Assembly: GCA_949294085.1 (NCBI GenBank)
Contig: CASFFX010000004.1
Coordinates: 1 to 64,000, forward strand
Reading direction: 5' to 3'
Source: an uncultured bacterium
GTDB taxonomy: Bacteria > Elusimicrobiota > Elusimicrobia > Elusimicrobiales > Elusimicrobiaceae
Length of the DNA stretch: 64,000 nt
In this document: piece by piece, positions 1 through 64,000 of the stretch
How positions within the stretch are numbered: position 1 is the first letter of the stretch
How the letters are laid out: every line of letters starts with the position of its first letter
Made by a program: the position numbers and the translations under genes
Notes under the pieces: generated by a model
The model's input: the letters and a program-made list of their open reading frames with translations, nothing else
What the model was told of the DNA's origin: nothing
The model's database searches: none

Positions 1-171
1 ATCTTCCGGGTTGGTAATAATTAAAATATCTCTAATCCCCGCCATCATCAGTACCGACAGCGGATAATAAATCATCGGTTTATTGTAAATGGGAAGCAAT
101 ATCTTGGAAATCGGCAAAGACGCCGGATACAACCGGGTGCCAGCTCCCCCTGCTAAAATAAGACCTTTCAT
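1..171 (-). CDS. rmlA: Glucose-1-phosphate thymidylyltransferase, 5' part (cut by window edge)
   Basis: The reverse complement from 171 encodes 57 residues with no stop before the window edge, so only the N-terminus is present. It starts [16 protein letters not shown] and continues with [18 protein letters not shown], the nucleotide-binding G-x-G-T-R and K-P-M-I-Y-Y-P signatures of RmlA/RfbA. The family joins dTTP and glucose-1-phosphate to make dTDP-glucose, the first step towards dTDP-rhamnose and related sugars. The start codon overlaps the stop of the upstream ABC transporter gene as ATGA, so translation is probably coupled. It fits as the last visible gene of the polysaccharide locus. 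The remaining roughly 230 residues lie outside the window. Confidence 0.9.
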
Positions 172-1937
172 GCATTTCCCTTCTCTTGTTTCTTAAACTG
201 CATGGAATACAAGGAATAATAAGCACCATGAAGTTTTAATAATTCTTCGTGAGTCCCTTGTTCCACCACTTTTCCGTCATTAATAACCACAATTTTATCT
301 GCATTTTGAATAGTGCTTAAGCGGTGTGCAATTACAATAACGGTGCGGTTTTTCATCAGATTATCTAGCGCTTCTTGCACGACTTTTTCGGACTTATTAT
401 CCAACGCACTGGTAGCTTCGTCCAAAATGACAATCGGCGCATTTTTTACAAACGCCCGAGCAATAGCCAAACGCTGCTTCTGCCCGCCGGATAATAAAAT
501 GCCGCGTTCCCCAATTTGTGTGTCCAGTTTTTGGGGAAGCCCTTTGACAAAATCATCCAGGCACGAATTTTTAAGTGCCTGCCAAATTGTTTCTTCGGAC
601 GCATGCCCATTGCCCAGCAAGATATTTTCGCGCACCGTACCCGAGAACAAAAAATTATCCTGGAACACCATAGCAATATGTCGCCGCAGCGACTTTTGCG
701 AAATATCACGGATATCGGAGCCGTCAATTTTAATGGCTCCTTTTTTGATGTCATACAACCGCGGCAAAAGGGCCGAGATAGTGGTTTTCCCACCGCCCGA
801 ATTTCCTACTAGAGCAATAGTACTGCCCACCGGAATTTCTAAATTAATATCGTGCAAAACTTCCCGCCCGCGAGTATATTCAAAAAATACGTGTTCAAAC
901 ACAATGTCCTTTTTAATCTCTTTGAGCTCCTTGGCCTGCGCATGGTCCTTGATAGTGGGTTGCAAGTCCAAAATATCAAAGATGCGGTCTATCGCCAAAA
1001 AAGATTGCTGTATGGAAATATAATTGTTCCCTACGGACTTAAGCGGCGTATAGAGCATCATAAGCGCCGCAATAAACGCCACAAAGTTACCGCTTGTAAT
1101 TTTGCCGCTTACAATCAAATAGCTTCCGCAGCCAATCACAAAGGCAATCCCGATAGACATAATAATATGCATAAGCGGCGAAAGCCAGTTGGTGCCCTTG
1201 ACCAAATTCATCGCCAAAGCAAAGCGCATATCGGTTACATCGCGGAAACGCTCTTTGAACTCATCTTCCAGCGTAAAGGAACGAATCGTTTTGTTCCCAG
1301 CGAAAGTCTCGTTGTAAATCGTCATAACGTAAGACAGATTTCCCACGGTTTTTGTCATAATATCTTTCATTTTTTTGCGTACGATAGACATGGGGTACAC
1401 AAAGAAAGCCAGTACGGCAATTGCAATAAAAGCCAATTGCCAGGCATTGTAAAACAATACAAACACCAGCGAAATAGAAGAAAATGTTTTGGAAAGGAAT
1501 TGTTTCAGGTTATCTATCAATCCATTCGAAGCCGTTTCTGCATCGTTGGAATAGCGCATCAAAATAGTGCCGGAATTATTCCTATCAAAATAGGAGGTAT
1601 CCATCGATAGCAGTTTGTCGTATAACTTGCGTTTCACGCTGATAGTTATCTTATTGGCCACCCAAGTATTAAAGTAGTTAGAAGCATAAATAAGCACACC
1701 CTGTACAATGGTAAACCCCACAATCAGGAAAGGAATCAAGGCAGAAAAATGAGGCTGCTTGTCCACCATTACCTTATCCATAAAAGGTTTCAAGAACATA
1801 GCCACCACACCGTCCAGCGCGCCCACAGGGACGGTTAAGGCCACGCCCAAGCACGCGCGCCCCCAATAAGGTTTAATATACGGCCACATGCGTTTAAAGT
1901 TAACAATCAATAAATTTTTTTGAAGTAGTTTTTTCAT
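168..1937 (-). CDS. MsbA-like ABC exporter, fused membrane and ATPase domains
   Basis: A half-transporter of 589 residues with an N-terminal six-helix exporter domain (about 20-320) and a C-terminal ATPase. The ATPase shows Walker [10 protein letters not shown] (near 377), the signature LSGGQKQR (near 481), Walker [13 protein letters not shown] (near 500) and the switch histidine in IAHRLST (near 535). Homodimers of this family flip lipid-linked molecules such as lipid A or glycan precursors across the inner membrane. Reading could open 22 codons earlier at 2003, but that stretch lies over the end of the preceding glycosyltransferase, so I place the start at MKKLLQKN (1937), 16 bases after that stop. 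Given its neighbours, the cargo may be a lipid-linked sugar or lipid A; this is inference. Confidence 0.88.
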
Positions 1938-1953
1938 AAAGAATAATAAATAG

Positions 1954-2994
1954 TTATAAATATTTGGCAATTTGATTATACAACTGGGTATATTTAAACG
2001 CATAGGTTACTTTTCTCCGTCCCCACATGATACGACTAAGAAATTTATATCTCCATAAACGCCACTTATTTTTATGGGCGAATTTGAAACCTGCGAGTTG
2101 CTTTTGATACATTCGCTTCCATAATACCCCAAAATAAGGAGAAACCGCCGCGTATTGCCAAAATTTTTGTGCTTCTTGTTCCTCTGGCTTGTCCTCAGGT
2201 TTCATGCTTTCCCCAGTAAAATGAATAATAAATGGGTCTTCCTTAGCTTGTAAATATTGTTGAGCAAAAGGAGCCGGTAAATTTTTTTGGAATTGACTGT
2301 CTAAAAAAGGCAAATGCCAAGTAAAATCCCAATTTTGTGTAATAAATTTTACTCTGTTTTGACAAACCGCATTCAAAATATCCTGATCTGCATACATTGG
2401 ATTTGGAACCTTTTTTAAGCACTCCAACAACCTACATGCAAAATTTTCTTTACGCCATTGTTTTAAATTGACCAGCATTACTCCTGCTTGAAAATAATTG
2501 TCTATTGACTCAAGGCCCAACTGATTTTTGAAATATGAGGCATGCTGTTCACCCCAATAATGCGTTGCACGGATAATTTCCATATCCCGCGTAGCCGCCA
2601 AATAGGCGTCTCCCACATCAATAGAGAATAAATCTTTTACATCTTTTTGAACAAGTGTATCTCCGTCCAAATACAACACCTTGTCTTCCTGCGGAAACAA
2701 CTCCGCCAGAAAAAACCGAAAGTATGTCTCTATGGTGAAATGCAAATTTAGAGGGAAAAAATCCCTAGAAAAATGGCGTAGAATTTGTCCGACATCAACG
2801 AATTTTACAGTAAAGTTATCTTCTTGCAGCGACAATAAATTTTTTTGATTTCTAGGAGATAAGCCTGTCTGTAAAATATATACCTGGTAATGTTTCCCCA
2901 ATGTTTTGTGCGCACGCAAAGATTTAATGCTTACATATGTATAAGGAACATAAGCATCATCGCAAGAATAAACAATAGAAAAAGAATCTGCCAT
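1954..2994 (-). CDS. Glycosyltransferase family 8
   Basis: About 346 residues from MADSFSIVYSCDDAYVPYT. This is the GT8 opening: a beta strand followed by C/D-D-x-Y-x-P-Y. The metal-binding DGD is in VLYLDGDTLVQKDV, followed by the Q-A-G-V-M-L-V-N strand and the DQDILNAVC motif typical of LgtC/GspA-type galactosyl- and glucosyltransferases. GT8 enzymes transfer sugars from UDP-sugars with retention of configuration. The basic C-terminal tail (FAHKNKWRLWRYKFLSR) looks membrane-associating. A TTG four codons upstream (3006) could also serve, but the ATG at 2994 follows GGTGAT and is preferred. Sugar and acceptor cannot be read from the sequence. Confidence 0.85.
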   Translation of the reverse strand: MADSFSIVYSCDDAYVPYTYVSIKSLRAHKTLGKHYQVYILQTGLSPRNQKNLLSLQEDNFTVKFVDVGQILRHFSRDFFPLNLHFTIETYFRFFLAELFPQEDKVLYLDGDTLVQKDVKDLFSIDVGDAYLAATRDMEIIRATHYWGEQHASYFKNQLGLESIDNYFQAGVMLVNLKQWRKENFACRLLECLKKVPNPMYADQDILNAVCQNRVKFITQNWDFTWHLPFLDSQFQKNLPAPFAQQYLQAKEDPFIIHFTGESMKPEDKPEEQEAQKFWQYAAVSPYFGVLWKRMYQKQLAGFKFAHKNKWRLWRYKFLSRIMWGRRKVTYAFKYTQLYNQIAKYL

Positions 2995-3064
2995 ATTAAT
3001 CACCAATTGCCCTACAGTCTCGTTTTATCACCACCGTACGGCATTGACTCTAAAGAAAGAATCT

Positions 3065-4222
3065 TCAATATTTTTGTAACACTTGTTGGGTTTTTTTAAT
3101 AGCCTCTTTTATATTCTGCGCATATTTTTTATATAGAGGCCATTTCTTTGAAAGTCTCCAATTGGATTGCAATTTATACTTCAAATACAGCTTTTTTAGA
3201 TATGTTAAGCGCAGAACTTGATAAATTAACTGCCAATCTGGGTTAAAAGGCCCTTTATTTTTGGTATAGAACCCCAGCCTTTTAACGGTATTATTTAAAA
3301 TAATCGTTGGGTAAAAAGGGGTTTTTCTCGCCTCTGTCCAAAAGTCATCCGCCAGCCACTTATTGGGAGTAATCCAGGGTTTAATACTACCAGCATAGTG
3401 GATAATCTTTGGGTGCTGGCGGGCGTTATGATAGGCTTCATACAAATCCTTAGGAAGATGCTCCTTTAAAAATTCATACTCTTGTATATACCAAACATGG
3501 TTCCATGCTAAAGGCAACGGATAATTATGGCCTTCACACACAATATTTATTAAATCTTGATCCCAATAATTGGGTTTTTTAATACGTTCCAATGCCTGCA
3601 AACAAAGCTTAGAAAAATTATTTTTACGCAGCTGTTCGGCATTCATAATCAATATACCATCATTGCAATAGTGCGTCATAGTTTTAAGCTCTAAAAAATT
3701 AAGAAGGTATTCTTTAAATGTCATCCCTATACCCTCTGGCCTAATCGCTCCTTCATAAGCGGCATAAATCGTCCACACATTGGGAGCCATAGCAACCCAT
3801 TTATCTTTAATATCTAGAAAATATAACTGAGCGACATCCTCTTTTATTATAATATCAGAATCCAACCAAAGATATTTTTTATAACATAAAAAGACCTCCG
3901 GAATAAATATTCTAAAATAAGCCTCCAAGGAAATATAACGGCTCAAATATAATTTCGCTTGAATTTCTAGAGGAATAAATGGAGCAAAATTTAAAAACCT
4001 TAACGAAATATTAGGGTACCCTTGAATCATTTGAAGCAAAATATGTTTCTCTTGCTCGGTTGCATCCGCAATAAGCAGCCACACATCATAAGTATATTCC
4101 TTATGAGAACAGGATATTAAGGACTGAAAAGCTGCCGCGAAAACCGGCAAATAATTGCGGTTACAGGCAAAAAATACGGGAATATTTTTCTCTCCGGGAA
4201 AGGCGGGTTTAAACGTTTTCAT
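3065..4222 (-). CDS. Glycosyltransferase family 8
   Basis: 385 residues. The GT8 core starts at NIPVFFACNRNYLPVF, has the metal-binding DSD in YLWLDSDIIIKEDV, the YCNDGILIMNAEQLR strand and YWDQDLINIVCEG, and ends with a basic tail (about 320-385) rich in Lys and Tyr. Its ATG shares one base with the upstream GT8 stop (TAATG), so the pair is probably translated in series. It is diverged from the neighbouring GT8 genes, notably N rather than D in the opening CN-R-N-Y motif and a shorter Asp-box region, which suggests a different donor or acceptor. Likely acts on the cytoplasmic membrane face; donor unknown. Confidence 0.83.
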   Translation of the reverse strand: MKTFKPAFPGEKNIPVFFACNRNYLPVFAAAFQSLISCSHKEYTYDVWLLIADATEQEKHILLQMIQGYPNISLRFLNFAPFIPLEIQAKLYLSRYISLEAYFRIFIPEVFLCYKKYLWLDSDIIIKEDVAQLYFLDIKDKWVAMAPNVWTIYAAYEGAIRPEGIGMTFKEYLLNFLELKTMTHYCNDGILIMNAEQLRKNNFSKLCLQALERIKKPNYWDQDLINIVCEGHNYPLPLAWNHVWYIQEYEFLKEHLPKDLYEAYHNARQHPKIIHYAGSIKPWITPNKWLADDFWTEARKTPFYPTIILNNTVKRLGFYTKNKGPFNPDWQLIYQVLRLTYLKKLYLKYKLQSNWRLSKKWPLYKKYAQNIKEAIKKTQQVLQKY

Positions 4223-5388
4223 TATTTATGCTCCTTTATCAAAAAATGAATAGACTGCAACCGAGTTTTCACCTCGTTATATTTATTTCTATACTTTTCC
4301 CGTTTTGCCTTGCTGAAATGGAAATGTTTTTTAAAACGGTACAGCCAGTATTTATATTTTAACGATGTATAATGGGCTAAATCAAACACACTCTGATAAT
4401 TAAGCCGATGTTTTTCTTTATTTACAATTTCATTTATTTTTTTATTGATATTTTCGTATAATAGTTCTTCATAAAACACCGTATTTTGGGCCTTCTGCCA
4501 AAACAACTGGGCGTTTTGCTTATCAGGCGCCATCCAAGGGCGTGTATTGCTGCAATAATGAATAATATAAAAATCTTCAAATACTTCCTGTATCTTCTCA
4601 AACAAATCATACGGCAGATACTTAAGGGCCTCCCGCTCCGTTACCGGCAGATGCCATTGAAAGTTCCACCGCTGGTCAAAATATTTTACTTTCCCTCTGC
4701 AAACAAAATTTAATACATCTTGGTCGACAAGCAGGGGTTTTTCTATATAATTAAAGAAATTTAAGCATTTCTTAAGTAAATTAGCGGCCCGGCAAGCATC
4801 TAAATTAAACACAAGCACACCTGCTTGAAAGTAGCCGGCAATATCCTCTAAATGTGCTTTTTGTGTAAAGTAATTATAGGCATATTTATATTTTTCCACA
4901 CCCGCCTTTCCGGCAAACCAGTTAATATAAACCCCAATGTCCAACGCCGCCCCCAACATATTATCTTCCAAATCCACCGCATATAGGTCCGCTATATCTC
5001 TACACACCAAAACATCCGCATCTAAATACACTATTTTGCGATAGGCTTGAAAAATATCCGGAATAAAAAACCGTGCATATGTGGACAAAGTATAACGGTC
5101 CCTAATATAAAAACGCTTGCTGGAAGCTTGTTCAAAGAAAGGCGTAACATTAACAAAGCGTATTGAAAAATTCGGCTTATCCTTTACAAGACCCAACACC
5201 CGTTGTTTATTCCATTCTGGGATTTTATCTTCCAGAATAATAATGTCATAATTATTTTTAATTGAAGAAGAGTGAACAATACTACTAATACAGACGCCCA
5301 AATAAGACACAAAATTAGCATCACAAGAAAAACAAACCGGAATATTGTTCTGCGCAAACGCAGGCAAAATGAGATCTTTTTCTGACAT
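4222..5388 (-). CDS. Glycosyltransferase family 8
   Basis: 388 residues. Starts MSEKDLILPAFAQNNIPVCF, then SCDANFVSYLGVCISSIV. The metal site DAD lies in IVYLDADVLVCRDI, followed by YFQAGVLVFNLDACR and VDQDVLNFVCRGKV. The tail beyond about residue 320 is strongly basic. The linker ILPAFAQNNIPV closely resembles ILLPAFSTNNIPV in the GT8 module of the giant upstream gene, so these two modules look like recent paralogues. The start is 1 base after the upstream stop, consistent with one transcript. Activity is inferred to be a retaining transfer from a UDP-sugar; substrate unknown. Confidence 0.84.
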   Translation of the reverse strand: MSEKDLILPAFAQNNIPVCFSCDANFVSYLGVCISSIVHSSSIKNNYDIIILEDKIPEWNKQRVLGLVKDKPNFSIRFVNVTPFFEQASSKRFYIRDRYTLSTYARFFIPDIFQAYRKIVYLDADVLVCRDIADLYAVDLEDNMLGAALDIGVYINWFAGKAGVEKYKYAYNYFTQKAHLEDIAGYFQAGVLVFNLDACRAANLLKKCLNFFNYIEKPLLVDQDVLNFVCRGKVKYFDQRWNFQWHLPVTEREALKYLPYDLFEKIQEVFEDFYIIHYCSNTRPWMAPDKQNAQLFWQKAQNTVFYEELLYENINKKINEIVNKEKHRLNYQSVFDLAHYTSLKYKYWLYRFKKHFHFSKAKREKYRNKYNEVKTRLQSIHFLIKEHK

Positions 5389-5389
5389 A

Positions 5390-8300
5390 TTATTTTCCTC
5401 TTTGGTGCGGATAAAATATGAAGTTTTTTAAATCCGTCCTGGCATTTGAAATTCCTATCTCATCAGGAGAAAGGCCATATTTCCATAAACAATAAGAAAA
5501 AGAAAGCTGGTCACGAGGCACAAAATCTTTTAACAAGTTCCACCATAATTGCATAATTTCTTTTACTTTCACATCCGTATGACGGCGGTAAATAATGTTG
5601 TTTTCATTCATCCCGTAATTTCCCGGGAAACCCTCCGCCAAGAATTTACTCCGCAAGCGGGCCACATTTTCCGCTTGCTGCGGATAGTGCCGGGTGTACC
5701 AGTCCATTTCCTGATATAAACAAGTGGTAGAAAAATGAATAGGTACCAACAAAGAAGAATTTCTGTTTTCAATCGTATCAAATATGTAAGGAGTCAAAAT
5801 ATTACAATTTGAATCTATATACAGGCTTTCTTCAATCTCAGCAGGGAATAAGTCATACGGAAGTATTTTATGATAGCGATTGTTTAAAATATTATTTCCA
5901 GTCTGTATCGCCAATTCTTTAATTTCCCAAACTCCCACCTTTCCTTGTTTTAACAAAGATACGTCGTCTGTAAAACAAATATAACGCCACCCGGGATGAA
6001 CAAATTTATGATTTATTAAAGAATCATAATTACCGGTTAAACACGTATATACCACACGGCTTTTTCTGCCTTCGGCATTCGCTGCCCAATATTTTCTTAT
6101 GTCGTCCAGGCTGGTTTGGTCTTCCGTTGCCCGGCATACATAATGCCCTAACTTTTTACCATTATAAATATAATCCAGCAAGGGATTGCTGCGGCAGGCA
6201 TTCAGCTTCATATACTCCCGCGTGTGAAATACAGGGTTTGGATTATATCCCTTCTTCCAGCCTTTGCGGCAATAATGAGTAATAGCCTCTTCTTGAGGCA
6301 CCCCATATTTTTGGCTGTAATACTGTTTATCAAACAATTTGGAGGATTCTATTGCTTGAATATCCGTAATCCCGTTTGGAACGGTTTTATAAAAACCGGA
6401 AAATTTATTTAGCAAGAAAGAGGCTTTTTTCAAACGCTTTTCCGTCAATTGTATAAGCTCTTTACGCTTTTTGCGGTTCCAAAATATAAATTTGTTTAAA
6501 AATTTTAAAAATTTATATTTGCGCTTTTTCTGTTCATAAAAATGCGTATATATTACTGTATCCCAATCAATCGTCCAGTTATCGAGATCCATATATTTTT
6601 GGACATACCCAGCCGTAATGCCAAAAAATAAGGTTTCCGTAAACGGCGTATTAAACGCATATTTCCAGAAATATTCCCCCAATATCCATTTGGGGTTATG
6701 CCAAGGCTTTTCCGGCCCGGTAAAATGAATGATTTTAGGATTTTGCCGCGCTTTTACAAATTGCTGAAACAGCGTTTCCGGAATATACCCTTTAAAATAA
6801 TTACAACTCTTAATATGTGTGACATGATTCCAAGAGCTTTCCAACAATTTCACTTTTCCATAGCAAATAGAATTTAAAATATCTTGGTCAACATAAAAAG
6901 GATTAGGCAATTCTTTCAGCTTATTCATAAACTGACTATAAATATTATTTTCTCGCAACAGCTTAATATTTAAGAGCAATACCCCGGCCTGAAAATATTG
7001 ATTGATATCCTTCACCCCCAAAGTATGTTGGAAATAATCTCTATACGTTTGGTCACGGTCAGGCATTGTTTTGCCCAAATTAGCCTGGCAAATAGCTGCA
7101 GCATCCGGCGTTGCCGCCAACAAATAAGAAGTTATATCCGTATCATAAAGTTGGGCGACATCTCGACACGCAATAACATCTGTATCCAAATACAAAACTT
7201 TCTCATACAATTGACAGAGTTGAGGAATAAGAATTCTAAAATAGGTGGCAATGGAGTAAAAATTATGTACAAATAAGTTTGGCTTTATTTTTTCTAATTG
7301 GGAAGAAATATCTATAATACGAATGGAAACGTTTTTTCTGCCTTTAGCCAACATGCGTATTTTGTCTTGGTTATCGGCTGAAATATCCGTATGGAGCAAA
7401 ATAATGTCATAATTTTTTTCTTTAGACGCGTTTTGAATGATGGAATTAATAGTAATTGCACCATACGGGGCATAATTATTATCACACGCCAACACTACAG
7501 GAATATTGTTTGTAGAAAAAGCGGGTAAGAGAATCTCATCGTTTTTGACTTTTGTATTATGAGAGATAAGATCTTTTAAATCTTTATTTGAACACAAATA
7601 GGAAGGACTTTCATGTACATCAAAAAGATTTAATAACTTATACTGTTTATAAAGTATTTTTTCCAATTCTTTTAGTGAGCCTTCCAAATTATCCATATAT
7701 TGTTTGAATGCTTTATATGAAATTGTAAAATAATTTCCATTATATAACGGATATCCACCTTTTTGTTCGGCAAAAAATTTTTGAAATCTCTGTTTTACAA
7801 GCTCTTTTTCGGAAGGATAAAGCAAATCAACAAGTGCTTTTATAAATTTATCCTTAAAAAAATAGATGTTAGTCACAAACATAGAGGGATGAGCAGCTTC
7901 TTGTTGAAAATAGTAATCAAAAGTTTTATATTTAATTTTTTCTTTGAATATATCAAAACGATTCTGATCTATATAATCTTCAAATCTTAAACCCAAATAA
8001 TCCGTTAAAATTTTTGAATACGCAAGCTTCCTAATGATTTTACTATCCCCATTATCAAACAGCATGCTATTAAACATTTTGTTATCCCCAAGAATCATAG
8101 ATATATAAAGGGAAATGAGTTCTGTTTGATAAAAAGCAAAATTTAACTGGTGTATATTTTTTATATTATATGGCTGGAAATAGCTAAAAGCGACATCCCC
8201 ATAAAGGCATAGCTTAATATTAAATTTTTTATAAAGCAAATAACCCAAATAAGTAGAATTACAAGGATTCCAAAGAAGATCAATGGATTCCAACATTTTT

Positions 8301-8767
8301 TTAAAACATATAACAACAGGCGTACGATAATGGGCACAACGATTGATCATCCCTTCCAAATATTGGGATTGTTTATCAGTTGTCCAAGAAAACTCAATCA
8401 TGCGCTCTTTAAGTTCATCTCTAAAAGTTAAATAAATAGAGTAGGAATCGAGACCATAACTATTCCAAAAAAGGTAGTTTTCACCTTTACTAAAATCATG
8501 GGGCTTGCCTTCTTTTGCCAAATCAATAGTTATTTTTTCGAAACAATCTGATAATTTTGCTTGTTTGATATAGCGTTCTACCATCTGAAACACATCTAAA
8601 TTATCGTATTCCAGCGGTTCAGAAAATTCAGCCTCAAAAGGAAAAACTTGTTTATCATATCTTACATATTGCTTAGTTTTGGGGACAATTCCTTCAAAAG
8701 TTACAATTACATCGAATGCCAAACGTTCTTTTTTAATATCAAAATTAGTAAATAGACAACTATTCAT
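5390..8767 (-). CDS. Giant multidomain glycosyltransferase: unknown N-domain + GT8 + TOD1-like C-domain
   Basis: 1,125 residues, about three times a usual GT8. Residues 1-405 match nothing I recognise; they include KGENYLFWNSYGLDSYS and a PVVICFKKMLESIDLLW stretch. Residues about 408-705 are a complete GT8 module with LACDNNYAPYG, VLYLDTDVIACRDV (metal DTD), QAGVLLLNIK, VDQDILNSICYG and IIHFTGPEKPW. Residues about 800-870 hold the FDKQYYSQKYG...HYCRKGWKKGYNPNPVF motif often seen as a spacer in bacterial multidomain glycosyltransferases. From about 900, VVYTCLTGNYDSL, ICFTDD and LYIDSNCNI look like a DUF616/TOD1-type glycosyltransferase. Two catalytic modules in one chain suggest stepwise addition of two sugars. 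The gene is visibly AT-rich, most of all in its first 400 codons, suggesting acquisition. Confidence 0.8.
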   Translation of the reverse strand: MNSCLFTNFDIKKERLAFDVIVTFEGIVPKTKQYVRYDKQVFPFEAEFSEPLEYDNLDVFQMVERYIKQAKLSDCFEKITIDLAKEGKPHDFSKGENYLFWNSYGLDSYSIYLTFRDELKERMIEFSWTTDKQSQYLEGMINRCAHYRTPVVICFKKMLESIDLLWNPCNSTYLGYLLYKKFNIKLCLYGDVAFSYFQPYNIKNIHQLNFAFYQTELISLYISMILGDNKMFNSMLFDNGDSKIIRKLAYSKILTDYLGLRFEDYIDQNRFDIFKEKIKYKTFDYYFQQEAAHPSMFVTNIYFFKDKFIKALVDLLYPSEKELVKQRFQKFFAEQKGGYPLYNGNYFTISYKAFKQYMDNLEGSLKELEKILYKQYKLLNLFDVHESPSYLCSNKDLKDLISHNTKVKNDEILLPAFSTNNIPVVLACDNNYAPYGAITINSIIQNASKEKNYDIILLHTDISADNQDKIRMLAKGRKNVSIRIIDISSQLEKIKPNLFVHNFYSIATYFRILIPQLCQLYEKVLYLDTDVIACRDVAQLYDTDITSYLLAATPDAAAICQANLGKTMPDRDQTYRDYFQHTLGVKDINQYFQAGVLLLNIKLLRENNIYSQFMNKLKELPNPFYVDQDILNSICYGKVKLLESSWNHVTHIKSCNYFKGYIPETLFQQFVKARQNPKIIHFTGPEKPWHNPKWILGEYFWKYAFNTPFTETLFFGITAGYVQKYMDLDNWTIDWDTVIYTHFYEQKKRKYKFLKFLNKFIFWNRKKRKELIQLTEKRLKKASFLLNKFSGFYKTVPNGITDIQAIESSKLFDKQYYSQKYGVPQEEAITHYCRKGWKKGYNPNPVFHTREYMKLNACRSNPLLDYIYNGKKLGHYVCRATEDQTSLDDIRKYWAANAEGRKSRVVYTCLTGNYDSLINHKFVHPGWRYICFTDDVSLLKQGKVGVWEIKELAIQTGNNILNNRYHKILPYDLFPAEIEESLYIDSNCNILTPYIFDTIENRNSSLLVPIHFSTTCLYQEMDWYTRHYPQQAENVARLRSKFLAEGFPGNYGMNENNIIYRRHTDVKVKEIMQLWWNLLKDFVPRDQLSFSYCLWKYGLSPDEIGISNARTDLKNFIFYPHQRGK

Positions 8768-8866
8768 AATCGTTATACCCTCATTCTAAAGCGTATATAT
8801 TTTTATAGTTTGTTTCTGATTGCTAGCTAAAAGTGAACTAAAACTTGTCTAAATCGAACACAACAC

Positions 8867-8882
8867 TGGTTGATTATAACCA
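8867..8882 (-). promoter_or_regulatory. Possible promoter/operator: TATAAT inside a small inverted repeat
   Basis: The only notable signal in the 149-base gap between the UDP-glucuronate epimerase gene and the giant glycosyltransferase gene. TGGTTGATTATAACCA has 5-base arms around a minus-strand TATAAT (8873-8878). It would drive the giant gene and the GT8 genes downstream. I see no convincing -35 box, and the 100-base leader that would result is AT-rich. Confidence 0.28.
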
Positions 8883-8916
8883 ATTAAAAATTTTATATTT
8901 ACTTTATCAGTTTCTT

Positions 8917-9876
8917 TTAACCAGCTGATCTTTGCTCAGACCATTCAATAAATTTACGCACGCCCTCTTCAAAGCTAGTTTTTGGATAATAATTTAGCAG
9001 GCGCTTAGCTTTGCCATAATCGCAAACGGTCCTATCCACATCTCCCGGTTGCATTGGCAAATAAGAAATTTTGGCTTTTTTACCTAAAACTTTTTCAATA
9101 GTGCCAATCATATCTTTGAGTGTAATAGGCTCTCCGCCACCGAGGTTTATGATTTCATACGGGGTTTTATCATAATTGATAGCGGCACACACCCCGGAAA
9201 CAATATCATCAATATAAGTATAGTCCCGACAACTGGACCCATCCCCATACAACGGAATAGGTTGGGAGTTTTTAATTAATCTGGTAAATTTATTAATTGC
9301 CAAATCCGGCCGCTGACGGGGTCCAAACACCGTAAAGAAACGCAAACATATAGAAGTTATATGATACAAATGACAATAGGTATAAATAATTTGTTCACAG
9401 GCCGATTTAGTAGCCGCATACGGAGAAATAGGCTGCGTTACTTTTAAATCTTCGGTAAATTTTTCTGCTTTACAATTTCCATATACTGAAGAAGAAGAGG
9501 CAAACACTAATTTTTTAACATTATACTCCCGCATACATTCCAATATATTCATAGTACCGTTTATGTTCGTTTGAACATAAGCCAGTGGGTTCTCCAGCGA
9601 AGGGCGCACTCCTGCACGGGCCGCTAAATGGACCACTTGGTCAACGTGATGGGCAGAAAAAATTTGTTTTAATACAGGCAAATCCTCAATATCGGCGCGA
9701 TATAAAACATAATTAGGATTATCCTTATGCGGCAATACGTTTTGTTCTTTTAAATTAGGGTCATAATACGCATTAAAATTATCAACCACAATAATCTTAT
9801 ACCCTAACGGCAACAGATAATCAGCAACACAAGAACCAATAAACCCTGCCCCACCTGTAATTAAAATTGTCTGCAT
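8917..9876 (-). CDS. UDP-glucuronate 4-epimerase-like NAD-dependent epimerase
   Basis: 319 residues, an extended short-chain dehydrogenase. The Rossmann motif is GGAGFIG (7-13), followed by VVDNFNAYYDPNLKEQNV, a hallmark of the UDP-glucuronate epimerase branch (LpsL/CapI type). Then come FASSSSVYG, the catalytic Y-x-x-x-K in PYAATKSACE, and FGPRQRPDLAINKF. The expected reaction is reversible conversion of UDP-GlcA to UDP-GalA on a transiently oxidised C4. It would take UDP-GlcA made by the Ugd encoded at 13,015-14,316. The gene sits 12 bases after glf on the same strand. A closely related UDP-sugar 4-epimerase with other specificity cannot be excluded. Confidence 0.85.
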   Translation of the reverse strand: MQTILITGGAGFIGSCVADYLLPLGYKIIVVDNFNAYYDPNLKEQNVLPHKDNPNYVLYRADIEDLPVLKQIFSAHHVDQVVHLAARAGVRPSLENPLAYVQTNINGTMNILECMREYNVKKLVFASSSSVYGNCKAEKFTEDLKVTQPISPYAATKSACEQIIYTYCHLYHITSICLRFFTVFGPRQRPDLAINKFTRLIKNSQPIPLYGDGSSCRDYTYIDDIVSGVCAAINYDKTPYEIINLGGGEPITLKDMIGTIEKVLGKKAKISYLPMQPGDVDRTVCDYGKAKRLLNYYPKTSFEEGVRKFIEWSEQRSAG

Positions 9877-9888
9877 AAGCTTACTCCC

Positions 9889-11001
9889 TTATTGTTTTAA
9901 AAGATTTAACGATCTGCTTACCGCTTGGTCCATATTATAATACTTATAATCCCCTAAGCGACCAATAAAATATACATTTTGCAGTTCTTTGGCTTTAGCC
10001 AAATATCGGTTGTATAGTATTTGATTTTCATCCGCGGGAATAGGATAATAGCGTTCATTTTTGCCTATTTCAAAAGCACATGGATATTCATAAGATACAA
10101 CGGTTTTATCCGACTTTTCATCTAAATAGTATTTATATTCCACAGAGCGGGTATAGTCATAGTTTTCCGGAAAGTTAATTTGCGGGCCAGACTGCAAATA
10201 TTCCCGGTTATATGTTTGAAATACAATATCCAAGCTTCGGTAGGGCAGCGGCCCGAAGGCGTATTCAAAATATTCGTCAATTGCTCCGCTGAAGAACAAC
10301 CGCTCGTATTGAATTTGATTTTTTACCGTATTAAAATCGGTGTTCAATTTTACTTGGATTAACGGGTGGTTTAAAACATTGGCCACCATGGCGGTGTATC
10401 CGCTGGCCGGTATGGCTTGGTATTTATCCTGGAAATAGCGGTCATCCCGGCTGATAAATACAGGCACCCGCCCGCTGACGGCCGGATCCAAATCTTCCGG
10501 CTTGACGCCCCATTGTTTTACCGTATAGCCTAAAAAAACTTTTTGGTACACGTATTCGGCCAAAAATTCCAAATCTTTATCTTGGCTTTGGCGCAATTCC
10601 AAAATGGGAACTTTGCGATTGAAACCAAACGTATCCAACAATTTTTGTTCTAGTTTTTCAGCCAGCGTACGGGGAAAAACTTTGTGCAGACTGTCTAAAT
10701 TAAACGGAATATTTACTTCTTTTCCCTCCAACACGGCTTTCACCCGATACATAAAACGGTGCCATTGAGTAAAACGGCTTAAATATTCCCAAACTTCCCG
10801 GCTGTTGGTATGGAAAACATGCGGTCCATATTTATGCACTGTAATGCCGGTAGCCGGATCTTTATAATCATAAATATTTCCCCCAATATGAGGCCTTCTA
10901 TCTATAATGAGAACCTCTTCTCCATATACCGAGGCTAAACGTTCTGCCAAAACCACACCGGATAAACCGCAACCTACCACCAAGTTTCGCACTTTTTGCA
11001 T
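9889..11001 (-). CDS. glf: UDP-galactopyranose mutase
   Basis: 370 residues, full family length. The FAD-binding start is VVGCGLSGVVLAERLA, followed by IIDRRPHIGGNIYDY and KYGPHVFHTNS, the diagnostic Glf motif near the flavin. Later motifs include KQWGVKPEDLDP and FIGRLGDYKYYNMDQAV at the C-terminus. The flavoenzyme interconverts UDP-galactopyranose and UDP-galactofuranose. Its substrate comes from GalE, encoded immediately upstream (gap of one base). Galactofuranose is therefore a predicted component of the glycan. It needs a matching galactofuranosyltransferase, which may be the GT2 gene or an enzyme encoded elsewhere. Confidence 0.95.
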   Translation of the reverse strand: MQKVRNLVVGCGLSGVVLAERLASVYGEEVLIIDRRPHIGGNIYDYKDPATGITVHKYGPHVFHTNSREVWEYLSRFTQWHRFMYRVKAVLEGKEVNIPFNLDSLHKVFPRTLAEKLEQKLLDTFGFNRKVPILELRQSQDKDLEFLAEYVYQKVFLGYTVKQWGVKPEDLDPAVSGRVPVFISRDDRYFQDKYQAIPASGYTAMVANVLNHPLIQVKLNTDFNTVKNQIQYERLFFSGAIDEYFEYAFGPLPYRSLDIVFQTYNREYLQSGPQINFPENYDYTRSVEYKYYLDEKSDKTVVSYEYPCAFEIGKNERYYPIPADENQILYNRYLAKAKELQNVYFIGRLGDYKYYNMDQAVSRSLNLLKQ

Positions 11002-11002
11002 A

Positions 11003-11971
11003 TTAATACCTCTTATTAACTTCCCAATTCCATGCAGTACGAAGAATATCTTGGATATGGGTGTACTGGGGGTTCCAACCTAAAATAGTTTTGGCCTTTT
11101 GATTATCTGCAAACAACTTGGCGGGATCTCCCGCACGACGCGGGCCATACTCTACGGGGCACTTTTTACCACTCACTTGTTCAGCAGCAACAATAATTTC
11201 TTTTACACTGCTGCCAATCCCCGTTCCCAAATTGATACATCCGCTATAATCTTTCAATTTTTCAACAGCCAAACGGTGTGCCAAAGCTAAATCTTCCACA
11301 TGAATATAATCCCTAACGCAAGTACCATCTGGGGTATCATAATCTGTACCAAATATGCTAATGGCTTTGCATTCCCCTTTAATAGCTTTTAAAACCAACG
11401 GAATTAAATGTGTTTCGGGGTTATGACTCTCCCCAATAGAACCATCTGCCGAAGCCCCAGCTGCATTAAAATATCGCAAAGATATATGACGTAATCCATA
11501 AGCCCGTTCATAATCGGCAAAAATTTGCTCAATCATCAGCTTGGTGCGTCCATAAGGATTAATGGGATTTTGGGGATGCTTTTCGTCAATAGGAGTATAA
11601 ACAGGCTCTCCATACGTAGCGCAGGTGCTGGAAAAAACAATATCTTTCACCCCATGGCTTAACATCGCACGGAGCAGATTCAGAGTTCCCTGTACATTAT
11701 TGAAGTAATATTTTTGGGGCTCTTGTACACTCTCCCCCACATAAGCAAAAGCGGCGAAATGTATTACTGCGCTTATTTCAAACTTATTAAATAGTTGGTC
11801 CAAAGAGTAAGGATCTAACAAATCCGCATGGATAAACGCGGCGCGAGCGTCCACCGCGGCCCGATGGCCATAAATTAAATTATCGGCCACCACCACTTGA
11901 TACCCATTATCTAATAAATGCTTTACCGTATGGGAACCAATATAACCGGCTCCGCCCATTACTAAAATCAT
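11003..11971 (-). CDS. galE: UDP-glucose 4-epimerase
   Basis: 322 residues. It has the Rossmann motif GGAGYIGSH (6-14), VVADNLIYGHRAAV, the GalE-typical FAAFAYVGESVQEPQKYY, the catalytic triad strand FSSTCATYGEP with Y-x-x-x-K in NPYGRTK, and the LRYFNAAGA motif. Converts UDP-Glc to UDP-Gal, feeding Glf encoded downstream and galactosyl transfers. The start overlaps the acyltransferase stop by four bases (ATGA), implying coupling. Confidence 0.95.
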   Translation of the reverse strand: MILVMGGAGYIGSHTVKHLLDNGYQVVVADNLIYGHRAAVDARAAFIHADLLDPYSLDQLFNKFEISAVIHFAAFAYVGESVQEPQKYYFNNVQGTLNLLRAMLSHGVKDIVFSSTCATYGEPVYTPIDEKHPQNPINPYGRTKLMIEQIFADYERAYGLRHISLRYFNAAGASADGSIGESHNPETHLIPLVLKAIKGECKAISIFGTDYDTPDGTCVRDYIHVEDLALAHRLAVEKLKDYSGCINLGTGIGSSVKEIIVAAEQVSGKKCPVEYGPRRAGDPAKLFADNQKAKTILGWNPQYTHIQDILRTAWNWEVNKRY

Positions 11972-13011
11972 TTTTGCTCCTTAATAAAAAATTGGCCACA
12001 AAAAGGAACCACCCTTTTTTCTATCACATGATATTCAAAAACACCCAATAAAATTGCGCCTGAGAAAACGATTAAAACACTTAGTTTATCAGAAAGACTA
12101 AAGTTATTATGAGAAAGTAATCCCCGCATAAAAACTATATGTGCTAAAAAAATAGAATATGCATATCGAGAAAATTTTCCAATCCAAAACATATGATTAA
12201 GTAAACGAGAAATATAACCATACGAGGAAGCTGCCGAAAAGAGAAATATAGCAAAGGTCAACTCTATATCCCAAAAATTGAAATTCCAATTCTTTATATT
12301 AACAATATAGTTTAACACTTGTGCGATACAATAAAGTTCAACAATGGAGAAGATGATGGTTAGAAACTTACACTTATTTAATTTTATTTTTTTCGAAAGA
12401 GCCGCTGTAACAATACCAATACCAATACTAAAAAAACCCCTGACCACTTCACTACCAACAAACGAAAAATATGTGGATAAAAAGCCAGAGTTTTTTCCAT
12501 GAAATCTTAAAACCACACATACATACATCAATATCCCCAACCAACAAAACGCCTGCTCTCGTGATTTCAAAAAAATCACGAGACATAAACAGCAACACCA
12601 AAAATATACCCCGACATACCAGTCCCCCCATCCAGTCACATCTTTTGGTATGGAAAGCCCAGTAGACAGAGTTAAAATACTTGGGAAACTGGAAAAGGAT
12701 ATATCAGAAGTTATAACTGTTAATAAAAATACAAATAACAATGCAGGGCATAGCCGAGAATATAACTTTTTGATATTTTCCCAAACGGGTTCTCCCAACT
12801 TATGATATAAGAAAAAACCTCCTATAACAAAAAAGAATTCTACGCCAAAACCAGTACGTAAAAAAGAAGTTCCAAAGGCACCAAGCACACTTTCTCGCAC
12901 CTGGGGATACTTTTGCATACAATGGCCTAAAATAATAAAAAACACAAATAATATGCGAAAAAATTCTACAGACCAAATTTTGGAACTATGAGCAGGCTCT
13001 GCACAATACAT
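11968..13011 (-). CDS. Membrane acyltransferase, family 3 (OafA-like)
   Basis: 347 residues with about ten hydrophobic segments. The N-terminal SVEFFRILFVFFIILGHC carries the R and H that mark acyltransferase-3 enzymes, followed by FGVEFFFVIGGFFLYHKL (the x-F-F-V-I-x-G-F/Y motif). Such integral membrane proteins acetylate or otherwise acylate surface sugars. It lacks the extra SGNH domain seen in some O-antigen acetylases. The gene is clearly more AT-rich than ugd on its upstream side, hinting at a separate origin. The gap to the ugd stop is only 3 bases, so it is probably co-transcribed. Confidence 0.85.
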   Translation of the reverse strand: MYCAEPAHSSKIWSVEFFRILFVFFIILGHCMQKYPQVRESVLGAFGTSFLRTGFGVEFFFVIGGFFLYHKLGEPVWENIKKLYSRLCPALLFVFLLTVITSDISFSSFPSILTLSTGLSIPKDVTGWGDWYVGVYFWCCCLCLVIFLKSREQAFCWLGILMYVCVVLRFHGKNSGFLSTYFSFVGSEVVRGFFSIGIGIVTAALSKKIKLNKCKFLTIIFSIVELYCIAQVLNYIVNIKNWNFNFWDIELTFAIFLFSAASSYGYISRLLNHMFWIGKFSRYAYSIFLAHIVFMRGLLSHNNFSLSDKLSVLIVFSGAILLGVFEYHVIEKRVVPFCGQFFIKEQK

Positions 13012-13014
13012 GTT

Positions 13015-14316
13015 CTATTTTCCAATCCCTTGGTATTCGAAACCGGCGGCTACGGCATCCTCCGGCCGGAAAGTATTGCGCAAATCCACAATACGTTTAT
13101 GGTGCATAAGACCCGCTAATTTTTTTAAATCCAACTTTTTAAAGCGCAGCCATTCGGTCAAAATCACCAATACGTCGGCGCTTTTGGCGGCATCGTATTC
13201 ATCCTTGGCATACAGGACTTTATTGCCCAAAATTTTGCGGGCATTGTCCATGGCTTTGGGGTCATACACCACCACTTTAGGGCCGGACACTTGCAGAATT
13301 TCGTTCAAAATTTCCATCGCCGGGGATTCACGGCAATCGTCCGTACCGCCTTTAAAAGCTAAGCCCAGCACGGCAATCTTGGGGGCTTTCAGCCCGGCCA
13401 CGCTGTCCAACACACGTTTGGCCATTTGCTTTTTGCGCAAATCGTTGCCTTCAATTGCCGCGTTAATCAGAGAAAGCGTTACTCCGTTCATCCGCCCCAT
13501 AAAGGCCATGGCGTTCGTGTCCTTAGGGAAACAGCTGCCGCCATACCCCGGGCCTGGGTTCAAAAATTTGGGTCCGATACGGCTATCCGCCCCCATACCG
13601 GCCGCTACTTCGTACACGTCTGCGCCGGCTTTTTCGCAAAAGTTTGCCATTTCGTTAATATAGTGAATTTTAATTGCCAAGAAAGCATTGGAAGCGTATT
13701 TAATCGTTTCGCTGGAGCGGCGCTTTACAAACAGCATATTGGTTTTGCTCCGGAACGGTTTATAAAGTTCCATAATTACTTCTTTGGCGCGTTGGGAGTT
13801 TGCCCCCACTACGATACGGTCCGGGTGGAAAAAATCGTGTACGGCAAATCCTTCCCGCAAAAACTCCGGCAAAGAAACTACATCAAAATCAGCCTTCGGG
13901 TTCTTTTTGGAGATGAGCATTTCAATATCGTCGCCCGTTCCCACCGGCACGGTGGATTTGGTGGCAATAACGGTATAACCCGTCAGATAATCGGCCAATT
14001 CCGTAGCCGCGGCATGGATATATTTCATATCGGCCTCTTTGGTGATGGGGTGCGGCGGGGTTCCTACGGCAATAATTACCAAATCTGCACTTTCCACCCC
14101 CTCCTTCATAGAGGTAGTAAATTGGATATGGCCCGTTTTTACATTTTTATGGAAAAGGTCTTCCAGCCCTTCTTCAAACAAGGTAATCTTGCCTTCTTTT
14201 AAAGCATTGATTTTAGATTCTTCCCGATCAATACAGGTAACCATATTACCCAATTCTGCTAACCCTACACCTGTAGGCAAACCCACATATCCAGTTCCAA
14301 TAATAGCTACTTTCAT
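13015..14316 (-). CDS. ugd: UDP-glucose 6-dehydrogenase
   Basis: 433 residues. It opens MKVAIIGTGYVGLPTGVGLA with the dinucleotide fold, has VAVGTPP-type VIIAVGTPPHP and VATKSTVPVGTGD, and the catalytic cysteine in GPGYGGSCFPKDTNA (about residue 261). The C-terminal domain has VLGLAFKGGTDDCRESPA. It oxidises UDP-glucose twice with NAD to UDP-glucuronate. Its product feeds both the UDP-xylose synthase encoded next to it (1-base gap) and the UDP-GlcA epimerase further along, so it is the branch point of the cluster. Confidence 0.95.
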   Translation of the reverse strand: MKVAIIGTGYVGLPTGVGLAELGNMVTCIDREESKINALKEGKITLFEEGLEDLFHKNVKTGHIQFTTSMKEGVESADLVIIAVGTPPHPITKEADMKYIHAAATELADYLTGYTVIATKSTVPVGTGDDIEMLISKKNPKADFDVVSLPEFLREGFAVHDFFHPDRIVVGANSQRAKEVIMELYKPFRSKTNMLFVKRRSSETIKYASNAFLAIKIHYINEMANFCEKAGADVYEVAAGMGADSRIGPKFLNPGPGYGGSCFPKDTNAMAFMGRMNGVTLSLINAAIEGNDLRKKQMAKRVLDSVAGLKAPKIAVLGLAFKGGTDDCRESPAMEILNEILQVSGPKVVVYDPKAMDNARKILGNKVLYAKDEYDAAKSADVLVILTEWLRFKKLDLKKLAGLMHHKRIVDLRNTFRPEDAVAAGFEYQGIGK

Positions 14317-14317
14317 G

Positions 14318-15277
14318 TTATTTCATCTCCAATTCTGTTTTAAAATAGGCAATAGTTTTATCTAACCCTTCAGACAGCTTTACTTTCGGTTCCCAACCCA
14401 ATTTTTCTTTCGCCAATGTAATATCCGGTTTGCGGTGGGTGGGATCGTCCTTCGGAAGAGGTTTATACACAATTCTATGTTTTCCTCCTATTTTAGCTAT
14501 TACCATTTTGGCCATTTCTTCTATCGTAAATTCGCCCGGATTTCCTGTGTTAACCGGGCCTGTAAAGCCTTTGGGCGTGGCCATCATACGCACGAAGGCT
14601 TCAATCAAATCGTCCACATAGCAAAAAGAGCGGGTCTGTTTCCCGTCCCCATATAATGTAATGTCTTCTCCGCGCAAAGCCTGACAAATGACATTGCTTA
14701 CAACCCGGCCGTCTTCCGGGTTCATTTTAGGGCCGTAGGTATTAAAAATGCGGACTACTTTAATATCCACGCCTTCTTCACGGTAATAGTCAAAAAACAA
14801 ACTCTCCGCGCAGCGTTTCCCTTCGTCATAACAAGCGCGGATTCCTATCGGGTTTACATTGCCGCGGTAACTTTCCGGCTGGGGGTGTACGGCCGGTTCC
14901 CCATACACTTCGGACGTAGAGGACTGGAAAATAGTGGCCCCGTGTTTTTTGGCCAGCTCCAACATATTTAAGGCCCCCAATACACATGTTTTGGTAGTGA
15001 AAATAGCCGCTTTTCCTTGATAATGCCGGGGAGAAGCCGGGCAGGCTAAATTGTAAATTTGATCTATTTTTTCATCTATTTCCAAGGGGTTAATAATGTC
15101 ATGTAAAATAAAACGGAAGTTAGGGTTCCCTTGCAAAGAAGCAACATTTTTCAACTTCCCTGTATAGTTATTATCTACACAAATTACACGGGCTCCATCC
15201 CGAATCAATCTTTCACATAAATTAGAGCCCAAAAAGCCCGTTCCACCCGTAACTAAAATTGTTTTTTGACTGGACAT
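14318..15277 (-). CDS. UDP-glucuronate decarboxylase (UDP-xylose synthase)
   Basis: About 319 residues from [20 protein letters not shown]. Characteristic motifs are [24 protein letters not shown] and [17 protein letters not shown] with the Y-x-x-x-K catalytic pair, then [18 protein letters not shown]. This pattern separates UXS enzymes from generic epimerases. The reaction oxidises, decarboxylates and reduces UDP-GlcA to UDP-xylose. Reading remains open 13 codons further upstream, but the ATG at 15277 follows AAAGGGAGAAA at a proper distance and avoids overlap with the GT2 gene, so I start there. Together with ugd it gives a two-step route from UDP-Glc to UDP-Xyl. Confidence 0.92.
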
Positions 15278-15293
15278 ACAAGCGTTTCTCCCT

Positions 15294-16259
15294 TTAACAA
15301 GCAACTTTACGAACAAAAAAGTATTTGCGCCATATAATAAGCAAAATAAACCAAATAACAGTTCTAGTCCCCAACCAGCGCCAGGATATTTGGTTTTTCT
15401 TTTTTAAGTGTATCACTTCATCTGCCAACATAGCAAATAATTCTTTTTGATTAAATTTGTCGCTGTGCCGGCAACGGTATAATTGATCTTTTAACAGCCG
15501 AGGAACAAATGTTCGCTGTAAAAAAAGGCTTTCTTCCGCTTTGTTAAACATGGCTAAAACGTGATTAATGGCTTGTTCATAATGTTTTAGCTTGGAAGGC
15601 GTAGTGGGCGCGTTGGAATAAGAATTGGGCCGATAACGATACAAATATAAAGGATACTCTATAATAACTGTATGCGGTTCCTTTTTCAATACGGCATACA
15701 CAAACGGAACGTCTTCCACTAAAGACTGTTCATCAAACTGGATATCCTTGAAACAAGCCTTGTTATACAATTTCCCCCACACCACAAAAGGGGGTATGCA
15801 GGGGGAACTTTTATCAGACGTATAGAACAGCGGAGAAGAGGTGTTGACCAGAGACAATTCCGTAAAAGACACCTTTTGCATACAAGGAATTCTCGTAAAA
15901 TCTTGATAAAGCCAGGACACAAAATCGGCCTGTTTTTCATGAGCCGCCCGAAGAGCAAATTCCAAACATTGCGGGTGCAGTTGGTCATCTGCATCCACAA
16001 AGCAAAACCACTCCCCTTTGCTTTGCAATAAAGCATAATTGCGTGCCGCCCCTATGCCTTGATGTCCCAGGGAAAAAACATGTATTCTGGAATCTGCCTG
16101 CATATAGTGCTGCAAAACAGAAAGCGATTGATCCGTAGAGCCATCGTCTACTGCAATGATTTCCAAATTGGGGTAACTTTGGGTCAAAATGCTTTCCAGC
16201 GCGCTCCCAATATATTGTTCTGCATTATATACAGGTATAATTACGGAAATTTGTTCCAT
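15294..16259 (-). CDS. Glycosyltransferase family 2
   Basis: 321 residues. A GT-A fold start [20 protein letters not shown], then [12 protein letters not shown] (nucleotide-binding DDGS) and the metal-binding D-x-D in [11 protein letters not shown], followed by a variable acceptor domain and a hydrophobic, basic C-terminus (about 295-315: [17 protein letters not shown]) that may sit on the membrane. Inverting transferase from a nucleotide sugar; donor unknown. It is the first gene of the polysaccharide unit and has a GGAAGAG ribosome-binding site six bases before the ATG. Confidence 0.88.
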
Positions 16260-16958
16260 TTTCTCTTCCCAATTCCAAGGGCCCTTAGCGGCGCGTTATA
16301 TCTCGTTCCTGCCATAAAAGCGGAACATCTGCCCCGGGTACCATAGACGAACACGCCCTATCCGTTCTCGCCAGGCGTTTAGCGCTTTCAAAAAACACCC
16401 CACGTTCTTTTCCCCGTTTGTGCGTTCTTCTGAACCTCATTGCGAGGTCCATTGCCACCTATTCTAATGCCGCCTCATTGTCCCTTTTTACAAAATTGAT
16501 CTGTTTTCCAAACAAAACGGTCCGGCTAAAATGCCGTATTCAAACAATGCCGGGGTGGCTTAGGGGGTTCAAAATAAGGGGGCACTTTGCGGTTAATAAA
16601 GAATCGTGCTATAGGCAAACGATTATTTACTGAGTTATTTTCTATTTCATTATACAAAATATATATATAGAAAGATAATGAGCATTGCACCATATAAAAC
16701 TATTTCAAACTTGACTCTCTCCTCTCTCGGCAAGGCCGTTGGCCGGGCAAAACGCCGCACGAAAATACTGTTTTGGCGGTGTACTGCGTGTATTTTGGGG
16801 AATCTTTCCCCTTTTGGGGGTCTATTCCCGTTGCCGTGCGCCGTTTGAGTGGATGTTGTGTATCACGGCCGGTGCCGCGGCAGCCGCACTGTGCCGGTAT
16901 CTCCCACAATACCGAAAGAAAGTAAAAAGAGCCTAAAAACATACGGCAGACCCGTTTT
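16260..16958. other. Gene-poor spacer ahead of the polysaccharide operon
   Basis: About 700 bases with no convincing conserved gene. The part 16,260-16,620 has mixed composition with stops in all frames I checked. 16,630-16,720 is very AT-rich and contains a minus-strand TATAAT at about 16,653-16,658 (in TTTTGTATAATGAAA), the best candidate promoter for the GT2-to-rmlA operon, though its -35 is poor and the leader would be near 390 bases. 16,727-16,940 turns GC-rich and holds one short plus-strand reading frame listed separately. Confidence 0.5.
16739..16936 (+). CDS. Doubtful small membrane protein
   Basis: 65 codons from a TTG start. The translation is hydrophobic in two blocks (YCFGGVLRVFWGIFPLLGVY and WMLCITAGAAAAALCRYL) and ends in a basic tail, YRKKVKRA, as a small two-helix membrane protein would. 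The stop lies 22 bases before a strong hairpin terminator. Against it: no clear ribosome-binding site, no recognisable family, and an overlapping minus-strand frame of similar length. It could equally be decayed DNA. Confidence 0.22.
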   Translation: MAGQNAARKYCFGGVLRVFWGIFPLLGVYSRCRAPFEWMLCITAGAAAAALCRYLPQYRKKVKRA

Positions 16959-16989
16959 ATAAAAACCCGCCTAAGAAGCGGGTTTTTAT
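16959..16989. terminator. Bidirectional intrinsic terminator
   Basis: Perfect 12-base inverted repeat ATAAAAACCCGC / GCGGGTTTTTAT around an 7-base loop, with T runs on both strands. It ends the smc-phosphoesterase unit on the minus strand, and the stop codon of that gene falls inside the stem. It would also stop any plus-strand transcript from the spacer. Confidence 0.85.
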
Positions 16990-17723
16990 AAGCCTAACGC
17001 CAAACTGTCTATTAGAAAGGAGGGGAATTTTTGCGCGGCCATTTTTTCTTGCGTGGGACGGAAATCATACGCCTGCCGAATAAAACGAAAAGTTTTGGCT
17101 TCGGTATCCCAAATGCCAAAAGACGCATGCGGATTATTGTCCCGCGGCTTGCCCACGGAACCTGGATTGATGACGTAGCGGGCTTTGTCGCTTAAGCGGA
17201 TAGAAGCGTCCTCTTTCTTGTTTAGATAAATCGCACAAGTGCGCGGCGTACCCTTGATGTAAAACGGCAAATGCGTATGCCCCACAAAGCACACCCGGCC
17301 GGTCCATAAATCGTAATTGGAACGGAATTGGGAACAGCTGGAGAAATATTCTTTAATCGGGTCCGAGGGGGTGCCGTGCACCACGGTAAAATTTTTGCCG
17401 TGGGCCACCGCCGGCAGGGCCGACAAATAGCGGACGGATTTTTCGCTCAGCAGGTTTTTGCTTTCGTCCAGCGCCACCTTGGCGTCGTAATTAAAAAAGG
17501 ATTCCAGCTCCGGCTGTACAAACACCGCGTCGTGATTGCCCAGCACGCACGCCGCCATATCCAACTGGGACACTTTGCGCACGCATTTTTCCGGGTCCGG
17601 CCCGTAGCCAATCAGGTCCCCGCAGTAAATGAATTTTTTGACGCCTTCCCGGGCATAGCGGTCCAAACAGGCACTTAACGCTTCCCAATTTCCGTGCACG
17701 TCCGAAAAAACGCCTATCTTCAT
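16986..17723 (-). CDS. Calcineurin-like metallophosphoesterase
   Basis: 245 residues with the full metal-binding set: SDVHGN (7-12), CGDLIGYGPDP (34-44), GNHD (62-65), VVHGTP and VGHTHLPFY, and a final INPGSVGKPRDN. This layout matches the YfcE/MJ0936-like branch of small cytoplasmic phosphoesterases, many of which act on phosphodiesters or nucleotides; the real substrate is unknown. The ATG shares a base with the smc stop (TAATG), so it is translated with smc. The pairing with a chromosome-structure gene may be only positional. Confidence 0.88.
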   Translation of the reverse strand: MKIGVFSDVHGNWEALSACLDRYAREGVKKFIYCGDLIGYGPDPEKCVRKVSQLDMAACVLGNHDAVFVQPELESFFNYDAKVALDESKNLLSEKSVRYLSALPAVAHGKNFTVVHGTPSDPIKEYFSSCSQFRSNYDLWTGRVCFVGHTHLPFYIKGTPRTCAIYLNKKEDASIRLSDKARYVINPGSVGKPRDNNPHASFGIWDTEAKTFRFIRQAYDFRPTQEKMAAQKFPSFLIDSLALGL

Positions 17724-20700
17724 TACGCCTCCGCCAGGGCCTCTATTTCTTCCTTCTTTTTTACGTCCGCCGGGTTGGTGCGGTCCGCCAAGTTGACGGA
17801 GAGCACCTTGGACACGCCGCTTTCTTCCATGGTAATCCCGTAGAGCATGCGGGCGGCTTCCATGGTGCGTTTGTTGTGCGTAACTACGATAAACTGCGTG
17901 GTTTTGGAAAATTCCTTAATCAAATTGACGTAGCGTTCCACGTTGGCTTCGTCCAGGGCGGCGTCGGCCTCGTCCATAATGCAGAAGGGGGACGGGTTGT
18001 GCGTAAAGAACGCAAACAACAGCGACATCGCCGTCAGCGTTTTTTCGCCGCCGGACATAGAGGAAATGTTCAGCAGCTTCTTGCCCGGAGGCTGGGCATA
18101 AATTTCAATGCCGGTTTCCAGCAGATTTTCCGGTTGGGTGAGCACCAAGTCGCACTCGCCGCCGCGGAACAGCGTTTGATAAATGTTCTTAAAGTGCATA
18201 CGCACTTGTTCAAACGTGTATTTGAAATTTTCGCGCGTGGTTTGGTTGATTTTATTGATGGCGGATTTCAAGTCTTTCTTGGCTCCTTCCAAATCCGCAA
18301 TTTGGGTGCGCAAAAACGTATGGCGTTCGGTCAGTGCGTCGTATTCTTCCGGCGCGGTCATATTGACGGCGCCCATATTTTCAATGCGTTTGCGCATCAT
18401 TTTTACGCGCTCGTAATCCACGGTTTTGTCGCCGTAATTCATCTGCGCTTCTTCCGGCGTGATGTTCCAGCTTTCAAACATATTGTTGGCCACCGTTGTG
18501 CGCTGGCGGCGCGCGTTGGAAAGGGCGTTTTCCAAATCGTTTTTGCGAATTGTTAAATCGGACGATTCCTTTTTGCAGGCGTTTAACGCGGCCGTTTTGT
18601 CGCTGTATTCTTTTTTGAGCGCTTCCAAATCGGCCCGCATTTTATGCTCGTCCAATTCCAGTTTGGCCAGCGTGTCGCGCTCGGTGGACAGTTTGGCCTC
18701 GGTAGCCAGTTTTTCTTCCGCCAAACTTTTTAAGCGCAGGTTGGACGAGGCAATTTTTTCGTTGCGTTTGCCTTCGCTGTCGGTCAGGCTGTTAAACTCG
18801 TATTCGGTGGATTTCAAATCCAGCTCCACGTTGTTCTTCTTGATTTTTACTTCGTAGAGCTTGGCGCTGAGCGCATTGATTTCCCCTTTGATTTTTTCGG
18901 CCTTTTCGCGCAGTTGTTCCTGGGATTTTTTCAGCTCCGCTTCCTGAGCCGTGGTCTGGGCGTGGTTGTTTTTAAGCGTTTCCAAATTTTGCTTGAGCGC
19001 TTCCACATTTTTCTTGCGGCTTTCCACCCGCAGTAAAATTTCCTGTTTGCGCGCGGCGGCCCGGTCCAGCGTTTGCTGGGCGGTGCGCAATTCGTGCTCT
19101 TTATTGGCACGCTCGTTTTGCACCGAGTTCAACGCCAGCACCGCTTCCTGCGATTTGGCCCGCAAATTTTTCAGCGCTTCCTCGGCCTGGGTCAAAGCCG
19201 CATAGTTGGCAATAATGTCCTTGGATACGGCGTCCTCTTGTGCGGCCTTGGCGTCCATTTCACCGCGGACGGTTTCTTCTTCCCCCCAGTAGGCTTCCGG
19301 GGCGCGCACGTCCGCCGCGCCGCCGCCAATAAAGAAAGGCCCCGTTACCGTACCGTCCTGGTACGAGTAGCCGCCAATTAAAAATTGGATTAGATTTTCC
19401 AGCTCCGCCCCATACGAAAGTTGTTTTTTAAGAGTGTTGTCCCCCTCGGCGGGCGCCGTGTGGGGCACGCGGGAAAGCACAATAAATTTGGCACGCGCTT
19501 TGCCGTGCTGTTTAAGCACTTGCAAGGCTTGCTCTACGGCGGCGTCATCGGTGCAGAGCACGGCGTCTAAATATTTGCCGAAGGCTTCTTCCACCGCCAC
19601 GCTTAACGAAGCCGGGTATTTAAGCGCTTTGCGCAGCGTGCCTTTCACGCCGGCAATGCCGCTTTGCGCCACGGCCTTGGCACCCACCCAGTAAGGGTCG
19701 TTTTTCCCCTGGGTTTGAATCATCTCCAGCTTGGCGGCCAGTGCAGCCCGGGCCGATTTGACGGACGAAAGTTTTTCGTTCAAAGCGGTGCGTTCCGTCT
19801 GCAAGGCGTGCAGTTTTTCTTCTCCCGCCGCAATGGCACTGCGGGCTTGGTCCGCCTCGGTTTGTTTGGCGTTCACGCGGGAAGCAATTTCTTCCAGCGC
19901 GCGGCGGATTTCCGTCAATCCGGCCGTTTGCGCCTGGCTGGTTTTTTCGGCGGTAATCAAATCTTCGTTTTCGCGCTGGGCGGAAGATTCCTCCAACGCA
20001 ATCCGGTTGGATGCTTCCATCTGTTTACGCACCAGCGACATCAGTTCGCCCGCCACGCGCTGCAGCTGCGTTTCCGCCGCGCGCAAATCCTGCTCCAGCT
20101 GTTGGGCCGCGGCCACCTGAGTATTGTAATTGCTTTGCAGCGGCTCCAGCTCGGCCGATACGGCGGCAAGCTGTTCTTTTAATTTGGCGATGGCGGGGGC
20201 CAGCTCCTGCAAGCGGCTCTGGCCGCGCTGCGCTTCCGCCCCGGACGACGCGATCTGCGCCGTCAGTTCGGCGGTTAAATTGTCGCAATTTTTAATGGCG
20301 CCTTCCAACAGCCCCACTTGATATTTGCTGGCGGAAATTTTTTCGTTAAACTCGGCGGCTTCTTTTTGTTTGTGCGTTAAATTCAAATCCAAGGCGGCCG
20401 CCGCGCCTTCTTGGGCGGAAATGCGGGCTTCCAAATCTTCCAGCTTGCGAAGCACCGGTTCCAATTCGCCGGTATGCTTGGCAATCAGCGCGTCCGCTTC
20501 CTTAATGGAACAGACGGAAATGGCGATTTCGCTTTCCTTTAATTCGTCGCGGTAGCGTTGGTACAGCCGGGCTTTTTTGGCTTCGCTGTCCAACTTTTTA
20601 ATTTGCTCTTCAATCAGGGCTACCGTATCGGCCAAGCGGGCCAAATCCAAATCCACGCGTTCCAAGCGTTTGATACACTCTTCGCGTTTGGCTTTGTACT

Positions 20701-21205
20701 TGGAAACGCCGGCCACTTCTTCAAACATTTCGCGGCGCTGTTCGGGCGAAGCGGAAAGCACGCTTTCTACACCGCCCTGGTCAATAATGGCGTAGCCTTC
20801 CCCGCCGATGCCCGTATCCAAAAACAAATCCCGGATATCGCGCAGGCGGCATTGCACCTTGTTTAAGTAATATTCGCTTTCGCCGGAGCGAAAAATTTTG
20901 CGGGTAACGGTAATCTCGTCAAAATCCAGCGGCAGCTGCCGGGAGGCGTTGTCAAACACCATGCTCACCTGTGCCATATTTAAGGGGGCGCGTTTGGCGG
21001 TGCCGTTAAAAATAATATCTACCATGGACGACGACCGCAGGGACTTCCAACTCATCTCGCCAATGGCCCAGCGTACGGAGTCTATCACGTTGGATTTTCC
21101 GCACCCGTTCGGCCCCACCACGCAGGTAATGCCCGGTTCAAAATCCAGGCGGGATTTGTCGGCAAATGATTTAAAACCAATAATTTCTATAGCTTTTAAG
21201 TACAT
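17723..21205 (-). CDS. smc: Chromosome segregation/condensin ATPase SMC
   Basis: 1,160 residues with full SMC architecture. The N-terminal head starts MYLKAIEIIGFKSFADKS with Walker A GPNGCGKSN (31-39). Then a coiled coil, a hinge at about 505-635 (AGVKGTLRKALKYP, FFIGGGAADV), a second coiled coil, and a C-terminal head with signature SSMSGGEKTL (near 1050) and Walker B FCIMDEADAALD (near 1075). SMC dimers, with ScpA/ScpB, load near the origin and extrude DNA loops to organise the chromosome; ScpAB are not in this window. The AAGGGGACC ribosome-binding site fits the ATG at 21205. Confidence 0.96.
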   Translation of the reverse strand: MYLKAIEIIGFKSFADKSRLDFEPGITCVVGPNGCGKSNVIDSVRWAIGEMSWKSLRSSSMVDIIFNGTAKRAPLNMAQVSMVFDNASRQLPLDFDEITVTRKIFRSGESEYYLNKVQCRLRDIRDLFLDTGIGGEGYAIIDQGGVESVLSASPEQRREMFEEVAGVSKYKAKREECIKRLERVDLDLARLADTVALIEEQIKKLDSEAKKARLYQRYRDELKESEIAISVCSIKEADALIAKHTGELEPVLRKLEDLEARISAQEGAAAALDLNLTHKQKEAAEFNEKISASKYQVGLLEGAIKNCDNLTAELTAQIASSGAEAQRGQSRLQELAPAIAKLKEQLAAVSAELEPLQSNYNTQVAAAQQLEQDLRAAETQLQRVAGELMSLVRKQMEASNRIALEESSAQRENEDLITAEKTSQAQTAGLTEIRRALEEIASRVNAKQTEADQARSAIAAGEEKLHALQTERTALNEKLSSVKSARAALAAKLEMIQTQGKNDPYWVGAKAVAQSGIAGVKGTLRKALKYPASLSVAVEEAFGKYLDAVLCTDDAAVEQALQVLKQHGKARAKFIVLSRVPHTAPAEGDNTLKKQLSYGAELENLIQFLIGGYSYQDGTVTGPFFIGGGAADVRAPEAYWGEEETVRGEMDAKAAQEDAVSKDIIANYAALTQAEEALKNLRAKSQEAVLALNSVQNERANKEHELRTAQQTLDRAAARKQEILLRVESRKKNVEALKQNLETLKNNHAQTTAQEAELKKSQEQLREKAEKIKGEINALSAKLYEVKIKKNNVELDLKSTEYEFNSLTDSEGKRNEKIASSNLRLKSLAEEKLATEAKLSTERDTLAKLELDEHKMRADLEALKKEYSDKTAALNACKKESSDLTIRKNDLENALSNARRQRTTVANNMFESWNITPEEAQMNYGDKTVDYERVKMMRKRIENMGAVNMTAPEEYDALTERHTFLRTQIADLEGAKKDLKSAINKINQTTRENFKYTFEQVRMHFKNIYQTLFRGGECDLVLTQPENLLETGIEIYAQPPGKKLLNISSMSGGEKTLTAMSLLFAFFTHNPSPFCIMDEADAALDEANVERYVNLIKEFSKTTQFIVVTHNKRTMEAARMLYGITMEESGVSKVLSVNLADRTNPADVKKKEEIEALAEA

Positions 21206-21232
21206 AAGGTCCCCTTAGGCAGATATATTTTG

Positions 21233-21241
21233 ATTATACCA
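21233..21241 (-). promoter_or_regulatory. Extended -10 promoter of smc
   Basis: Reading the minus strand, TGGTATAAT forms an extended -10 box 27 bases before the smc start codon. The -35 region is not recognisable, as is usual for extended -10 promoters. Confidence 0.6.
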
Positions 21242-21346
21242 TTTCCCTATACAAATTAGGGGAAAACCCCCTGTCCCAAACGGATTTTTTTCTGCTACGC
21301 GTACGGGAAATAATTTCTCCGAGGAAAATCCGACGAAAAAAATTCC

Positions 21347-21375
21347 TTGCAAAGCATAGAAAATTTTATTAGACT
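21347..21375 (+). promoter_or_regulatory. Promoter of the 74-residue repeat protein gene
   Basis: TTGCAA (21347-21352), 17 bases, TAGACT (21370-21375). A leader of about 35 bases follows, carrying AAAGGAGG nine bases before the ATG at 21417, one of the strongest ribosome-binding sites in the window. Confidence 0.45.
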
Positions 21376-21416
21376 TTTTCGGTAAGACTGTTTTCCTTAA
21401 AAGGAGGATTATCTAC

Positions 21417-21641
21417 ATGGCAGAAAAAGTACTGAAAGTTGGAATGGACCGCGAAGACGGCTTCCTCTATTACATTGACAAAGACGGCGACATCGCCCGC
21501 GTGCAAATGGCCAGAGGCGGCAAAAAAGGCGGAAAACCGAAAAAAGTAGAAAAATGCGGTATCAAAAAAGAAAAGGGATATCTGTACTTCTTGGACAAGA
21601 AGGGTGATATTTCCAGAGCCAAAATGGTAAACGCAAAATAA
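21417..21641 (+). CDS. Small basic protein made of two repeats of one motif
   Basis: 74 residues, monocistronic, with its own promoter, strong ribosome-binding site and terminator. It consists of two copies of about 30 residues: VLKVGMDREDGFLYYIDKDG then DIARVQM, and VEKCGIKKEKGYLYFLDKKG then DISRAKM, joined by a Gly/Lys linker RGGKKGGKPKK. The shared pattern is V-x-K-x-G-(4-5)-G-x-L-Y-x-x-D-K-x-G-D-I-x-R-x-x-M, suggesting a two-bladed beta structure. The basic linker could contact nucleic acid. I do not recognise a characterised family. The signals imply high expression, and the role is unknown. Confidence 0.85.
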   Translation: MAEKVLKVGMDREDGFLYYIDKDGDIARVQMARGGKKGGKPKKVEKCGIKKEKGYLYFLDKKGDISRAKMVNAK

Positions 21642-21652
21642 AAAGGATTTAG

Positions 21653-21680
21653 AACACCCCGCGGGAGCGCGGGGTGTTTT
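21653..21680 (+). terminator. Intrinsic terminator after the repeat-protein gene
   Basis: AACACCCCGC / GCGGGGTGTT, ten paired bases around GGGAGC, followed by TTTTGTT. It begins 12 bases after the stop codon. Confidence 0.9.
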
Positions 21681-21740
21681 GTTCCGTTGCGGCTGAGGCC
21701 GCCACCGTTTTACTTGCGCCGCGGGCTAACCGCCCAACGC

Positions 21741-21805
21741 AAAAAAGGACGCATAGCTCTCCGTACGACAACCTGTAATACTGCCGAGCCATGCGTCCTC
21801 TTTTT
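21741..21805 (-). terminator. Long two-part hairpin, probable terminator downstream of the GT8 gene
   Basis: AGGACGCAT and GCTC pair with GAGC and ATGCGTCCT, with a single mismatched position between the two stem parts and a loop of about 26 bases. Flanking A6 and T5 runs make it terminator-like on both strands. It lies 50 bases past the GT8 stop. The loop is longer than in a normal terminator, so a structured 3' RNA is possible. Confidence 0.6.
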
Positions 21806-21856
21806 GGCCTCTTGCGTCTTGCACAACGGGGCAAATTCTCCAACTAATTTCTTCTC

Positions 21857-22816
21857 CTAGCGGAATACGGCCAGCCCTTCCCAATATAAATTACGGTAAA
21901 ATTTCGGCTGCAAAAAGCATAATGGGTGAATCAGCCAATAACGCCCTATCTTGCGGCACAGCGAACCCAACCGCAAAGACTGCTTGGCGTCCGACCAAGG
22001 GGAACGCCGCATTAATTGCTGATATTGCCGCACGTTCCCATGAACGCCGCCCCCATATTTCCAAGGTTTGCTTGGAGTCGCAAAATGCACAATCGGACAC
22101 GTTTGTAATTGTGTGCGAAGCCATGAAATATTGGGCTCTTTATCACAGGCCGAATTGCCCCAGTACATCTGGCCGTTCCAACGCGGAGAAAGAATTTTGA
22201 TTTTGCCGTACAAAGAAAAATTAATGGCATCTTGGTCCTCAAACAGCAGGGGATATTTCGGCCGCCGCACATATTGCCAAATCATATCGCCAGCTTTCGC
22301 CGCACGCCAGCGGGGTATATCCACCACCAGCACCCCGGTATTAATGTAAACGCTTTTTTCAAATGGCCATGGATGTCTGCCTTTGCGGGCCATTCTCATC
22401 ACGCCCAAATCTTCCACCCCTCCCAGCAGACAGCCGGACAAGTCCACCTCCGCCAATTCCGCCAAAGAGCCCCGCACAAAGACATCGCAATCCAAATAAA
22501 TAAGCCGTTTAACATCCGCAGGCAACCCTTTGTCTAAAAACAAACGGGCATACGCCGCGCGGCTCAGGTGGGAGTTTTCAATCGGCGCACAAGCCAAAAT
22601 TTCTTGATCTAACGGATAAAAAGCTAGTGAAAAATGGGAATACAGCGACTGGAGAGAAAGAAGCTTTTGTCTGTTTGTCTGGCTGATACCTACATCTAAA
22701 ATATGAAAACGAATAAATTCCTCTTTCTTTTTGGCTTCCAAAATAGATTGAATGGCCACCCCCATAAAGGGGGCATAGGCGTCGTCTGCAGCAAAGCAGA
22801 TGTCTATATTTTTCAT
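21857..22816 (-). CDS. Glycosyltransferase family 8, stand-alone
   Basis: 319 residues, close to the minimal GT8 length. It opens MKNIDICFAADDAYAPFMGVA, has the metal site DCD in RLIYLDCDVFVRGSL, INTGVLVVDIPRWR, FEDQDAINFSLYG and the C-terminal HFATPSKPWKYGG that closes over UDP. It is more GC-rich than the GT8 genes at 2-9 kb and lacks their basic tails, so it is probably an older resident paralogue. It lies alone between a terminator and its own promoter. Substrate not predictable; a cell-surface glycan or glycogenin-like role are both possible. Confidence 0.85.
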   Translation of the reverse strand: MKNIDICFAADDAYAPFMGVAIQSILEAKKKEEFIRFHILDVGISQTNRQKLLSLQSLYSHFSLAFYPLDQEILACAPIENSHLSRAAYARLFLDKGLPADVKRLIYLDCDVFVRGSLAELAEVDLSGCLLGGVEDLGVMRMARKGRHPWPFEKSVYINTGVLVVDIPRWRAAKAGDMIWQYVRRPKYPLLFEDQDAINFSLYGKIKILSPRWNGQMYWGNSACDKEPNISWLRTQLQTCPIVHFATPSKPWKYGGGVHGNVRQYQQLMRRSPWSDAKQSLRLGSLCRKIGRYWLIHPLCFLQPKFYRNLYWEGLAVFR

Positions 22817-22885
22817 CTGTTTCTCCGTCCAAATCCTAAAATATCTCTCAAACTAGATTTTTAATTCAAATTAGCGTACCTTAAT

Positions 22886-22915
22886 AGTATATTTTATTTA
22901 TTATTTCTTAGGCAA
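22886..22915 (-). promoter_or_regulatory. Promoter of the stand-alone GT8 gene
   Basis: On the minus strand TTGCCT (22910-22915), 18 bases, TATACT (22886-22891), giving a leader of about 60 bases before the start at 22816. Confidence 0.55.
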
Positions 22916-23271
22916 TTTGTGTTGGAATGCCCCCATGCGCTGAGGCTGGAGCCATGGGAACTTGCCGCGTTTCAGGGAAGCAGGGTTGATTTTTGCATAA
23001 AGGCGGCTAAACTAAGAATATCCGACGTATCCGGAGGCTTCATCAAATAATTCTTATTGCTTGCAGGCGGCCAACGGCCGCATTTACGGTTTCCGTCTTT
23101 GCCGCGGTCCAAAAGCCGCGCCAAAACGGACGCTCCGCCCAGCGGGGTGCGCCAAAAGCCCTTTCGTCTAACGGCTTTTACGCGCAAGAACAGGCGGCAG
23201 CTTCCCCCAAAAATCAAGGCTAGACCCGTTCAGCCGCCACGCGTCCCGTACGCGCGGGCGCGCGGGTTTCA
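22916..23271. other. Spacer without supported gene
   Basis: About 355 bases between the GT8 promoter and the hpf promoter. It is GC-rich, has several short GC-rich inverted repeats (for example CGTACGCGCGGGCGCGCGGG near 23,248-23,267), and carries only a short minus-strand frame with no ribosome-binding site or family resemblance. I see no gene here. Confidence 0.5.
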
Positions 23272-23300
23272 TTGACAGCGGGCCTGATTAATGATTTAAT
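23272..23300 (+). promoter_or_regulatory. Sigma-70-type promoter of the hpf-PTS unit
   Basis: Consensus -35 TTGACA (23272-23277), 17 bases, TTTAAT (23295-23300). Transcription would start about 40 bases before the hpf ATG. There is no obvious sigma-54 box, although hpf is next to rpoN in many genomes. Confidence 0.65.
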
Positions 23301-23346
23301 AACACTTACGGGGGATTCACTCGTAAAAGACTTATACGGAGGAATT

Positions 23347-23898
23347 ATGGATATTAAAATTACGGCCAAAAACATTAAACTGACTCCGGCCATCAAAGAA
23401 TTTATCAATACGCGCGTGGGAAAAGTGGAAAATTTTTTTGACAACATCGTTTCCGCGCAAGTGCTTATTTCGGTGGAAAAGAAAATCAACCAACGCGCCG
23501 AAATCATTTTACACACCGGCGCCAAGACCACCATCAGCGCCAGCGCCGTGGAAAGCAACCTCTACAAAGCCATTGACGCCGCAGCCGTAAAAGCCGAAGC
23601 GCAGGCCAAAAAAATCAAAAACAAAGCCAAAGCCCGCAAAGTAAGCAAAAAATCCGTCAAAGAAGCGGACATCAATCCGTTTGCCGAACACGTGCTCCTG
23701 CCGCAGACCGACGTGAAATTTTCCGTCATCAAGCAGGTGGAAGTGTCGCCTATGAACCCCGAAGACGCCGCCTACGAAATGGAACGGCTGGGTTATTCCT
23801 TCTGGATGTTTTTAGACGAAGATTCCAAGCAAATCAACTTGATTTTCAAACGCTTGGACGGCACCTACGGTTTGATTAAACCGATTAAAAAGAAATAA
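23347..23898 (+). CDS. hpf: Ribosome hibernation promoting factor, long form
   Basis: 183 residues from MDIKITAKNIKLTPAIKEFI, which follows CGGAGGAATT; reading upstream is open but has no better start. Residues 1-100 form the S30AE/YfiA fold that binds the 30S decoding region. A Lys-rich linker (KAEAQAKKIKNKAKARKVSK) leads to a C-terminal domain with MNPEDAAYEMERLGYSFWMF and INLIFKRLDGTYGLIKP, the dimerisation domain of long HPF. Long HPF pairs 70S ribosomes into inactive 100S dimers in stationary phase or starvation. Its place ahead of the PTS genes links translation silencing to carbon state. Confidence 0.95.
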   Translation: MDIKITAKNIKLTPAIKEFINTRVGKVENFFDNIVSAQVLISVEKKINQRAEIILHTGAKTTISASAVESNLYKAIDAAAVKAEAQAKKIKNKAKARKVSKKSVKEADINPFAEHVLLPQTDVKFSVIKQVEVSPMNPEDAAYEMERLGYSFWMFLDEDSKQINLIFKRLDGTYGLIKPIKKK

Positions 23899-23915
23899 GC
23901 CACACGGGGGCGGAT

Positions 23916-24866
23916 TTGGAATTCAGCAAATCAATCACCGTAGCAGAACTGCTCCAGGTTAAACGTCTTAACCTGGAGCTGGTCTGCGGCAAACGGTACA
24001 TCCACCGCGAAATTACGCTGGGCAGCGTAAACCGCCCCGGCCTGGCTTTGTGCGGGCATTTGGATAATTTCCGGGCCAATTCGGTGCAAGTGTTTGGCCG
24101 CGGGGAACAATCCTTCTGCGTGAAAGAAAACAAAACGCGCCTGCGCGCCAACGTGGAAAAGATGCTCAGCGAAGGCAAAGTGCCGTGCGTGATTATGGCC
24201 GCCGGGCTGGACCCGCTGCCGGCTATTCGCAAGGCGTGCTTAAGCTCCGACGTGCCGGTGCTGAAAACCGATATGGAATCGTCCGCTTTTGTGGCGGAAT
24301 TTACCCGCTTTTTGGACGAAAAACTTTCCCCCGTTACGCACATGCACGGCGTGTTGGTGGACGTAAGCGGCACGGGCGTGCTGATCCGCGGGGACGCGGG
24401 CATCGGCAAAAGCGAGTGCGCGCTGGAACTCATTAAACGCGGCCATATTTTAGTGGCCGACGACGTAGTAGAAGTGCAAAAAAGATTTGGCCGTTTTCTG
24501 GTCGGCTCCTGCCCTACCATGTTAAAACATTATATGGAAGTGCGCGGGCTGGGGATTTTGGATGTTCCGCTGCTGTTTGGCGTCGGCTCTACGCTGGACG
24601 AAACCAATATTGATATGGAAGTGGTGCTCACTTCCCCCAACAAACAGCCGCTGGACCGCCTGGGAGTGGAGCAGAGAACGACTAACATTTTGGGGATTGA
24701 AATCCCGTCGCTGGGCCTCCCGGTTACGCCGGGGCGCAACCTGGCGGTGTTGATTGAAGTAGCTTCCTTAAATCAACAGCTTAAGAGCCAAGGGATTTTT
24801 TCCGCCAAAGAATTCAGCCAGAAAATTTTGGACAAAATGAAAAAGGGGACCCATGGCAGACAATAA
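23916..24866 (+). CDS. hprK: HPr kinase/phosphorylase
   Basis: 316 residues from a TTG start (a GGGGGCGGA stretch precedes it). The C-terminal catalytic half has Walker [10 protein letters not shown] (159-167), [11 protein letters not shown] and the family signature [12 protein letters not shown], then IPVTPGRN-type [16 protein letters not shown]. The N-terminal half is the usual HprK domain with [15 protein letters not shown]. The enzyme phosphorylates and dephosphorylates HPr on Ser46 in response to ATP and fructose-bisphosphate levels or phosphate. Its target HPr, with an intact Ser46, is encoded in the same unit at 28,025-28,294. It overlaps rapZ by 14 bases. Confidence 0.96.
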
Positions 24867-25710
24867 ACGCCGTATCTTTATTATTACCGGCCTGAGCGGG
24901 GCCGGCAAATCTCAGGCGCTGAAAATCTTCGGCGACTTTGGGTTTTATTGCGTGGACAACTTGCCGCTGGCTTTATTCAAAAATTTTACCGACTACGTAA
25001 AACAAAGCGGCGAACGCAAAGACATCGCCCTGGGGATAGACGTGCGCGAAGGCGGACGGCTGAAAGACATGCCAAAAATTTTGAATTCCATGGCGCAGGA
25101 CGATTTTATTGTCAAAGTGATTTTTTTGGATGCGTCGGAAGAGTGCCTGATTCGCCGTTTTTCCGAAACGAAACACCGCCACCCGATTCACAAAAAACTG
25201 GCCGCCGCCATCGCCCACGAACGGGAAGTGATGAGCCCGATTCGCACCATGGCCGACAAAGTGATTGACACGTCGGACCTGAAACTGGGCGAACTGAAGG
25301 AGAAACTTTCGGCGCTAATGGGCCTGACGCGCGAAGGAGACATGCAAATTTCCGTCGTGTCGTTCGGCTTCAAAAACGGCATTTTGAAAGACTGCGATAT
25401 TGTGATGGACGTGCGCTTTTTGCCCAACCCGTACTATGTGCCCGAATTGCGGGAGAAAACAGGATTGGACAAAGAAGTGCAGGCGTATATTTCTTCGTTC
25501 AAGGAAACGAAGGAATTTGCCGAAAAATTTGCGGATTTGATTAAATATTTGATACCAAAATACATAAAGGAAGGCAAAAGCTACCTGACGATTGCCATGG
25601 GCTGTACCGGCGGCAAACACCGCAGCGTGTTTATGGCGCACGAATTGGCGCAGCGGCTGGCAAAGGCGGGGCTGAACGCAACCGAATTTCACAGAGACAT
25701 AGGACTGTAA
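24853..25710 (+). CDS. rapZ: RapZ/YvcJ-family nucleotide-binding protein
   Basis: 285 residues. It has Walker A GLSGAGKS (13-20), the DNLP motif in [33 protein letters not shown], and the C-terminal RapZ domain with [20 protein letters not shown] and [18 protein letters not shown]. In enterobacteria RapZ guides RNase E to the GlmZ RNA and senses glucosamine-6-phosphate; in Bacillus YvcJ binds and hydrolyses GTP and affects competence. The C-terminal CTGGKHRSV pocket is the metabolite-sensing part. Its location between hprK and the PTS genes matches the order known from several deltaproteobacteria. No glmZ-like RNA was found here, so the role is open. Confidence 0.95.
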
Positions 25711-25711
25711 T

Positions 25712-26119
25712 ATGGTAAAAATCATTTTAGTAACGCATGGGCACCTGGCCCAAGAAATGTTGGAAACCGCGGCGCAAATCATCGGCAAACCGGCCGATGA
25801 CGGCTTTGCCGCGTTCTCCGTAACGGCCGCCGCTTCGGTGGAAAAAGAAGCGGCCAAACTGCACGACTTGCTGAAAACCTGCGAAGAGGGCGCCGTCATT
25901 TTAACCGATATTTTCGGCGGCAGCGCCACCAATATTTCGCTGACCGCCAGCAAGGACTTGGCCAAGTGCCACGTCATTACGGGGCTGAATTTAAGCATGT
26001 TGCTCACCGCCATTAACAGCCGCAAAAAACTGTCGGCCAAAGAATTGGCGGAAAAAATTGAAGCGGACGGCAAACGGGCCGTCATCAATGCAACGGAACT
26101 GTTAATCAAGGGGCTTTAA
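25712..26119 (+). CDS. PTS mannose-family component IIA
   Basis: 135 residues, single-domain EIIA-Man: MVKIILVTHGHLAQEML with the phosphorylated histidine at position 9 (THGH), then VILTDIFGGSATNISL, the family core. It takes phosphate from HPr~P(His15) and passes it to IIB. Separate IIA and IIB chains rather than a IIAB fusion are typical outside the enterics. It starts one base after the rapZ stop. Because regulators surround it, it may act as a signalling IIA as well as in transport. Confidence 0.93.
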   Translation: MVKIILVTHGHLAQEMLETAAQIIGKPADDGFAAFSVTAAASVEKEAAKLHDLLKTCEEGAVILTDIFGGSATNISLTASKDLAKCHVITGLNLSMLLTAINSRKKLSAKELAEKIEADGKRAVINATELLIKGL

Positions 26120-26586
26120 TGCCAATTATTTTTGCGCGGGTGGATGACCGCTTGATTCACGGCCAAATTGTACAGGCCTGGCTGCCGGAGCTGAACGTGG
26201 ACGAGATTTTGATCCCTGCCGACAAGGCAAAATCGTCCTGCCTCAACCGCGGCCTGCTGCGCCTGAGCCTGCCGTACGAATACACGCTGACCATCCTGGA
26301 TCCGCACGAGTGCGTCCGTTATGCGGCCCAATCCAAACGCCGCATTTTTTTGTTGATGGGCGGGCTGAAAGACTTTACCGAATTGGTAAAAGACGGGCTG
26401 CAAATCAAATCCCTCAACATTGGCGGCATGCATTTTAAGGAAGGCGCGCAAAAATTGGACGAAAACGTGTTCCTGGACGCGGACGATAAACGCTTCCTGA
26501 AACTCATCCGGGACCTGGGCATTGCCGTGGAAACCCGCGCGGTTCCGAATTCGCAGTCTATTTCCATCAGCGAGGCCCTTTCATGA
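26119..26586 (+). CDS. PTS mannose-family component IIB
   Basis: 155 residues, normal length. It has the active-site motif FARVDDRLIHGQIVQAWLPE with His14 as phosphate acceptor, then VDEILIPADKAKSS and a family-typical NIGGMHFKEGAQKL. It transfers phosphate from IIA~P to the sugar held by IIC/IID. The ATG shares the last base of the IIA stop codon (TAATG), and the gene overlaps IIC by four bases (ATGA). Confidence 0.93.
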   Translation: MPIIFARVDDRLIHGQIVQAWLPELNVDEILIPADKAKSSCLNRGLLRLSLPYEYTLTILDPHECVRYAAQSKRRIFLLMGGLKDFTELVKDGLQIKSLNIGGMHFKEGAQKLDENVFLDADDKRFLKLIRDLGIAVETRAVPNSQSISISEALS

Positions 26587-27188
26587 CTCCCGAGATTTTT
26601 GCTCTCTGCGCATTTGCCGCCGCCCTGGAATTGGATACCACTTATGCCCTGCAGCTTACGTTTTCGCGCGGCATTATTGCGGCGCCGCTCATGGCCCTGT
26701 TAACGGGCGACATCGTGGCCGGCATACAAGTGGGCGTATTTACCGAACTGCTCTTTGCCGACATCAGCCCCCTGGGCGGCATCTTGCCGCCAAGCGCGGT
26801 GGTGTGCGCGGCCGTTTCGCTGGCGCTAAACGCGTTGGGGATAGAATTGTATTTTGCCTTCTTCTTCGGGGTGGTGGGCGCCATTTTATTTTCGCTGGTG
26901 GAGCGGCTGATGCGCAAAAGCCGGTTCAAGCGACTGGTCTTTTGGGAACAGCAAATCATCAAAAATCCAAACGCCGTCAACCGGGCCGTATTGCTGGCAC
27001 TGGTAACTTCGTTTTTAATGAATTTTATTTTGATTTTTATTTTTACGTGGCTGTGCGGCAGCTTTATGCTGTGGCTGTTGCCGCATATCCCCGCCCAAGC
27101 GCACATGGCGTGCCGGTTTGCGTATATGACCGTCCCGTGGATTGGGCTGGCCACGCTGGTGCCGGCGTTTCGCTTAAAAACAAGGTAA
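26583..27188 (+). CDS. PTS mannose-family component IIC (short form)
   Basis: 201 residues with about six hydrophobic segments. The conserved GDIVAGIQVGVFTELLFADISPLGG (26,706-26,780) resembles the IIC sugar-channel motif with its G-x-x-x-E. Usual IIC-Man proteins are about 250-270 residues, so this is a shortened form, as seen in the unusual PTS loci of some deltaproteobacteria. It could still transport with IID or have become part of a sensory relay. Start overlaps IIB (ATGA). Confidence 0.85.
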   Translation: MTPEIFALCAFAAALELDTTYALQLTFSRGIIAAPLMALLTGDIVAGIQVGVFTELLFADISPLGGILPPSAVVCAAVSLALNALGIELYFAFFFGVVGAILFSLVERLMRKSRFKRLVFWEQQIIKNPNAVNRAVLLALVTSFLMNFILIFIFTWLCGSFMLWLLPHIPAQAHMACRFAYMTVPWIGLATLVPAFRLKTR

Positions 27189-27191
27189 CGT

Positions 27192-28013
27192 ATGAAATTA
27201 TCCATGCGGTTTAAGATATTCCTGCGCTCGTTCTTTTTGCAAACGGGCTGGAATTACATGAAGTACCAAAATTTGGGGCTGACGTTTGTCATGCTGCCGT
27301 TTTTGAAGGAGACGTACAAGGACGACCGCGACGCGCTCCCTTCCGTACTGCAGCGTTACCTGGAAATTTTCAATACGCAGCCGGTGATGGCGTCGTTTTG
27401 CTTTGGGGCGCTGGCCAAGCAGGAAGAAGCCGTGGCGCATGCGGAGTCTTTAACCAAATTCAAAGAAAAAGTAACCGAGTGGTCCAGCATTAAAAAAGGT
27501 CTCTCCATTACCACCGCCTCCATTGGCGACCGGCTGTTTTGGGGCACGTTAAAACCGCTGACGCTGTTGATTTCTTTGTTTGCGCTGCTGATGCTGGGCG
27601 TGAATTTTTTTGAACCGGTGCTGCCGGCCTCTGTGCCGCTGGTGTATGCCCTGTTTGCGGGCGGGCTGGCGTTTTGCGTGTTTAACGCGATTGCCCTGTT
27701 TGTCAAATGGGAAGGCATCAAAATCAGTTACAACGCGGACGAAAATTCCTGCTTTGGGCTCACGCGCTTTGACTGGAACAAAACCATTTACAACGCCAAG
27801 CGCTTTGGCATTGTGCTGGCGGTGGGAATGCTGTTATTCGGCGTTTACCATTATCTGAAAGACTTTGAAAATATAGACGTACATTTCGTTACGCGGGCCG
27901 CGATTGTGCTGTTCTGCGTCATCGTCAGTTTCGTTACGCGTAAGCTTCGGATACCGAACATGTACTTGTATTTGGCAACGGTGGTTGTGCTCAACCTCGT
28001 TTGCTATTTATAA
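27192..28013 (+). CDS. PTS mannose-family component IID
   Basis: 273 residues: FLRSFFLQTGWNYMKYQNLGLTFVM-type opening (27,219-27,290), where SFFLQ-x-x-W-N-Y-x-x-x-Q-x-x-G is the IID signature, then FNTQPVMASFCFGALAKQEE and hydrophobic C-terminal helices. IID forms the membrane complex with IIC in the mannose family only, which confirms the assignment of this operon. It ends 11 bases before the HPr GTG. Confidence 0.92.
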   Translation: MKLSMRFKIFLRSFFLQTGWNYMKYQNLGLTFVMLPFLKETYKDDRDALPSVLQRYLEIFNTQPVMASFCFGALAKQEEAVAHAESLTKFKEKVTEWSSIKKGLSITTASIGDRLFWGTLKPLTLLISLFALLMLGVNFFEPVLPASVPLVYALFAGGLAFCVFNAIALFVKWEGIKISYNADENSCFGLTRFDWNKTIYNAKRFGIVLAVGMLLFGVYHYLKDFENIDVHFVTRAAIVLFCVIVSFVTRKLRIPNMYLYLATVVVLNLVCYL

Positions 28014-28024
28014 CCGGGGGATTT

Positions 28025-28294
28025 GTGATACAGCAAGACATACCTATTACCAACCGCTTGGGCATACACGCCCGCCCTGCCGCCATGATTGCGCAGACGG
28101 CGGCCGGCTTTGCCTGCGACATTCAGCTGACTAAGGACGACGTAACCGTCAACGCCAAAAGCATTATGGGCGTGATGATGTTGGCGGCGGAGTTTGGGTC
28201 CCATATTCGGTTGACGACCAACGGTTCGGACGAAAAAGAAGCCTTTGCCGCAATCAAAAAACTTTTTGAAGAAAAATTTAATGAAGAATTCTAA
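28025..28294 (+). CDS. ptsH: Phosphocarrier protein HPr
   Basis: 89 residues from a GTG start; CGGGGG lies eight bases before it. This start gives textbook numbering: His15 in RLGIHARPAA accepts phosphate from EI, and Ser46 in VNAKSIMGVMML is the HprK target site. Other in-frame starts upstream would overlap IID and shift the register. With hprK five genes upstream, HPr here can report both sugar flux (His15~P) and energy state (Ser46-P), as in Firmicutes, although no ccpA is in the window. Confidence 0.96.
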   Translation: MIQQDIPITNRLGIHARPAAMIAQTAAGFACDIQLTKDDVTVNAKSIMGVMMLAAEFGSHIRLTTNGSDEKEAFAAIKKLFEEKFNEEF

Positions 28295-28307
28295 TCAGGA
28301 GCGAAGC

Positions 28308-30050
28308 ATGTTGGTGTTAAAAGGCGTGCCCGCCAGCCCGGGCGTAGCCATCGGCCCGGCCGTACTGCTGCCCGGGGAAAGCTTTGCCGTAACGCGGCAA
28401 TACATTGAACCGGCGGAAGTAAAGGCTGAATTGCAAAAAATTCGCAGCGCCATGCAAAAAACGCTCAGCGAGCTGGACGCCTGCGAACAAAAAGTGCTTT
28501 CCACGCTGGGGCCGGAATACGCCAACTTGATGTCCACCCACAAGCTGATTTTGCAAGATCCGTCGCTCAAAGAATCCGTTTCCAAAAAAATCCGCTCCGA
28601 ACATCTTTCGGCCCAAGCGGCCATTTTCGTTACCTTGCAGGAGCTGGCCGCCAGTTTTGACAAGATAGAAGACCCCTTTTTCAAAGAACGCCGCAACGAC
28701 ATTTTTGACGTAGGCAAGCGCCTGGTTAACAATTTGGAGGGCGACAAAAAAGAATTTTTGGCCTCCATCACCAAGCCTTCGCTGTTGGTGGCGCACAATT
28801 TGTACCCGTCGGACACGATCAACCTGCAGGAAAACCAAGTCATCGGTTTTTGTACGGACGTGGGAGGCAAAACCAGCCACACCGCCCTGCTGGCCCAAAG
28901 CTTAAACATCCCGGCTGTGGTGGGCTTGGGGACGGCCTCTAAAGACGTGCACTCCGGCGACACGCTGATTATTGACGGAGAAAACGGCCTGCTGGTCATC
29001 AATCCAGACAAATATACCCTGGCCAACTACCGCAAAATCCAACGTGAAATCAAAAAGACGGAAGCGCTGTTAAAAACCATCAACCACCTGCCCGTCATCA
29101 CCGCGGACGGCCACGCCGTAAAGCTGTTTGTCAATTACGACCCGCGCACCGACACCAAAGAAAACAAACGCCTGATTACGGACGGCTTGGGCCTGCTGCG
29201 CACCGAATTTTTGTTTATGAATACGCCCCACCCTCCCACCGAAGACGAGCAGTATCAGGTGTATCTGTCCGTAGCCAAACGCTTTGACATGCGCCCGGTT
29301 ACCATCCGCCTGGCGGACCTGGGGGCCGATAAACTGCCCGATTTTCCGTTGGACGAATTTGACCAGGACGAAAACCCGTTTATGGGCTGCCGTGGCATCC
29401 GGTTATTCTTAAAAAATCCGGAACTCATGCACACCCAGCTGCGGGCGCTTATCCGCATGTCGTGCGAGGTGCCGGCGCAGGTAAAAATTATGATTCCGAT
29501 GGTGTCCTCGGTAGAAGAAGTGCGCCATGTGCGGGCCGCGTTTGACGCGGTGCTGAAGGAATTTGAGGCCGAAGGCAAAAAGCCCGTCAACCGGGTGGCC
29601 CTGGGCGCGATGATTGAAGTGCCGGCCGCGGCCATTGCGCTGGACGGGATGATTCATTTGCTGGATTTTATTTCCATCGGCACGAACGACTTGATACAAT
29701 ATTTAATAGCGGTGGACCGCGTCAACCAAGAAGTGGCTCATATGTACGACCCTTGCCACCCGGCGGTCGGCCGCACCATTAACCAAATTATCCAAACGGC
29801 CCACAAGCGCGGCAAAAAAGTCAGCATCTGCGGGGAAATTGCCTCGGACGCCAAACTGCTGCCGCTTTTGCTGGGGCTGGATATAGATGCGCTGTCCGTT
29901 ACGCCGCGCATGTTTTTGCGCGTCAAAAACAACATACGCAATTTGAACTTTGAAAACTGTTCCGACCTGGCCCAGGCAGCCCTGCTGATGGGCAGCTCGG
30001 AAGAAATCCGAAATTTAATTGAGCAGAACGACAAAAATGAAGATTCGTAA
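28308..30050 (+). CDS. ptsI: PTS enzyme I
   Basis: 580 residues from MLVLKGVPASPGVAIGPAV, whose ATG follows CAGGAGC; an open upstream extension overlaps ptsH and is discarded. Active histidine in GGKTSHTALLAQ (near 190), followed by LGLLRTEFLFM, MGCRGIRLFL, KIMIPMVSS, GAMIEVPAAA, FISIGTNDLIQY and KKVSICGEIASD, the whole PEP-utilising barrel. It transfers phosphate from phosphoenolpyruvate to HPr His15. It overlaps lepA by 14 bases. Confidence 0.96.
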   Translation: MLVLKGVPASPGVAIGPAVLLPGESFAVTRQYIEPAEVKAELQKIRSAMQKTLSELDACEQKVLSTLGPEYANLMSTHKLILQDPSLKESVSKKIRSEHLSAQAAIFVTLQELAASFDKIEDPFFKERRNDIFDVGKRLVNNLEGDKKEFLASITKPSLLVAHNLYPSDTINLQENQVIGFCTDVGGKTSHTALLAQSLNIPAVVGLGTASKDVHSGDTLIIDGENGLLVINPDKYTLANYRKIQREIKKTEALLKTINHLPVITADGHAVKLFVNYDPRTDTKENKRLITDGLGLLRTEFLFMNTPHPPTEDEQYQVYLSVAKRFDMRPVTIRLADLGADKLPDFPLDEFDQDENPFMGCRGIRLFLKNPELMHTQLRALIRMSCEVPAQVKIMIPMVSSVEEVRHVRAAFDAVLKEFEAEGKKPVNRVALGAMIEVPAAAIALDGMIHLLDFISIGTNDLIQYLIAVDRVNQEVAHMYDPCHPAVGRTINQIIQTAHKRGKKVSICGEIASDAKLLPLLLGLDIDALSVTPRMFLRVKNNIRNLNFENCSDLAQAALLMGSSEEIRNLIEQNDKNEDS

Positions 30051-31866
30051 TTTTTCCATTGTGGCCCATATTGACCACGGCAAGACTACCCTTTCCGACC
30101 GTATTTTAGAAGACACCGGCACCGTACCCAAGCGCAAAATGCAGGCCCAGCTGTTAGACGGCATGGACCTGGAACGCGAACGCGGCATTACCATCAAAGC
30201 CAAAGCCGTGCGCATTGCGTACAAAGATTACATCTTGAACCTGATTGACACCCCCGGCCACGTGGATTTTTCGTATGAAGTGGCCCGCTCGCTGCGCGCG
30301 TGCGAAGGGGTGTTGCTGTTGGTGGACGCTTCACAAGGGGTGGAAGCGCAAACCGTAGCTCACGCGCATTTGGCGCAAAGCTTGGGCTTAAAAATCATCC
30401 CGGTACTCAATAAGGTGGATTTGTCGCAGGCGGATGCGGACGCATCGGAAGAGCAGCTGTGGGACATTTTGAAAGAGCCCGTGGAAGCCGAACGCGTCAG
30501 CGCCAAAACCGGGATGGGCATTGAACATTTGCTGGATCGGATTATTACCGATATCCCCGCCCCCCAGGGGGACCCGAACGCCCCGCTGCGCGCTTTGATT
30601 TTCGACTCGTATTACGACCCGTTCCGCGGCGTCATTATGTACGTGCGCCTGGTGGACGGCAGCATTAAACCGGGGCAAGTGATTCGTTTCATGTCCACCG
30701 GTGCCACCTACAAAACGGAAGAAATTGGCTTTATGACGCCCCGCCACCTGCACAAGGCGGACTCGCTGAGCGCGGGCGAAGTGGGCTATTTGGTAGCCGG
30801 CATTAAAGACATCCACCAAGTAAAAGTGGGCGATACCGTTACCTTGGCCGAACGGCCGGCCGCGCAGGCGCTGCCCGGCTATGCCGAGGCCAAGCCGGTG
30901 GTGTTTGCCAGTATCTTCCCGGTGGAAACGACCGATTTCCCCCTGCTTAGAAAGGCCTTGGAAAAGCTGAATCTGTCCGATTCTTCCTTCCATTACCAAA
31001 GCGAAACTTCCAAAGCGTTGGGCTTTGGCTTTCGCTTGGGGTTCATGGGCATTTTGCACATTGAAATCGTCAAAGAGCGCTTGGAGCGCGAGTTTAACCT
31101 CTCGCTGATTGCCACCAGCCCCAACGTGGTGTATCACGTAAAATTTACGCCGCGCAAGTCCCACCCGCAGGAGCTGGCCGCTCTGCCGGACGCGCCCGAC
31201 GATCCCGGCTACAAAATTATTGATAACCCGGCCAATTTTCCCCCGCACGGCGACATTATAGACATTAAAGAACCCGTGATTCACATCACGATTGTAACGC
31301 CGGTGGAATTTATGGACGGGGTAATGACGCTGTTGAAGGAAAAACGCGGTACTTTTATGAATATGGACCACTTGTCCAACCAGCGCGTCATCATCAAATA
31401 CGAAATGCCCATGGGCGAAATGGTGATTGACTTCTACAACAAGTTAAAATCCGTTTCCAAAGGCTATGCGTCGTTTGACTATGAAGTGGCCGGGTTTAGA
31501 AGCTCGGACGTCGTGCTGATGGAAATTTTGCTGCACGGAACGCCGGTGGACGCGCTGTCGGTCGTGGTGCATAAAGACAAAGCCCAAACCATGGGCCGCG
31601 CCTTGTGCGCCAAGCTCAAAGAATTAATCGGCCGCCAGCAATTTGAAGTGGCCGTACAGGCGGCGGTAAACGGCAAAGTCATTGCGCGCGAAACCATCCC
31701 CGCCTTCCGCAAAGACGTCATCGCCAAGTGCTACGGCGGCGACATTACCCGCAAACGCAAACTGCTGGAAAAACAGAAGGAAGGCAAAAAACGCATGAAG
31801 GCCATCGGCAGTTTGAACATCCCGCAGGAAGCGTTTGTGGCTATGCTGAAGATTGACGAAGAGTAA
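30037..31866 (+). CDS. lepA: Elongation factor 4 (LepA)
   Basis: 609 residues starting MKIRNFSIVAHIDHGKTT with the P-loop AHIDHGKT (10-17). Then DLERERGITIKA, NLIDTPGHVDFSYEV, NKVDLSQADAD, the domain III GFRLGFMGILHIEIVKERLERE and the LepA-only C-terminal domain ending VAMLKIDEE. A ribosome-associated GTPase that back-translocates or remodels stalled ribosomes. A TTG six codons earlier is possible, but the ATG matches family length. Sharing a transcript with hpf places two ribosome-acting factors in the PTS unit. Confidence 0.95.
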   Translation: MKIRNFSIVAHIDHGKTTLSDRILEDTGTVPKRKMQAQLLDGMDLERERGITIKAKAVRIAYKDYILNLIDTPGHVDFSYEVARSLRACEGVLLLVDASQGVEAQTVAHAHLAQSLGLKIIPVLNKVDLSQADADASEEQLWDILKEPVEAERVSAKTGMGIEHLLDRIITDIPAPQGDPNAPLRALIFDSYYDPFRGVIMYVRLVDGSIKPGQVIRFMSTGATYKTEEIGFMTPRHLHKADSLSAGEVGYLVAGIKDIHQVKVGDTVTLAERPAAQALPGYAEAKPVVFASIFPVETTDFPLLRKALEKLNLSDSSFHYQSETSKALGFGFRLGFMGILHIEIVKERLEREFNLSLIATSPNVVYHVKFTPRKSHPQELAALPDAPDDPGYKIIDNPANFPPHGDIIDIKEPVIHITIVTPVEFMDGVMTLLKEKRGTFMNMDHLSNQRVIIKYEMPMGEMVIDFYNKLKSVSKGYASFDYEVAGFRSSDVVLMEILLHGTPVDALSVVVHKDKAQTMGRALCAKLKELIGRQQFEVAVQAAVNGKVIARETIPAFRKDVIAKCYGGDITRKRKLLEKQKEGKKRMKAIGSLNIPQEAFVAMLKIDEE

Positions 31867-31892
31867 CACCTTTATTTGCTAAAATAATAAAT

Positions 31893-32765
31893 ATGATTTT
31901 GGAAGGACGCACCCTCGCCGCTCAAATTCGCAGCTCCCTGCCTGCCAGGGCGCAGGCCGTTTGCCAAAAAATGGGCCGGCCGATTAGGCTCTGCGCCATC
32001 GGCTCTACCGAGGATTACGGCGCCTACGTCTATCTGAAAAAAGAAGTGGAAGCCGCCCAAAAACTGGGCGTGCAAACCCGCATATTTGAAATCAACAACG
32101 AAACACCGGCCGCTGAATTTTTGGATTTGGTAAGCCGCCTGTCCGCCGACGGCAATACGGACGCTATTTTAATCCCGCGGCCGCTGCCGGCTCATCTGGC
32201 GGCTACGGACTTTGCCGACCGCCTGGCCCCGCAAAAAGACATTGACGGCATGTCCAACATCAACGCGGGCAATTTGTTTTTGTGCAAAACGTGGGCGGAA
32301 ATACAGGCGCTGAAAGGATTTGTGCCGTGTACGGCTTTGGCGGTCATACGGCTGCTGCAGTTTCATCACATCGCGCTGGAAGGGGCCGAAGCCGCCGTAG
32401 TGGGGCGCTCCAGCACGGTGGGGCGGCCGCTGGCGCATTTGCTTACGTGCCAAAACGCCACCGTAAAAATCTGCCATACCAAAACCGATTTGCCCCGCGC
32501 CTTGAAAGAGGCCGATATCGTGTGTTCCGCGGCGGGGTCGCCGGGGCTCATCCGCGCCGACTGGCTGCGCCCAGGCGCTATACTGGTGGACATTTCCACC
32601 AACTGGCATGATAACCGCCTCTGCGGCGACGCAGTACCGCACGAATTGGAAGCGCGCGGCGTTTCGTACTCGCCGGTTCCCGGTGGTGTGGGGCCGGTAA
32701 CGCTTGCAGTTTTGCTGGAAAACATTATACTATCTGGTGAAAGGAAACTTAAGGAGACCAAATGA
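31893..32765 (+). CDS. folD: FolD-family methylenetetrahydrofolate dehydrogenase/cyclohydrolase, atypical active site
   Basis: 290 residues. Family motifs are YVYLKKEV with the catalytic lysine (49), KDIDGM (115-120), VVGRSSTVGRPLAHLL, and the C-terminal PVPGGVGPVTLAVLLENI. The usual reactions are NADP-linked oxidation of methylene-THF and cyclohydrolysis to 10-formyl-THF. Two sites depart from the standard: I-L-V-Q-L-P-L-P reads ILIPRPLP, so the conserved Gln is Pro95, and PCTPxG reads PCTALA. The start has no ribosome-binding site, and a TGCTAAAAT box lies seven bases upstream, so a leaderless transcript is possible. It overlaps the next gene by four bases. Confidence 0.9.
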   Translation: MILEGRTLAAQIRSSLPARAQAVCQKMGRPIRLCAIGSTEDYGAYVYLKKEVEAAQKLGVQTRIFEINNETPAAEFLDLVSRLSADGNTDAILIPRPLPAHLAATDFADRLAPQKDIDGMSNINAGNLFLCKTWAEIQALKGFVPCTALAVIRLLQFHHIALEGAEAAVVGRSSTVGRPLAHLLTCQNATVKICHTKTDLPRALKEADIVCSAAGSPGLIRADWLRPGAILVDISTNWHDNRLCGDAVPHELEARGVSYSPVPGGVGPVTLAVLLENIILSGERKLKETK

Positions 32766-33187
32766 AGAAAATATTTCCCGTTCTGTTGGCTTGCGTCTGC
32801 TGTGCCGCGTTGTTAAGCGCGTGCAACACCAACGAAAAAAGAAAAGAAAAATACAACCGCAAAATTTATTTGACCGAAGAAGATTATATGGAAGATTTAT
32901 CCAAAGAAGCGGTGCGCGAACGGCGCGAAACGCCGCCGAATGTGGAATCCGAGTACATTTTTGACATAGGCCCGGAAGAAGAAAAAACGGTTTACTTTTT
33001 TGACGACCGCCAACAGCCCAAAGTGCCGGGCCAACCCAGCGCGGCCGATTATAAAAAGGAAAAACGCCTGTGGCAAAAGCCCAAACGCTATACGCCCGAA
33101 CAATACTACGGCATGCAGGGCACGGCCGATACCGCTGCCAACGAGGAAACTTCTATGGAAGATCCATACGCCGGTTACGACTATTAA
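32762..33187 (+). CDS. Predicted lipoprotein of unknown function
   Basis: 141 residues. N-terminal signal MKKIFPVLLACVCCAALLSAC with lipobox LLSA-C (Cys21), then a charged, probably disordered chain rich in Glu, Lys, Tyr and Pro (KKEKRLWQKPKRYTPEQYYG) and an acidic end. The residue after Cys is Asn, not Asp, so outer-membrane sorting would be expected in a Lol system. It overlaps folD (ATGA) after an AAGGAG site and is followed by a terminator, so it closes the long plus-strand unit. No family recognised. Confidence 0.82.
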   Translation: MKKIFPVLLACVCCAALLSACNTNEKRKEKYNRKIYLTEEDYMEDLSKEAVRERRETPPNVESEYIFDIGPEEEKTVYFFDDRQQPKVPGQPSAADYKKEKRLWQKPKRYTPEQYYGMQGTADTAANEETSMEDPYAGYDY

Positions 33188-33198
33188 TTTCTCTCTTA

Positions 33199-33228
33199 AA
33201 AATCCCCGCCGTTGGCGGGGATTTTTTT
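33199..33228. terminator. Bidirectional intrinsic terminator
   Basis: AAATCCCCGCC / GGCGGGGATTT with a 3-base loop region and a T7 run on the plus strand (A-rich on the other side gives Ts on the minus). It separates the convergent lipoprotein and glycerophosphodiesterase genes. Confidence 0.88.
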
Positions 33229-33925
33229 ATGCCGGATGAACAAACAAATCCGTACGGTCCGTAAAAATGCCGTCCGCGCCGGCTTGCTGCAAACGGGCGG
33301 CCAACTCCGGCTCGTTGACGGTGTAGAGGTACACCTTAAGCCCGTTTTCGTGGCAGGTGCGGGCGATTGCGGGTGTAAAGCGGGTGTAATTTAAGTGCAC
33401 GCTTTCCGCCCCCAGCCTAAGCGCGGCCGAGACGTCAAAATTCCGCGTTAAAAGCCCGATACGCGCCTTTTTGTCCAGGGCACGCAGCCGAAGCAGGGTA
33501 TCGTAATCAAAGCTGGAAAAAAGCGTTTTCTCCAGCAGGTCCGCCTGCTGCAGCTGGCGGAGCACAACGGCTTCTATCCCCGGGTAGCGGTTGCCGTCGT
33601 TTTTAATTTCCACATTCAGCAACTGCAGTTCTGGCCGCACCACGGGCAGTATGTCCGCCAGACGGGGCACCCGCGCAACAGCCGAATCAAAGTGGTTTTC
33701 CAGCGGGCAGGCCGCCGCTTGCGCATACGAAAGAGCGCCGATTTCCGCTTCCCGCCCGTCGGGCGTGCGGAGCGTGTAATCGTGATGAACGGCCAGCTCT
33801 CCGTCCCGCGTGAGGTGCACGTCCAACTCGTAGCGGGTGGCACCCAGCTTGCGGGCCAGCGCAAAAGCCGCCAGCGTATTTTGAACTTGCAGGGCCGAAG
33901 CCCCGCGGTGGGCAAAATAAATCAT
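33227..33925 (-). CDS. Glycerophosphodiester phosphodiesterase
   Basis: 232 residues with the GDPD barrel pattern: YFAHRGASALQVQNTLAAF (catalytic His and Arg; the usual P-E-N-T here reads V-Q-N-T), ELDVHLTRDGELAVHHDYTLRT (metal E and D, catalytic H), VEIKND, and YTVNEPELAARLQQAGADGIFTDR. It hydrolyses glycerophosphodiesters to glycerol-3-phosphate and an alcohol. The change from E to Q in the first motif affects a conserved metal ligand position and is worth noting. Cytoplasmic, no signal peptide. Last gene of the secA-to-gdpd run, 26 bases after mscL. Confidence 0.9.
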   Translation of the reverse strand: MIYFAHRGASALQVQNTLAAFALARKLGATRYELDVHLTRDGELAVHHDYTLRTPDGREAEIGALSYAQAAACPLENHFDSAVARVPRLADILPVVRPELQLLNVEIKNDGNRYPGIEAVVLRQLQQADLLEKTLFSSFDYDTLLRLRALDKKARIGLLTRNFDVSAALRLGAESVHLNYTRFTPAIARTCHENGLKVYLYTVNEPELAARLQQAGADGIFTDRTDLFVHPA

Positions 33926-33951
33926 TTTTTCCTCGTGCGTTTACTAATCCG

Positions 33952-34413
33952 CTATTTTAATTCGGACGTGCAATGCGGACAGCGAGTGGCCGCCAGCGGG
34001 ATGTCCGTGCAGCAATAGGGGCATGATTTGGTGGTAACGGGTGCGGCGGCCGCTTTGCGGCGATTAATGCGGTTGATCATTTTAATCAACATAAAAATAC
34101 ACGCGCCGACAATGACAAAACTAATCAGCGAATTTAAGAAATTGCCAATGTTAATCGTCGTAGCACCGGCCGCCTGCGCCGCCGAGAGCGAGGCATACGG
34201 CCCCGCGTCCTGCACGCCGCGTTTTAAGACGATAAACCAGTTGGAAAAATCCACCTTCCCCATCAAAAGCCCCAGCGGCGGCATCATCACATCGGCCACC
34301 ATGGAGTTGACGATTTTGGTAAACGCACCGCCAATAATGATGCCTACCGCCATATCCAATACGCTGCCGCGCATCAAAAAATTTTTGAATTCAGTCCATA
34401 TATTTTTGAACAT
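33952..34413 (-). CDS. mscL: Large-conductance mechanosensitive channel with C-terminal zinc ribbon
   Basis: 153 residues. The N-terminus FKNFLMRGSVLDMAVGIIIGGAF and the first helix ending VNSMVADVMMPPLGLLMG are diagnostic for MscL. The second transmembrane helix is LISFVIVGACIFMLIKMINRI. After the normal end, about residues 130-153 carry CPYCCTDIPLAATRCPHC, a two-C-x-x-C zinc ribbon that standard MscL lacks. The channel opens under membrane tension to release solutes during osmotic downshock. The ribbon would hang in the cytoplasm as a ring of five; it may aid assembly or bind a partner. Confidence 0.95.
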   Translation of the reverse strand: MFKNIWTEFKNFLMRGSVLDMAVGIIIGGAFTKIVNSMVADVMMPPLGLLMGKVDFSNWFIVLKRGVQDAGPYASLSAAQAAGATTINIGNFLNSLISFVIVGACIFMLIKMINRINRRKAAAAPVTTKSCPYCCTDIPLAATRCPHCTSELK

Positions 34414-34424
34414 GTGTCGCTCCT

Positions 34425-35132
34425 TTATTTCACTAATTTAACCGCCTTTAACAGCGGCGTATAGAGGTCATTTTCCGGCGGGTATTTAATTTCCTGCGGG
34501 TCCGTTCCGTCCGCAAATTCCACCGGGGCCCGCTCCGCCACGCACAGCGGGCATTGTTCGTCCGCCTCGCCCATGGTCAAGGCGCAGGCGGCCGCCAACG
34601 CATCAGCCCGGTTTACCAGCGTAACGCTGAGCGGTTTGCCAAAAATGTCCGGCCGGCCCCGCAAATCTTTCACGCCCTTGAACCCGCTGTATGCCACCGC
34701 CGCACCGATAATCCCCGCGCGCAGCGGCAAAATCATACTGTCCGTAATAATAATGCCCAACTTTTTGACACCCCACTCCGCCGCCAGCCGCCTGCGCAGT
34801 TCGTCCGCGCAGGCATAGGCGTCCCGCGGCAGCAGAATCAATTTCCCGTCCGCGTTGGACTCGTCTATCCCCGCATTGGTCATAATCATCCCATTTTTAA
34901 TCGTCAGCCAGGCAAGCGGCGTTTTCAAAGCGGCCTGGCTTTCCTGGCGGATTAAGGCTTCTTTCTGGGACGGGCTTTCATACGGCACGGTCAGCCCTTT
35001 CCACAGCCCTACCAGCTTGGAGGACACCGTCAGCACCGTTCCCTCCGCTACCGACGGGATATGCCGCACAATAAAAGCGGGTAAATCTTCGCGTTCCTTA
35101 AAAACGCACGTGTGAATAGGCGTAATGTTCAT
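34425..35132 (-). CDS. CofE-like gamma-glutamyl ligase family protein
   Basis: 235 residues of the F420-0:gamma-glutamyl ligase fold. Motifs are EGTVLTVSSKLVGLWKG, MIMTNAGIDESNADGKLILLP, LGIIITDSMILPLRAGIIG and AYSGFKGVKDLRGRPDIFG. In archaea and actinobacteria CofE adds glutamates to coenzyme F420. No other F420 genes are visible here and the organism is not an expected F420 user, so it may glutamylate another cofactor or peptide. The C-terminus has CPLCVAERAP, a possible metal site. Stop and start overlap with hemW (ATGA). Family assignment is firmer than function. Confidence 0.75.
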   Translation of the reverse strand: MNITPIHTCVFKEREDLPAFIVRHIPSVAEGTVLTVSSKLVGLWKGLTVPYESPSQKEALIRQESQAALKTPLAWLTIKNGMIMTNAGIDESNADGKLILLPRDAYACADELRRRLAAEWGVKKLGIIITDSMILPLRAGIIGAAVAYSGFKGVKDLRGRPDIFGKPLSVTLVNRADALAAACALTMGEADEQCPLCVAERAPVEFADGTDPQEIKYPPENDLYTPLLKAVKLVK

Positions 35133-36232
35133 ATTTCCTCAAACGGGGCCACAAAACTGCAAAAAACTTCGTTGGCCAAAAAAAGCCCTTCAAAAGATAA
35201 TTTTACCTTTTTGCCGTCCCGCTCCAACAGGCCGTTTTGAAGGTGCTTTTGAATTTCCGCTCCAAACAGTTCTTCCTGCAAGGGTGTCAGTTCCACCCCG
35301 TCCAACTGGCGCAGCTGCAAAAGCAGCGTTTCCCCTTCGTGGACTTTGCCCGTCAGGTGTTCGGAAAATACCGTCGGGTCCTGCCCGGCCTGCAAGCGGC
35401 GGATGTATTCGTGGACGTCCGGCGTGTTCTGCCGCCGCACGCCGCCCAGGTACGAAGCGGCCGCACTGCCCAGGCCCAGGTATTCCCCGTTGTGCCAATA
35501 ATGGGTGTTGTGCAGGGCTTCTTTGCCGGGGCGCGCAAAATTGGAAATTTCGTAATGATGATATCCGGCCCCCGTCAACCGCCGGTGCGTATGCTCCAGC
35601 ATGCGCCGCATTAACAGTTGGTCGCACACAATGCCTTGCTCAAAAAAAGGCGTCCCTTCCTCTATTTGCAACCCATAAACGGATAAATGTTCCGGCTGCA
35701 GCGCCAAAAGCTGCTCCAAACTGTCTGCAAACTGTTCCAGGCTTTGCCCCGGCAAGCCGGAAATCAAATCTACATTGATGTTTTCAAACCCGCCTTCCCG
35801 CGCCGCCGCATACGCCCGCCGAAACGTTTGCGCATCGTGCACGCGGCCCAAGCGTTTTAGCTCGTCATCGTGAAAGCTTTGCAGTCCCAGGCTCAGCCGG
35901 TTAAACCCGGCCCGGCGCAGGCACGCAATTTTGCCGGGCGTCAGGCTTTCCGGATTGGCTTCAAACGTGCTTTCCTGCAAGGCCGCAATCGGCCCAAAGC
36001 GCCGGGCAATCAGGTGGCACAGCTGCCCGATTTGCGCTTCGCTTAGCAAGCTGGGCGTTCCGCCCCCCACATACAGTGTTTGCACGCACGGAACGGGCGC
36101 CCGGGCGGCCTCTTGGGCCAGTGCGTCCAAATACGCGGGGATAAAACGCTCCCGCCCTGCAAACGATGCAAAATCACAATAATTGCATTTTTGTTTGCAA
36201 AACGGGAGATGAATATACAAACCGGTTTTCAT
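35129..36232 (-). CDS. hemW: Radical SAM haem chaperone HemW-like protein
   Basis: 367 residues. The radical-SAM cluster motif is C-x3-C-x2-C at Cys12, 16 and 19 in HLPFCKQKCNYCDF, followed by TLYVGGGTPSLL, ESTFEANPESLT, RLSLGLQSF, NVDLISGLPGQ and LSVYGLQIEEGTPF, matching HemW rather than HemN (no extra N-terminal extension). HemW binds haem and delivers it to membrane enzymes; older annotations call it oxygen-independent coproporphyrinogen oxidase. Its ATG shares a base with the prfB stop. Whether this organism makes or scavenges haem is not shown here. Confidence 0.92.
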   Translation of the reverse strand: MKTGLYIHLPFCKQKCNYCDFASFAGRERFIPAYLDALAQEAARAPVPCVQTLYVGGGTPSLLSEAQIGQLCHLIARRFGPIAALQESTFEANPESLTPGKIACLRRAGFNRLSLGLQSFHDDELKRLGRVHDAQTFRRAYAAAREGGFENINVDLISGLPGQSLEQFADSLEQLLALQPEHLSVYGLQIEEGTPFFEQGIVCDQLLMRRMLEHTHRRLTGAGYHHYEISNFARPGKEALHNTHYWHNGEYLGLGSAAASYLGGVRRQNTPDVHEYIRRLQAGQDPTVFSEHLTGKVHEGETLLLQLRQLDGVELTPLQEELFGAEIQKHLQNGLLERDGKKVKLSFEGLFLANEVFCSFVAPFEEI

Positions 36233-37353
36233 TATTTTTTATGTTCGGCTTCGTAGTTTAGAAACGCGAAAATAAACGGGTCCAAATCGCCGTCCATCAC
36301 GGCATTGATTTGGGAAGTTTCATATCCGCTTCGCAAATCTTTTACCAGCTGATATGGCATAAACACATAGGAACGGATTTGGTGTCCCCAGGCAATTTCG
36401 CCTTTTTGCCCGTAACGCTTTTCGGCTTCGCTGCGTTTTTTGTCCATTTCCATTTCATACAGGCGCGCTTTCAACATCTTCATCGCGGTCTGGCGGTTTT
36501 GCAGTTGGCTTCGTTCAATCCGGCAGGAGACGACAATCCCCGTCGGAATATGCAGCAAGCGCACGGCCGACTCCACCTTGTTTACGTTCTGCCCGCCGTG
36601 TCCGCCCGCGCGAGAAGTTTCCAGCTGGATGTCTTTTTCCGGAATTTCAATGTTAATGTCTTCATCAATATCCGGCAGCACGTCGCACGAAGCAAACGAC
36701 GTATGCCGCCGGGCGTTGGCGTCAAACGGCGACACGCGCACCAACCGGTGCACGCCGTTTTCCCCTTTCAAATACCCATAGGCGTACAGCCCTTCCACCA
36801 TGGCGCTGAGGGTTTTGATGCCGGCTTCGTCGCCGGGCTGCGCGTCCAACACGGAAAACTTAAACCCGTGCTGTTCCGCCCAGCGCGTGTACATACGGGC
36901 CAGCATTTGCGCCCAATCGCACGATTCCGTGCCGCCCGCGCCGGCGTGAATAGTTAAAATGGCGTTTAATTTGTCGTTGGGTTCGGACAGGCGGATTTCG
37001 CCTTCTTTTTGGGCCACCTGTTTTTCGGTTTCCTGCAGGGAAGCGGCCAAATTGTTCAATTCGTTTTGGTCCTGCATTTCTTTGCACAAATCAAACAGGG
37101 CGCGGTCGTCCTCCATTTTTTTGTGCAGGGAGCGAAACGTGTCTATGGAGTTTTTCAAAAAGTCAATTTGCCGGCTGACGTCTTTGGCTTTTTTGGTGTC
37201 GTTCCAAAAAGACGGCTCCGCCGCTTGCGCCTGCAAAGCGGCCAGCTTTTGCTGTTTGCCGGCGATGTCATCAATGGATTCTATTTTGGCCACCCGGGCG
37301 GCCAATTCGTCTATTTTTTGTTCTACGTCCTTAAATTCAATATTATTATTCAT
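36232..37353 (-). CDS. prfB: Peptide chain release factor 2, without programmed frameshift
   Basis: 373 residues from [20 protein letters not shown]. The stop-codon recognition tripeptide SPF lies in [17 protein letters not shown] (near 207), which assigns UGA/UAA specificity. The peptidyl-hydrolysis motif is [17 protein letters not shown] (near 250); HGGQ replaces the more common AGGQ. A longer open frame continues 60 codons upstream inside lnt, but lacks family similarity. The N-terminal helix is complete in one frame, so the internal UGA frameshift used to autoregulate many prfB genes is absent. It overlaps lnt by eight bases. Confidence 0.95.
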
Positions 37354-38974
37354 AACTAAAAACCATGGTGGAAATAAGTAAAGTAAAATACAACACAGCA
37401 CACACCCAGGCGAACCAATCGCCCCATTGCGTGTAAAAAGTGGTGCCGGACTGCACCGCCAGCGGCACCGGGCCCCGCAAAATGCCCTGTGTGAAAAGCG
37501 CCGCTTGCTGTTCCAGCCGGCCAAACGGATCAATAAAGGCGGAAATGCCCGTATTGGCGGCCCGCAGCACAGGGCGCCCCGTTTCCACCGCGCGCAGCGT
37601 GTTGACGGCTAAATGCTGGTACGGGGCCGCCGTGTCAAAAAACCAGGCGTCGTTGGTCAGGTTGACGAATAACTGCGCCCCTTGGCGGTTTTGCGCCCGC
37701 CATAATTGCGGGAAAATGGACTCGTAACAAATGGTCGTGCCGATTTTTACCCCGTTTAATTCAAGCGGTTTCTGCCCGCGCGGGCCCGGCCGGAAAGTGC
37801 CCAGTTCCCCCAAGACGGACACGTCTTGAAACAACGAACGCACCGTTTTTTCCAGCGGGATGTATTCCCCAAACGGCACCAATTTTACTTTGCGATACGC
37901 CTGCAATTCATCGCGGTTGGGCGTCATCAAATAGGCTCCCACATATTGCTGATCCGCCTGGTACACATTGGAGCCAATCAGCTGATAGGCTCCGGTGCGG
38001 GTGCCCAAATCTTCAAATAAATTCAAATACCGCTCTTCCGTCAACGAACCGGGAACGGCGCTCTCGGGCCACACGATCAGCTGGGTGTTCGTCCCCTCCA
38101 GCGAGGAACCCATCTGCTCCAGCGTGTTCAAAATTTCGCTTTCGTATTCGGCGCTCCATTTTTTGTATTGGTCAATGTTGGGCTGTATCAGCGCGGCATT
38201 TAAGCTAAGAAGCACTTTGGGCGTTTGGGCCGGAGCCGCCGGCAGCGTGTAGTGCCCAAAAATGTACAACCCCAAAAACACCGACGCCGCCCAGCACATG
38301 TGTTTGACGCCGTCCTTTACGCCGGAAGTGGCAAACGCCCAGCCCAGCGCGGCCCCCGTAAAAGCCACCGCAAAGCTGACGCCATACACCCCCGTATAAG
38401 CGGCAATTTGCAGTATTTCGGGTGCGTTCCATTGGGTGTAGCCCAGCATGACCCACGGAAATCCCAGCCCGTAAAAAGCCAGCGTCTGGTGCAGCCACTC
38501 CCACGTAACCCAGCCGCACGCCGCCAACAGCGGGAAAAATCCGCCCGTTTTGCGCAAGAAATAACAGCTTCCGCCAAACAAGGCAAACTGCAGCCCCAGC
38601 AAGCCGGCAAGTCCCAGCCACGCCGCCAAACTAAGCCCCTGCGAAAGCCCCCCGCCATGCAGGCACGTATAGTAAATCCAATAAAATACGCCCGCCAGGA
38701 ACAAAAACCCCGTCAGCCACCCATAAAAAAAAGAGGACCAAAACCCCTTTGTTTTGGTCACTCCCCACACAAACGGCGCCAACGCAAACCAAGCCAACGC
38801 ATGGTGCGAAGCACGCGGATAACTTTCATACGCCAGCCAGGCGCTGGCCGCCGCGCAAAGAAGCAAAAAACACCACCGCCCCAGATTCCCCGCTAGGAAT
38901 TGAACCCAACGGACCCAGGCGTTTTTTTCTTTTTCGGCGTCTTGCTCGGTAAAGCTTTTTCTAAAAGGGCGCAT
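37346..38974 (-). CDS. lnt: Apolipoprotein N-acyltransferase
   Basis: 542 residues: about six to eight N-terminal membrane helices ([37 protein letters not shown] and others), then a periplasmic nitrilase domain with the Glu-Lys-Cys triad in [11 protein letters not shown] (near 304), [10 protein letters not shown] (near 363) and [10 protein letters not shown] (near 416), and a final helix. It adds the third acyl chain to lipoproteins, which fits a Gram-negative envelope and the lipoprotein at 32,762. The gap to the upstream gene is 6 bases. Confidence 0.95.
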
Positions 38975-38980
38975 ACGCGG

Positions 38981-39412
38981 TTAATACGCAATCCGGCACA
39001 CGTTGTTGGTGCACACGGCATGGGCCGTCGGCCCGCATTCCCGCTCCGTAGAGGGGGCTCCCTCCGGGCAGGCTTTGGCCAGCACATTGGATTGGACTTT
39101 GTTGAAATCCAGCGTGTAGGCCGCATTAATGGCAGTGACGCCTTCCGGCCCCACCAAACAGCCGCAGGGGTCTTTATCCACAATAATACACTCCGAATCC
39201 ACCGTACAGCTCACCATGCGCCGTTGGGCTTCCCGGGCGGCCTCTTGGGCGGCCTCTTTTTTCTGTTGGGCTTCCTGCGCGGCCAGCTGGGCGGAATCCA
39301 GCACCGGGATAGACACTTCAATCGGTTTATCCTGCCGTAAAAAAACCGGAATCAACACTACCACAATCACCGCACAGACCAGCAGCACCATGTCGCGGAT
39401 TTTCGTTTTCAT
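38981..39412 (-). CDS. Cys-rich membrane-anchored protein of unknown function
   Basis: 143 residues. An N-terminal anchor [24 protein letters not shown] is followed by an Ala/Gln/Glu helix ([20 protein letters not shown]) and a domain with eight cysteines ([46 protein letters not shown]) spaced as for disulfides. The C-T-x-D-S-E-C ... C-G-C ... C-x-x-x-x-C-R layout recurs in small exported proteins of several phyla with no known function. The ATG overlaps the secA stop (ATGA), so a Sec-related role is conceivable but unproven. The domain would face the periplasm. Confidence 0.78.
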
Positions 39413-42000
39413 AAATTGGCTCCACAGCATTTTTTGTATTTTTTGCCGCTCCCGCAGGGGCACGGGTCGTTGCGGCCGATGTGCTTGGAGACCGGGGCCT
39501 TTTGATCGGGATTTTTGGCGGCGGCCGCCTGGGCGCGTTCGGCCGCGGTGCGGCGGGGCGGCAGCTGCAGGCGGAAGATGTAACTGACCATCAAATCACG
39601 CACGCGGTTGAGCATGGAAGAATAAAGCTTGTACGATTCTTTTTGATACTCAATCAGCGGGTCCTTCTGCGCGTAGCCGCGCAGGCTGACGCTGTTTTGC
39701 AGTTGGTCCAATTCGTACAAGTTCTGCTTCCAGGCATTGTCTATAATTTGCAGCAACAGCATGCGTTCAATTTCCGAAAAGTTAATGCCTTGCTCGGTGA
39801 AATACAACACGCGGGCCTGGTACAAATCTTTTACCTGGGCCATAATTTCGTCCACCAGCTGGTCGTGCGATTTGCGGCCGACATTTTCCGCCGTGAAGTG
39901 AAAATCCCCCGGGAAGAAGTTGCGCAGGCTTACATTGAGCGCTTCAAAATCGCTGCGCTGCAAGTGGGCGGGATGATAGTACTGTTCCACCAGTTCGTCC
40001 ACGATTTCTTCCATCATCTGCATGGATTTTTCGGCCATATTTTCGCCGTCCAAAATGGCGTTGCGCAGGCCGTAAATAGCGGTGCGCTGTTGGTTCATCA
40101 CTTTATCGTAGTCCAGCAGTTGTTTGCGGATATCAAAGTTGCGCCCTTCCACCATGCGCTGGGCACTTTCAATTTGGCGCGTCATCAGGCGCGATTCAAT
40201 CGCTTCCCCTTCCTTCATGCCCATCGTGCTTAAAATAGAAGCGATTTTGGTGGTGTTGGCAAACAAGCGCATTAATTCGTCGTCCAGCGAAATATAGAAG
40301 CGGGAGCTGCCCGGGTCCCCCTGGCGCGCACAGCGGCCGCGCAGCTGGTTATCAATACGGCGCGATTCGTGCCGCTCGCTGCCGATGACGTGCAGCCCGC
40401 CCAACGCGACAACCTGCTTTTGCTCTTCGGGGTCGGCCGGATTGCCGCCCAGCACAATGTCCGTACCGCGGCCTGCCATGTTGGTGGCGATGGTTACCGC
40501 CCCTTTGCGGCCGGCCTGGCTGATGATTTGCGCTTCCATTTCGTGATATTTGGCGTTGAGCACTTTGTGCGGAATCCCTTTGGCCCGCAGCATGTGGCTG
40601 AGTTTTTCGGATTTTTCAATAGAACGCGTACCCACTAGCACCGGGGCGCCCTGTTTCCACAGGCGTTCCACTTCGTCCACGATGGCGGCGAATTTTTCGC
40701 GTTCCGTCAAATACACCAAATCCGGGAAATCTTTGCGTTTGGAAGGACGGTTGGGGCGGATTTCCACCACGTCCAATTTGTAAATCTGCCAAAATTCATT
40801 GGCTTCGGTCATGGCGGTACCCGTCATACCGGAAAGTTTTTTATACAGCTTAAAGAAGTTCTGGAACGTAATGGTGGCCAGCGTTTGGTTTTCTTCTTTA
40901 ATTTGCAGGCCTTCTTTGGCTTCCACCGCTTGGTGCAGCCCGTCGCTCCAGCGGCGGCCCGGCATCAGGCGGCCGGTAAATTCGTCCACAATAATCACTT
41001 CGCCGTCTTTGACCACATAGTCCACATCGCGCTCGTACAAATGATGCGCGCGCAGGGCTTGGTTAATGTGGTGCACCCACTCGGATTCCACATCGTTGTA
41101 GAGGTTGGGAACGTTCAAAAATTTTTCGGCTTTGGCAATCCCCGTGTCCGTCAAGGTAGCGGTGTGGGCTTTTTCGTCAATAATGGCGTCCACGCCTTCG
41201 TCCAAATTCACGCCTTCGTATTTGGCTTTTACCTCGTCTTTTTCGGTAATCATGCGCACTTTCAGCGAAGGAATTAAGCGGTTGACGATATAATACTTGT
41301 CGGTGCTTTGTTCGGACGGACCGGAAATAATCAGCGGGGTGCGGGCTTCATCAATCAAAATGGAGTCCACTTCGTCCACGATGCAGTAGTTGAGAGGACG
41401 CAGTACGCGGTCCTCCCGGTTAATGACCATATTGTCGCGCAAGTAGTCAAAGCCCAGTTCGTTGTTAGTTACATAGGTAATGTCTTTGGCGTACATTTCG
41501 CGGCGTTCGGCATTGTCCATATCGTGGCTGATGTATCCCACGCTTAAGCCCAAAAATTCGTGAATCGGGCCCATCCATTGGCGGTCGCGGCGGGCCAAAT
41601 AATCGTTGACCGTTACCACGTGCACGCCTTTGCCCGTCAGCGCATTGAGGTAAGAAGGCAGCACGGCCACCAGTGTTTTCCCTTCCCCGGTGCCCATTTC
41701 GGCAATTTTGCCTTGATGCAGCACAATGCCGCCCAGCAGCTGCACGTCATACGGGCGAAGCCCAATCACGCGCTGGGCCGCCAAGCGCACCACCGCAAAA
41801 GCTTCCGGCAGCAGCTGGTCCAGCGTTTCGCCTTTGGCCAAGCGGTCTTTGAACTCCTGCGTTTTGGCTTTTAATTGGTCGTCGGTCAGTTTTTCAAACT
41901 CGGCGGTAAAGCGGTTGGCGTCGTCCACATAATGTTGAATTTTTTTGAGGTCTCTTTCACTTTTGGTTCCAAAAATTTTGTCAATCAGCGTTTTGATCAT
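39409..42000 (-). CDS. secA: Preprotein translocase ATPase SecA
   Basis: 863 residues. It has Walker [13 protein letters not shown] (near 103), [22 protein letters not shown], Walker [18 protein letters not shown] (near 205), the long helical scaffold, [14 protein letters not shown] and [17 protein letters not shown]. It ends in the zinc-binding [18 protein letters not shown] that contacts SecB and lipids. It drives export through SecYEG; many products in this window have signal peptides. AAAGGAAC lies 11 bases before the ATG. Confidence 0.97.
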
Positions 42001-42033
42001 AATAACATGTTCCTTTTGAATAAAATTTATCCG

Positions 42034-42060
42034 GCAAAAAAGCTCCGCCCCGCGGAGCGG
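42034..42060 (-). terminator. Intrinsic terminator after the 42,067-42,774 gene
   Basis: GCTCCGC / GCGGAGC, seven paired bases with a 3-base loop, followed on the minus strand by TTTTTT. It lies 9 bases past the stop codon and before secA. Confidence 0.85.
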
Positions 42061-42066
42061 AACACA

Positions 42067-42774
42067 TTATTTGGCGACGGGCTTTTTATTTTTGGTTTTA
42101 ATTTGAAGGTTTTCCGTTTGGCGGGTTTGGTCGGCCATTTTTTCGGCTTGGCGAGCGACCAGGGCTTCGTCGGCCTGGGCCATATATTGCTCCACCGACG
42201 CGACAATCTGCGCACCAGCGTCTTTCTGCAAAGCTTTGTGCTGGGCTTTCAGCTCGTCCAATTGGGTTTGCAAAATCTGCTCACGGGAAGAGCGGTCCGC
42301 AGCCGAAAGGGTTTTGTCTTTGCGGATTTGCTTTAACAGGGCTTTGGCGTCGTCTATCTGCACCTCGCGCAGCTGCACCGTTACCGCCCAAATTTGACGG
42401 AAAATCGGCAGCAGTTCCTGCCGAAAGCGCTGGACGGCCGCCGGAGCGATATCCTGCCCGGACATGTGGGCAAACAACACGGCCTGTTCGTATTCGTTCG
42501 TAACGGCTTGCAGCCGAATCGAATTGTCAAAATTACGCGCTATGGCAATCAATTCGTACTGGTTTTCGGCCGTTTCCGGTTCGTGGTAAGAAGCCAAAAA
42601 GCTTTCTAAAATGGCGTTATAATCTTCGTTTTGCTGGGCATTTTCTAAAATGGCCGGGTTATACTGCGAAAAAAGTTCCAACACTTTTTCGCGCGTATAA
42701 TATCCGCCGTCCGCCTGAGCATACAAGGCAGACGCCAGCGTTAAAGTAGCCAGCATAAAAAGGCTTTTTTTCAT
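42067..42774 (-). CDS. Secreted helical protein of unknown function
   Basis: 235 residues. A signal peptide MKKSLFMLATLTLASALYA is followed by QADGG, so the mature chain probably begins near residue 20. The rest is almost entirely helical and rich in Gln, Ala and Glu; 155-220 (KTLSAADRSSREQILQTQLD onwards) should form a coiled coil. No cysteines and no recognisable domain. It may be a periplasmic chaperone-like or structural protein. Single gene with promoter and terminator. Confidence 0.8.
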   Translation of the reverse strand: MKKSLFMLATLTLASALYAQADGGYYTREKVLELFSQYNPAILENAQQNEDYNAILESFLASYHEPETAENQYELIAIARNFDNSIRLQAVTNEYEQAVLFAHMSGQDIAPAAVQRFRQELLPIFRQIWAVTVQLREVQIDDAKALLKQIRKDKTLSAADRSSREQILQTQLDELKAQHKALQKDAGAQIVASVEQYMAQADEALVARQAEKMADQTRQTENLQIKTKNKKPVAK

Positions 42775-42791
42775 TTTTGCTCCTTTTATTT

Positions 42792-42820
42792 ATTGTGCTA
42801 TTTATGCGGGCGATAGTCAA
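42792..42820 (-). promoter_or_regulatory. Promoter of the secreted helical protein gene
   Basis: On the minus strand TTGACT (42815-42820), 17 bases, CACAAT (42792-42797). AAAGGAGC follows, seven bases before the ATG at 42774. Confidence 0.55.
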
Positions 42821-42847
42821 GCCCCGCCCCGATAGAAAAACATGGCA

Positions 42848-42880
42848 TAAAAAAGCCCGGGGCAATCATGCTCCGGGCCA
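42848..42880 (-). terminator. Intrinsic terminator after the CcmH-like gene
   Basis: Minus-strand GCCCGGAGC / GCCCCGGGC, nine positions with one mismatch and a 6-base loop, followed by TTTTTT. Confidence 0.8.
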
Positions 42881-42895
42881 ATAAAAAGGAACTGA

Positions 42896-43366
42896 TTAGC
42901 GGGCCGCCGTACGGAAGAAATTTCCTTTTACGTTGCGGGCCAGCTGCACACGGCCCAGCGTTTTATCCGCCTGGACGGCAATGTGCTTTTCGTTCGGTTT
43001 AATCAAGCCTTCAGCCGAACCAAAGATATCCCCTTGTTTTACCACGCCCAATTGGCCGTGATTGTTAATTTGCACTTCCAGCTTCAGGGCTCCGTCCACG
43101 CTGGCAGTCAGCAAATCTTCTTCCCCCATGGCAAATTCCAACGGAAATTTGGGGTTGACCACCCGTTTGATGGCCACCGGCACGTCCGCTTCGTTTTTCA
43201 CGATGATGGCGCAGGAATTATTGTCGGCCTCCGCCATACGGACCAACCGCTCCGGCACGGTTACCGTACCCGAGATGTTGAAACGTCCTTCGCTAACGGT
43301 GCGGGCCAGGCAAAAGATGCAGGCAATCACGCTGGCGGCCGCTGCCGCGGTTAAAATCTTTTTCAT
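42896..43366 (-). CDS. Exported protein resembling the C-terminal domain of cytochrome c biogenesis factor CcmH/CcmI
   Basis: 156 residues with a signal or anchor (MKKILTAAAAASVIACIFCL). The body ISGTVTVPERLVRMA ... VPVAIKRVVNPKFPLEFAMG ... LKLEVQINNHG ... VVKQGDIFGSAEG follows the beta-rich pattern of the periplasmic domain at the end of CcmI/CycH proteins (S-G-T-V ... P-x-A-I-x-R ... P-x-x-F-x-L ... V-x-x-R-I-S-x-x-G ... G-D-x-x-G). The TPR domain that normally precedes it is absent, and no other ccm gene is near. The resemblance is by eye. The start has no ribosome-binding site; TACAAT lies seven bases upstream. Confidence 0.65.
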   Translation of the reverse strand: MKKILTAAAAASVIACIFCLARTVSEGRFNISGTVTVPERLVRMAEADNNSCAIIVKNEADVPVAIKRVVNPKFPLEFAMGEEDLLTASVDGALKLEVQINNHGQLGVVKQGDIFGSAEGLIKPNEKHIAVQADKTLGRVQLARNVKGNFFRTAAR

Positions 43367-43382
43367 ATATCTTATTGTACCC

Positions 43383-43448
43383 TTTTTGGCCCTATGTTAG
43401 CAAGAGGGCCTCTTTTTATTAGTATATTCCTTCCCTTTTGTTTTTCAA
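43383..43448 (-). promoter_or_regulatory. Promoter and leader hairpin of the CcmH-like gene
   Basis: On the minus strand TTGAAA (43443-43448), 16 bases, TATACT (43421-43426) form a good promoter. The leader then has GGCCCT / AGGGCC, a six-base hairpin with an 11-base loop. The right arm is within TTTTTGGCCCTAT on the plus strand (43383-43395), a 13-base string also found exactly at 49263-49275. A second TACAAT (43374-43379) sits seven bases from the start codon. Confidence 0.55.
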
Positions 43449-43460
43449 GTCCCGAAGGCC

Positions 43461-43493
43461 AAAAAAGGGAACCCGCTGCGGGGTTCCCTTTTT
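43461..43493 (-). terminator. Intrinsic terminator after the SH3 protein gene
   Basis: AAGGGAACCC / GGGTTCCCTT with a GCTGCG loop, flanked by A and T runs on both sides; works for minus-strand transcription ending 18 bases past the stop. Confidence 0.88.
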
Positions 43494-43511
43494 AGCGGTC
43501 CTTCAAAAGGC

Positions 43512-43979
43512 TTATTGTTTGAAAAATCCCCACAGGTTCACGTTGTACACCCAGCCTTCGCATTTGCCTTCTTTCGGGTTGGCGGGGTCATCCACCACGT
43601 GAATCCAGCTGCCTTGTTTGGAAATATATTTGAACGGGTAGCCTTTTTCCACCGTGCAGACGATTTCCGCATTGGAGGACGGGCTCTTGCGTACGTTCAA
43701 ATCCACTTTGGCGGACATACCGCCATTGGGGCTAAGCAAGCTGGCCGAAATCCAGCCGCTGTACCCTTCAAAATCTTTCACGAGCACCCAGCTTTTGTCT
43801 TCATTGGTTTTTACCATGATGACCGGGGTGTATTTCCAGGCATACCATTTCACGGCGCATTTCGTGCCGGCACAAGTGCGGATATTGGCCTTCGTGGTGT
43901 TTACGCTGGCATATTTCTGGGCAAAAACGGGCGCACCGACGAGCAGCATCAGCGAGCATAAAGCGATGATTTTCTTCAT
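43512..43979 (-). CDS. Exported protein with two bacterial SH3 domains
   Basis: 155 residues from MKKIIALCSLMLLVGAPVFA (signal peptide, cleavage near 20). Two SH3b units follow: YASVNTTKANIRTCAGTKCA ... SWVLVKDFEGYSGWISASLL, and AKVDLNVRKSPSSNAEIVCT ... SWIHVVDDP ... CEGWVYNVNL. Such modules bind cell-wall or surface ligands in the periplasm. The two cysteine pairs could form disulfides. Reading is open 25 codons further upstream, but only the chosen ATG follows GAAGGT and begins a proper signal peptide. No enzyme domain is attached. Confidence 0.85.
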   Translation of the reverse strand: MKKIIALCSLMLLVGAPVFAQKYASVNTTKANIRTCAGTKCAVKWYAWKYTPVIMVKTNEDKSWVLVKDFEGYSGWISASLLSPNGGMSAKVDLNVRKSPSSNAEIVCTVEKGYPFKYISKQGSWIHVVDDPANPKEGKCEGWVYNVNLWGFFKQ

Positions 43980-44024
43980 ATACCTTCGTCTCCTCTGTAA
44001 CAGTCCTAAAATCTCTACCCAAAA

Positions 44025-44054
44025 AGTATAGCAATACTGCCCCAAGCTTTGCAA
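44025..44054 (-). promoter_or_regulatory. Promoter of the SH3 protein gene
   Basis: Minus strand TTGCAA (44049-44054), 18 bases, TATACT (44025-44030), about 45 bases before the start codon. Confidence 0.6.
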
Positions 44055-44098
44055 GTTTTTTTAGTGCACCGGCTGCCGCGCGGATCCGCCAAAAAAGC

Positions 44099-44104
44099 TA
44101 TAAT
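44099..44104 (+). promoter_or_regulatory. -10 box of the NifU-like gene
   Basis: Perfect TATAAT 31 bases before the ATG at 44136, with GGAGAG as ribosome-binding site between. No clear -35 at the normal distance; the region there is GC-rich. Confidence 0.5.
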
Positions 44105-44135
44105 AAAGATATATTATCCCTTTTGGAGAGTTTGT

Positions 44136-44360
44136 ATGAAAGAACAAGTACAGGAAGTAGTAAACCAAATCCGCCCGATTTTGCAAGCCGACGGCGGCGA
44201 CATTGAACTGATTGGCGTAGATGAAAAAACCGGCATCGTAACCGTAGGTTTGCGCGGCCGCTGCGGCGGCTGCCCGCACGCCCAAATGACGCTGCAGGCC
44301 GTGGTGGAAAAGAAAATTAAAGAGCTGGTCCCCGGCGTAACGGCGGTGGAACGCGTTTAA
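44136..44360 (+). CDS. NifU C-terminal-domain iron-sulfur scaffold/carrier (Nfu)
   Basis: 74 residues, just the Nfu domain: VNQIRPILQADGGDIELIGVDE, then VGLRGRCGGCPHAQMTL with the C-x-x-C that holds a 4Fe-4S cluster at the dimer interface, and VVEKKIKELVPGV. Delivers clusters to apoproteins such as radical-SAM enzymes; HemW in this window is a possible client. Upstream codons to 44049 are open but begin inside the opposite gene's promoter, and GGAGAG supports the ATG at 44136. Stop is 1 base from the PHP gene. Confidence 0.93.
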   Translation: MKEQVQEVVNQIRPILQADGGDIELIGVDEKTGIVTVGLRGRCGGCPHAQMTLQAVVEKKIKELVPGVTAVERV

Positions 44361-44361
44361 T

Positions 44362-45177
44362 ATGCCCAAGGTGGATTTGCACACGCACTCTGATTTCTCG
44401 GACGGAACTTGCTCGCCGGAGGAAGTGGTTTTAAGCGCCTTAAAAACGGGCATTACCGTGTACGCGCTGACCGACCACGACACGACCGACGGCGTGCGCC
44501 GTGCCGAAGCCGTGTGCAAAGAGCACCGCATTTTATTTACTCCCGGGGTGGAAATCAGCACTCGGGAGCATGACCATTTGCACTTTACGGGCTATAATTT
44601 GGACTTAAATAACGCCGAATTTCAGGCTTTTTTGGCTCAAAACCGCCAAAACCGCCGCGAACGCATCCGCAAAATTATTCATCAGCTCCAGGCGGCCGGC
44701 GTGGATTTAATGGAAGAAGACGTATTCTCCCGCGCGCCCAACACCGTTTCGCGCGCCCACGTGGCGGACGCCCTCAAAGCAAAAAAAATCGTCTCCAGCC
44801 GGCAGGAAGGATTCCGTAAATATTTGGTCCCCGGGCAGCCGGGCTACGTCCCGTCCGCCGGCGTAACGGCTTTGGAAGCCATCCAACACATCAAACGGGC
44901 CGGCGGCATAGCCGTTATTGCGCACCCCGGCATTGTGGCCGAGCATTGGAATTTCCCGGCCTGGACCGAAGCCGGCCTGGACGGCGTGGAAGTGTTCTAC
45001 CCCGCCCATACCTACACCATGAAGCAGGATTTGCTGGCCATTACCCGCAAATACGGGCTGATTGCCACCGCCGGGTCCGACTATCACGGCCCCAACGGCG
45101 GGCGCAACAGCACGCCCGGCATGCAAATTCCGCAGTCCCATTACGATAAACTGCTGCGCAAACTGTTTAACCGCTGA
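44362..45177 (+). CDS. PHP-domain phosphoesterase (YciV/RNase AM-like)
   Basis: 271 residues. The metal-binding PHP motifs are VDLHTHSDFSDG (His7, His9), ALTDHDTTDG, FTPGVEISTRE, IAVIAHPGIV and ATAGSDYHGPN. This branch includes the 3',5'-nucleoside bisphosphate phosphatase that removes pAp and trims 5S/23S rRNA 5' ends in E. coli; I cannot separate these from other PHP phosphatases. The family inserts a helical domain (about 90-160) as seen here. Translated with the Nfu gene, ending before a terminator. Confidence 0.9.
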   Translation: MPKVDLHTHSDFSDGTCSPEEVVLSALKTGITVYALTDHDTTDGVRRAEAVCKEHRILFTPGVEISTREHDHLHFTGYNLDLNNAEFQAFLAQNRQNRRERIRKIIHQLQAAGVDLMEEDVFSRAPNTVSRAHVADALKAKKIVSSRQEGFRKYLVPGQPGYVPSAGVTALEAIQHIKRAGGIAVIAHPGIVAEHWNFPAWTEAGLDGVEVFYPAHTYTMKQDLLAITRKYGLIATAGSDYHGPNGGRNSTPGMQIPQSHYDKLLRKLFNR

Positions 45178-45237
45178 TTGCGCTTTCCTAAGCGGCTGCA
45201 GGCCTCTGCACAGGATCTTCCCTTTTCCAAATACCCA

Positions 45238-45270
45238 TAAAAAAGCCCCGGCCGAAACCGGGGCTTTTTA
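45238..45270. terminator. Bidirectional terminator between convergent genes
   Basis: AAAAAGCCCCGG / CCGGGGCTTTTT with a 6-base loop. Stops the Nfu-PHP unit on plus and the MFS fusion on minus (14 bases past its stop). Confidence 0.9.
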
Positions 45271-45283
45271 GCGTTTTACAAAC

Positions 45284-48200
45284 TTATTGTACCGGAGCCG
45301 CGTCATCCAAACTGCCGGGATTATTCTGGTTCAAATTGCCCGGTTTGTTCTTGTTGCGCTTGAAGAGGTTCTTCACGCCTTTCCACAAGCGGCCGGCTTC
45401 GTATTTCAGCGCTTTGACGAAGGTGGAGTTGACCATCATGCCCGGCGTTAAGAGGAGGCTCGCGCCCAGCGCAACACCCGCATACAGCAGGGAGATGGAA
45501 TCCATACCCGCCATGGAAGCTACGTACCCAGCCGGGATGGCGCCCAAGCCGCCGATGGCCATCGTCAGTGCCAAGATGGACGACAGTTCGCGGTTCTGTT
45601 TGGGATAGAGGTTCATAATATAGTCATACATCTGCGTAAAGTAGTTCCCCACCCCAAAGCTGGCAATCGCCGCGCCGGTAATCATCTGGCTGATGCTTCC
45701 GCCGGCCGTGGCCATAATGCCCGTACCGATAGCCGAAAGCGCAGAGCAGAAGATGTACATGCTGTCGGCACTGATGCGGCGGCTGATCAGGTTGCCGCCC
45801 AAGCGGCCGGCAATCAGCGGCACGTACAGCGAGCAGGCAATCAGGAAGTTGGCAAATTCGCCCTGGTCAATCAGCGTTTTCATCGTGCTGGCAAACGAGC
45901 TGGAAATAACGAACTCGTGTACGGTGGCCAAGGTCATGGCGGTCGTCAGCGCAGCAACCCCCGGGGCCTTAAGCATTTTGGCCATATTGCCCAGCGTATT
46001 TTCCTGCACGGACAGTGAGGACCGCACTTGCGCGACGATGTCTGCCGCTTTGTCGGCCGGCATGCCGTGCACATTGACCAGCTGAGAACCAAAGCTCTTC
46101 AATAAGGTTTCTTTTTCCTGATTGTACAAATCGGATTTTCTCTGCTTCGGATTGATTTTAATGTCCGAGAATACCCGCGCGTCCAGCGCGTCCTTAAAAG
46201 CACGGGCAACGTCGTCAATCTGCGTGGAAGTAATTTTGCCTTTCACGCCTGCCACCGCTTTCGCACCCGAAGTCAGCGTCAATTCCAAATTCTTCCGGCT
46301 TTGTTCCAGGTTCTTGGCGGTGTAAGCATCACGCAGGCGGGCACGCCACACTTTCCAGGCCACATAGCCGCTGTACACCGCATAGATCGGGAAGCTGATG
46401 GAGTAATCCAACCCCAAGTCCGTACCCGTCGCCAGCATAATGCCTTTGTTAATCAAGTACGGCGAAGCCAAGAACGCCAGCGTTCCGATGTTTTTGTACA
46501 CAAAGCTCAAGTTGTAAAGCACCACGTCTTTCAAGCTGACGGACGACTTCTTGGTAAAGAATTCTTTCATGCGCTGAGCCAATTGCTTAAAGCCTTGTTT
46601 TTCCGGCTCGGTCATTTGCGTTTCCGCTTTTTTCAACGCGTCGGTGGCCTCATCCAGGATGACTTCCCCGCGGTTGGCGCGGATTAACATATTGGACACC
46701 AGCTGTTTTAAGATGGACGAACCGCTCATTAAGAACAGCGCCGTGATGAACAGCCCTTTGGACACGGGGCCCAACGTCATCCCGTCCACAAATCCGTAGA
46801 AACCGCCCGCGCTGGCCAAAATACCCGCCGCGCTGGACATAACCAACGACAGCACCATCATCTTCTTTTCGCCGTATTTCTTCAGCATCGGCGTAAGCAC
46901 AGAGGCAAACCCCGGCAGCATGTAGTTGATGATGAACATCAAACTGTTGGCCGCGCTGACGCTGATATTCAACGCCCCGTTGACCACAGGGCCCATCGTC
47001 TTGCCCAAGCTGACGTTCGTCAGCGAAGCGTCGCGCATAATCAAATCGGCCCGGTTCTGCGTGGGATGTACGGAAACGTTAAACTGCGTGGGGCTCTTGC
47101 GCAGCACTTTGACGAAATTGCCGATCTGGTTCTTCGGCAAGCGCACGTAGTAGCCGTTTAACGCATAGGGTTCCGCCGCGCCTTCTTTCAAAATACCCAG
47201 CGCGCCGTTTTCCATTACCACCACTTTGGCCCCTTTGGGCAAGCTTTTGCGGGGCAGTTCAATTTCCAGCGGCAATTCTTTGCCGGTTACAAAATCAAAC
47301 GCAGGCACCTGGACGGCTTTATAAGCCACGTCCGGGTTGCTTTCCAACTTAAGGCTAAATTTTTCCACACCCGCCGCTTGAATCAAATCGGCCAGCGCGC
47401 CCACCTGGTTGGCTTGCAGGCGCATGTAGAAGTGGGACATGACCAGCGGTTTTTGCGACTGATTGCGCAGTTCCGCCACGTAGCCCAGTTTATAATCGGA
47501 GTGGGCGGCAAACGCAATGCGGTTATATCCTTTGACGCGGAAACGGTTGCTGATTTCCAAATTGACGGGCAAAATGCGTTCCACGCCCTGTTCGTCAATG
47601 AGCGTCAGCTTTAAGCCTTTTTCCGATACCGGGATCAAGCTCGTTTCGTTGGCGCTGATGACTTCATCGGCGGCGGCGGGGAATTCCGGCGAGCGCAAAT
47701 TGCTGAAAACTTCGTGAATTTCGGTATCGTCATGCAGGCCGGGTTCTTCTTCAACGACAGCTGCCTTTTCCTCCGGAGCGGCGGCAGGGGCTTTGCGTCC
47801 CAGTTTGGAGCGTACCCAGCCAACGGCTTTTTGGAACATCCCCCCCACAGCGTCCACCGGGATACCGCTATACAAGATACCCGCTTTGGCCGCGGTTTGC
47901 GCGGCTTCCAGGTTGGAAAGGCCTTGCTGCAGTTTAGTGGGCGCCTGCGCCGCCGGCTGTGCAGCCGCAGCAGCCGTTTGCGTGGTTTGTTCCGCCACAG
48001 CAATCGGCGCGACGTTCAAATCAATTCCGGAAAGGGCAATCTCCGGCAAATCCAAATCCAACGCGGGGGCCGGGGCCGCTTTGACGGGGGCCGCCGCTTC
48101 TTTTTTCAAAACGGGGGCTGCTTCCCGGGTGGTCCCCAGCGCCAGCCATTGTTCGGTAGCCTGGCGGGAGAAATTGGCGTTCAATTCGTTGGCAACGCAG

Positions 48201-49186
48201 CCCGATTTCAAGAACCCGGACATCGTGGCAGGAACGGACACTTCCGCCCCCGGCACGGCCGCAATTTGCACCGGCAGGCCCTTTTCCGCCGCCAAGGCGG
48301 CCAAATCCTGCCAGAAAGGCCCTTGCGCGTGGGTCAGCGCGGCCAGCTCTTCCAATTCTTTATATGCACCCTGGCGCAGCATACCGCGCGCCGCGATTAC
48401 AGCCGCCGTCTGTCCGAAAGCGCTTCCGGCAGCCGCTTTATAAAAATCCAACAGGGCGGCCGCGTCTGCCTTGGAACCCAACAAGCCTAACGCCCCCGCA
48501 GAAGCGAGCGCCTGGTGGCAAGACAATAAGGTTTGATAGGCGGGGCTCTTTTTATTCGTGGCATCCCGCAAAAGGGCGTTTAAGTCGTTCTGAGAAAGTT
48601 TAGAAAACGAAGCGGACCCTTTTTTCAAGTCCGCCCGATAAAATTCCACCGCTTTGGCAATCTGGTCCCCAGTCGCTCCGCCTTTGAGGGCCACCGTTAC
48701 AAATTCGTTGCGCAGCAGGCCCTGGCGGAAGGAAGCTTTGGGATAGCTTAAAATGCGGCTAGCAATTTTGTCCACCTGCCCTCCTTTAACGAGCGCACGA
48801 ATCGTGTTGCCGTTTTGGAGCAGCTTTTCCTGGACGGAGCGGTTAATCACATCGCGAAGAGTCGTGTTTTGTTGAGAGGAGAGAGCAACCGCACGCGAAA
48901 CCCGAGATTGATTTTGTCCCCGCACCGCCACATTGCGGGCCGTTTGAGAAAGATTTTTCTGCTTCGCCGCATTGCGGGCCGCTTTTGTCGCAGCTTCCCT
49001 AGCCGCAGTCCCCGCGGCCCCTTTGGAAAGCAGTCTGTTGTTGGTCTTTTGGGCCGCTTTTTTGCCCAAAACAGCCGAGGCCGCTTCTTCGGCCACGCGC
49101 CCGTTCAGGACGATTTGCGCCAGCGACGGGGAAACGCTGCTGACGAGAAGGCTGATGCTTAAAATAGCTGCGAGTATCTTGTTCAT
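45284..49186 (-). CDS. 1,300-residue fusion: exported N-terminal region plus MFS-like transporter
   Basis: A signal peptide (MNKILAAILSISLLVSSVSPSLA) opens the chain. Residues about 25-340 are helical and Ala-rich; 345-480 is a low-complexity Ala/Pro linker. About 490-720 is a beta-rich part containing a duplicated unit: MSHFYMRLQANQVGALADLI (near 583) and LNGYYVRLPKNQIGNFVKVL (near 674). From about 735 to 1260 there are roughly twelve membrane helices, with a long charged loop at about 850-890 (EATDALKKAETQMTEPEKQG) and another at about 980-1060, as in a major-facilitator transporter with central loop. The last 40 residues are Asn/Lys-rich. The whole looks like an exporter with a large periplasmic input domain. 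Substrate unknown. GAGGAG precedes the ATG. Confidence 0.8.
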   Translation of the reverse strand: MNKILAAILSISLLVSSVSPSLAQIVLNGRVAEEAASAVLGKKAAQKTNNRLLSKGAAGTAAREAATKAARNAAKQKNLSQTARNVAVRGQNQSRVSRAVALSSQQNTTLRDVINRSVQEKLLQNGNTIRALVKGGQVDKIASRILSYPKASFRQGLLRNEFVTVALKGGATGDQIAKAVEFYRADLKKGSASFSKLSQNDLNALLRDATNKKSPAYQTLLSCHQALASAGALGLLGSKADAAALLDFYKAAAGSAFGQTAAVIAARGMLRQGAYKELEELAALTHAQGPFWQDLAALAAEKGLPVQIAAVPGAEVSVPATMSGFLKSGCVANELNANFSRQATEQWLALGTTREAAPVLKKEAAAPVKAAPAPALDLDLPEIALSGIDLNVAPIAVAEQTTQTAAAAAQPAAQAPTKLQQGLSNLEAAQTAAKAGILYSGIPVDAVGGMFQKAVGWVRSKLGRKAPAAAPEEKAAVVEEEPGLHDDTEIHEVFSNLRSPEFPAAADEVISANETSLIPVSEKGLKLTLIDEQGVERILPVNLEISNRFRVKGYNRIAFAAHSDYKLGYVAELRNQSQKPLVMSHFYMRLQANQVGALADLIQAAGVEKFSLKLESNPDVAYKAVQVPAFDFVTGKELPLEIELPRKSLPKGAKVVVMENGALGILKEGAAEPYALNGYYVRLPKNQIGNFVKVLRKSPTQFNVSVHPTQNRADLIMRDASLTNVSLGKTMGPVVNGALNISVSAANSLMFIINYMLPGFASVLTPMLKKYGEKKMMVLSLVMSSAAGILASAGGFYGFVDGMTLGPVSKGLFITALFLMSGSSILKQLVSNMLIRANRGEVILDEATDALKKAETQMTEPEKQGFKQLAQRMKEFFTKKSSVSLKDVVLYNLSFVYKNIGTLAFLASPYLINKGIMLATGTDLGLDYSISFPIYAVYSGYVAWKVWRARLRDAYTAKNLEQSRKNLELTLTSGAKAVAGVKGKITSTQIDDVARAFKDALDARVFSDIKINPKQRKSDLYNQEKETLLKSFGSQLVNVHGMPADKAADIVAQVRSSLSVQENTLGNMAKMLKAPGVAALTTAMTLATVHEFVISSSFASTMKTLIDQGEFANFLIACSLYVPLIAGRLGGNLISRRISADSMYIFCSALSAIGTGIMATAGGSISQMITGAAIASFGVGNYFTQMYDYIMNLYPKQNRELSSILALTMAIGGLGAIPAGYVASMAGMDSISLLYAGVALGASLLLTPGMMVNSTFVKALKYEAGRLWKGVKNLFKRNKNKPGNLNQNNPGSLDDAAPVQ

Positions 49187-49204
49187 AGTAGGCTCCTCTC
49201 TCTC

Positions 49205-49459
49205 TTAATTATGTGCGATATGAAAATAAAAAAATAGGGCCAAAAGACCTAGATTACCTAGGTTTTTGGCCCTATATAAAAATAGGCCCTGCAGGCATTG
49301 CAAACGACGTTTATAATTGTATTGGAAATTAAATTGAAAACGGGAAGAAGAAATTGCACCGGTGGGAAAACAGCCATATGCACCTAGGGCCTCCGTCTGC
49401 GGCTTAAGCCGTTTGGGCAAGCGCTGGCACATCAAATTGTTGATTTCGGCGCAAAGCAT
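49205..49459 (-). CDS. Possible 84-residue leader protein upstream of the MFS fusion
   Basis: Starts MLCAEINNLMCQRLPKRLKP after a strong AAAGGAG seven bases before the ATG and downstream of a promoter-like TTGAGA-18-TACAAT. It stops 18 bases before the MFS start. The chain is basic in the middle (FQYNYKRRLQCLQG) and hydrophobic at the end (LGLLALFFYFHIAHN). The last 25 codons cover the 18-base hairpin at 49,234-49,275, so the peptide may be shorter in function or the frame may serve regulation. No family recognised. Confidence 0.4.
   Translation of the reverse strand: MLCAEINNLMCQRLPKRLKPQTEALGAYGCFPTGAISSSRFQFNFQYNYKRRLQCLQGLFLYRAKNLGNLGLLALFFYFHIAHN
49234..49275 (-). repeat. Leader hairpin with CTAGG motifs ahead of the MFS fusion
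   Basis: ATAGGGCCAAAA and ACCTAG pair with CTAGGT and TTTTGGCCCTAT, 18 base pairs interrupted by one bulged G. On the minus strand it is followed by TTTTTTTATTTT, so it could act as an attenuator 48 bases before the MFS start. Its arms share AAAAGACCTAG with 49,524-49,534 and TTTTTGGCCCTAT with 43,383-43,395. Confidence 0.6.
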
Positions 49460-49488
49460 CACAACTCCTTTTATCCTTCTCCGCTTAT

Positions 49489-49518
49489 ATTGTAGTAAAC
49501 TTGCGGGACGGCTCTCAA
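49489..49518 (-). promoter_or_regulatory. Candidate promoter for leader frame and MFS fusion
   Basis: Minus strand TTGAGA (49513-49518), 18 bases, TACAAT (49489-49494), about 30 bases before the ATG at 49459. Confidence 0.45.
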
Positions 49519-49523
49519 CAAAT

Positions 49524-49563
49524 AAAAGACCTAGGTGCAAAATAGGCCTTTTGGCCCCTTTTT
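49524..49563 (-). repeat. Upstream copy of the AAAAGACCTAGG / AATAGGCC element
   Basis: Contains AAAAGACCTAGG (49524-49535) and AATAGGCC (49541-49548), both matching parts of the 49,234-49,288 stretch, then GGCCCC and a T5 run. It lies just upstream of the candidate promoter at 49,489-49,518, in the position of an activator or operator site. Confidence 0.45.
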
Positions 49564-49599
49564 GCACAAAGCCCCGACAGGTTGCCGGGGTCGGTAAAA

Positions 49600-50085
49600 T
49601 CAGGATTTGGCTTTATGCGCCAGCGCCTGCACGACACACGGCGGCACCAAGGCGCTTACATCGGCCCCGTAACTAAAGGCTTCCCGCACCGCGGAAGAAC
49701 TTAAAAAAGCATATTCCGCCCGGCATGGGAAGAACACCGTTTCCACGGGCGGCAAAAAGAGTTTATTATAATGGGCGTTCAAAAATTCGTGGTCCACATC
49801 GGCTGCGCCGCGCACGCCGCGCACCAAAACGCTAAGCCGGTGTTTTTTCAGATAATCCGTCAGCAGGCCGTCGGCCCGGTCCACCGTAATCCCGCTTTCG
49901 CCCTGCAAGGCCTCCCGCAGCAATTCCAGCCGCTCTTGCTGGGTAAACAAAGGCCGCTTGTTGACATTGGGCATCAGCAGTACAATCACTTGCCCAAACA
50001 CATCGCGGGCGCGGCGGGCAATATCCAGGTGCCCCAGCGTTACGGGGTCAAAACTGCCGGCATACACTACGGGAACTGAGGACAT
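49600..50085 (-). CDS. coaD: Phosphopantetheine adenylyltransferase
   Basis: 161 residues: VVYAGSFDPVTLGHLDIARR with the nucleotidyl-transfer T-L-G-H (16-19), NVNKRPLFTQQERLELL, VRGVRGAADVDHEFLNAHYN, and FLSSSAVREAF, all standard for bacterial CoaD. Fourth step of coenzyme A synthesis, making dephospho-CoA from phosphopantetheine and ATP. An AAGGAG site lies seven bases before the ATG. A weak CCCCG/CGGGG hairpin (about 49,570-49,590) may terminate it. Confidence 0.96.
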   Translation of the reverse strand: MSSVPVVYAGSFDPVTLGHLDIARRARDVFGQVIVLLMPNVNKRPLFTQQERLELLREALQGESGITVDRADGLLTDYLKKHRLSVLVRGVRGAADVDHEFLNAHYNKLFLPPVETVFFPCRAEYAFLSSSAVREAFSYGADVSALVPPCVVQALAHKAKS

Positions 50086-50146
50086 AGAATTCTCCTTGCG
50101 CGCGGACGGCTTCTACCGCGCTCCTATATTATGGTATCATAATTTT

Positions 50147-51268
50147 ATGATAAAAAATCCGTTTCGGGAAGAAATCTATCTCGCGCGCACGCATGCCCAC
50201 ACGCCCGATTTGCGCGACGAATACTTCCGCGACCAAACCAAAATTATTCACTCACTCCCTTTTCGGCGCTTAAAACACAAAACGCAAGTGTTTTTTGCCC
50301 CCAACAACGACCATATCTGCACCCGCATAGAACATGTGCTGCACGTAGCCACCATTGCGGCCACGATTTGCCGCGGCCTCAATAAAAGCGGTAATTGGGA
50401 ATTAAGCGAAGACATGGCCTATGCCATTGGCCTGGGGCACGACATCGGCCACGCCCCCTTTGGGCACGAAGGCGAACGCGCCATTGACCAATGCATACGC
50501 CCCAAACGTTTTTTGCATGAGCTCAACAGCTACCGCGTGGTGGAACATTTGGCCAACTACGGCGAAGGGCTCAACCTGACGTTTGCCGTCAAAGACGGCA
50601 TCATCTGCCATTGCGGCGAGGATTTTGCCAATAACCGCCTGCGCCCGGCCGCCCAGCCCAACGATTTGGAAAAAATTACCGGCCGCAATCAAATGCCTTC
50701 CACCTACGAAGGCTGCATTGTGCGCCTGGCGGACAAAATTGCCTATCTGGGCCGCGATATAGAGGATGCCGTAAAGGCGGATTTAATTACCACCGCCGAC
50801 ATCCCCCGAGAAGTGCGGGAAGAAATCGGCACCTCCAACGGGGAAATCATCAATACCCTCACGCTGGACCTGATTCATCACTCCAAAGACCGCGATTTTA
50901 TCGGCTTTTCGGATGAAAAGTTTGCCCTGCTTTCCCAACTGCGCACCTTCAACTACGAGCGGATTTACCACAACGAGCAAATGCGCCAGCGTAAGGAAAC
51001 GATAGACAAATGTATCCGCGATTTGTTTGACTATTTCCGCTCCATTTTCCGCCGCTACGGCTTTGACTACGCCGCCTACGACCGGGAAGGAAAGCAAACC
51101 GCCCGCAGTTTTGCCAAGTATATGCAGTCCATGACCAAAGTCTATCGGGAAGACCCGGGCGAAATTGACACCATCATCGCCGACTATATTGCCGGGATGA
51201 CGGATTCGTTTGCGCTAAGCGTGATGGAGGACGTCATTTTGCCGAACTCCATTAAATTCTTTAGCTGA
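50147..51268 (+). CDS. dgt: dGTPase-like deoxynucleotide triphosphohydrolase
   Basis: 373 residues from MIKNPFREEIYLARTHAHTP. It has the HD-domain metal set: RIEHVLHVATIAATICRGL, AIGLGHDIGHAPFGHEGE (His98, Asp99) and CIVRLADKIAYLGRDIEDA. The family cleaves dNTPs to nucleoside and triphosphate. The frame is open far upstream, across coaD, but the family start is here. No ribosome-binding site is present; TGGTATCAT, an extended -10, ends six bases before the ATG, so the mRNA may be leaderless. Confidence 0.92.
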   Translation: MIKNPFREEIYLARTHAHTPDLRDEYFRDQTKIIHSLPFRRLKHKTQVFFAPNNDHICTRIEHVLHVATIAATICRGLNKSGNWELSEDMAYAIGLGHDIGHAPFGHEGERAIDQCIRPKRFLHELNSYRVVEHLANYGEGLNLTFAVKDGIICHCGEDFANNRLRPAAQPNDLEKITGRNQMPSTYEGCIVRLADKIAYLGRDIEDAVKADLITTADIPREVREEIGTSNGEIINTLTLDLIHHSKDRDFIGFSDEKFALLSQLRTFNYERIYHNEQMRQRKETIDKCIRDLFDYFRSIFRRYGFDYAAYDREGKQTARSFAKYMQSMTKVYREDPGEIDTIIADYIAGMTDSFALSVMEDVILPNSIKFFS

Positions 51269-51287
51269 AAATAATGCCATCACACCC

Positions 51288-51318
51288 ACCCGGGCTTTTG
51301 AAAAGCCCGGGTTTTTTA
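51288..51318 (+). terminator. Intrinsic terminator of dgt
   Basis: Perfect 12-base palindromic arms ACCCGGGCTTTT / AAAAGCCCGGGT followed by T6, 19 bases after the stop codon. Confidence 0.92.
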
Positions 51319-51334
51319 TCCAAAAGAGGAACAT

Positions 51335-51372
51335 ATAAAAAAGGAACACCTCCGGGGGGGACCGGAGGTGTG
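51335..51372 (-). terminator. Intrinsic terminator of the ankyrin protein gene
   Basis: ACACCTCCGG / CCGGAGGTGT with a G-rich 6-base loop; on the minus strand followed by TCCTTTTTT. Lies 20 bases past the stop. Confidence 0.88.
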
Positions 51373-51390
51373 GGGGTATGAAAGGGACTC

Positions 51391-52068
51391 TTACAGATAA
51401 GGTGCGTAGGCGTTGAAGAAGGCAACTACACGGTCCATCTGCGGGGCAGAAGCATTATCCCGCGCGGCCTGTGCAATGGTGCGGCCGCTTTTGTCTTTGC
51501 TCATTTCTTTCACGGCGGCGGCTTCGGTTTGGGCCACTTCCGCCACCAGGCCGCCCTTATCCAATTTGGATTTTACGGTCATAATTTTTTCGTACAAATC
51601 CGTGTACGGGAACGCAATGCGGAACGTATCGGCACGGCCATAGTTGATTTGAGCCTGCACGGGCGTTTCGCCCAGGTTGTTGCGCTGGTTCATCATGTGG
51701 CGGATTTGTTCTTTGTAATCGCGCGGATAGAATTTGCGCAGAGCACGGGCCAACGCTTGGAACGTTTGGGCGTTGCGCGCCACGTGGAAAACGTTGTTCC
51801 CGTTTTTGCCGGTCTTCGTTAAAAACACACCGGAGGACGCTTTGTTGCTAAATTCTGTAATGGCCACTACATCGCCCCGCTGGGCGGCGGTAAACACCGG
51901 CGTATCACCAAATTCGTTCTCTTTGTTCAAATCCGCGGCAGAAATGGCACGCACCAAATATTCGTGCACTTTTTGCTGCCGGAGTTCCTGGCGCGCGTCC
52001 GTTACCGGAGCGGCGTTGACCATCGTTACCATCAGACAAACGGCCAAAATAAATAAAATGTTTCTCAT
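51391..52068 (-). CDS. Exported ankyrin-repeat-like protein
   Basis: 225 residues with signal peptide MRNILFILAVCLMVTMVNA. The mature chain contains ankyrin-like turns: NKENEFGDTPVFTAAQRGDV, KTGKNGNNVFHVARNAQTFQ, NQRNNLGETPVQAQINYGRA and KDKSGRTIAQAARDNASAPQ, each with the N-x-x-G-x-T/N-x-x-x-x-A pattern, about 30-50 residues apart. Such repeats mediate protein contacts; here they would work in the periplasm or outside. No catalytic domain. GAGGGGG precedes the start. The leader carries direct repeats described at 52,131-52,177. Confidence 0.75.
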   Translation of the reverse strand: MRNILFILAVCLMVTMVNAAPVTDARQELRQQKVHEYLVRAISAADLNKENEFGDTPVFTAAQRGDVVAITEFSNKASSGVFLTKTGKNGNNVFHVARNAQTFQALARALRKFYPRDYKEQIRHMMNQRNNLGETPVQAQINYGRADTFRIAFPYTDLYEKIMTVKSKLDKGGLVAEVAQTEAAAVKEMSKDKSGRTIAQAARDNASAPQMDRVVAFFNAYAPYL

Positions 52069-52130
52069 AACTTCCCCCTCTTGCTTCTCTTACTTTAGTA
52101 TTGCTTTTTCGGGTTTTTTTTGCGAGGGTC

Positions 52131-52177
52131 TTTGGTCCTAGAAAAGGGGAAATTTGGTCCTAGGTTTTTTATAGGCC
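52131..52177 (-). repeat. TTTGGTCCTAG direct repeats upstream of the ankyrin gene
   Basis: TTTGGTCCTAG occurs at 52131-52141 and 52153-52163, exactly 22 bases apart (two helical turns), and ATAGGCC follows at 52171-52177. CCTAGG and ATAGGCC recur in the leaders at 49.2-49.5 kb. Position (60-110 bases before the start) suits a regulator-binding site. Confidence 0.5.
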
Positions 52178-52200
52178 TTGGGGCGGCCCCCGTCGGGCAC

Positions 52201-52232
52201 AAAAAGCCGCCTGCCACACGGCAGGCGGCTTG
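52201..52232 (-). terminator. Intrinsic terminator of the metallo-hydrolase gene
   Basis: AAGCCGCCTGCC / GGCAGGCGGCTT with a 4-base ACAC loop, followed by TTTTT on the minus strand; 15 bases past the stop. Confidence 0.9.
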
Positions 52233-52246
52233 GCAAGCATTTTATT

Positions 52247-53032
52247 TCATTTGGTAAACGTTAAGGTTTCGCCGTCTTGCGGAATCCGCACGCGGTCCAA
52301 CCGGTGTTCCTGCACAAACCGGCGCAGGTCTTCCCGTGTAACGGATAGATGACTCACGGTGTCCATATGGCTGGCCACCACCGTGGCCTGAGGGGCATGC
52401 TGTACGACTTGCAGCACATCGTTTTGGTCCATAATCAGGCGGTCGCCGGTGATTACCCGGGCCGCACAGGCATTTACCACCACCACATCCGGCCGGAACT
52501 GTTCCAGCGCGTGGGCTACTTCCGGGCAGAAAATCGTGTCCCCTGCCAAATACAACACGGGTTCCCCCTCCGCCTGCCACACTACGCCCATGGCATCGTA
52601 GGGCATCCCCATTTTGCGGCAAATGGGTTCTATTTTGGTCCGTTCCCCATGCTGCCCGGCCGTTTTATACAGGCGAATCGGTCCATACGCCGTACCGTTC
52701 GTCTCCAACACGTGCACATTCGTAAAGCCCAAGGCGGCGATGGTTTGGCGGTCCGCTTCGGACTGGACAAAAAAGGGCGCCTCTTTAGAAAGAGCGCGGG
52801 CCGCATACTCGTCCCAATGATCCGGATGAAAATGCGTTAAAATGACGGCATCGGTCTGGGCAATTTGTTCCACCGGGCAGGGCAGTTCCGTGCGCGGCTG
52901 GCGGACCTCGCTGTGAAGTGCATTGTCAAAGCCCGGCATGTATTCTTTGGGCCCTAACCACGGGTCCACTAAAAAGCGAATACCTTTGTAAGTTATTTTT
53001 AACGTCGCATTGCGAATTTGTGTCAGTTGCAT
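52247..53032 (-). CDS. Metallo-beta-lactamase-fold hydrolase (UlaG/YtkL-like)
   Basis: 261 residues. The metal motif THFHPDHWD (His67, His69, Asp71, His72), LAGDTIFCPEV and VVASHMDTVSHL complete the metallo-hydrolase site; ITYKGIRFLVDPWLGP is typical for the L-ascorbate-lactonase-like UPF0173 branch. It is cytoplasmic. It is divergent from an HxlR regulator gene that shares its control region, a common pairing in which the regulator senses reactive compounds or stress and controls the enzyme. Substrate unknown. GGAGG ribosome-binding site. Confidence 0.85.
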   Translation of the reverse strand: MQLTQIRNATLKITYKGIRFLVDPWLGPKEYMPGFDNALHSEVRQPRTELPCPVEQIAQTDAVILTHFHPDHWDEYAARALSKEAPFFVQSEADRQTIAALGFTNVHVLETNGTAYGPIRLYKTAGQHGERTKIEPICRKMGMPYDAMGVVWQAEGEPVLYLAGDTIFCPEVAHALEQFRPDVVVVNACAARVITGDRLIMDQNDVLQVVQHAPQATVVASHMDTVSHLSVTREDLRRFVQEHRLDRVRIPQDGETLTFTK

Positions 53033-53051
53033 ATTTCCTCCTACTCACTAT

Positions 53052-53080
53052 AGGATAGGGTTTTTGTGTCTTTTTGGCAA
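53052..53080 (-). promoter_or_regulatory. Promoter of the metallo-hydrolase gene
   Basis: Minus strand TTGCCA (53075-53080), 17 bases, TATCCT (53052-53057), giving a leader of about 12-15 bases with AGGAGG. Confidence 0.65.
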
Positions 53081-53085
53081 GAACG

Positions 53086-53122
53086 TACTTTTTTGTGCAA
53101 TACTTACTTTTTTGTATAATAC
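53086..53122. promoter_or_regulatory. Tandem operator repeats overlapping the hxlR promoter
   Basis: Two near-identical 18-base units, TACTTTTTTGTGCAATAC (53086-53103) and TACTTTTTTGTATAATAC (53105-53122), 19 bases apart. They cover the hxlR -35 TTGTGC (53093-53098) and -10 TATAAT (53115-53120) and abut the -35 of the divergent gene. Known HxlR-family sites also contain TACT half-sites, so this is the probable binding site of the encoded regulator. Confidence 0.65.
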
Positions 53123-53150
53123 TATTAAAATAGCACCTTAGGAAAAAAGG

Positions 53151-53585
53151 ATGAAAACACCTAACAAAGAATACAAATGCCCGCTGGAAGCCACGATGAA
53201 CATCATCGGCGGGAAATACAAAGGCATTATTTTAGGATATCTGATTGGAAGGACATTGCGCTACAACGAGCTGCAAAAACTAATCCCGCAAGCAACGCCC
53301 AAAATGCTGATCCAGCAATTAAAGGAGCTGGAGGCAGACGGTGTGATCGTGCGGAAATTGTACCCGGTCGTTCCGCCCAAAACGGAATATTCATTATCCG
53401 CCCGCGGGCAAACCCTGGTTCCCATTATTTGGGAATTAAATCGCTGGGGAATCCAATATCTGCACGAAGAAAACATCCCCTGCAAATACAACCCGGGCAT
53501 TTTGCCGCCCCCCGGCACAAACAAGCCCGCCAAAACCGCTTCTTCGCACAAAAAACAAACCCGGAACTCAGTTCCGGGTTTCTAA
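53151..53585 (+). CDS. HxlR-family transcriptional regulator
   Basis: 144 residues. The winged helix has the family's CPLEATMNIIGGKYKGIILGYL opening (53,178-53,240) with an N-terminal cysteine (Cys10) that in YodB/HypR relatives senses electrophiles or disulfide stress, then LRYNELQKLIPQATPKMLIQ, LKELEADGVIVRKLYPVVPP and KTEYSLSARGQTLVPII. Binds as a dimer. Divergent from the metallo-hydrolase, with tandem repeats over its own promoter, so autoregulation is likely. The Lys/Pro-rich tail beyond residue 115 is unusual and its last codons lie in a terminator hairpin. Confidence 0.9.
   Translation: MKTPNKEYKCPLEATMNIIGGKYKGIILGYLIGRTLRYNELQKLIPQATPKMLIQQLKELEADGVIVRKLYPVVPPKTEYSLSARGQTLVPIIWELNRWGIQYLHEENIPCKYNPGILPPPGTNKPAKTASSHKKQTRNSVPGF
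53551..53582. terminator. Bidirectional terminator shared by hxlR and tRNA-Gly
   Basis: AAACCCGGAACT / AGTTCCGGGTTT with a 2-base loop. On the minus strand it is followed by GTTTTTTG, fitting a tRNA terminator; on the plus strand it overlaps the last hxlR codons. Confidence 0.8.
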
Positions 53586-53586
53586 A

Positions 53587-53660
53587 TGGAGCGGGCGAAG
53601 AGAATCGAACTCTCGTCTCAACCTTGGCAAGGTCGCGTTCTACCATTGAACCACGCCCGC
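53587..53660 (-). tRNA. tRNA-Gly (anticodon GCC)
   Basis: 74 bases including an encoded CCA. Acceptor GCGGGCG/CGCCCGC, D stem GTTC/GAAC, anticodon arm CGACC-TTGCCAA-GGTTG with anticodon GCC, T arm GAGAG-TTCGATT-CTCTT (one G-U pair), discriminator U. All arms close. GCC reads GGC and GGU glycine codons. Confidence 0.97.
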
Positions 53661-53719
53661 AAAAAACGATTTATTTGCTACCTAAAAATTATAACACATT
53701 TCTCACGCCACACACAAGC

Positions 53720-54616
53720 TTATTTTTTAGCCCGGGCCTTCGCACCGCCCGCTTGGCCGGCCGTCCCCAGCAAGACCGCGGCTATTTTTTTCAAATACGG
53801 GTTTTCCTTCACCGCCACCTGCACGTGGGGGTTGCTGCGCAGTTCATTTAAGTACGGGTTGCCCGCTATCAGCGCGGCGGCCTGTTGGGGTCGGTCGCGA
53901 AAGTATTTGGCGGACTTGCTAATGAGCAAGTAGCTCATAAACCGGCTGCCCGCCACCGTGCGCAGCATTTTTTCGTCGGCCAGTACTTTTTGTACGGTGT
54001 CGCTGTCAAAAAATTCCCGCAAAGCCGCCTGATTTTGGGCCAGTGCCTGCAGCTTCTGCGAATCTTCCAAAAGCGGGGCCACGTCGGGCCGGCTTAAAAA
54101 GGCTTGAATCATATGGTCGTTGGACAATAAATACCGCATTAATTCCGGGTCCTGGATATTGGAGGAAAAATTGGTCGTCAGCGCCCAGGGGGCCGCCCCG
54201 ATAATTTTGTAATTGTCCGGCGTGAAGGATTTGTAGTTAAACCGGCTGATAATAGGCAAGGTAGAACCCAAATTGCTTACCGCTACGTTGCGGTCCTGCC
54301 CTTCCTGCACTTGGATATATGTTACTTGTCCTTTAGAAGGGTCAAATTCCGTGCCGGCCACCGTCAGGCCCTGCAGCTGTTCCGGGTCCAAGGCGGCAGT
54401 TAAATTTTCCGCGCGGTTCTTGGCCGACAGAATAATCAGCAACGTCAATAGCACAAGCGCCACTACGCTCAGTCCCACCCACAGCAACAGGGAATCCTGC
54501 CGTTTTTTGCCCGCTTGGACGGGCGCCGGCCCGGCGGCCTTCTGTTGGGCGGCGTTTTTTTCTTTTCTGTATTGGGCGGGATTACGCAGCAACCGCATCA
54601 ATTCTTCTTTTTTCAT
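53720..54616 (-). CDS. Membrane-anchored protein with STI1-like helical repeats
   Basis: 298 residues. The cytoplasmic N-terminus (MKKEELMRLLRNPAQYRKEK) is basic; one helix LLLWVGLSVVALVLLTLLII (about 44-63) anchors it; the rest should be periplasmic. Residues 155-285 contain at least four tandem units of about 27 residues: DPELMRYLLSNDHMIQAFLS, DSQKLQALAQNQAALREFFD, DEKMLRTVAGSRFMSYLLIS and RPQQAAALIAGNPYLNELRS. They share the L-x-x-L-x-x-N-P-x-x-x-x-x-L-x-x-x-P pattern of STI1/Ubiquilin-like repeats that bind hydrophobic segments. No family I can name. No ribosome-binding site; TACAAT six bases upstream. Confidence 0.78.
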   Translation of the reverse strand: MKKEELMRLLRNPAQYRKEKNAAQQKAAGPAPVQAGKKRQDSLLLWVGLSVVALVLLTLLIILSAKNRAENLTAALDPEQLQGLTVAGTEFDPSKGQVTYIQVQEGQDRNVAVSNLGSTLPIISRFNYKSFTPDNYKIIGAAPWALTTNFSSNIQDPELMRYLLSNDHMIQAFLSRPDVAPLLEDSQKLQALAQNQAALREFFDSDTVQKVLADEKMLRTVAGSRFMSYLLISKSAKYFRDRPQQAAALIAGNPYLNELRSNPHVQVAVKENPYLKKIAAVLLGTAGQAGGAKARAKK

Positions 54617-54622
54617 ACGCTT

Positions 54623-54669
54623 ATTGTAACAAATCTGCCGGGCTTTACCCCGTGTATATCAGGTATAAT
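54623..54669. promoter_or_regulatory. Divergent -10 boxes of the repeat protein and yjbQ genes
   Basis: Minus-strand TACAAT (54623-54628) ends six bases before the ATG at 54616; plus-strand TATAAT (54664-54669) ends eight bases before the ATG at 54678. Neither gene has a Shine-Dalgarno sequence. -35 boxes are weak. Confidence 0.5.
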
Positions 54670-54677
54670 TTAATTAT

Positions 54678-55094
54678 ATGAAATCTTATACGCAATATCT
54701 AACCGTTTGCACCGAAAAACGGTATCAAATCGTCAACATTACGCGCCAAGTGGAAGAAGCCCTGCAAAAAAGCGGCATACAGGAAGGGCTGTGCTTGGTC
54801 AATTCCATGCATATTACTTCCAGCGTGTTTATTAACGATAACGAACCCGGCCTCCACGCGGATTTTTTGCGTTGGGCCGAACGCCTGGCCCCGTACGGGG
54901 TGGACAAATACCAGCACAACCTGACCGGCGAAGACAACGGGGACGCCCACCTCAAGCGTACCCTGCTGGGAAGAGAAGTGGTCGTGGCCGTAACCAAGGG
55001 GCGGCTGGATTTTGGCCCGTGGGAGACCATTTTTTATGGAGAATTTGACGGCCAGCGCAACAAACGGATTTTAATTAAAATTATTGGAGAATAA
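54678..55094 (+). CDS. yjbQ: YjbQ/UPF0047 family protein
   Basis: 138 residues. Family motifs: [20 protein letters not shown], the [11 protein letters not shown] segment, [20 protein letters not shown] and [14 protein letters not shown]. Members have weak thiamine-phosphate synthase activity in vitro; the real role is unsettled. The conserved His and the N-G-D-A-H cluster form the likely active site. It is followed after one base by the thioesterase gene. Confidence 0.92.
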
Positions 55095-55095
55095 C

Positions 55096-55482
55096 ATGAA
55101 AAAAACCATCTTTTACCACGACACCGACTGCGGCAATGTGGTCTATTACGCGAACTATTTGAAATATTTTGAAGAAGCCCGCACCCTCTATATGGCGGAA
55201 AAAGGATTCTCCGTACCGGCGCTGATGCAGCGCGGGCTGTATTTTGTGGTAGCGCGGCAGGAAGTGGAATACAAGTATTCCGTGCGCTACGGCGACGTGA
55301 TTGACGTTTCTACCCGGGTGTTGGAAGTGTCCGACATTAAAATCGTGTTTGAAAACATCATCACCAACCAAAACGGCCGTCTTTGCACCAAAGGCAAAAC
55401 CACGCTGGTGTGTGTGAACAGCTCCGGGATGCCCACCTCCATGGGGGCGGACGTAAAAGCCGCCATGGCACCCGCGGCTTAA
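55096..55482 (+). CDS. Hot-dog acyl-CoA thioesterase (YbgC-like)
   Basis: 128 residues from MKKTIFYHDTDCGNVVYYAN; the catalytic D-T-D-x-x-x-V-V-Y-Y-A-N-Y-L-x-x-F-E-E-A-R pattern of the 4-hydroxybenzoyl-CoA thioesterase/YbgC group is complete. The start follows TTGGAGAATAAC at the yjbQ stop. In proteobacteria ybgC sits with tol-pal; here it does not. Likely hydrolyses short or medium acyl-CoA. Confidence 0.9.
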   Translation: MKKTIFYHDTDCGNVVYYANYLKYFEEARTLYMAEKGFSVPALMQRGLYFVVARQEVEYKYSVRYGDVIDVSTRVLEVSDIKIVFENIITNQNGRLCTKGKTTLVCVNSSGMPTSMGADVKAAMAPAA

Positions 55483-55496
55483 CGCTTTGAGACCCA

Positions 55497-55528
55497 CAAA
55501 AAACGGGGCTTTGAAGCCCCGTTTTTTT
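55497..55528. terminator. Bidirectional terminator
   Basis: AAAAAACGGGGCTT / AAGCCCCGTTTTTTT, arms almost in contact (loop TG and neighbouring bases). Lies 15 bases after the thioesterase stop and 15 bases after the convergent coiled-coil gene. Confidence 0.92.
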
Positions 55529-55542
55529 CAGATTGATTGCCG

Positions 55543-55803
55543 TCAAACAATTTTTTCGTTTTCTTCCTTCGCCTTTTCAATCTCTTTGTCCAGCCGGGAC
55601 GCCAAACGCCGCAGCACCGTTTGCGTATTGCGCTTCCACTCCTTCAAACTGCGCAGTTCGCCTTCGGTTTCTTTGAGCTTTTGGACGCTGTCCTCCAGCG
55701 TGCGAAGCTTGGCTTTCAGCGCCGCGTTCTCGCCCTGCATTTGTTTTTGCCGGGCGAGTACCTGCGACACCAAAAGCTCCAACTGTTTGAACTTTTCCTG
55801 CAT
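55543..55803 (-). CDS. Small coiled-coil protein, ZapB-like
   Basis: 86 residues, fully helical with heptads: FKQLELLVSQVLARQKQMQG, LKAKLRTLEDSVQKLKETEG, WKRNTQTVLRRLASRLDKEI. Length and pattern resemble ZapB, which partners ZapA at the division ring, and a ZapA-like gene lies at 59,352-59,654 across pheST. The link is inference. The ATG is 1 base after the pheT stop, with no ribosome-binding site, so it probably relies on coupling. Confidence 0.7.
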   Translation of the reverse strand: MQEKFKQLELLVSQVLARQKQMQGENAALKAKLRTLEDSVQKLKETEGELRSLKEWKRNTQTVLRRLASRLDKEIEKAKEENEKIV

Positions 55804-55804
55804 A

Positions 55805-58189
55805 TTATCTCAATTCCGCACCCACCTGTTCGTGCAGCTGGCGGACAATGCGGTTAAACGCTTCGTCCGTTTCCTGGTCCTTCAGCGTGCGCTGCGGATT
55901 GGAAAACGCCAGCGAGAACGTAACACTCTTTTTGCCGGCGGGCAGGTGTTCCCCTTGATACAAGTCAATCAAGTGGTACGTTATTTGCACGTCCAGCGGC
56001 GTTTTGTCCAACGCGCTGGCAATGCGTTCGTAGGGGACGGATTCGTCCACCACGACGGACAAATCGCGCAGCGACGGCGGGAAAACCGCCACGTCTTTGG
56101 CCGGTTTGAAGTCCCGCGCCGAGAACGCTTTTTCAATCAGCTTCGTGGCAAATTCAAACGCCCACACGTCCTGCGTTTTTACGTTAAACGCTTTCAGCGT
56201 CAGCGGGTGCACTTTGCCAAAGTGGCCAATGGTTTTGCCGTTTAGCACAATGTCCATGCAAATTTTGGGGTGCATATAGACCGGCGCCTTGGCAGACGGC
56301 ACCAAGGTAATGCCTCCCACATCGGCCAGCAGGGCCTGCATCAAACCTTTTAACCAGTAAAAATCCACCGGGCGCAGCGGCGCGGCAAAGAATTTTTCCT
56401 GTTCCAGCGTCCCCGTAATCACCCCGGCCACGCTGTAGCCTTCCACCGGGAAGCCTTTAATAGACTGGAACGTTTTGGTCGTTTCAAACAAAGCCAAATT
56501 GCTGTTGCCAAAGCGCAGGTTGCTTTCCACGTTTTTCAACAGGGCCGGCAGCAACACCGGGCGCATGTAATCCCACCCTTGGGCCAGCGCATTTTTGATT
56601 TTAATGCAGAATTTGGGGTCAAACCCAAACGCTTTGAGTTCTTTTTCTCCCAAGAAATCAATATTCTTGCACTCGCAAAACCCGGCGCCGATTAAGGCCG
56701 CGGCGTATTTTTTGCCCAAGTCTATGCCTTTGGGATTATCGGCAAACGTCAGGCTGGCTTTCGTTTCCGAAACGGGAATCATATCGTACCCGGCAAAGCG
56801 GGCGGCTTCTTCGGCCAGGTCCCACTTGTGGTTCAGGTCGCGGCGGTGCGTGGGGGCTTTGAACGTCCACTTTTCGCCTTCCGCGTGAAATTCCGCCGCC
56901 AGCCGGCCAAAAATTTCTTTCAGCCGTTCTTCGGGAATTTGCGCCCCCAAAATGGCATTAATCTCCGCCGGCGTAAACGTAACGGTGGGGCTTTGATAAG
57001 GCACGGGGTACACGTCCACCACTTCCGAAGCGGTGCCGCCGCAAATCTGCAGGAACAAATCCGTCGCGCGCTGCAAAGCCCGCGTAACGCCTTCAATGTC
57101 CGTACCGCGTTCAAAGCGCTGGGAAGAATCGGACGATACGGCAAACTTTTTGACCGTCTTGTTTACCGTAGGCGGGTTGAAATAGGCCGCTTCAATAAAA
57201 ATATCCTGGGTATCGTCTTGGATTCCGCTGTTTAATCCGCCCATAATCCCGGCCAAGGCGGTGGCTTTTTTCGTATCGGCAATCATCAGGCAGTTGGCGT
57301 TCAGCGTCAGTTCGCGGCCGCCCAAAAGCGTAAATTTTTCGCCTTCCTGCGCGTTGCGCACGATAATTTTGCCGCCTTCCACCTGCCGCAAATCAAACGC
57401 GTGCAGGGGGTTGCCCAGCTCAAACATGACGTAGTTGGTTACGTCCACCAACGCATTTTTGGGGTTGAGCCCCATGGCCGCCAGGCGCTGTTTCATCCAC
57501 TCGGGCGATTCGGCATTTTTGACCCCGCGGATAATCCGCCCCGTATAACGCGGGCAGCCTTCGGGGTTTTGAATTTCCACTTCCAGGGCTTTACCTTCGC
57601 CTGGGATATTTTTCGTTTCGGGCAGTTTAACCGGTTTATTGAGCAAGGCGCCCAATTCCCGCGCCACCCCCAAGTGCGAGAGCAAATCCGGGCGGTTGGA
57701 CGTAATTTCCAAATCAAACAGCGAATCCGGCTTGCCGTACAGGGTGGAAACGTCCGTCCCCAAGGGGAGGTTTTCGTCCAGCACCAAAATACCGCGCGCA
57801 CGGGTTTGCGTCAGACCCAGCTCATCGGACGAGCAAATCATCCCTTCCGATTCTATCCCGCGGATGACGGCCGCTTTCAGCACGTTTTTGCCCAAGCGCG
57901 CCCCCACGCGGGCCAGCGGGACCTTCTGCCCCAAAGCCACGTTGGGCGCACCGCACACCACGCGCTGCGTTTTGCCGCCGCCCAAATCCAGCGTTACCAA
58001 ATGCAAATGGTCGGAATCGGGGTGGTCCTCTATTTTGATAATTTGGGCCACATACACGCCTTCAAAATCGGCGCCCGTCGTTTCCACGGAGGCTACTTCA
58101 ATGCCGAGGTCGGTCAATTTTTTGACGAGTTCTTCGGGAGTCAAATCCAGCTCAATAAAATCTTTCAGCCAAGAGTAAAGTATCTTCAT
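55805..58189 (-). CDS. pheT: Phenylalanyl-tRNA synthetase beta subunit
   Basis: 794 residues, full length. It starts MKILYSWLKDFIELDLTPEE, has the EMAP/tRNA-binding domain (VYVAQIIKIEDHPDSDHLHL, about 48-150), the B3/B4 editing domain (ITSNRPDLLSHLGVARELG and GNPLHAFD), B5 (VTFTPAEINAILGA), the inactive synthetase core (RPVLLPALLKNVESNLRFGN) and the C-terminal anticodon-binding fold (VFPPSLRDLSVVVDESVPYE). The alpha2-beta2 enzyme charges tRNA-Phe and edits Tyr-tRNA-Phe. Confidence 0.96.
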   Translation of the reverse strand: MKILYSWLKDFIELDLTPEELVKKLTDLGIEVASVETTGADFEGVYVAQIIKIEDHPDSDHLHLVTLDLGGGKTQRVVCGAPNVALGQKVPLARVGARLGKNVLKAAVIRGIESEGMICSSDELGLTQTRARGILVLDENLPLGTDVSTLYGKPDSLFDLEITSNRPDLLSHLGVARELGALLNKPVKLPETKNIPGEGKALEVEIQNPEGCPRYTGRIIRGVKNAESPEWMKQRLAAMGLNPKNALVDVTNYVMFELGNPLHAFDLRQVEGGKIIVRNAQEGEKFTLLGGRELTLNANCLMIADTKKATALAGIMGGLNSGIQDDTQDIFIEAAYFNPPTVNKTVKKFAVSSDSSQRFERGTDIEGVTRALQRATDLFLQICGGTASEVVDVYPVPYQSPTVTFTPAEINAILGAQIPEERLKEIFGRLAAEFHAEGEKWTFKAPTHRRDLNHKWDLAEEAARFAGYDMIPVSETKASLTFADNPKGIDLGKKYAAALIGAGFCECKNIDFLGEKELKAFGFDPKFCIKIKNALAQGWDYMRPVLLPALLKNVESNLRFGNSNLALFETTKTFQSIKGFPVEGYSVAGVITGTLEQEKFFAAPLRPVDFYWLKGLMQALLADVGGITLVPSAKAPVYMHPKICMDIVLNGKTIGHFGKVHPLTLKAFNVKTQDVWAFEFATKLIEKAFSARDFKPAKDVAVFPPSLRDLSVVVDESVPYERIASALDKTPLDVQITYHLIDLYQGEHLPAGKKSVTFSLAFSNPQRTLKDQETDEAFNRIVRQLHEQVGAELR

Positions 58190-58201
58190 CGTTTCAAATC
58201 C

Positions 58202-59242
58202 TTAAAATTGTTTGAGTACGCGCAGGTCGTTTTCGTAGAACGTGCGGATGTCTTTGATGTTCAGCATCATCATCGCCAGGCGTTCCACCCCCATGCCAAA
58301 GGCATAGCCGCTGTACTGCTCGGGGTCAATGCCGCAATTTCTAAGCACATTGGGGTGCACCACGCCGGCGCCCAGCATTTCAATCCAGCCGCTGCCTTTG
58401 CACACGTTGCAGCCCTTGCCTTGGCAAAATACGCATTTCACGTCCACTTCCACGCTGGGTTCCGTAAACGGGAAGAAGGACGGACGGAAACGGATTTCCG
58501 CCTTGTCGCCAAAGAGCCCTTTCATAAAAGCGGTCAAATCGCTCTTCAAATCCGCCAGGCTGACGTGTTTGTCCACATACAGGCCTTCAATTTGGTGAAA
58601 CACCGGGCTGTGCGTAGCGTCCAAACTGTCGTTGCGGAAAACCCGTCCGGGCGCCATAATGCGCAGGGGAGGTTTGTGCTTTTCCATATACCGGCTTTGC
58701 ACGTTGGACGTATGCGTGCGCAGCACAAGCGGCATTTTGCCGTCCACAAAAAACGTGTCCTGCGCGTCGCGCGCGGGGTGATGCAGCGGAATATTGAGCA
58801 AATCAAAATTGTGTTTTTCGTCCTCCACCCAGGGGCCTTCGGCCCATTCAAAACCCAGGCGGGAAAGAATCGTCGTCATGCGGTCCTGCGCCACGGAAAG
58901 CGGGTGGCGGTGGCCTTTGGCCACGGGGTAGCCGGGGAGCGTTAAATCCAGGGAAACTTTATTCAGTTCGTCGTTAATTTCTTTGGCGGCAAAAAATTCG
59001 GCTTTTTCGTCCAGCGCGGCAGCCAGTTTGGCTTTCAGGGCATTGCCCAGCGGGCCGGCTTCTTTTTTTTCTTCAATGGAAAAATCTTTCAGGCCTTTCA
59101 AAAGTTCCGTCAGCGCGCCTTTGCGCCCCAGCGAGGCCACGCGCAATTCTTCCACGGCAGCCAAATCGGCCGCTTGGCCGATTTTGGTTTTGTATTCCTG
59201 TTCTATAGACAAACAGGCGGATTTGAATTCGTTGATCGTCAT
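58202..59242 (-). CDS. pheS: Phenylalanyl-tRNA synthetase alpha subunit
   Basis: 346 residues. N-terminal coiled coil (about 1-90), then class II motifs: GHRHPLSVAQDRMTTILSRL, FNFEALN-type region, ARDAQDTFFV, RTHTSNVQSRYM, PGRVFRNDSLDATHSPVFHQ (motif 2), FRPSFFPFTEPSVEVDV and GYAFGMGVERLAMM (motif 3). Unusually, four cysteines in VKCVFCQGKGCNVCKGSG form a possible metal site within the insertion after motif 2. pheT follows after 12 bases. No ribosome-binding site; TATAAT ends seven bases before the ATG. Confidence 0.96.
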   Translation of the reverse strand: MTINEFKSACLSIEQEYKTKIGQAADLAAVEELRVASLGRKGALTELLKGLKDFSIEEKKEAGPLGNALKAKLAAALDEKAEFFAAKEINDELNKVSLDLTLPGYPVAKGHRHPLSVAQDRMTTILSRLGFEWAEGPWVEDEKHNFDLLNIPLHHPARDAQDTFFVDGKMPLVLRTHTSNVQSRYMEKHKPPLRIMAPGRVFRNDSLDATHSPVFHQIEGLYVDKHVSLADLKSDLTAFMKGLFGDKAEIRFRPSFFPFTEPSVEVDVKCVFCQGKGCNVCKGSGWIEMLGAGVVHPNVLRNCGIDPEQYSGYAFGMGVERLAMMMLNIKDIRTFYENDLRVLKQF

Positions 59243-59249
59243 ATATCTT

Positions 59250-59345
59250 ATTATAGTATTTTAAGGGGTTGTATAGGGAATTTTTCCCATTTTTTCGGCG
59301 GTTTTCCCCGCCAAAGCGCACAAACCCGCCGCAAAAAAGTACAAT
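59250..59345. promoter_or_regulatory. Divergent -10 boxes of pheS and zapA
   Basis: Minus-strand TATAAT (59250-59255) ends seven bases before the pheS ATG; plus-strand TACAAT (59340-59345) ends six bases before the zapA ATG. Neither gene has a Shine-Dalgarno sequence, so both mRNAs may be leaderless. No clear -35 boxes; no Phe-tRNA T-box or leader peptide is visible. Confidence 0.5.
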
Positions 59346-59351
59346 ACCTAT

Positions 59352-59654
59352 ATGCCCAAAGACATCGTACAAGTAAAAATCAAACGCATTGCGCTGGATA
59401 TAGAAGCAAACGGGCTGGGCATGGTGGAATTGACCGATTTGGCCGACTCCGTGGAAAAATACATGCTCCAACTGCAGGAAGAGGGCGAAATTGATACGCT
59501 GAAACAAGCGCTGATGGCCGCCCTGCATTTTGCCGCGCTCCATTACCTGCAGAGCCAAAACGAAGGCGGCAAACGCAAGGAAGAGGAATCCCGCGTGGAC
59601 GATTTGATTATCAAATTAAAATCCGCGTTGGACGCGGCCCCCAAAGCATCATGA
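59352..59654 (+). CDS. zapA: ZapA-like cell division protein
   Basis: 100 residues. A short N-terminal strand region (VQVKIKRIALDIEANG) is followed by ELTDLADSVEKYMLQLQEEG and LKQALMAALHFAALHYLQSQ, the ZapA head domain order (leucine-rich strand, L-x-x-x-A-x-x-V-x-x-x-M, T-L-K-x-A-x-x-A-A-L), then a coiled-coil tail. ZapA bundles FtsZ filaments. It overlaps rarA by four bases (ATGA). Confidence 0.72.
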   Translation: MPKDIVQVKIKRIALDIEANGLGMVELTDLADSVEKYMLQLQEEGEIDTLKQALMAALHFAALHYLQSQNEGGKRKEEESRVDDLIIKLKSALDAAPKAS

Positions 59655-60904
59655 ACGAAGAACAAGACTCCACTTTGCCGTTGGCTGCGCGCCAGGCCCC
59701 TAAGAAACTGGAAGATTTTGCCGGGCAGCCCCACCTGTTGGGCCCGGGCAAAATGCTGCGCCGCCTGCTGGAAGCGGACATGATTAAATCGGCCCTGTTT
59801 TTTGGCCCGCCCGGCTGCGGCAAAACCGCGACCGCGCGCTATATTGCTTCCCGCACGCAGTCCTATACGGTGGAGTTAAACGCCGCCGCCGCGGGAGTGG
59901 CCGACATCAAAAAAGTGTTGGCCGAAGCACGCGACCGCGCTCGCACACCCACCTTTGAGCAAAAGCGCACCCTGGTCATCTTGGACGAAATACACCATTT
60001 CAACAAAACCCAGCAGGACGTGTTATTGCCGTCCGTAGAGCGGGGAGACATCATTTTAATCGGCATTACGACCGAAAACCCCTATTTTTACATCAACAAC
60101 GCGCTTTTATCCCGTTTTTCCGTATTTGAATTTAAGGCGCTGGGCGAAAAAGATTTGCTGAAGATTTTAACCCGCGCCGCCGAAAAAGAAAAAGCGCTCA
60201 TCACCCCGGAAGCGGCCGACTATTTCATCACCCAAGCCAACGGCGACTCGCGCAAAATGCTAAACGCCGCCGAATTGGCCTTCGTAACCACCGCCACCGA
60301 TAAGGACGGCCTCAAACACATTGACCTGTCCATTGCCCAGGAATGTATTCAGCGCCGCCATTTGAACTACGACAAAAAAGGGGACGAGCACTACGACATT
60401 ATTTCGGCTTTTATCAAATCCATGCGCGGCTCCGACCCGGACGCCGCCGTCTATTGGCTGGCGCGCATGCTGGAAAGCGGCGAGGACCCGCGTTTTATCG
60501 CCCGGCGCATTTTAATTTGTGCCTGCGAGGACGTAGGCCTGGCCGAGCCGTATGCCATCATGATTGCCCAGGCCGCTTTTGCCGCGGCCGAAGAATTGGG
60601 CATGCCGGAAGTGCGTATCCCGCTGGCGCACGCCGCCATTTACGTGGCCTGCTGCCCCAAAAGCAACTCCGCCTACCTGGCGGTGGACGCGGCCCTGCGG
60701 GAAGTGCGCGAAGGCAAGTACCGCCCCGTGCCGGACCATTTGCGCTCCGGCGGGAAGAACCGCGGATACAAATACGCACACGATTTCCCCAATCATTACG
60801 TAAAACAACTCTATATGCCCGACCCGGTAAAATTTTTTGAACCGGGGAACTTGGGTAAAGAACCCGCCTTGATAGAACGGCTGAAAAAAATTAAAGGAGA
60901 ATAA
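59651..60904 (+). CDS. rarA: Replication-associated recombination ATPase RarA/MgsA
   Basis: 417 residues. AAA+ module: LEDFAGQPHLLGPGKMLRRL, Walker A GPPGCGKT (52-59), Walker B LVILDEIHHFNKTQQD (108-123; the usual E-I-H-R-F-N-K), IGITTENPYFYINNALLSR with the sensor and Arg finger, and the C-terminal tetramer domain (AFIKSMRGSDPDAAVYWLARML, CEDVGLA). It acts at stalled forks alongside SSB and RecA. Adjacent exonuclease VII genes give a DNA-maintenance operon. Confidence 0.95.
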   Translation: MNEEQDSTLPLAARQAPKKLEDFAGQPHLLGPGKMLRRLLEADMIKSALFFGPPGCGKTATARYIASRTQSYTVELNAAAAGVADIKKVLAEARDRARTPTFEQKRTLVILDEIHHFNKTQQDVLLPSVERGDIILIGITTENPYFYINNALLSRFSVFEFKALGEKDLLKILTRAAEKEKALITPEAADYFITQANGDSRKMLNAAELAFVTTATDKDGLKHIDLSIAQECIQRRHLNYDKKGDEHYDIISAFIKSMRGSDPDAAVYWLARMLESGEDPRFIARRILICACEDVGLAEPYAIMIAQAAFAAAEELGMPEVRIPLAHAAIYVACCPKSNSAYLAVDAALREVREGKYRPVPDHLRSGGKNRGYKYAHDFPNHYVKQLYMPDPVKFFEPGNLGKEPALIERLKKIKGE

Positions 60905-62109
60905 TGGAGCCCGAAGCACCCTTCCGCGGGCAGGTATTTACCGTTACCGCCCTGACCCTGGCCCTCAAGCAAATGATGGAGGGCGTGTTCCGCGATGTAT
61001 TTGTGGAAGGGGAAGTGAGCAATTTGCGCGAAGCCGCCAGCGGGCATTTGTATTTTGACCTCAAAGACCGCGAATCGCTCCTTTCGGCCGTGATGTTCAA
61101 ATGGGACGCCCGCAAACACGGCTTGGAACTGCAGGAAGGAATACAAGTGCGGGTGTGGGGCAGTTTATCCTGCTATGCCAAACAGGGGCGGTATCAGATT
61201 ATCGTCAAAACCGCCGAAGCGCTGGCCAAAGGCAATTTATTCTTAGAATTTGAAAAGCTGAAAAAGAAGCTGGAAGCGGAAGGACTCTTCGCCCCGGAAC
61301 ACAAAAAACCCTTGCCGGCGTATCCGCAGCGAATTGGGGTGGTAACGTCGCCCACCGGGGCGGCGGTGCGGGATATTTTGTCCGTCCTCAAACGCCGCAG
61401 CCCGCATTTGGAAATTTTGATTGCCCCCGTCCTAGTGCAGGGGGAGGAAGCCGCCGGGCAAATTGCCCAAGCCATAGCGGACTTAAACCGCTTTCGCCCC
61501 GCGCCGGACGTACTGCTGGTGGGCCGCGGCGGCGGCAGTATGGAAGATTTGTGGGCTTTCAACGAAGAAGTCGTGGCGCGGGCTATTTTTAACAGCAAAA
61601 TTCCCGTCATTTCGTGCGTAGGGCACGAAGTGGATTTTACCATTGCCGACTTTGTGGCCGATTTGCGGGCGCCTACGCCTTCGGCCGCGGCCGAGCTGGT
61701 GGTGCAAAATTCCCAAAGCACGCAAGCACACATCGCCCAGCTGCAAAAGCGGCTGCTGCAAGCCGTCAGCTTGTTTTACGAGCGGGCCAAACGCCGCTTT
61801 GACCTGGCCGTCAACAGCCGCGTGTTCAAAAATCCCGAAACCATTACCCAGCCCCGCGAACAGGAATTGGACGATTTAACCCTGCGTTTGGAAACTGCCT
61901 GGAAAACCCGCTTGGCCGATTTTGAACACCGTTTTACGCTGGCCAACAACCAGCTGCAGGCGCTGGGACCGCAAGCCGTGCTAAAACGCGGCTACAGCAT
62001 TACCCGCAAGGCGGACGGCTCCGTCATCAGCCGGGTACGGCAAACCGAGCCCGGCGAAACCGTATTTATTCAAGTGCAGGACGGTATGATCCGCTCCGAA
62101 GTGAAGTGA
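60904..62109 (+). CDS. xseA: Exodeoxyribonuclease VII large subunit
   Basis: 401 residues. The OB-fold start (FTVTALTLALKQMMEGVFRD, VEGEVSNLREAASGHLYFDL) and the catalytic core RIGVVTSPTGAAVRDILSVL, LVGRGGGSMEDLWAFNEE, VISCVGHEVDFTIADFVADL and RAPTPSAAAEL are complete; the C-terminal tail has VLKRGYSITRK. Single-strand-specific bidirectional exonuclease with XseB. The ATG shares a base with the rarA stop (TAATG). Confidence 0.96.
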   Translation: MEPEAPFRGQVFTVTALTLALKQMMEGVFRDVFVEGEVSNLREAASGHLYFDLKDRESLLSAVMFKWDARKHGLELQEGIQVRVWGSLSCYAKQGRYQIIVKTAEALAKGNLFLEFEKLKKKLEAEGLFAPEHKKPLPAYPQRIGVVTSPTGAAVRDILSVLKRRSPHLEILIAPVLVQGEEAAGQIAQAIADLNRFRPAPDVLLVGRGGGSMEDLWAFNEEVVARAIFNSKIPVISCVGHEVDFTIADFVADLRAPTPSAAAELVVQNSQSTQAHIAQLQKRLLQAVSLFYERAKRRFDLAVNSRVFKNPETITQPREQELDDLTLRLETAWKTRLADFEHRFTLANNQLQALGPQAVLKRGYSITRKADGSVISRVRQTEPGETVFIQVQDGMIRSEVK

Positions 62110-62115
62110 GGTATT

Positions 62116-62364
62116 ATGGCAAGCAAAGTAAATTTTGAAAAACAACTCGCCCGCTTGGAAGAAATCGTGGCGAAGCTGGAAGAAGAACAAACCGATTTGG
62201 ACGCGTCGGTCAAACTGTTTGAAGAAGGGGTGGCGCTCTCCAAAGAATTGGCTCAAAAATTGGAAACCGTTAAATTTAAGGTGGAAGAGTTAAAAAAGAA
62301 AGGCTCCGAAATGATGACGGCGCCCTTTGACACCGAATTGGCCGAGGATTCCGATGCCCGCTAA
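62116..62364 (+). CDS. xseB: Exodeoxyribonuclease VII small subunit
   Basis: 82 residues: FEKQLARLEEIVAKLEEEQT and LDASVKLFEEGVALSKELAQKL, the two-helix XseB fold with the conserved L-E-x-I-V-x-x-L-E. Several copies bind each XseA. Six bases after xseA, overlapping tlyA by 11 bases. Confidence 0.95.
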   Translation: MASKVNFEKQLARLEEIVAKLEEEQTDLDASVKLFEEGVALSKELAQKLETVKFKVEELKKKGSEMMTAPFDTELAEDSDAR

Positions 62365-63124
62365 AAAGCTGCGTTTGGATATGGCCTTGGTGGAAAAAGG
62401 CTTTTTTGCCAGCCGCAACCGCGCCCAGGCCAGCATTATGGCGGGGGAAGTGCTGGTAAACGGAGAGGTGGACACCCGGGCCGACCGCACCATTTTGCCG
62501 CAGGACGTAATTGCCCTTAAAGAAAAATCCTGCCCGTATGTGTCGCGCGGCGGGCTGAAGCTGGCGGGCGCGCTGAAAGCCTGGAATATAGACGTGAAAA
62601 ATAAAGTATGCGTGGACATTGGCGTGGCGACGGGCGGATTTTCGGACTGTATGCTCCAGGCGGGCGCCAAAGACGTCTATGGCGTGGACGTAGGCAAAGG
62701 CCAACTGGCCGACGAAATGCGCCGCTACCCCAATTTCCATTTCAAACCCGAAACCAACGCCCGCTACATGACGGCCGATTTATTTGACCAAGCCCCGCAG
62801 TTTGCGGCGGTGGACGTGTCCTTCATTTCGCTTACGATGATTATGGAACCGCTCTTTAAGGTCATGGCCCCGCAAGCGGAAATCGTTTTTTTGATTAAAC
62901 CCCAGTTTGAGCTGACCCCCAAACAAGTGCCGCACGGCATTGTAAAAACGGAAGAAAACCGCCAGCTGGCAATCCGCCGCGTGCAGGATTTTTTTGAAAC
63001 CCACCTCAAAGAAAAATACGGCGGCGTATCGGGCGAGGTAATGGAAAGCCCCATCAAAGGCACGCACGGCAATACCGAATATCTCTGGCACGTAACCCTG
63101 AATAAACCGGAGACTTTTTCCTGA
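62354..63124 (+). CDS. tlyA: TlyA-family S4/FtsJ-type rRNA methyltransferase
   Basis: 256 residues from MPAKKLRLDMALVEKGFFAS. An S4 RNA-binding domain (about 5-65, RNRAQASIMAGEVLVNGEVD) precedes a Rossmann methyltransferase with VSRGGLKLAGAL, VCVDIGVATGGFSDCMLQAG (SAM site), YGVDVGKGQLAD and VDVSFISLTMI. TlyA methylates ribose 2'-OH in 16S and/or 23S rRNA; once called haemolysin. A start nine codons earlier is open but lies in xseB. Confidence 0.93.
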   Translation: MPAKKLRLDMALVEKGFFASRNRAQASIMAGEVLVNGEVDTRADRTILPQDVIALKEKSCPYVSRGGLKLAGALKAWNIDVKNKVCVDIGVATGGFSDCMLQAGAKDVYGVDVGKGQLADEMRRYPNFHFKPETNARYMTADLFDQAPQFAAVDVSFISLTMIMEPLFKVMAPQAEIVFLIKPQFELTPKQVPHGIVKTEENRQLAIRRVQDFFETHLKEKYGGVSGEVMESPIKGTHGNTEYLWHVTLNKPETFS

Positions 63125-63152
63125 AAAAAACCCGCCGTCAGGCGGGTTTTTC
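63125..63152. terminator. Bidirectional terminator
   Basis: AAAAACCCGCC / GGCGGGTTTTT with a short GTCA loop, directly after the tlyA stop and 21 bases from the convergent prepilin gene. Confidence 0.92.
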
Positions 63153-63172
63153 AATTTGTAAAAAGCTCAAAA

Positions 63173-63697
63173 TTAGGGCAACCGATAAATGGTAACGCTC
63201 CCTCCCTTCATACCGCCTTCCGTCCCGTTTCCATGCAAAGTGCCTCCCAGGCTTTTACACACCCGGTTGGCAACGGTATCATTTTGCGCGGCCAAACACC
63301 AAGTGATCCCCGCATGCGGGCCATGGTCCAAACCTTGCTGATAGCCCAGGCGGGCTTGGCCTTCTTTGCCGGAATATCCCCCTACATTGTACAGTCCCGG
63401 CGTATTGGTAAGCATGTTGTACCACGAATCCGGACACGACACATGCCCTACGGTGCCCATCGTACAGCCTTGCAGGCCGTCAATCGCCAAAGTAGAGGCA
63501 TCGTCCGCATATTCGCCATTGGCCAAATAGTACAATTCGGCCGAATCCTTCAAGGCCTTTACCATAGGCATTAATTTAGACAGGCGGGCCTTTTCTACCG
63601 CCACTTCATATTGCGGTAAAGCAATCGCCGCTAAAATACCAATAATCAATACGACCACCAACAATTCAATTAATGTAAATCCGGTCGGCCTTTGCAT
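63173..63697 (-). CDS. Type IV pilin-like prepilin
   Basis: 174 residues. The prepilin signal is MQRPTG followed by FTLIELLVVVLIIGILAAIA, with cleavage expected after Gly6 and methylation of Phe; Glu5 of the mature form is present. The helix continues LPQYEVAVEKARLSKLMPMV. The C-terminal part has four cysteines (LQGCTMGTVGHVSCPDSW and TWCLAAQNDTVANRVCKSLG) that may form a disulfide loop. It could be a major pilin, minor pilin or type II secretion pseudopilin; no pil genes adjoin it. GGGGGAAC before the ATG; 16 bases after pth. Confidence 0.92.
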   Translation of the reverse strand: MQRPTGFTLIELLVVVLIIGILAAIALPQYEVAVEKARLSKLMPMVKALKDSAELYYLANGEYADDASTLAIDGLQGCTMGTVGHVSCPDSWYNMLTNTPGLYNVGGYSGKEGQARLGYQQGLDHGPHAGITWCLAAQNDTVANRVCKSLGGTLHGNGTEGGMKGGSVTIYRLP

Positions 63698-63713
63698 ATG
63701 TTCCCCCAGAAAA

Positions 63714-64000
63714 TTAATTAAATTGATTCATCGCTTTTTCCAACCCTTGCGACAAAATCATTTCCAGTGCGTCCACCGCGCGGGTAAGGGCGCCGTCCAG
63801 CGTGGGTTGGTCCGCCTTGGGAAAATTGGAAAGTACAAAATTGGCCAGGTCAAACTTTTCGGGTTTGGGTCCAATCCCCAGGCGCAGGCGGGGGATATCC
63901 TGCGTGCCCAATTGCTCTATCACGCTTTTCATCCCTTTTTGCCCGCCGGCAGAACCGCTCTTGCGAATACGCAATTTGCCCAGCTCCAGCGACACATCGT
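63714..64000 (-). CDS. pth: Peptidyl-tRNA hydrolase, 3' part (5' end beyond window)
   Basis: About 95 C-terminal residues; the frame is open to the edge, with Asp-Val just before SLELGKLRIRKSGSAGGQKG. That segment matches the D-D-x-x-L-x-x-G-K-I-R-x-R-x-x-G-S-x-G-G-H-N-G motif of Pth with GQKG in place of GHNG, followed by MKSVIEQLGTQDIPRLRLGI and ANFVLSNF. Pth recycles peptidyl-tRNA by ester hydrolysis. The catalytic His near the N-terminus is outside the window. A GTG at 63,993-63,995 could be mistaken for a start, but the coding clearly continues past it. Confidence 0.93.
   Translation of the reverse strand, partial: DVSLELGKLRIRKSGSAGGQKGMKSVIEQLGTQDIPRLRLGIGPKPEKFDLANFVLSNFPKADQPTLDGALTRAVDALEMILSQGLEKAMNQFN

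Follow-up and report, generated by a model that had tools for sequence, protein, structure and literature searches.

A putative chimeric glycosyltransferase joining GT8 and DUF616 modules to an orphan N-terminal domain in a gut Elusimicrobiota bacterium

We analysed a 64,000-nucleotide stretch of DNA, hereafter the window, which comprises positions 1-64000 of contig C4 (GenBank CASFFX010000004.1) and starts at the first base of that contig; the host genome is a draft of 1.5 Mb in 12 contigs and is 95% complete. A run of glycan genes, all on the minus strand, extends from an MsbA-like ABC exporter gene (168..2003; TIGR02203, 562.8 bits, under the cut-off of 602) to a GT2 glycosyltransferase gene (15294..16259; PF00535). 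GC content per kilobase is 31 to 49% up to 17 kb, making this an AT-rich run, and about 46 to 58% beyond. The gene described here (5390..8767, minus strand) lies within the run and appears to encode a multi-module glycosyltransferase. Its single frame of 1,125 codons, which had been called from the sequence beforehand, begins with an ATG at 8767 and closes with a stop codon that ends at 5390; the plus strand of this interval contains many stops.

Three single GT8 genes, assigned by Pfam, lie downstream (1954-3006, 3065-4222 and 4222-5388, minus), and a fifth, more distant GT8 gene is found at 21857-22816, outside the glycan run and past smc. Upstream by 149 bases is a UDP-glucuronate 4-epimerase-like gene (8917..9876, minus), followed, all on the minus strand, by genes for UDP-galactopyranose mutase (glf, 9889..11001; TIGR00031, 429.8 bits over a cut-off of 303.75), UDP-glucose 4-epimerase (galE, 11003..11971; TIGR01179, 434.2 bits over a cut-off of 262.3), an acyltransferase 3 family protein (11968..13011; PF01757), a nucleotide sugar dehydrogenase (13015..14316) and a UDP-xylose synthase-like protein, that is, a UDP-glucuronate decarboxylase (14318..15316; PDB 2b69, E 5.6e-103). 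The dehydrogenase is most likely of the UDP-glucose type: it exceeds the cut-off of TIGR03026, and its top score is to TuaD, under the TuaD cut-off. A very similar msbA-like gene is located close to glycan genes, as judged by eye, in three members of the genus (loci L013, L016 and L017). Together with the MsbA-like gene beside the run, this suggests that the cluster product may be a lipopolysaccharide-type glycan.

The central part of the protein is a GT8 module. Pfam places PF01501 at residues 424-691 (6695..7498, minus) with 152.7 bits against a cut-off of 24.3 (E 1.7e-44), in agreement with the original prediction of a GT8 core at about 408-705 carrying a metal-binding DTD, which lies inside YLDTD at residues 526-530 (7192-7178). 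The motifs DQDIL (6889-6875) and IIHFTG (6733-6716) were placed on the same strand, and the DxD metal motif and the conserved AG, DQD and H-G-KPW motifs are all present in alignment with WbbM. This part is 32 to 34% identical to the three downstream GT8 genes; its nearest PDB entry is WbbM (E 5.5e-50), followed by LgtC (6.3e-22), and a WbbM-like protein encoded on a plasmid is 30% identical to it over 364 residues. WbbM of Klebsiella pneumoniae O2a (PDB 6u4b), as described in the available text of PMC12269835, is a bifunctional O-antigen polymerase in which an N-terminal DUF4422 (GT111) galactofuranosyltransferase precedes a C-terminal GT8 galactopyranosyltransferase. The two proteins share the type of GT8 and its position behind an N-terminal domain, and glf occurs in the same cluster in both cases; two plasmid WbbM-like genes each precede glf, which here is part of the same run. 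However, the N-domain of the present protein is not DUF4422, an additional spacer and DUF616 module follow the GT8, and the exporter adjoining the run is MsbA-like. The Klebsiella enzymes WbbB and ORF6-O7 likewise carry several catalytic or modifying modules per chain, although, in the portion of PMC11231755 that describes them, these modules belong to other families.

The GT8 module is followed by a helical spacer (residues 802-896; 6080..6364, minus) and a DUF616, or TOD1_MUCI70, module (residues 901-1125; 5393..6067, minus). The spacer motif that had been noted in the sequence, FDKQYY...HYCRKGWKKGYNP, was found to start at residue 812, and helices occupy residues 2-96 of a model of the C-terminal part. 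A DUF616/TOD1-like region had likewise been expected at the C-terminus; Pfam now assigns TOD1_MUCI70 (PF04765) to residues 939-1097 with 31.4 bits (36.1 bits for the C-terminal part alone) over a cut-off of 21.4, and all three of its motifs were located: YTCLTGNYD beginning at residue 907, ICFTDD at 930 and YIDSN at 983 (5821-5807, minus). The AlphaFold model, built from an alignment of 91 sequences, has a pLDDT of 90.6 and a pTM of 0.75 and consists of the helical spacer (approximately 802-896) and then an alpha/beta domain. Eight alignment columns are invariant in 91/91 rows, including the D of YIDSN and the D and Q of RDQLSF, and all are kept in this module. Structural neighbours listed by Foldseek and VIA-align are glycogenin, alpha-1,3-galactosyltransferase, the blood-group transferases and LARGE1, which we take to be GT-A enzymes, mostly retaining; WbbM is absent among the listed matches of both methods. 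With model residues 92-325 as the VIA-align query, the best match among those listed is glycogenin (Z 12.9, rmsd 3.3, 174 aligned residues). The model therefore supports the assignment of the C-terminal module as a GT-A glycosyltransferase by fold, and, as far as folds and motifs go, the protein can be read as two enzymes. An N-domain of a known non-enzymatic type, combined with a C-terminal part without a GT-A fold, had been named beforehand as the outcome that would speak against two enzymes; the C-terminal part was instead modelled as GT-A.

In plant papers PF04765 is designated GT116, and galacturonosyltransferase activity is confirmed for one Arabidopsis member in the parts of these papers available to us. 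The module described here resembles this family (e.g., plant RGGAT) in exceeding the Pfam cut-off and in its modelled GT-A fold, whereas it is bacterial, is fused to GT8 and has a donor that is a prediction. Bacterial DUF616 members are 25-46% identical to the window copy, and a search at the level of literature listings found no study of a bacterial DUF616 domain.

To place this architecture in context, we compared it with other DUF616 proteins, which are common in bacterial glycan loci, a single pattern scan giving 167 confirmed matches. In the loci examined with a four-sequence GT8 profile, GT8 co-occurs with DUF616 in 1 of 163 DUF616 frames, that of the window. Of 38 long DUF616 frames searched with Pfam, 13 contain GT2, 4 contain an epimerase and 3 contain a TupA-like ATP-grasp domain, while other families occur in 1-2 each; GT8 is not among the 25 families listed of 35. 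The combination of GT8 and DUF616 is thus new in this sample, while the joining of DUF616 to other glycan enzymes is common. A member of the same genus, G052, encodes a 1,033-residue protein (locus L013, 8929-12030) with the same spacer motif and DUF616 module, and an msbA-like gene is present in that locus; its partner modules differ, being GT2-like and further transferase parts (GT1/4-like), and it has neither GT8 nor the N-domain. A second spacer-DUF616 gene follows it (L013:12069-13094). Three other proteins have two tandem DUF616 domains (L118:9989-12592, L122:8383-10023 and L123:5731-7878). DUF616 domains also occur on 68 viral contigs (L101 to L168), some longer than 400 kb, and PHROG 26101 places the family among morons.

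The gene directly upstream bears on the sugar donor of the DUF616 module. The best PDB match of the 8917-9876 product is 5u4q, named dTDP-glucose 4,6-dehydratase, which we counted against a uronate donor; the second-best group comprises 6zl6 and related entries (E 1.2e-57). The available part of PMC11519531 gives 6ZLD, 6ZLJ and 6ZLL as UDP-glucuronate 4-epimerase. In the same enzyme from Bacillus cereus, Arg185 holds the carboxylate of UDP-galacturonate, according to the accessible section of PMC12338863. The upstream product contains GPRQRPDLA, and the second arginine of GPRQRPD aligns, by manual count, with position 185 of the 6zl6 chain; the galE and UXS genes of the window have no equivalent of Arg185. 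The entry 5u4q, itself the top match for uronate-epimerase-like genes, carries a GPWGRPDM-type motif like theirs, and its name may be wrong.

We then examined 78 DUF616 loci (79 minus L049, the G052 contig), assigning each epimerase-type gene to the class of the reference gene that it matched best. Genes of the uronate-epimerase class are present in 21 of the 78; 4 loci have them fused to DUF616 and 10 have them within 200 bases of it, compared with one locus each at that distance, and no fusion, for galE-type and rmlB-type genes. All ten homologs at least 60% identical to the window epimerase are fused to DUF616 (L023 and L025) or abut it (L030, L032, L037, L041, L042, L045, L057 and L062); these loci come from bacteria that are partly related, as judged by title, and so represent fewer than ten independent events. 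The two fusion proteins, from gut Alphaproteobacteria (L023:9971-11623 and L025:1375-2988), join DUF616 in one chain to an epimerase-like domain of the same type, which shares 63-64% identity with the epimerase-like gene of the window and, in L025, lies behind DUF616. They differ from the present case in that the epimerase is here a separate gene, and they lack both GT8 and the N-domain. In the other two fusions (L024:3117-4712 and L059:9986-11581) the epimerase-like domain is altered, with 35% identity and no RPD arginine, and possibly catalyses a different reaction or is dead.

The presence of the upstream gene and the 10/10 pairing with DUF616 point to UDP-galacturonate as the probable donor of the C-terminal module. 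Several observations were counted against this assignment: the uronate-epimerase class was not seen in 57 of the 78 loci, whose available flanks vary in length, nor in any of the 68 viral DUF616 loci; and in G052 two DUF616 genes lie near a dehydrogenase gene, with an epimerase-type gene that by eye is rmlB-like and that served as the rmlB reference in the classification. The module could instead use another donor, such as UDP-glucuronate, UDP-xylose, UDP-galactose or another sugar. In favour of this, genes for a sugar dehydrogenase and a UDP-xylose synthase-like protein, as well as galE, are part of the cluster, the epimerase is missing from most DUF616 loci, and the folds nearest to the module are galactosyl-, glucosyl- and other transferases. 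Nevertheless, the fusion or abutment in every locus with a close epimerase homolog, and the galacturonosyl transfer reported for plant GT116 in the text available, make a different donor a possible but rather unlikely choice.

The N-terminal 405 residues (7553..8767, minus), which had been described as matching no recognizable family, remained an orphan domain. Pfam returned nothing over its curated cut-offs (weak rows, best E 0.006, span 20 to 80 residues), NCBIfam and PADLOC gave no match, and PHROG gave two weak rows (E 0.2 and 0.35). In overlapping sets of 149 genomes of the order, 235 of the class and 340 of the phylum, the host genome was the sole match; relaxing the search within the order to E values as high as 5 produced six weak matches. 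No relatives were found in the 46 genomes behind the DUF616 loci, in 364 genomes from the order to which a Gastranaerophilales genome belongs, or in two further sets of 153 and 195 genomes from elsewhere; the silence of these last two sets is weak because no genome in them is known to match. Phages and plasmids also gave no relatives; with the first 215 residues alone (E up to 10), plasmids returned nothing and phages one chance-level row. Pattern scans, which detect close relatives only, gave 7 pattern matches in viral contigs and 27 in genome contigs, none of them relatives. Four candidates were dropped as chance matches: a dihydroorotate-dehydrogenase-like frame and, under names given by eye, a metal-transporter locus, another locus that contains an aminotransferase-like gene, and a protein resembling a restriction subunit (47% over 32 residues). 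The N-domain was also compared by hhalign with 161 protein families built in-house from the loci; leaving out the family that contains the window protein, the best score was 23.9. The reversed sequence reached 24.3 and five shuffles reached 28.5, 25.1, 25.4, 27.7 and 23.9 (one more shuffle covers 75 of the 161 families), and thus there is no signal. CFAP213 and sortase rows in PDB sequence searches are weak, and a single-sequence structure prediction (pLDDT 32.7) was set aside.

The N-terminal part is a coding region, with no in-frame stops over 1,215 nucleotides against 18 to 58 stops in the other five frames. Its GC content is 28.7%, compared with 36 to 37% in the remaining gene, and its GC3 is 0.23, compared with 0.36 to 0.41. 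The N-part is thus more AT-rich than the rest, and the domain is perhaps a late addition, probably from an AT-rich source. Measured in 75-codon blocks, the low GC extends to about residue 525, so the composition boundary is not sharp. The joint at about residue 405 coincides, by eye, with the start of the single-domain GT8 paralogs. The uneven composition, the draft state of the assembly and the occurrence of this joint in no relative would also fit an assembly or reading-frame artefact, with the N-domain being a gene of its own or a broken one. This is very improbable, however, as one open frame, in which the N-part is coding, runs through the joint, the joint itself lacks a start codon, and both flanks of the gene belong to the same cluster.

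With regard to function, the placement ahead of a WbbM-like GT8 and the presence of glf in the run, as behind the plasmid WbbM-like genes, would fit a third enzyme and a three-step synthase modelled on the N-terminal galactofuranosyltransferase of WbbM. We consider this unlikely: Pfam finds no DUF4422 (GT111) match in the N-domain, while WbbM-like proteins score 227-240 bits; one single pairwise BLASTP comparison with the DUF4422 part gave E 0.012 over 41 residues; and the user of UDP-galactofuranose could instead be the GT2 gene of the run. It is marginally less likely still that the third enzyme belongs to an undescribed family, such as one of galactofuranosyltransferases using the UDP-galactofuranose made by the cluster's glf, and that recent module capture has produced a three-enzyme glycan synthase whose one chain would add Galf, Gal and GalA. 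We also weighed a degenerate asparagine-synthetase-like PP-loop domain, perhaps amidating a uronate. By eye, NSYGLDS near residue 102 and IKLCLYGD near 184 follow what would be the motif order of PF00733. However, PF00733 was matched neither in Pfam nor in a family search of the host genome, hhalign against 30 AsnB domains gave Prob 0.3 in a different region, and on a 33-sequence PP-loop profile the N-domain scores -0.0 bits, a value reached by 68 of 1,000 shuffles in a test of limited power, given that certain genuine PP-loop proteins of the loci score only 3.6 bits. The PP-loop identity was dropped as unsupported by these profile, hhalign and shuffle tests, low in power as they are, and its probability is slight.

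Together, these observations appear to favour, with moderate confidence, a chimeric multi-module glycosyltransferase within a lipopolysaccharide-type glycan cluster of a gut Elusimicrobiota bacterium, with a C-terminal module that would use UDP-galacturonate and an orphan N-domain. The enzyme parts are of known kinds and their combination is new in this sample. Sequence profiles, motifs and the C-terminal model support two apparently intact GT-A modules in one chain, and this part of the original prediction of a bifunctional enzyme stands; its second part, the addition of two sugars in sequence to one glycan, is something we infer by analogy with WbbM. According to this model, the WbbM-like GT8 module most likely transfers a sugar of the galactose type from a UDP donor, and the GT116-like module most likely adds galacturonate from UDP-galacturonate that the epimerase encoded directly upstream is predicted to make. 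The helical spacer would tether the second module, such that a single polypeptide could contribute two residues to one glycan, and the N-domain, probably joined later, may bind an acceptor or a complex, or hold a third activity. The fusion or abutment of the epimerase provides a concrete and cheap donor hypothesis for bacterial DUF616 proteins. The orphan N-domain illustrates that modular transferases still contain parts outside every family database. If the donor assignment is true, galacturonosyl transfer by the DUF616 family would extend from plant pectin to bacterial surface glycans.

What the first reader, a model, noticed from the sequence alone, without database searches (positions are those of the whole stretch)
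45284..49186. Transporter with a 700-residue exported front half
A cleavable-looking signal peptide, a helical Ala-rich segment, an Ala/Pro linker and a duplicated beta unit precede an MFS-like membrane domain with long internal loops. MFS proteins normally begin inside the membrane. The duplicated unit FYMRLQANQVGALADLI / YYVRLPKNQIGNFVKVL could be a sensor or ligand-binding pair. To me this looks like a lineage-specific family.
Basis: partly seen in the sequence, partly recalled or inferred. Interest (0 to 1): 0.6.

Follow-up and report, generated by a model that had tools for sequence, protein, structure and literature searches.

The report
Exported-domain MFS fusion of gut Elusimicrobiaceae
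A family of very large gut-bacterial membrane proteins joins an ordinary transporter fold to a secreted, fast-changing front domain; it is found only in one bacterial family, and how its chain threads through the membrane does not yet add up, which makes it a clean experimental question.

Summary
One intact 1300-codon gene (45284-49186, minus strand) with a strong ribosome site encodes a signal peptide, an all-helical solenoid-like domain (about 104-350), a disordered Ala/Pro linker, a truly duplicated beta unit (hhalign E 1e-9) and an MFS domain (AlphaFold2 pTM 0.77; structural Z up to 34.6).

Relatives were found only in Elusimicrobiaceae, with 2-6 matches in many genomes. The gene sits at one fixed locus (dGTPase-coaD | gene | PHP-NifU-SecA).

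"700 exported residues" is not secure. Signal peptides are found in 48 of 52 members, and charge bias sets the MFS core in the normal orientation, so the N-terminal side of helix 1 should be cytosolic. Yet in the window's subfamily nothing hydrophobic lies between ectodomain and MFS, and helix 1 is very polar. I favour about 440 exported residues and a cytosolic beta pair, at about 0.45.

Beyond the finding: at the same locus other species carry a different ectodomain on the same beta-MFS part. Contigs of six of twelve contiguous MAGs break in the ectodomain half. The MFS helices are much less hydrophobic than those of 10 ordinary MFS proteins of this genome.

Best reading: an inner-membrane transporter or receptor-transporter with an exchangeable exported module.

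The parts
45284..49186 (-). whole gene, 1300 aa, SP-ectodomain-beta pair-MFS fusion
   Evidence: intact full-length orthologues at 63-72% identity in at least 6 further species
49193..49200 (-). ribosome binding site GAGAGGAG, 6 bases before the ATG
   Evidence: read directly
49115..49186 (-). signal peptide, residues 1-24; 67-96% identical in close orthologues although the next 79 residues are only 14-23% identical
48878..49114 (-). variable Ala-rich stretch after the signal peptide, residues 25-103
48137..48877 (-). all-helical solenoid-like domain, residues 104-350 (HEAT/Arm-like by eye and by weak structural matches)
   Evidence: best Z 8.8, not discriminating for helical repeats
47882..48136 (-). 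disordered Ala/Pro linker, residues 351-435
47792..47881 (-). conserved G-[VI]-L-Y-[SG]-G-[IV]-P motif plus basic amphipathic helix, residues 436-465; sits near where other subfamilies have a true mid-chain transmembrane helix
47630..47791 (-). second linker with conserved PGLHD, residues 466-519
47333..47629 (-). beta unit 1, residues 520-618
47057..47323 (-). beta unit 2, residues 622-710
46970..47053 (-). MFS helix 1 slot, residues 712-739: broken, very polar, invariant K729
46343..46960 (-). MFS helices 2-6, residues 743-948, motif-A-like loop LKKYGEKK, long loop 4-5
45959..46342 (-). helical cytosolic loop 6-7, residues 949-1076
45449..45958 (-). MFS helices 7-12, residues 1077-1246; Pfam MFS_1 match 1085-1247
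45287..45448 (-). C-terminal tail, residues 1247-1300: basic amphipathic helix, G/N/P linker, conserved end LDDxAPxQ

Best explanation
It is an inner-membrane MFS-fold transporter (or a receptor-like former transporter) carrying an exported recognition module. The Sec signal peptide sends the N-terminal helical domain and its Ala/Pro linker (up to about residue 440) to the periplasm or cell surface. The chain comes back to the cytosol near the LYSGIP/basic-helix segment, the duplicated beta unit docks on the cytosolic face, and a 12-helix MFS core of normal orientation follows. The ectodomain binds a ligand or partner outside and couples it to the MFS core. The ectodomain is the fast-evolving, exchangeable part; the beta pair plus MFS is the constant part. 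Shown: architecture, MFS fold, duplication, lineage restriction within what was searched, fixed locus, ectodomain exchange at that locus. Strongly inferred: signal peptide works, core orientation. Weakly inferred: re-entry near residue 440, cytosolic beta pair, active transport, ectodomain as binder.
For: Signal peptide family-wide. MFS fold. Loop charges: all seven predicted cytosolic segments net positive (+1.2 to +5.5), all six predicted outer loops net negative. Invariant charged or polar residues in the membrane part (K729, K898, R1128, Q1185; E1091 nearly so) argue for more than an anchor. Subfamilies with other ectodomains have a clear transmembrane helix after them (apparent insertion energy about 0 to 2 kcal/mol) followed by basic residues. 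A 4512-aa relative has receiver domains, normally cytosolic, in front of the beta pair and MFS. Same-locus relatives L066 and L069 carry a different ectodomain.
Against: In the window's subfamily no segment between the ectodomain and the MFS scores as a membrane helix (best 2.2-4.5 kcal/mol; the LYSGIP segment itself 2.5-6), and several members (L011, L013, L031, L061) lack the motif. Substrate, direction and activity are unknown. The 4512-aa relative's start lies by an assembly gap, so absence of a signal peptide there is unsure.
Confidence: 0.45

Rival explanations
1. The whole 700-residue front half, beta pair included, is outside. Helix 1 of the MFS no longer crosses the membrane, leaving 11 crossings, so N-out and C-in.
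For: Helix 1 is broken in the model (712-722 and 732-739) and extremely polar in the subfamily (4-8 kcal/mol). It needs no extra crossing and fits the members without the LYSGIP motif.
Against: AlphaFold2 and structural alignment put this stretch in the canonical helix-1 slot. An equally polar helix 1 (4.8 kcal/mol) follows receiver domains in the 4512-aa relative, where it should cross. The stretch before helix 1 is net positive (+1.9).
Confidence: 0.25
2. The MFS part is mainly a membrane anchor for an exported, hypervariable surface or recognition protein; transport has been lost.
For: Ectodomain half diverges far faster than the core (54% against 82% identity in close orthologues, linker 28%), is exchanged at the locus, and is where contigs break in 6 of 12 contiguous MAGs.
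Against: Invariant charged residues inside the MFS helices across 56 relatives; a 12-helix fold is an expensive anchor.
Confidence: 0.2
3. The protein is exported further (outer membrane, vesicle or another cell), its weakly hydrophobic helices being an adaptation against insertion in the inner membrane, as for many type III/IV-secreted membrane effectors.
For: Median apparent insertion energy of the 12 best helices is 0.9-3.2 in 56 members against 0.07-0.64 in 10 ordinary MFS proteins of this genome, no overlap. Moderate helix hydrophobicity lets secreted membrane effectors escape SRP (PMC12981334). A C-terminal motif LDDxAPxQ is conserved and absent from ordinary MFS proteins of this genome.
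Against: The charge pattern is that of a normally inserted inner-membrane MFS. A Sec signal peptide is not the route of those effectors. No secretion system was linked to it.
Confidence: 0.05

Closest known systems
Major facilitator superfamily (Pfam PF07690; nearest solved folds FLVCR1/2, SotB, G6PT1, SPNS2, MdfA)
   Same: 12-helix two-bundle fold, motif-A-like basic loop 2-3, cytosolic loop 6-7, canonical charge pattern
   Different: Cleavable-looking signal peptide, large ectodomain, duplicated beta unit before helix 1, very polar helix 1, 128-residue loop 6-7, helices much less hydrophobic than ordinary MFS proteins of the genome; about 11% identity to the nearest solved structures, so substrate cannot be read from them
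Armadillo/HEAT-type helical solenoids
   Same: All-helical stacked hairpins; ALGLLG..DA..LL.FY-type repeats look HEAT-like by eye
   Different: No Pfam repeat model matches; structural Z at most 8.8, below the level that separates helical repeats from chance
Elusimicrobium minutum 3968-aa protein (in the genome of 1,643,562 bp, the size I recall for strain Pei191)
   Same: Signal peptide, exported domain, mid-chain helix, beta pair, MFS
   Different: Two MFS domains and C-terminal trypsin-like domains with Cys in the nucleophile position

Membership tests
Major facilitator superfamily | significant match to the MFS profile | tested here: met
   MFS_1 E 3.1e-8, 33.4 bits, at the gathering score of 33.4; in the genome search the single best stretch gave 32.9 bits, just under it; paralogue L002 is clear at 1.7e-13
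Major facilitator superfamily | 12-helix fold of two six-helix bundles | tested here: met
   AlphaFold2 model, helices 1-12 assigned, helix 1 weak (pLDDT 71-77); Z 34.6 over 374 residues, rmsd 3.1, to FLVCR2
Major facilitator superfamily | N- and C-termini of the core in the cytosol | tested here: inconclusive
   charge pattern agrees but a family-wide signal peptide without a hydrophobic re-entry segment conflicts
Major facilitator superfamily | transport of a solute | not testable with these tools
   needs an experiment
Sec-exported protein | n-region, hydrophobic core, A-x-A-like cleavage site | tested here: met
   MNKILAAILSISLLVSSVSPSLA|Q; 48 of 52 relatives; cleavage itself not tested
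HEAT/Armadillo solenoid | match to a repeat profile or a clear structural match | tested here: inconclusive
   no Pfam repeat match in 17 members; weak structural matches only
Anti-phage defence proteins | match to a PADLOC model | tested here: inconclusive
   none for four members; absence excludes only described systems

The most novel reading that the evidence does not exclude
A single chromosomal locus in gut Elusimicrobiaceae carries a constant beta pair plus MFS part onto which different exported ectodomains are placed between a conserved signal peptide and a conserved linker, with variation also inside species. That would be a diversifying exported recognition system built on a transporter, with an unusual membrane topology (short re-entry at LYSGIP or an 11-crossing MFS).
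Probability: 0.2. Interest if true: 0.75.

Novelty: new variant of a known kind. Interest (0 to 1): 0.5.

Why it matters
MFS proteins are the largest group of secondary transporters and, as far as I know, begin in the cytosol. A whole family in which a Sec signal peptide and a large exchangeable ectodomain precede the core would break a topology rule or show a new way to keep it. The locus would also give a first handle on what gut Elusimicrobiaceae recognise or take up; no description was found in the open papers searched. The topology conflict is a two-fusion experiment.

Tried and rejected
Two separate genes or a frame change at the linker: rejected, one open frame, fused in many species. 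Chance duplication of the beta unit: rejected. Intragenomic repeat as the cause of the contig breaks: in this genome the N-half matches only 129 bp at 68% and 37 bp elsewhere; in G092 its counterpart is 66% identical, too little to break assembly. A simple rule linking mid-chain helix and helix-1 hydrophobicity across subfamilies: does not hold. One-sided contig breaks (18 to 0) as evidence by themselves: not counted, because the search pattern lay near the C-terminus and makes such a bias likely; I rely on the absolute frequency in contiguous MAGs instead (6 of 12, binomial about 2e-5 at 5% expected; rough, since species are not independent). Common origin of the window's ectodomain and those of the larger subfamilies: not shown (hhalign probability 1.7%). 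Substrate from structural neighbours: not attempted, identities about 11%. The membrane-insertion score is my own implementation of the published position-dependent scale from memory; only comparisons made with the same code are used.

Full report
What is there. The gene is a single intact ORF, 45284-49186 on the minus strand, 1300 aa, with GAGAGGAG just before the ATG. It lies 413 bases downstream of coaD on the same strand, with a PHP-domain gene converging on it; there is no sign of an operon with functional neighbours. Pfam finds only MFS_1 at 1085-1247.

Anatomy. Residues 1-24 are a signal peptide. Residues 25-103 are Ala-rich and hardly conserved. Residues 104-350 are an all-helical, solenoid-like domain, 351-435 a disordered Ala/Pro linker, 436-465 a conserved [G][VI]LY[SG]G[IV]P motif plus a basic amphipathic helix, 466-519 a second linker, 520-710 the beta pair, 712-1246 the MFS domain, and 1247-1300 a basic tail ending in LDDAAPVQ. 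Two AlphaFold2 models were made from the window's own alignments: 90-740 (mean pLDDT 79, pTM 0.50; ordered parts above 90, linker about 40) and 485-1281 (mean pLDDT 83, pTM 0.77).

The duplication is real: profiles of the two beta units match at 96% probability, E 1e-9, over 83 columns. Each unit is a run of strands, one helix and a last strand in the model. K613, R682, P684 and K685 are invariant in 56 sequences.

The MFS fold is secure: every top structural match is an MFS transporter, best Z 34.6 with 374 residues at 3.1 A. Helix 1 is broken and weak in the model, but alignments begin there (model residues 224-226), so it occupies the canonical slot.

Family and distribution. The own genome has two paralogues: a 920-aa protein with the same type of ectodomain joined directly to an MFS (L002; no beta pair seen), and a 1519-aa protein (L033) with a long C-terminal helical part and a weak MFS match. 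A scan of about 85,000 bacterial and archaeal species genomes with one C-terminal peptide pattern gave 51 relatives, all in records titled Elusimicrobia(les)/Elusimicrobiaceae/Elusimicrobium/Avelusimicrobium or unnamed gut bins. A profile search of 150 genomes of the phylum found it in 38, all in one family, three genera; none of the listed genomes from other families had it. One of them has a single contig of 1,643,562 bp, which I recognise from memory as E. minutum. Both searches have limits: the first depends on one pattern, the second on sampling.

Subfamilies. Complete relatives differ mostly at the front: the window type; a type without the beta pair (L002, L043, L044); types with a long C-terminal part (L033, L039-L041); types with other ectodomains of 550-700 aa closed by a clear transmembrane helix (L035-L037, L066, L103, L104, L106); a 3968-aa E. 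minutum protein with two MFS domains and trypsin-like domains; and a 4512-aa relative with TPR, ankyrin, receiver and 3C-like protease domains.

Fixed locus, changing front. The neighbours dGTPase, coaD on one side and PHP, NifU, the SH3-like protein and SecA on the other recur around the gene in about 40 of 51 named loci. L066 and L069 are at this very locus but have the other ectodomain, so the front was exchanged while the beta pair and MFS were kept. Within close orthologues of the window type identity is 73% in the signal peptide, 16% just after it, 54% in the helical domain, 28% in the linker, 74% in the beta pair and 82% in the MFS helices. A signal peptide as conserved as membrane helices is unusual. 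In 18 of 51 loci the contig ends inside the gene on the front side. Of 12 genomes of the genus with at most 10 contigs and the gene found, six are cut there (G015, G016, G029, G083, G121, G137; contig lengths). In G002, G015, G016, G083 and G121 the coaD-side contig also ends 47-105 codons into the gene, so the missing piece is the ectodomain. Strain variation is the likely cause, since large near-identical repeats were not found in the genomes tested, but it was not shown directly.

The topology conflict. (1) A signal peptide is family-wide. (2) In 56 sequences the charge of every loop fits the canonical MFS orientation, so the chain before helix 1 should be inside. (3) In the window's subfamily no stretch between ectodomain and core is hydrophobic enough to cross. 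These cannot all be simply true. Either the LYSGIP/basic segment brings the chain back, or helix 1 does not cross, or the domain is not exported. The receivers of the 4512-aa relative, followed by the same kind of polar helix 1, favour a cytosolic beta pair; members lacking the LYSGIP motif favour the second option. I rate the first at about 0.45 and the second at 0.25.

Weak helices. With one and the same score, the 12 best helices have a median of 2.4 kcal/mol in the window protein and 0.9-3.2 in 56 relatives, against 0.07-0.64 in 10 ordinary MFS proteins of the same genome. This fits Sec-dependent, late insertion, or substrate-lined helices; an exported destiny is a remote possibility. Secreted membrane effectors of other bacteria use moderate hydrophobicity to escape SRP (PMC12981334).

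Function. Invariant charged residues in the helices (K729, K898, with E1091 nearly invariant) suggest a working cavity. What it moves is unknown. Verdict: an ordinary fold in an unusual, lineage-specific architecture; a new variant of a known kind, worth a topology experiment.

Noticed in passing
L102:3757-15660 (E. minutum-sized genome): 3968-aa protein with signal peptide, mid-chain helix, two MFS domains, beta pair and C-terminal trypsin-like domains; motifs GFCGSP, YCGSAL, GFCGAP put Cys where trypsins have Ser.
   Followed up: partly
L131:90-13625 (G097:C9): 4512-aa ORF with TPR, ankyrin, receiver and 3C-like protease domains before the beta pair and MFS; an N in the sequence near its start suggests an assembly gap.
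   Followed up: partly
L130:1-157 (G002:C33): Fragment resembling residues 475-515 of this gene fused in frame to a second coaD copy; could be a rearrangement or a chimeric contig.
   Followed up: no
window 45284-45330 and many relatives: Conserved extreme C-terminus LDDxAPxQ (or PLPN/NN types in other subfamilies), not seen in ordinary MFS proteins of this genome.
   Followed up: partly
L057-L060: Same-locus relatives that carry a second MFS domain after the first (Pfam MFS_1 at 949-1328 in L057).
   Followed up: no
G000:C6:382071-391040: The 1519-aa paralogue lies in a cluster with three ordinary MFS transporter genes.
   Followed up: no
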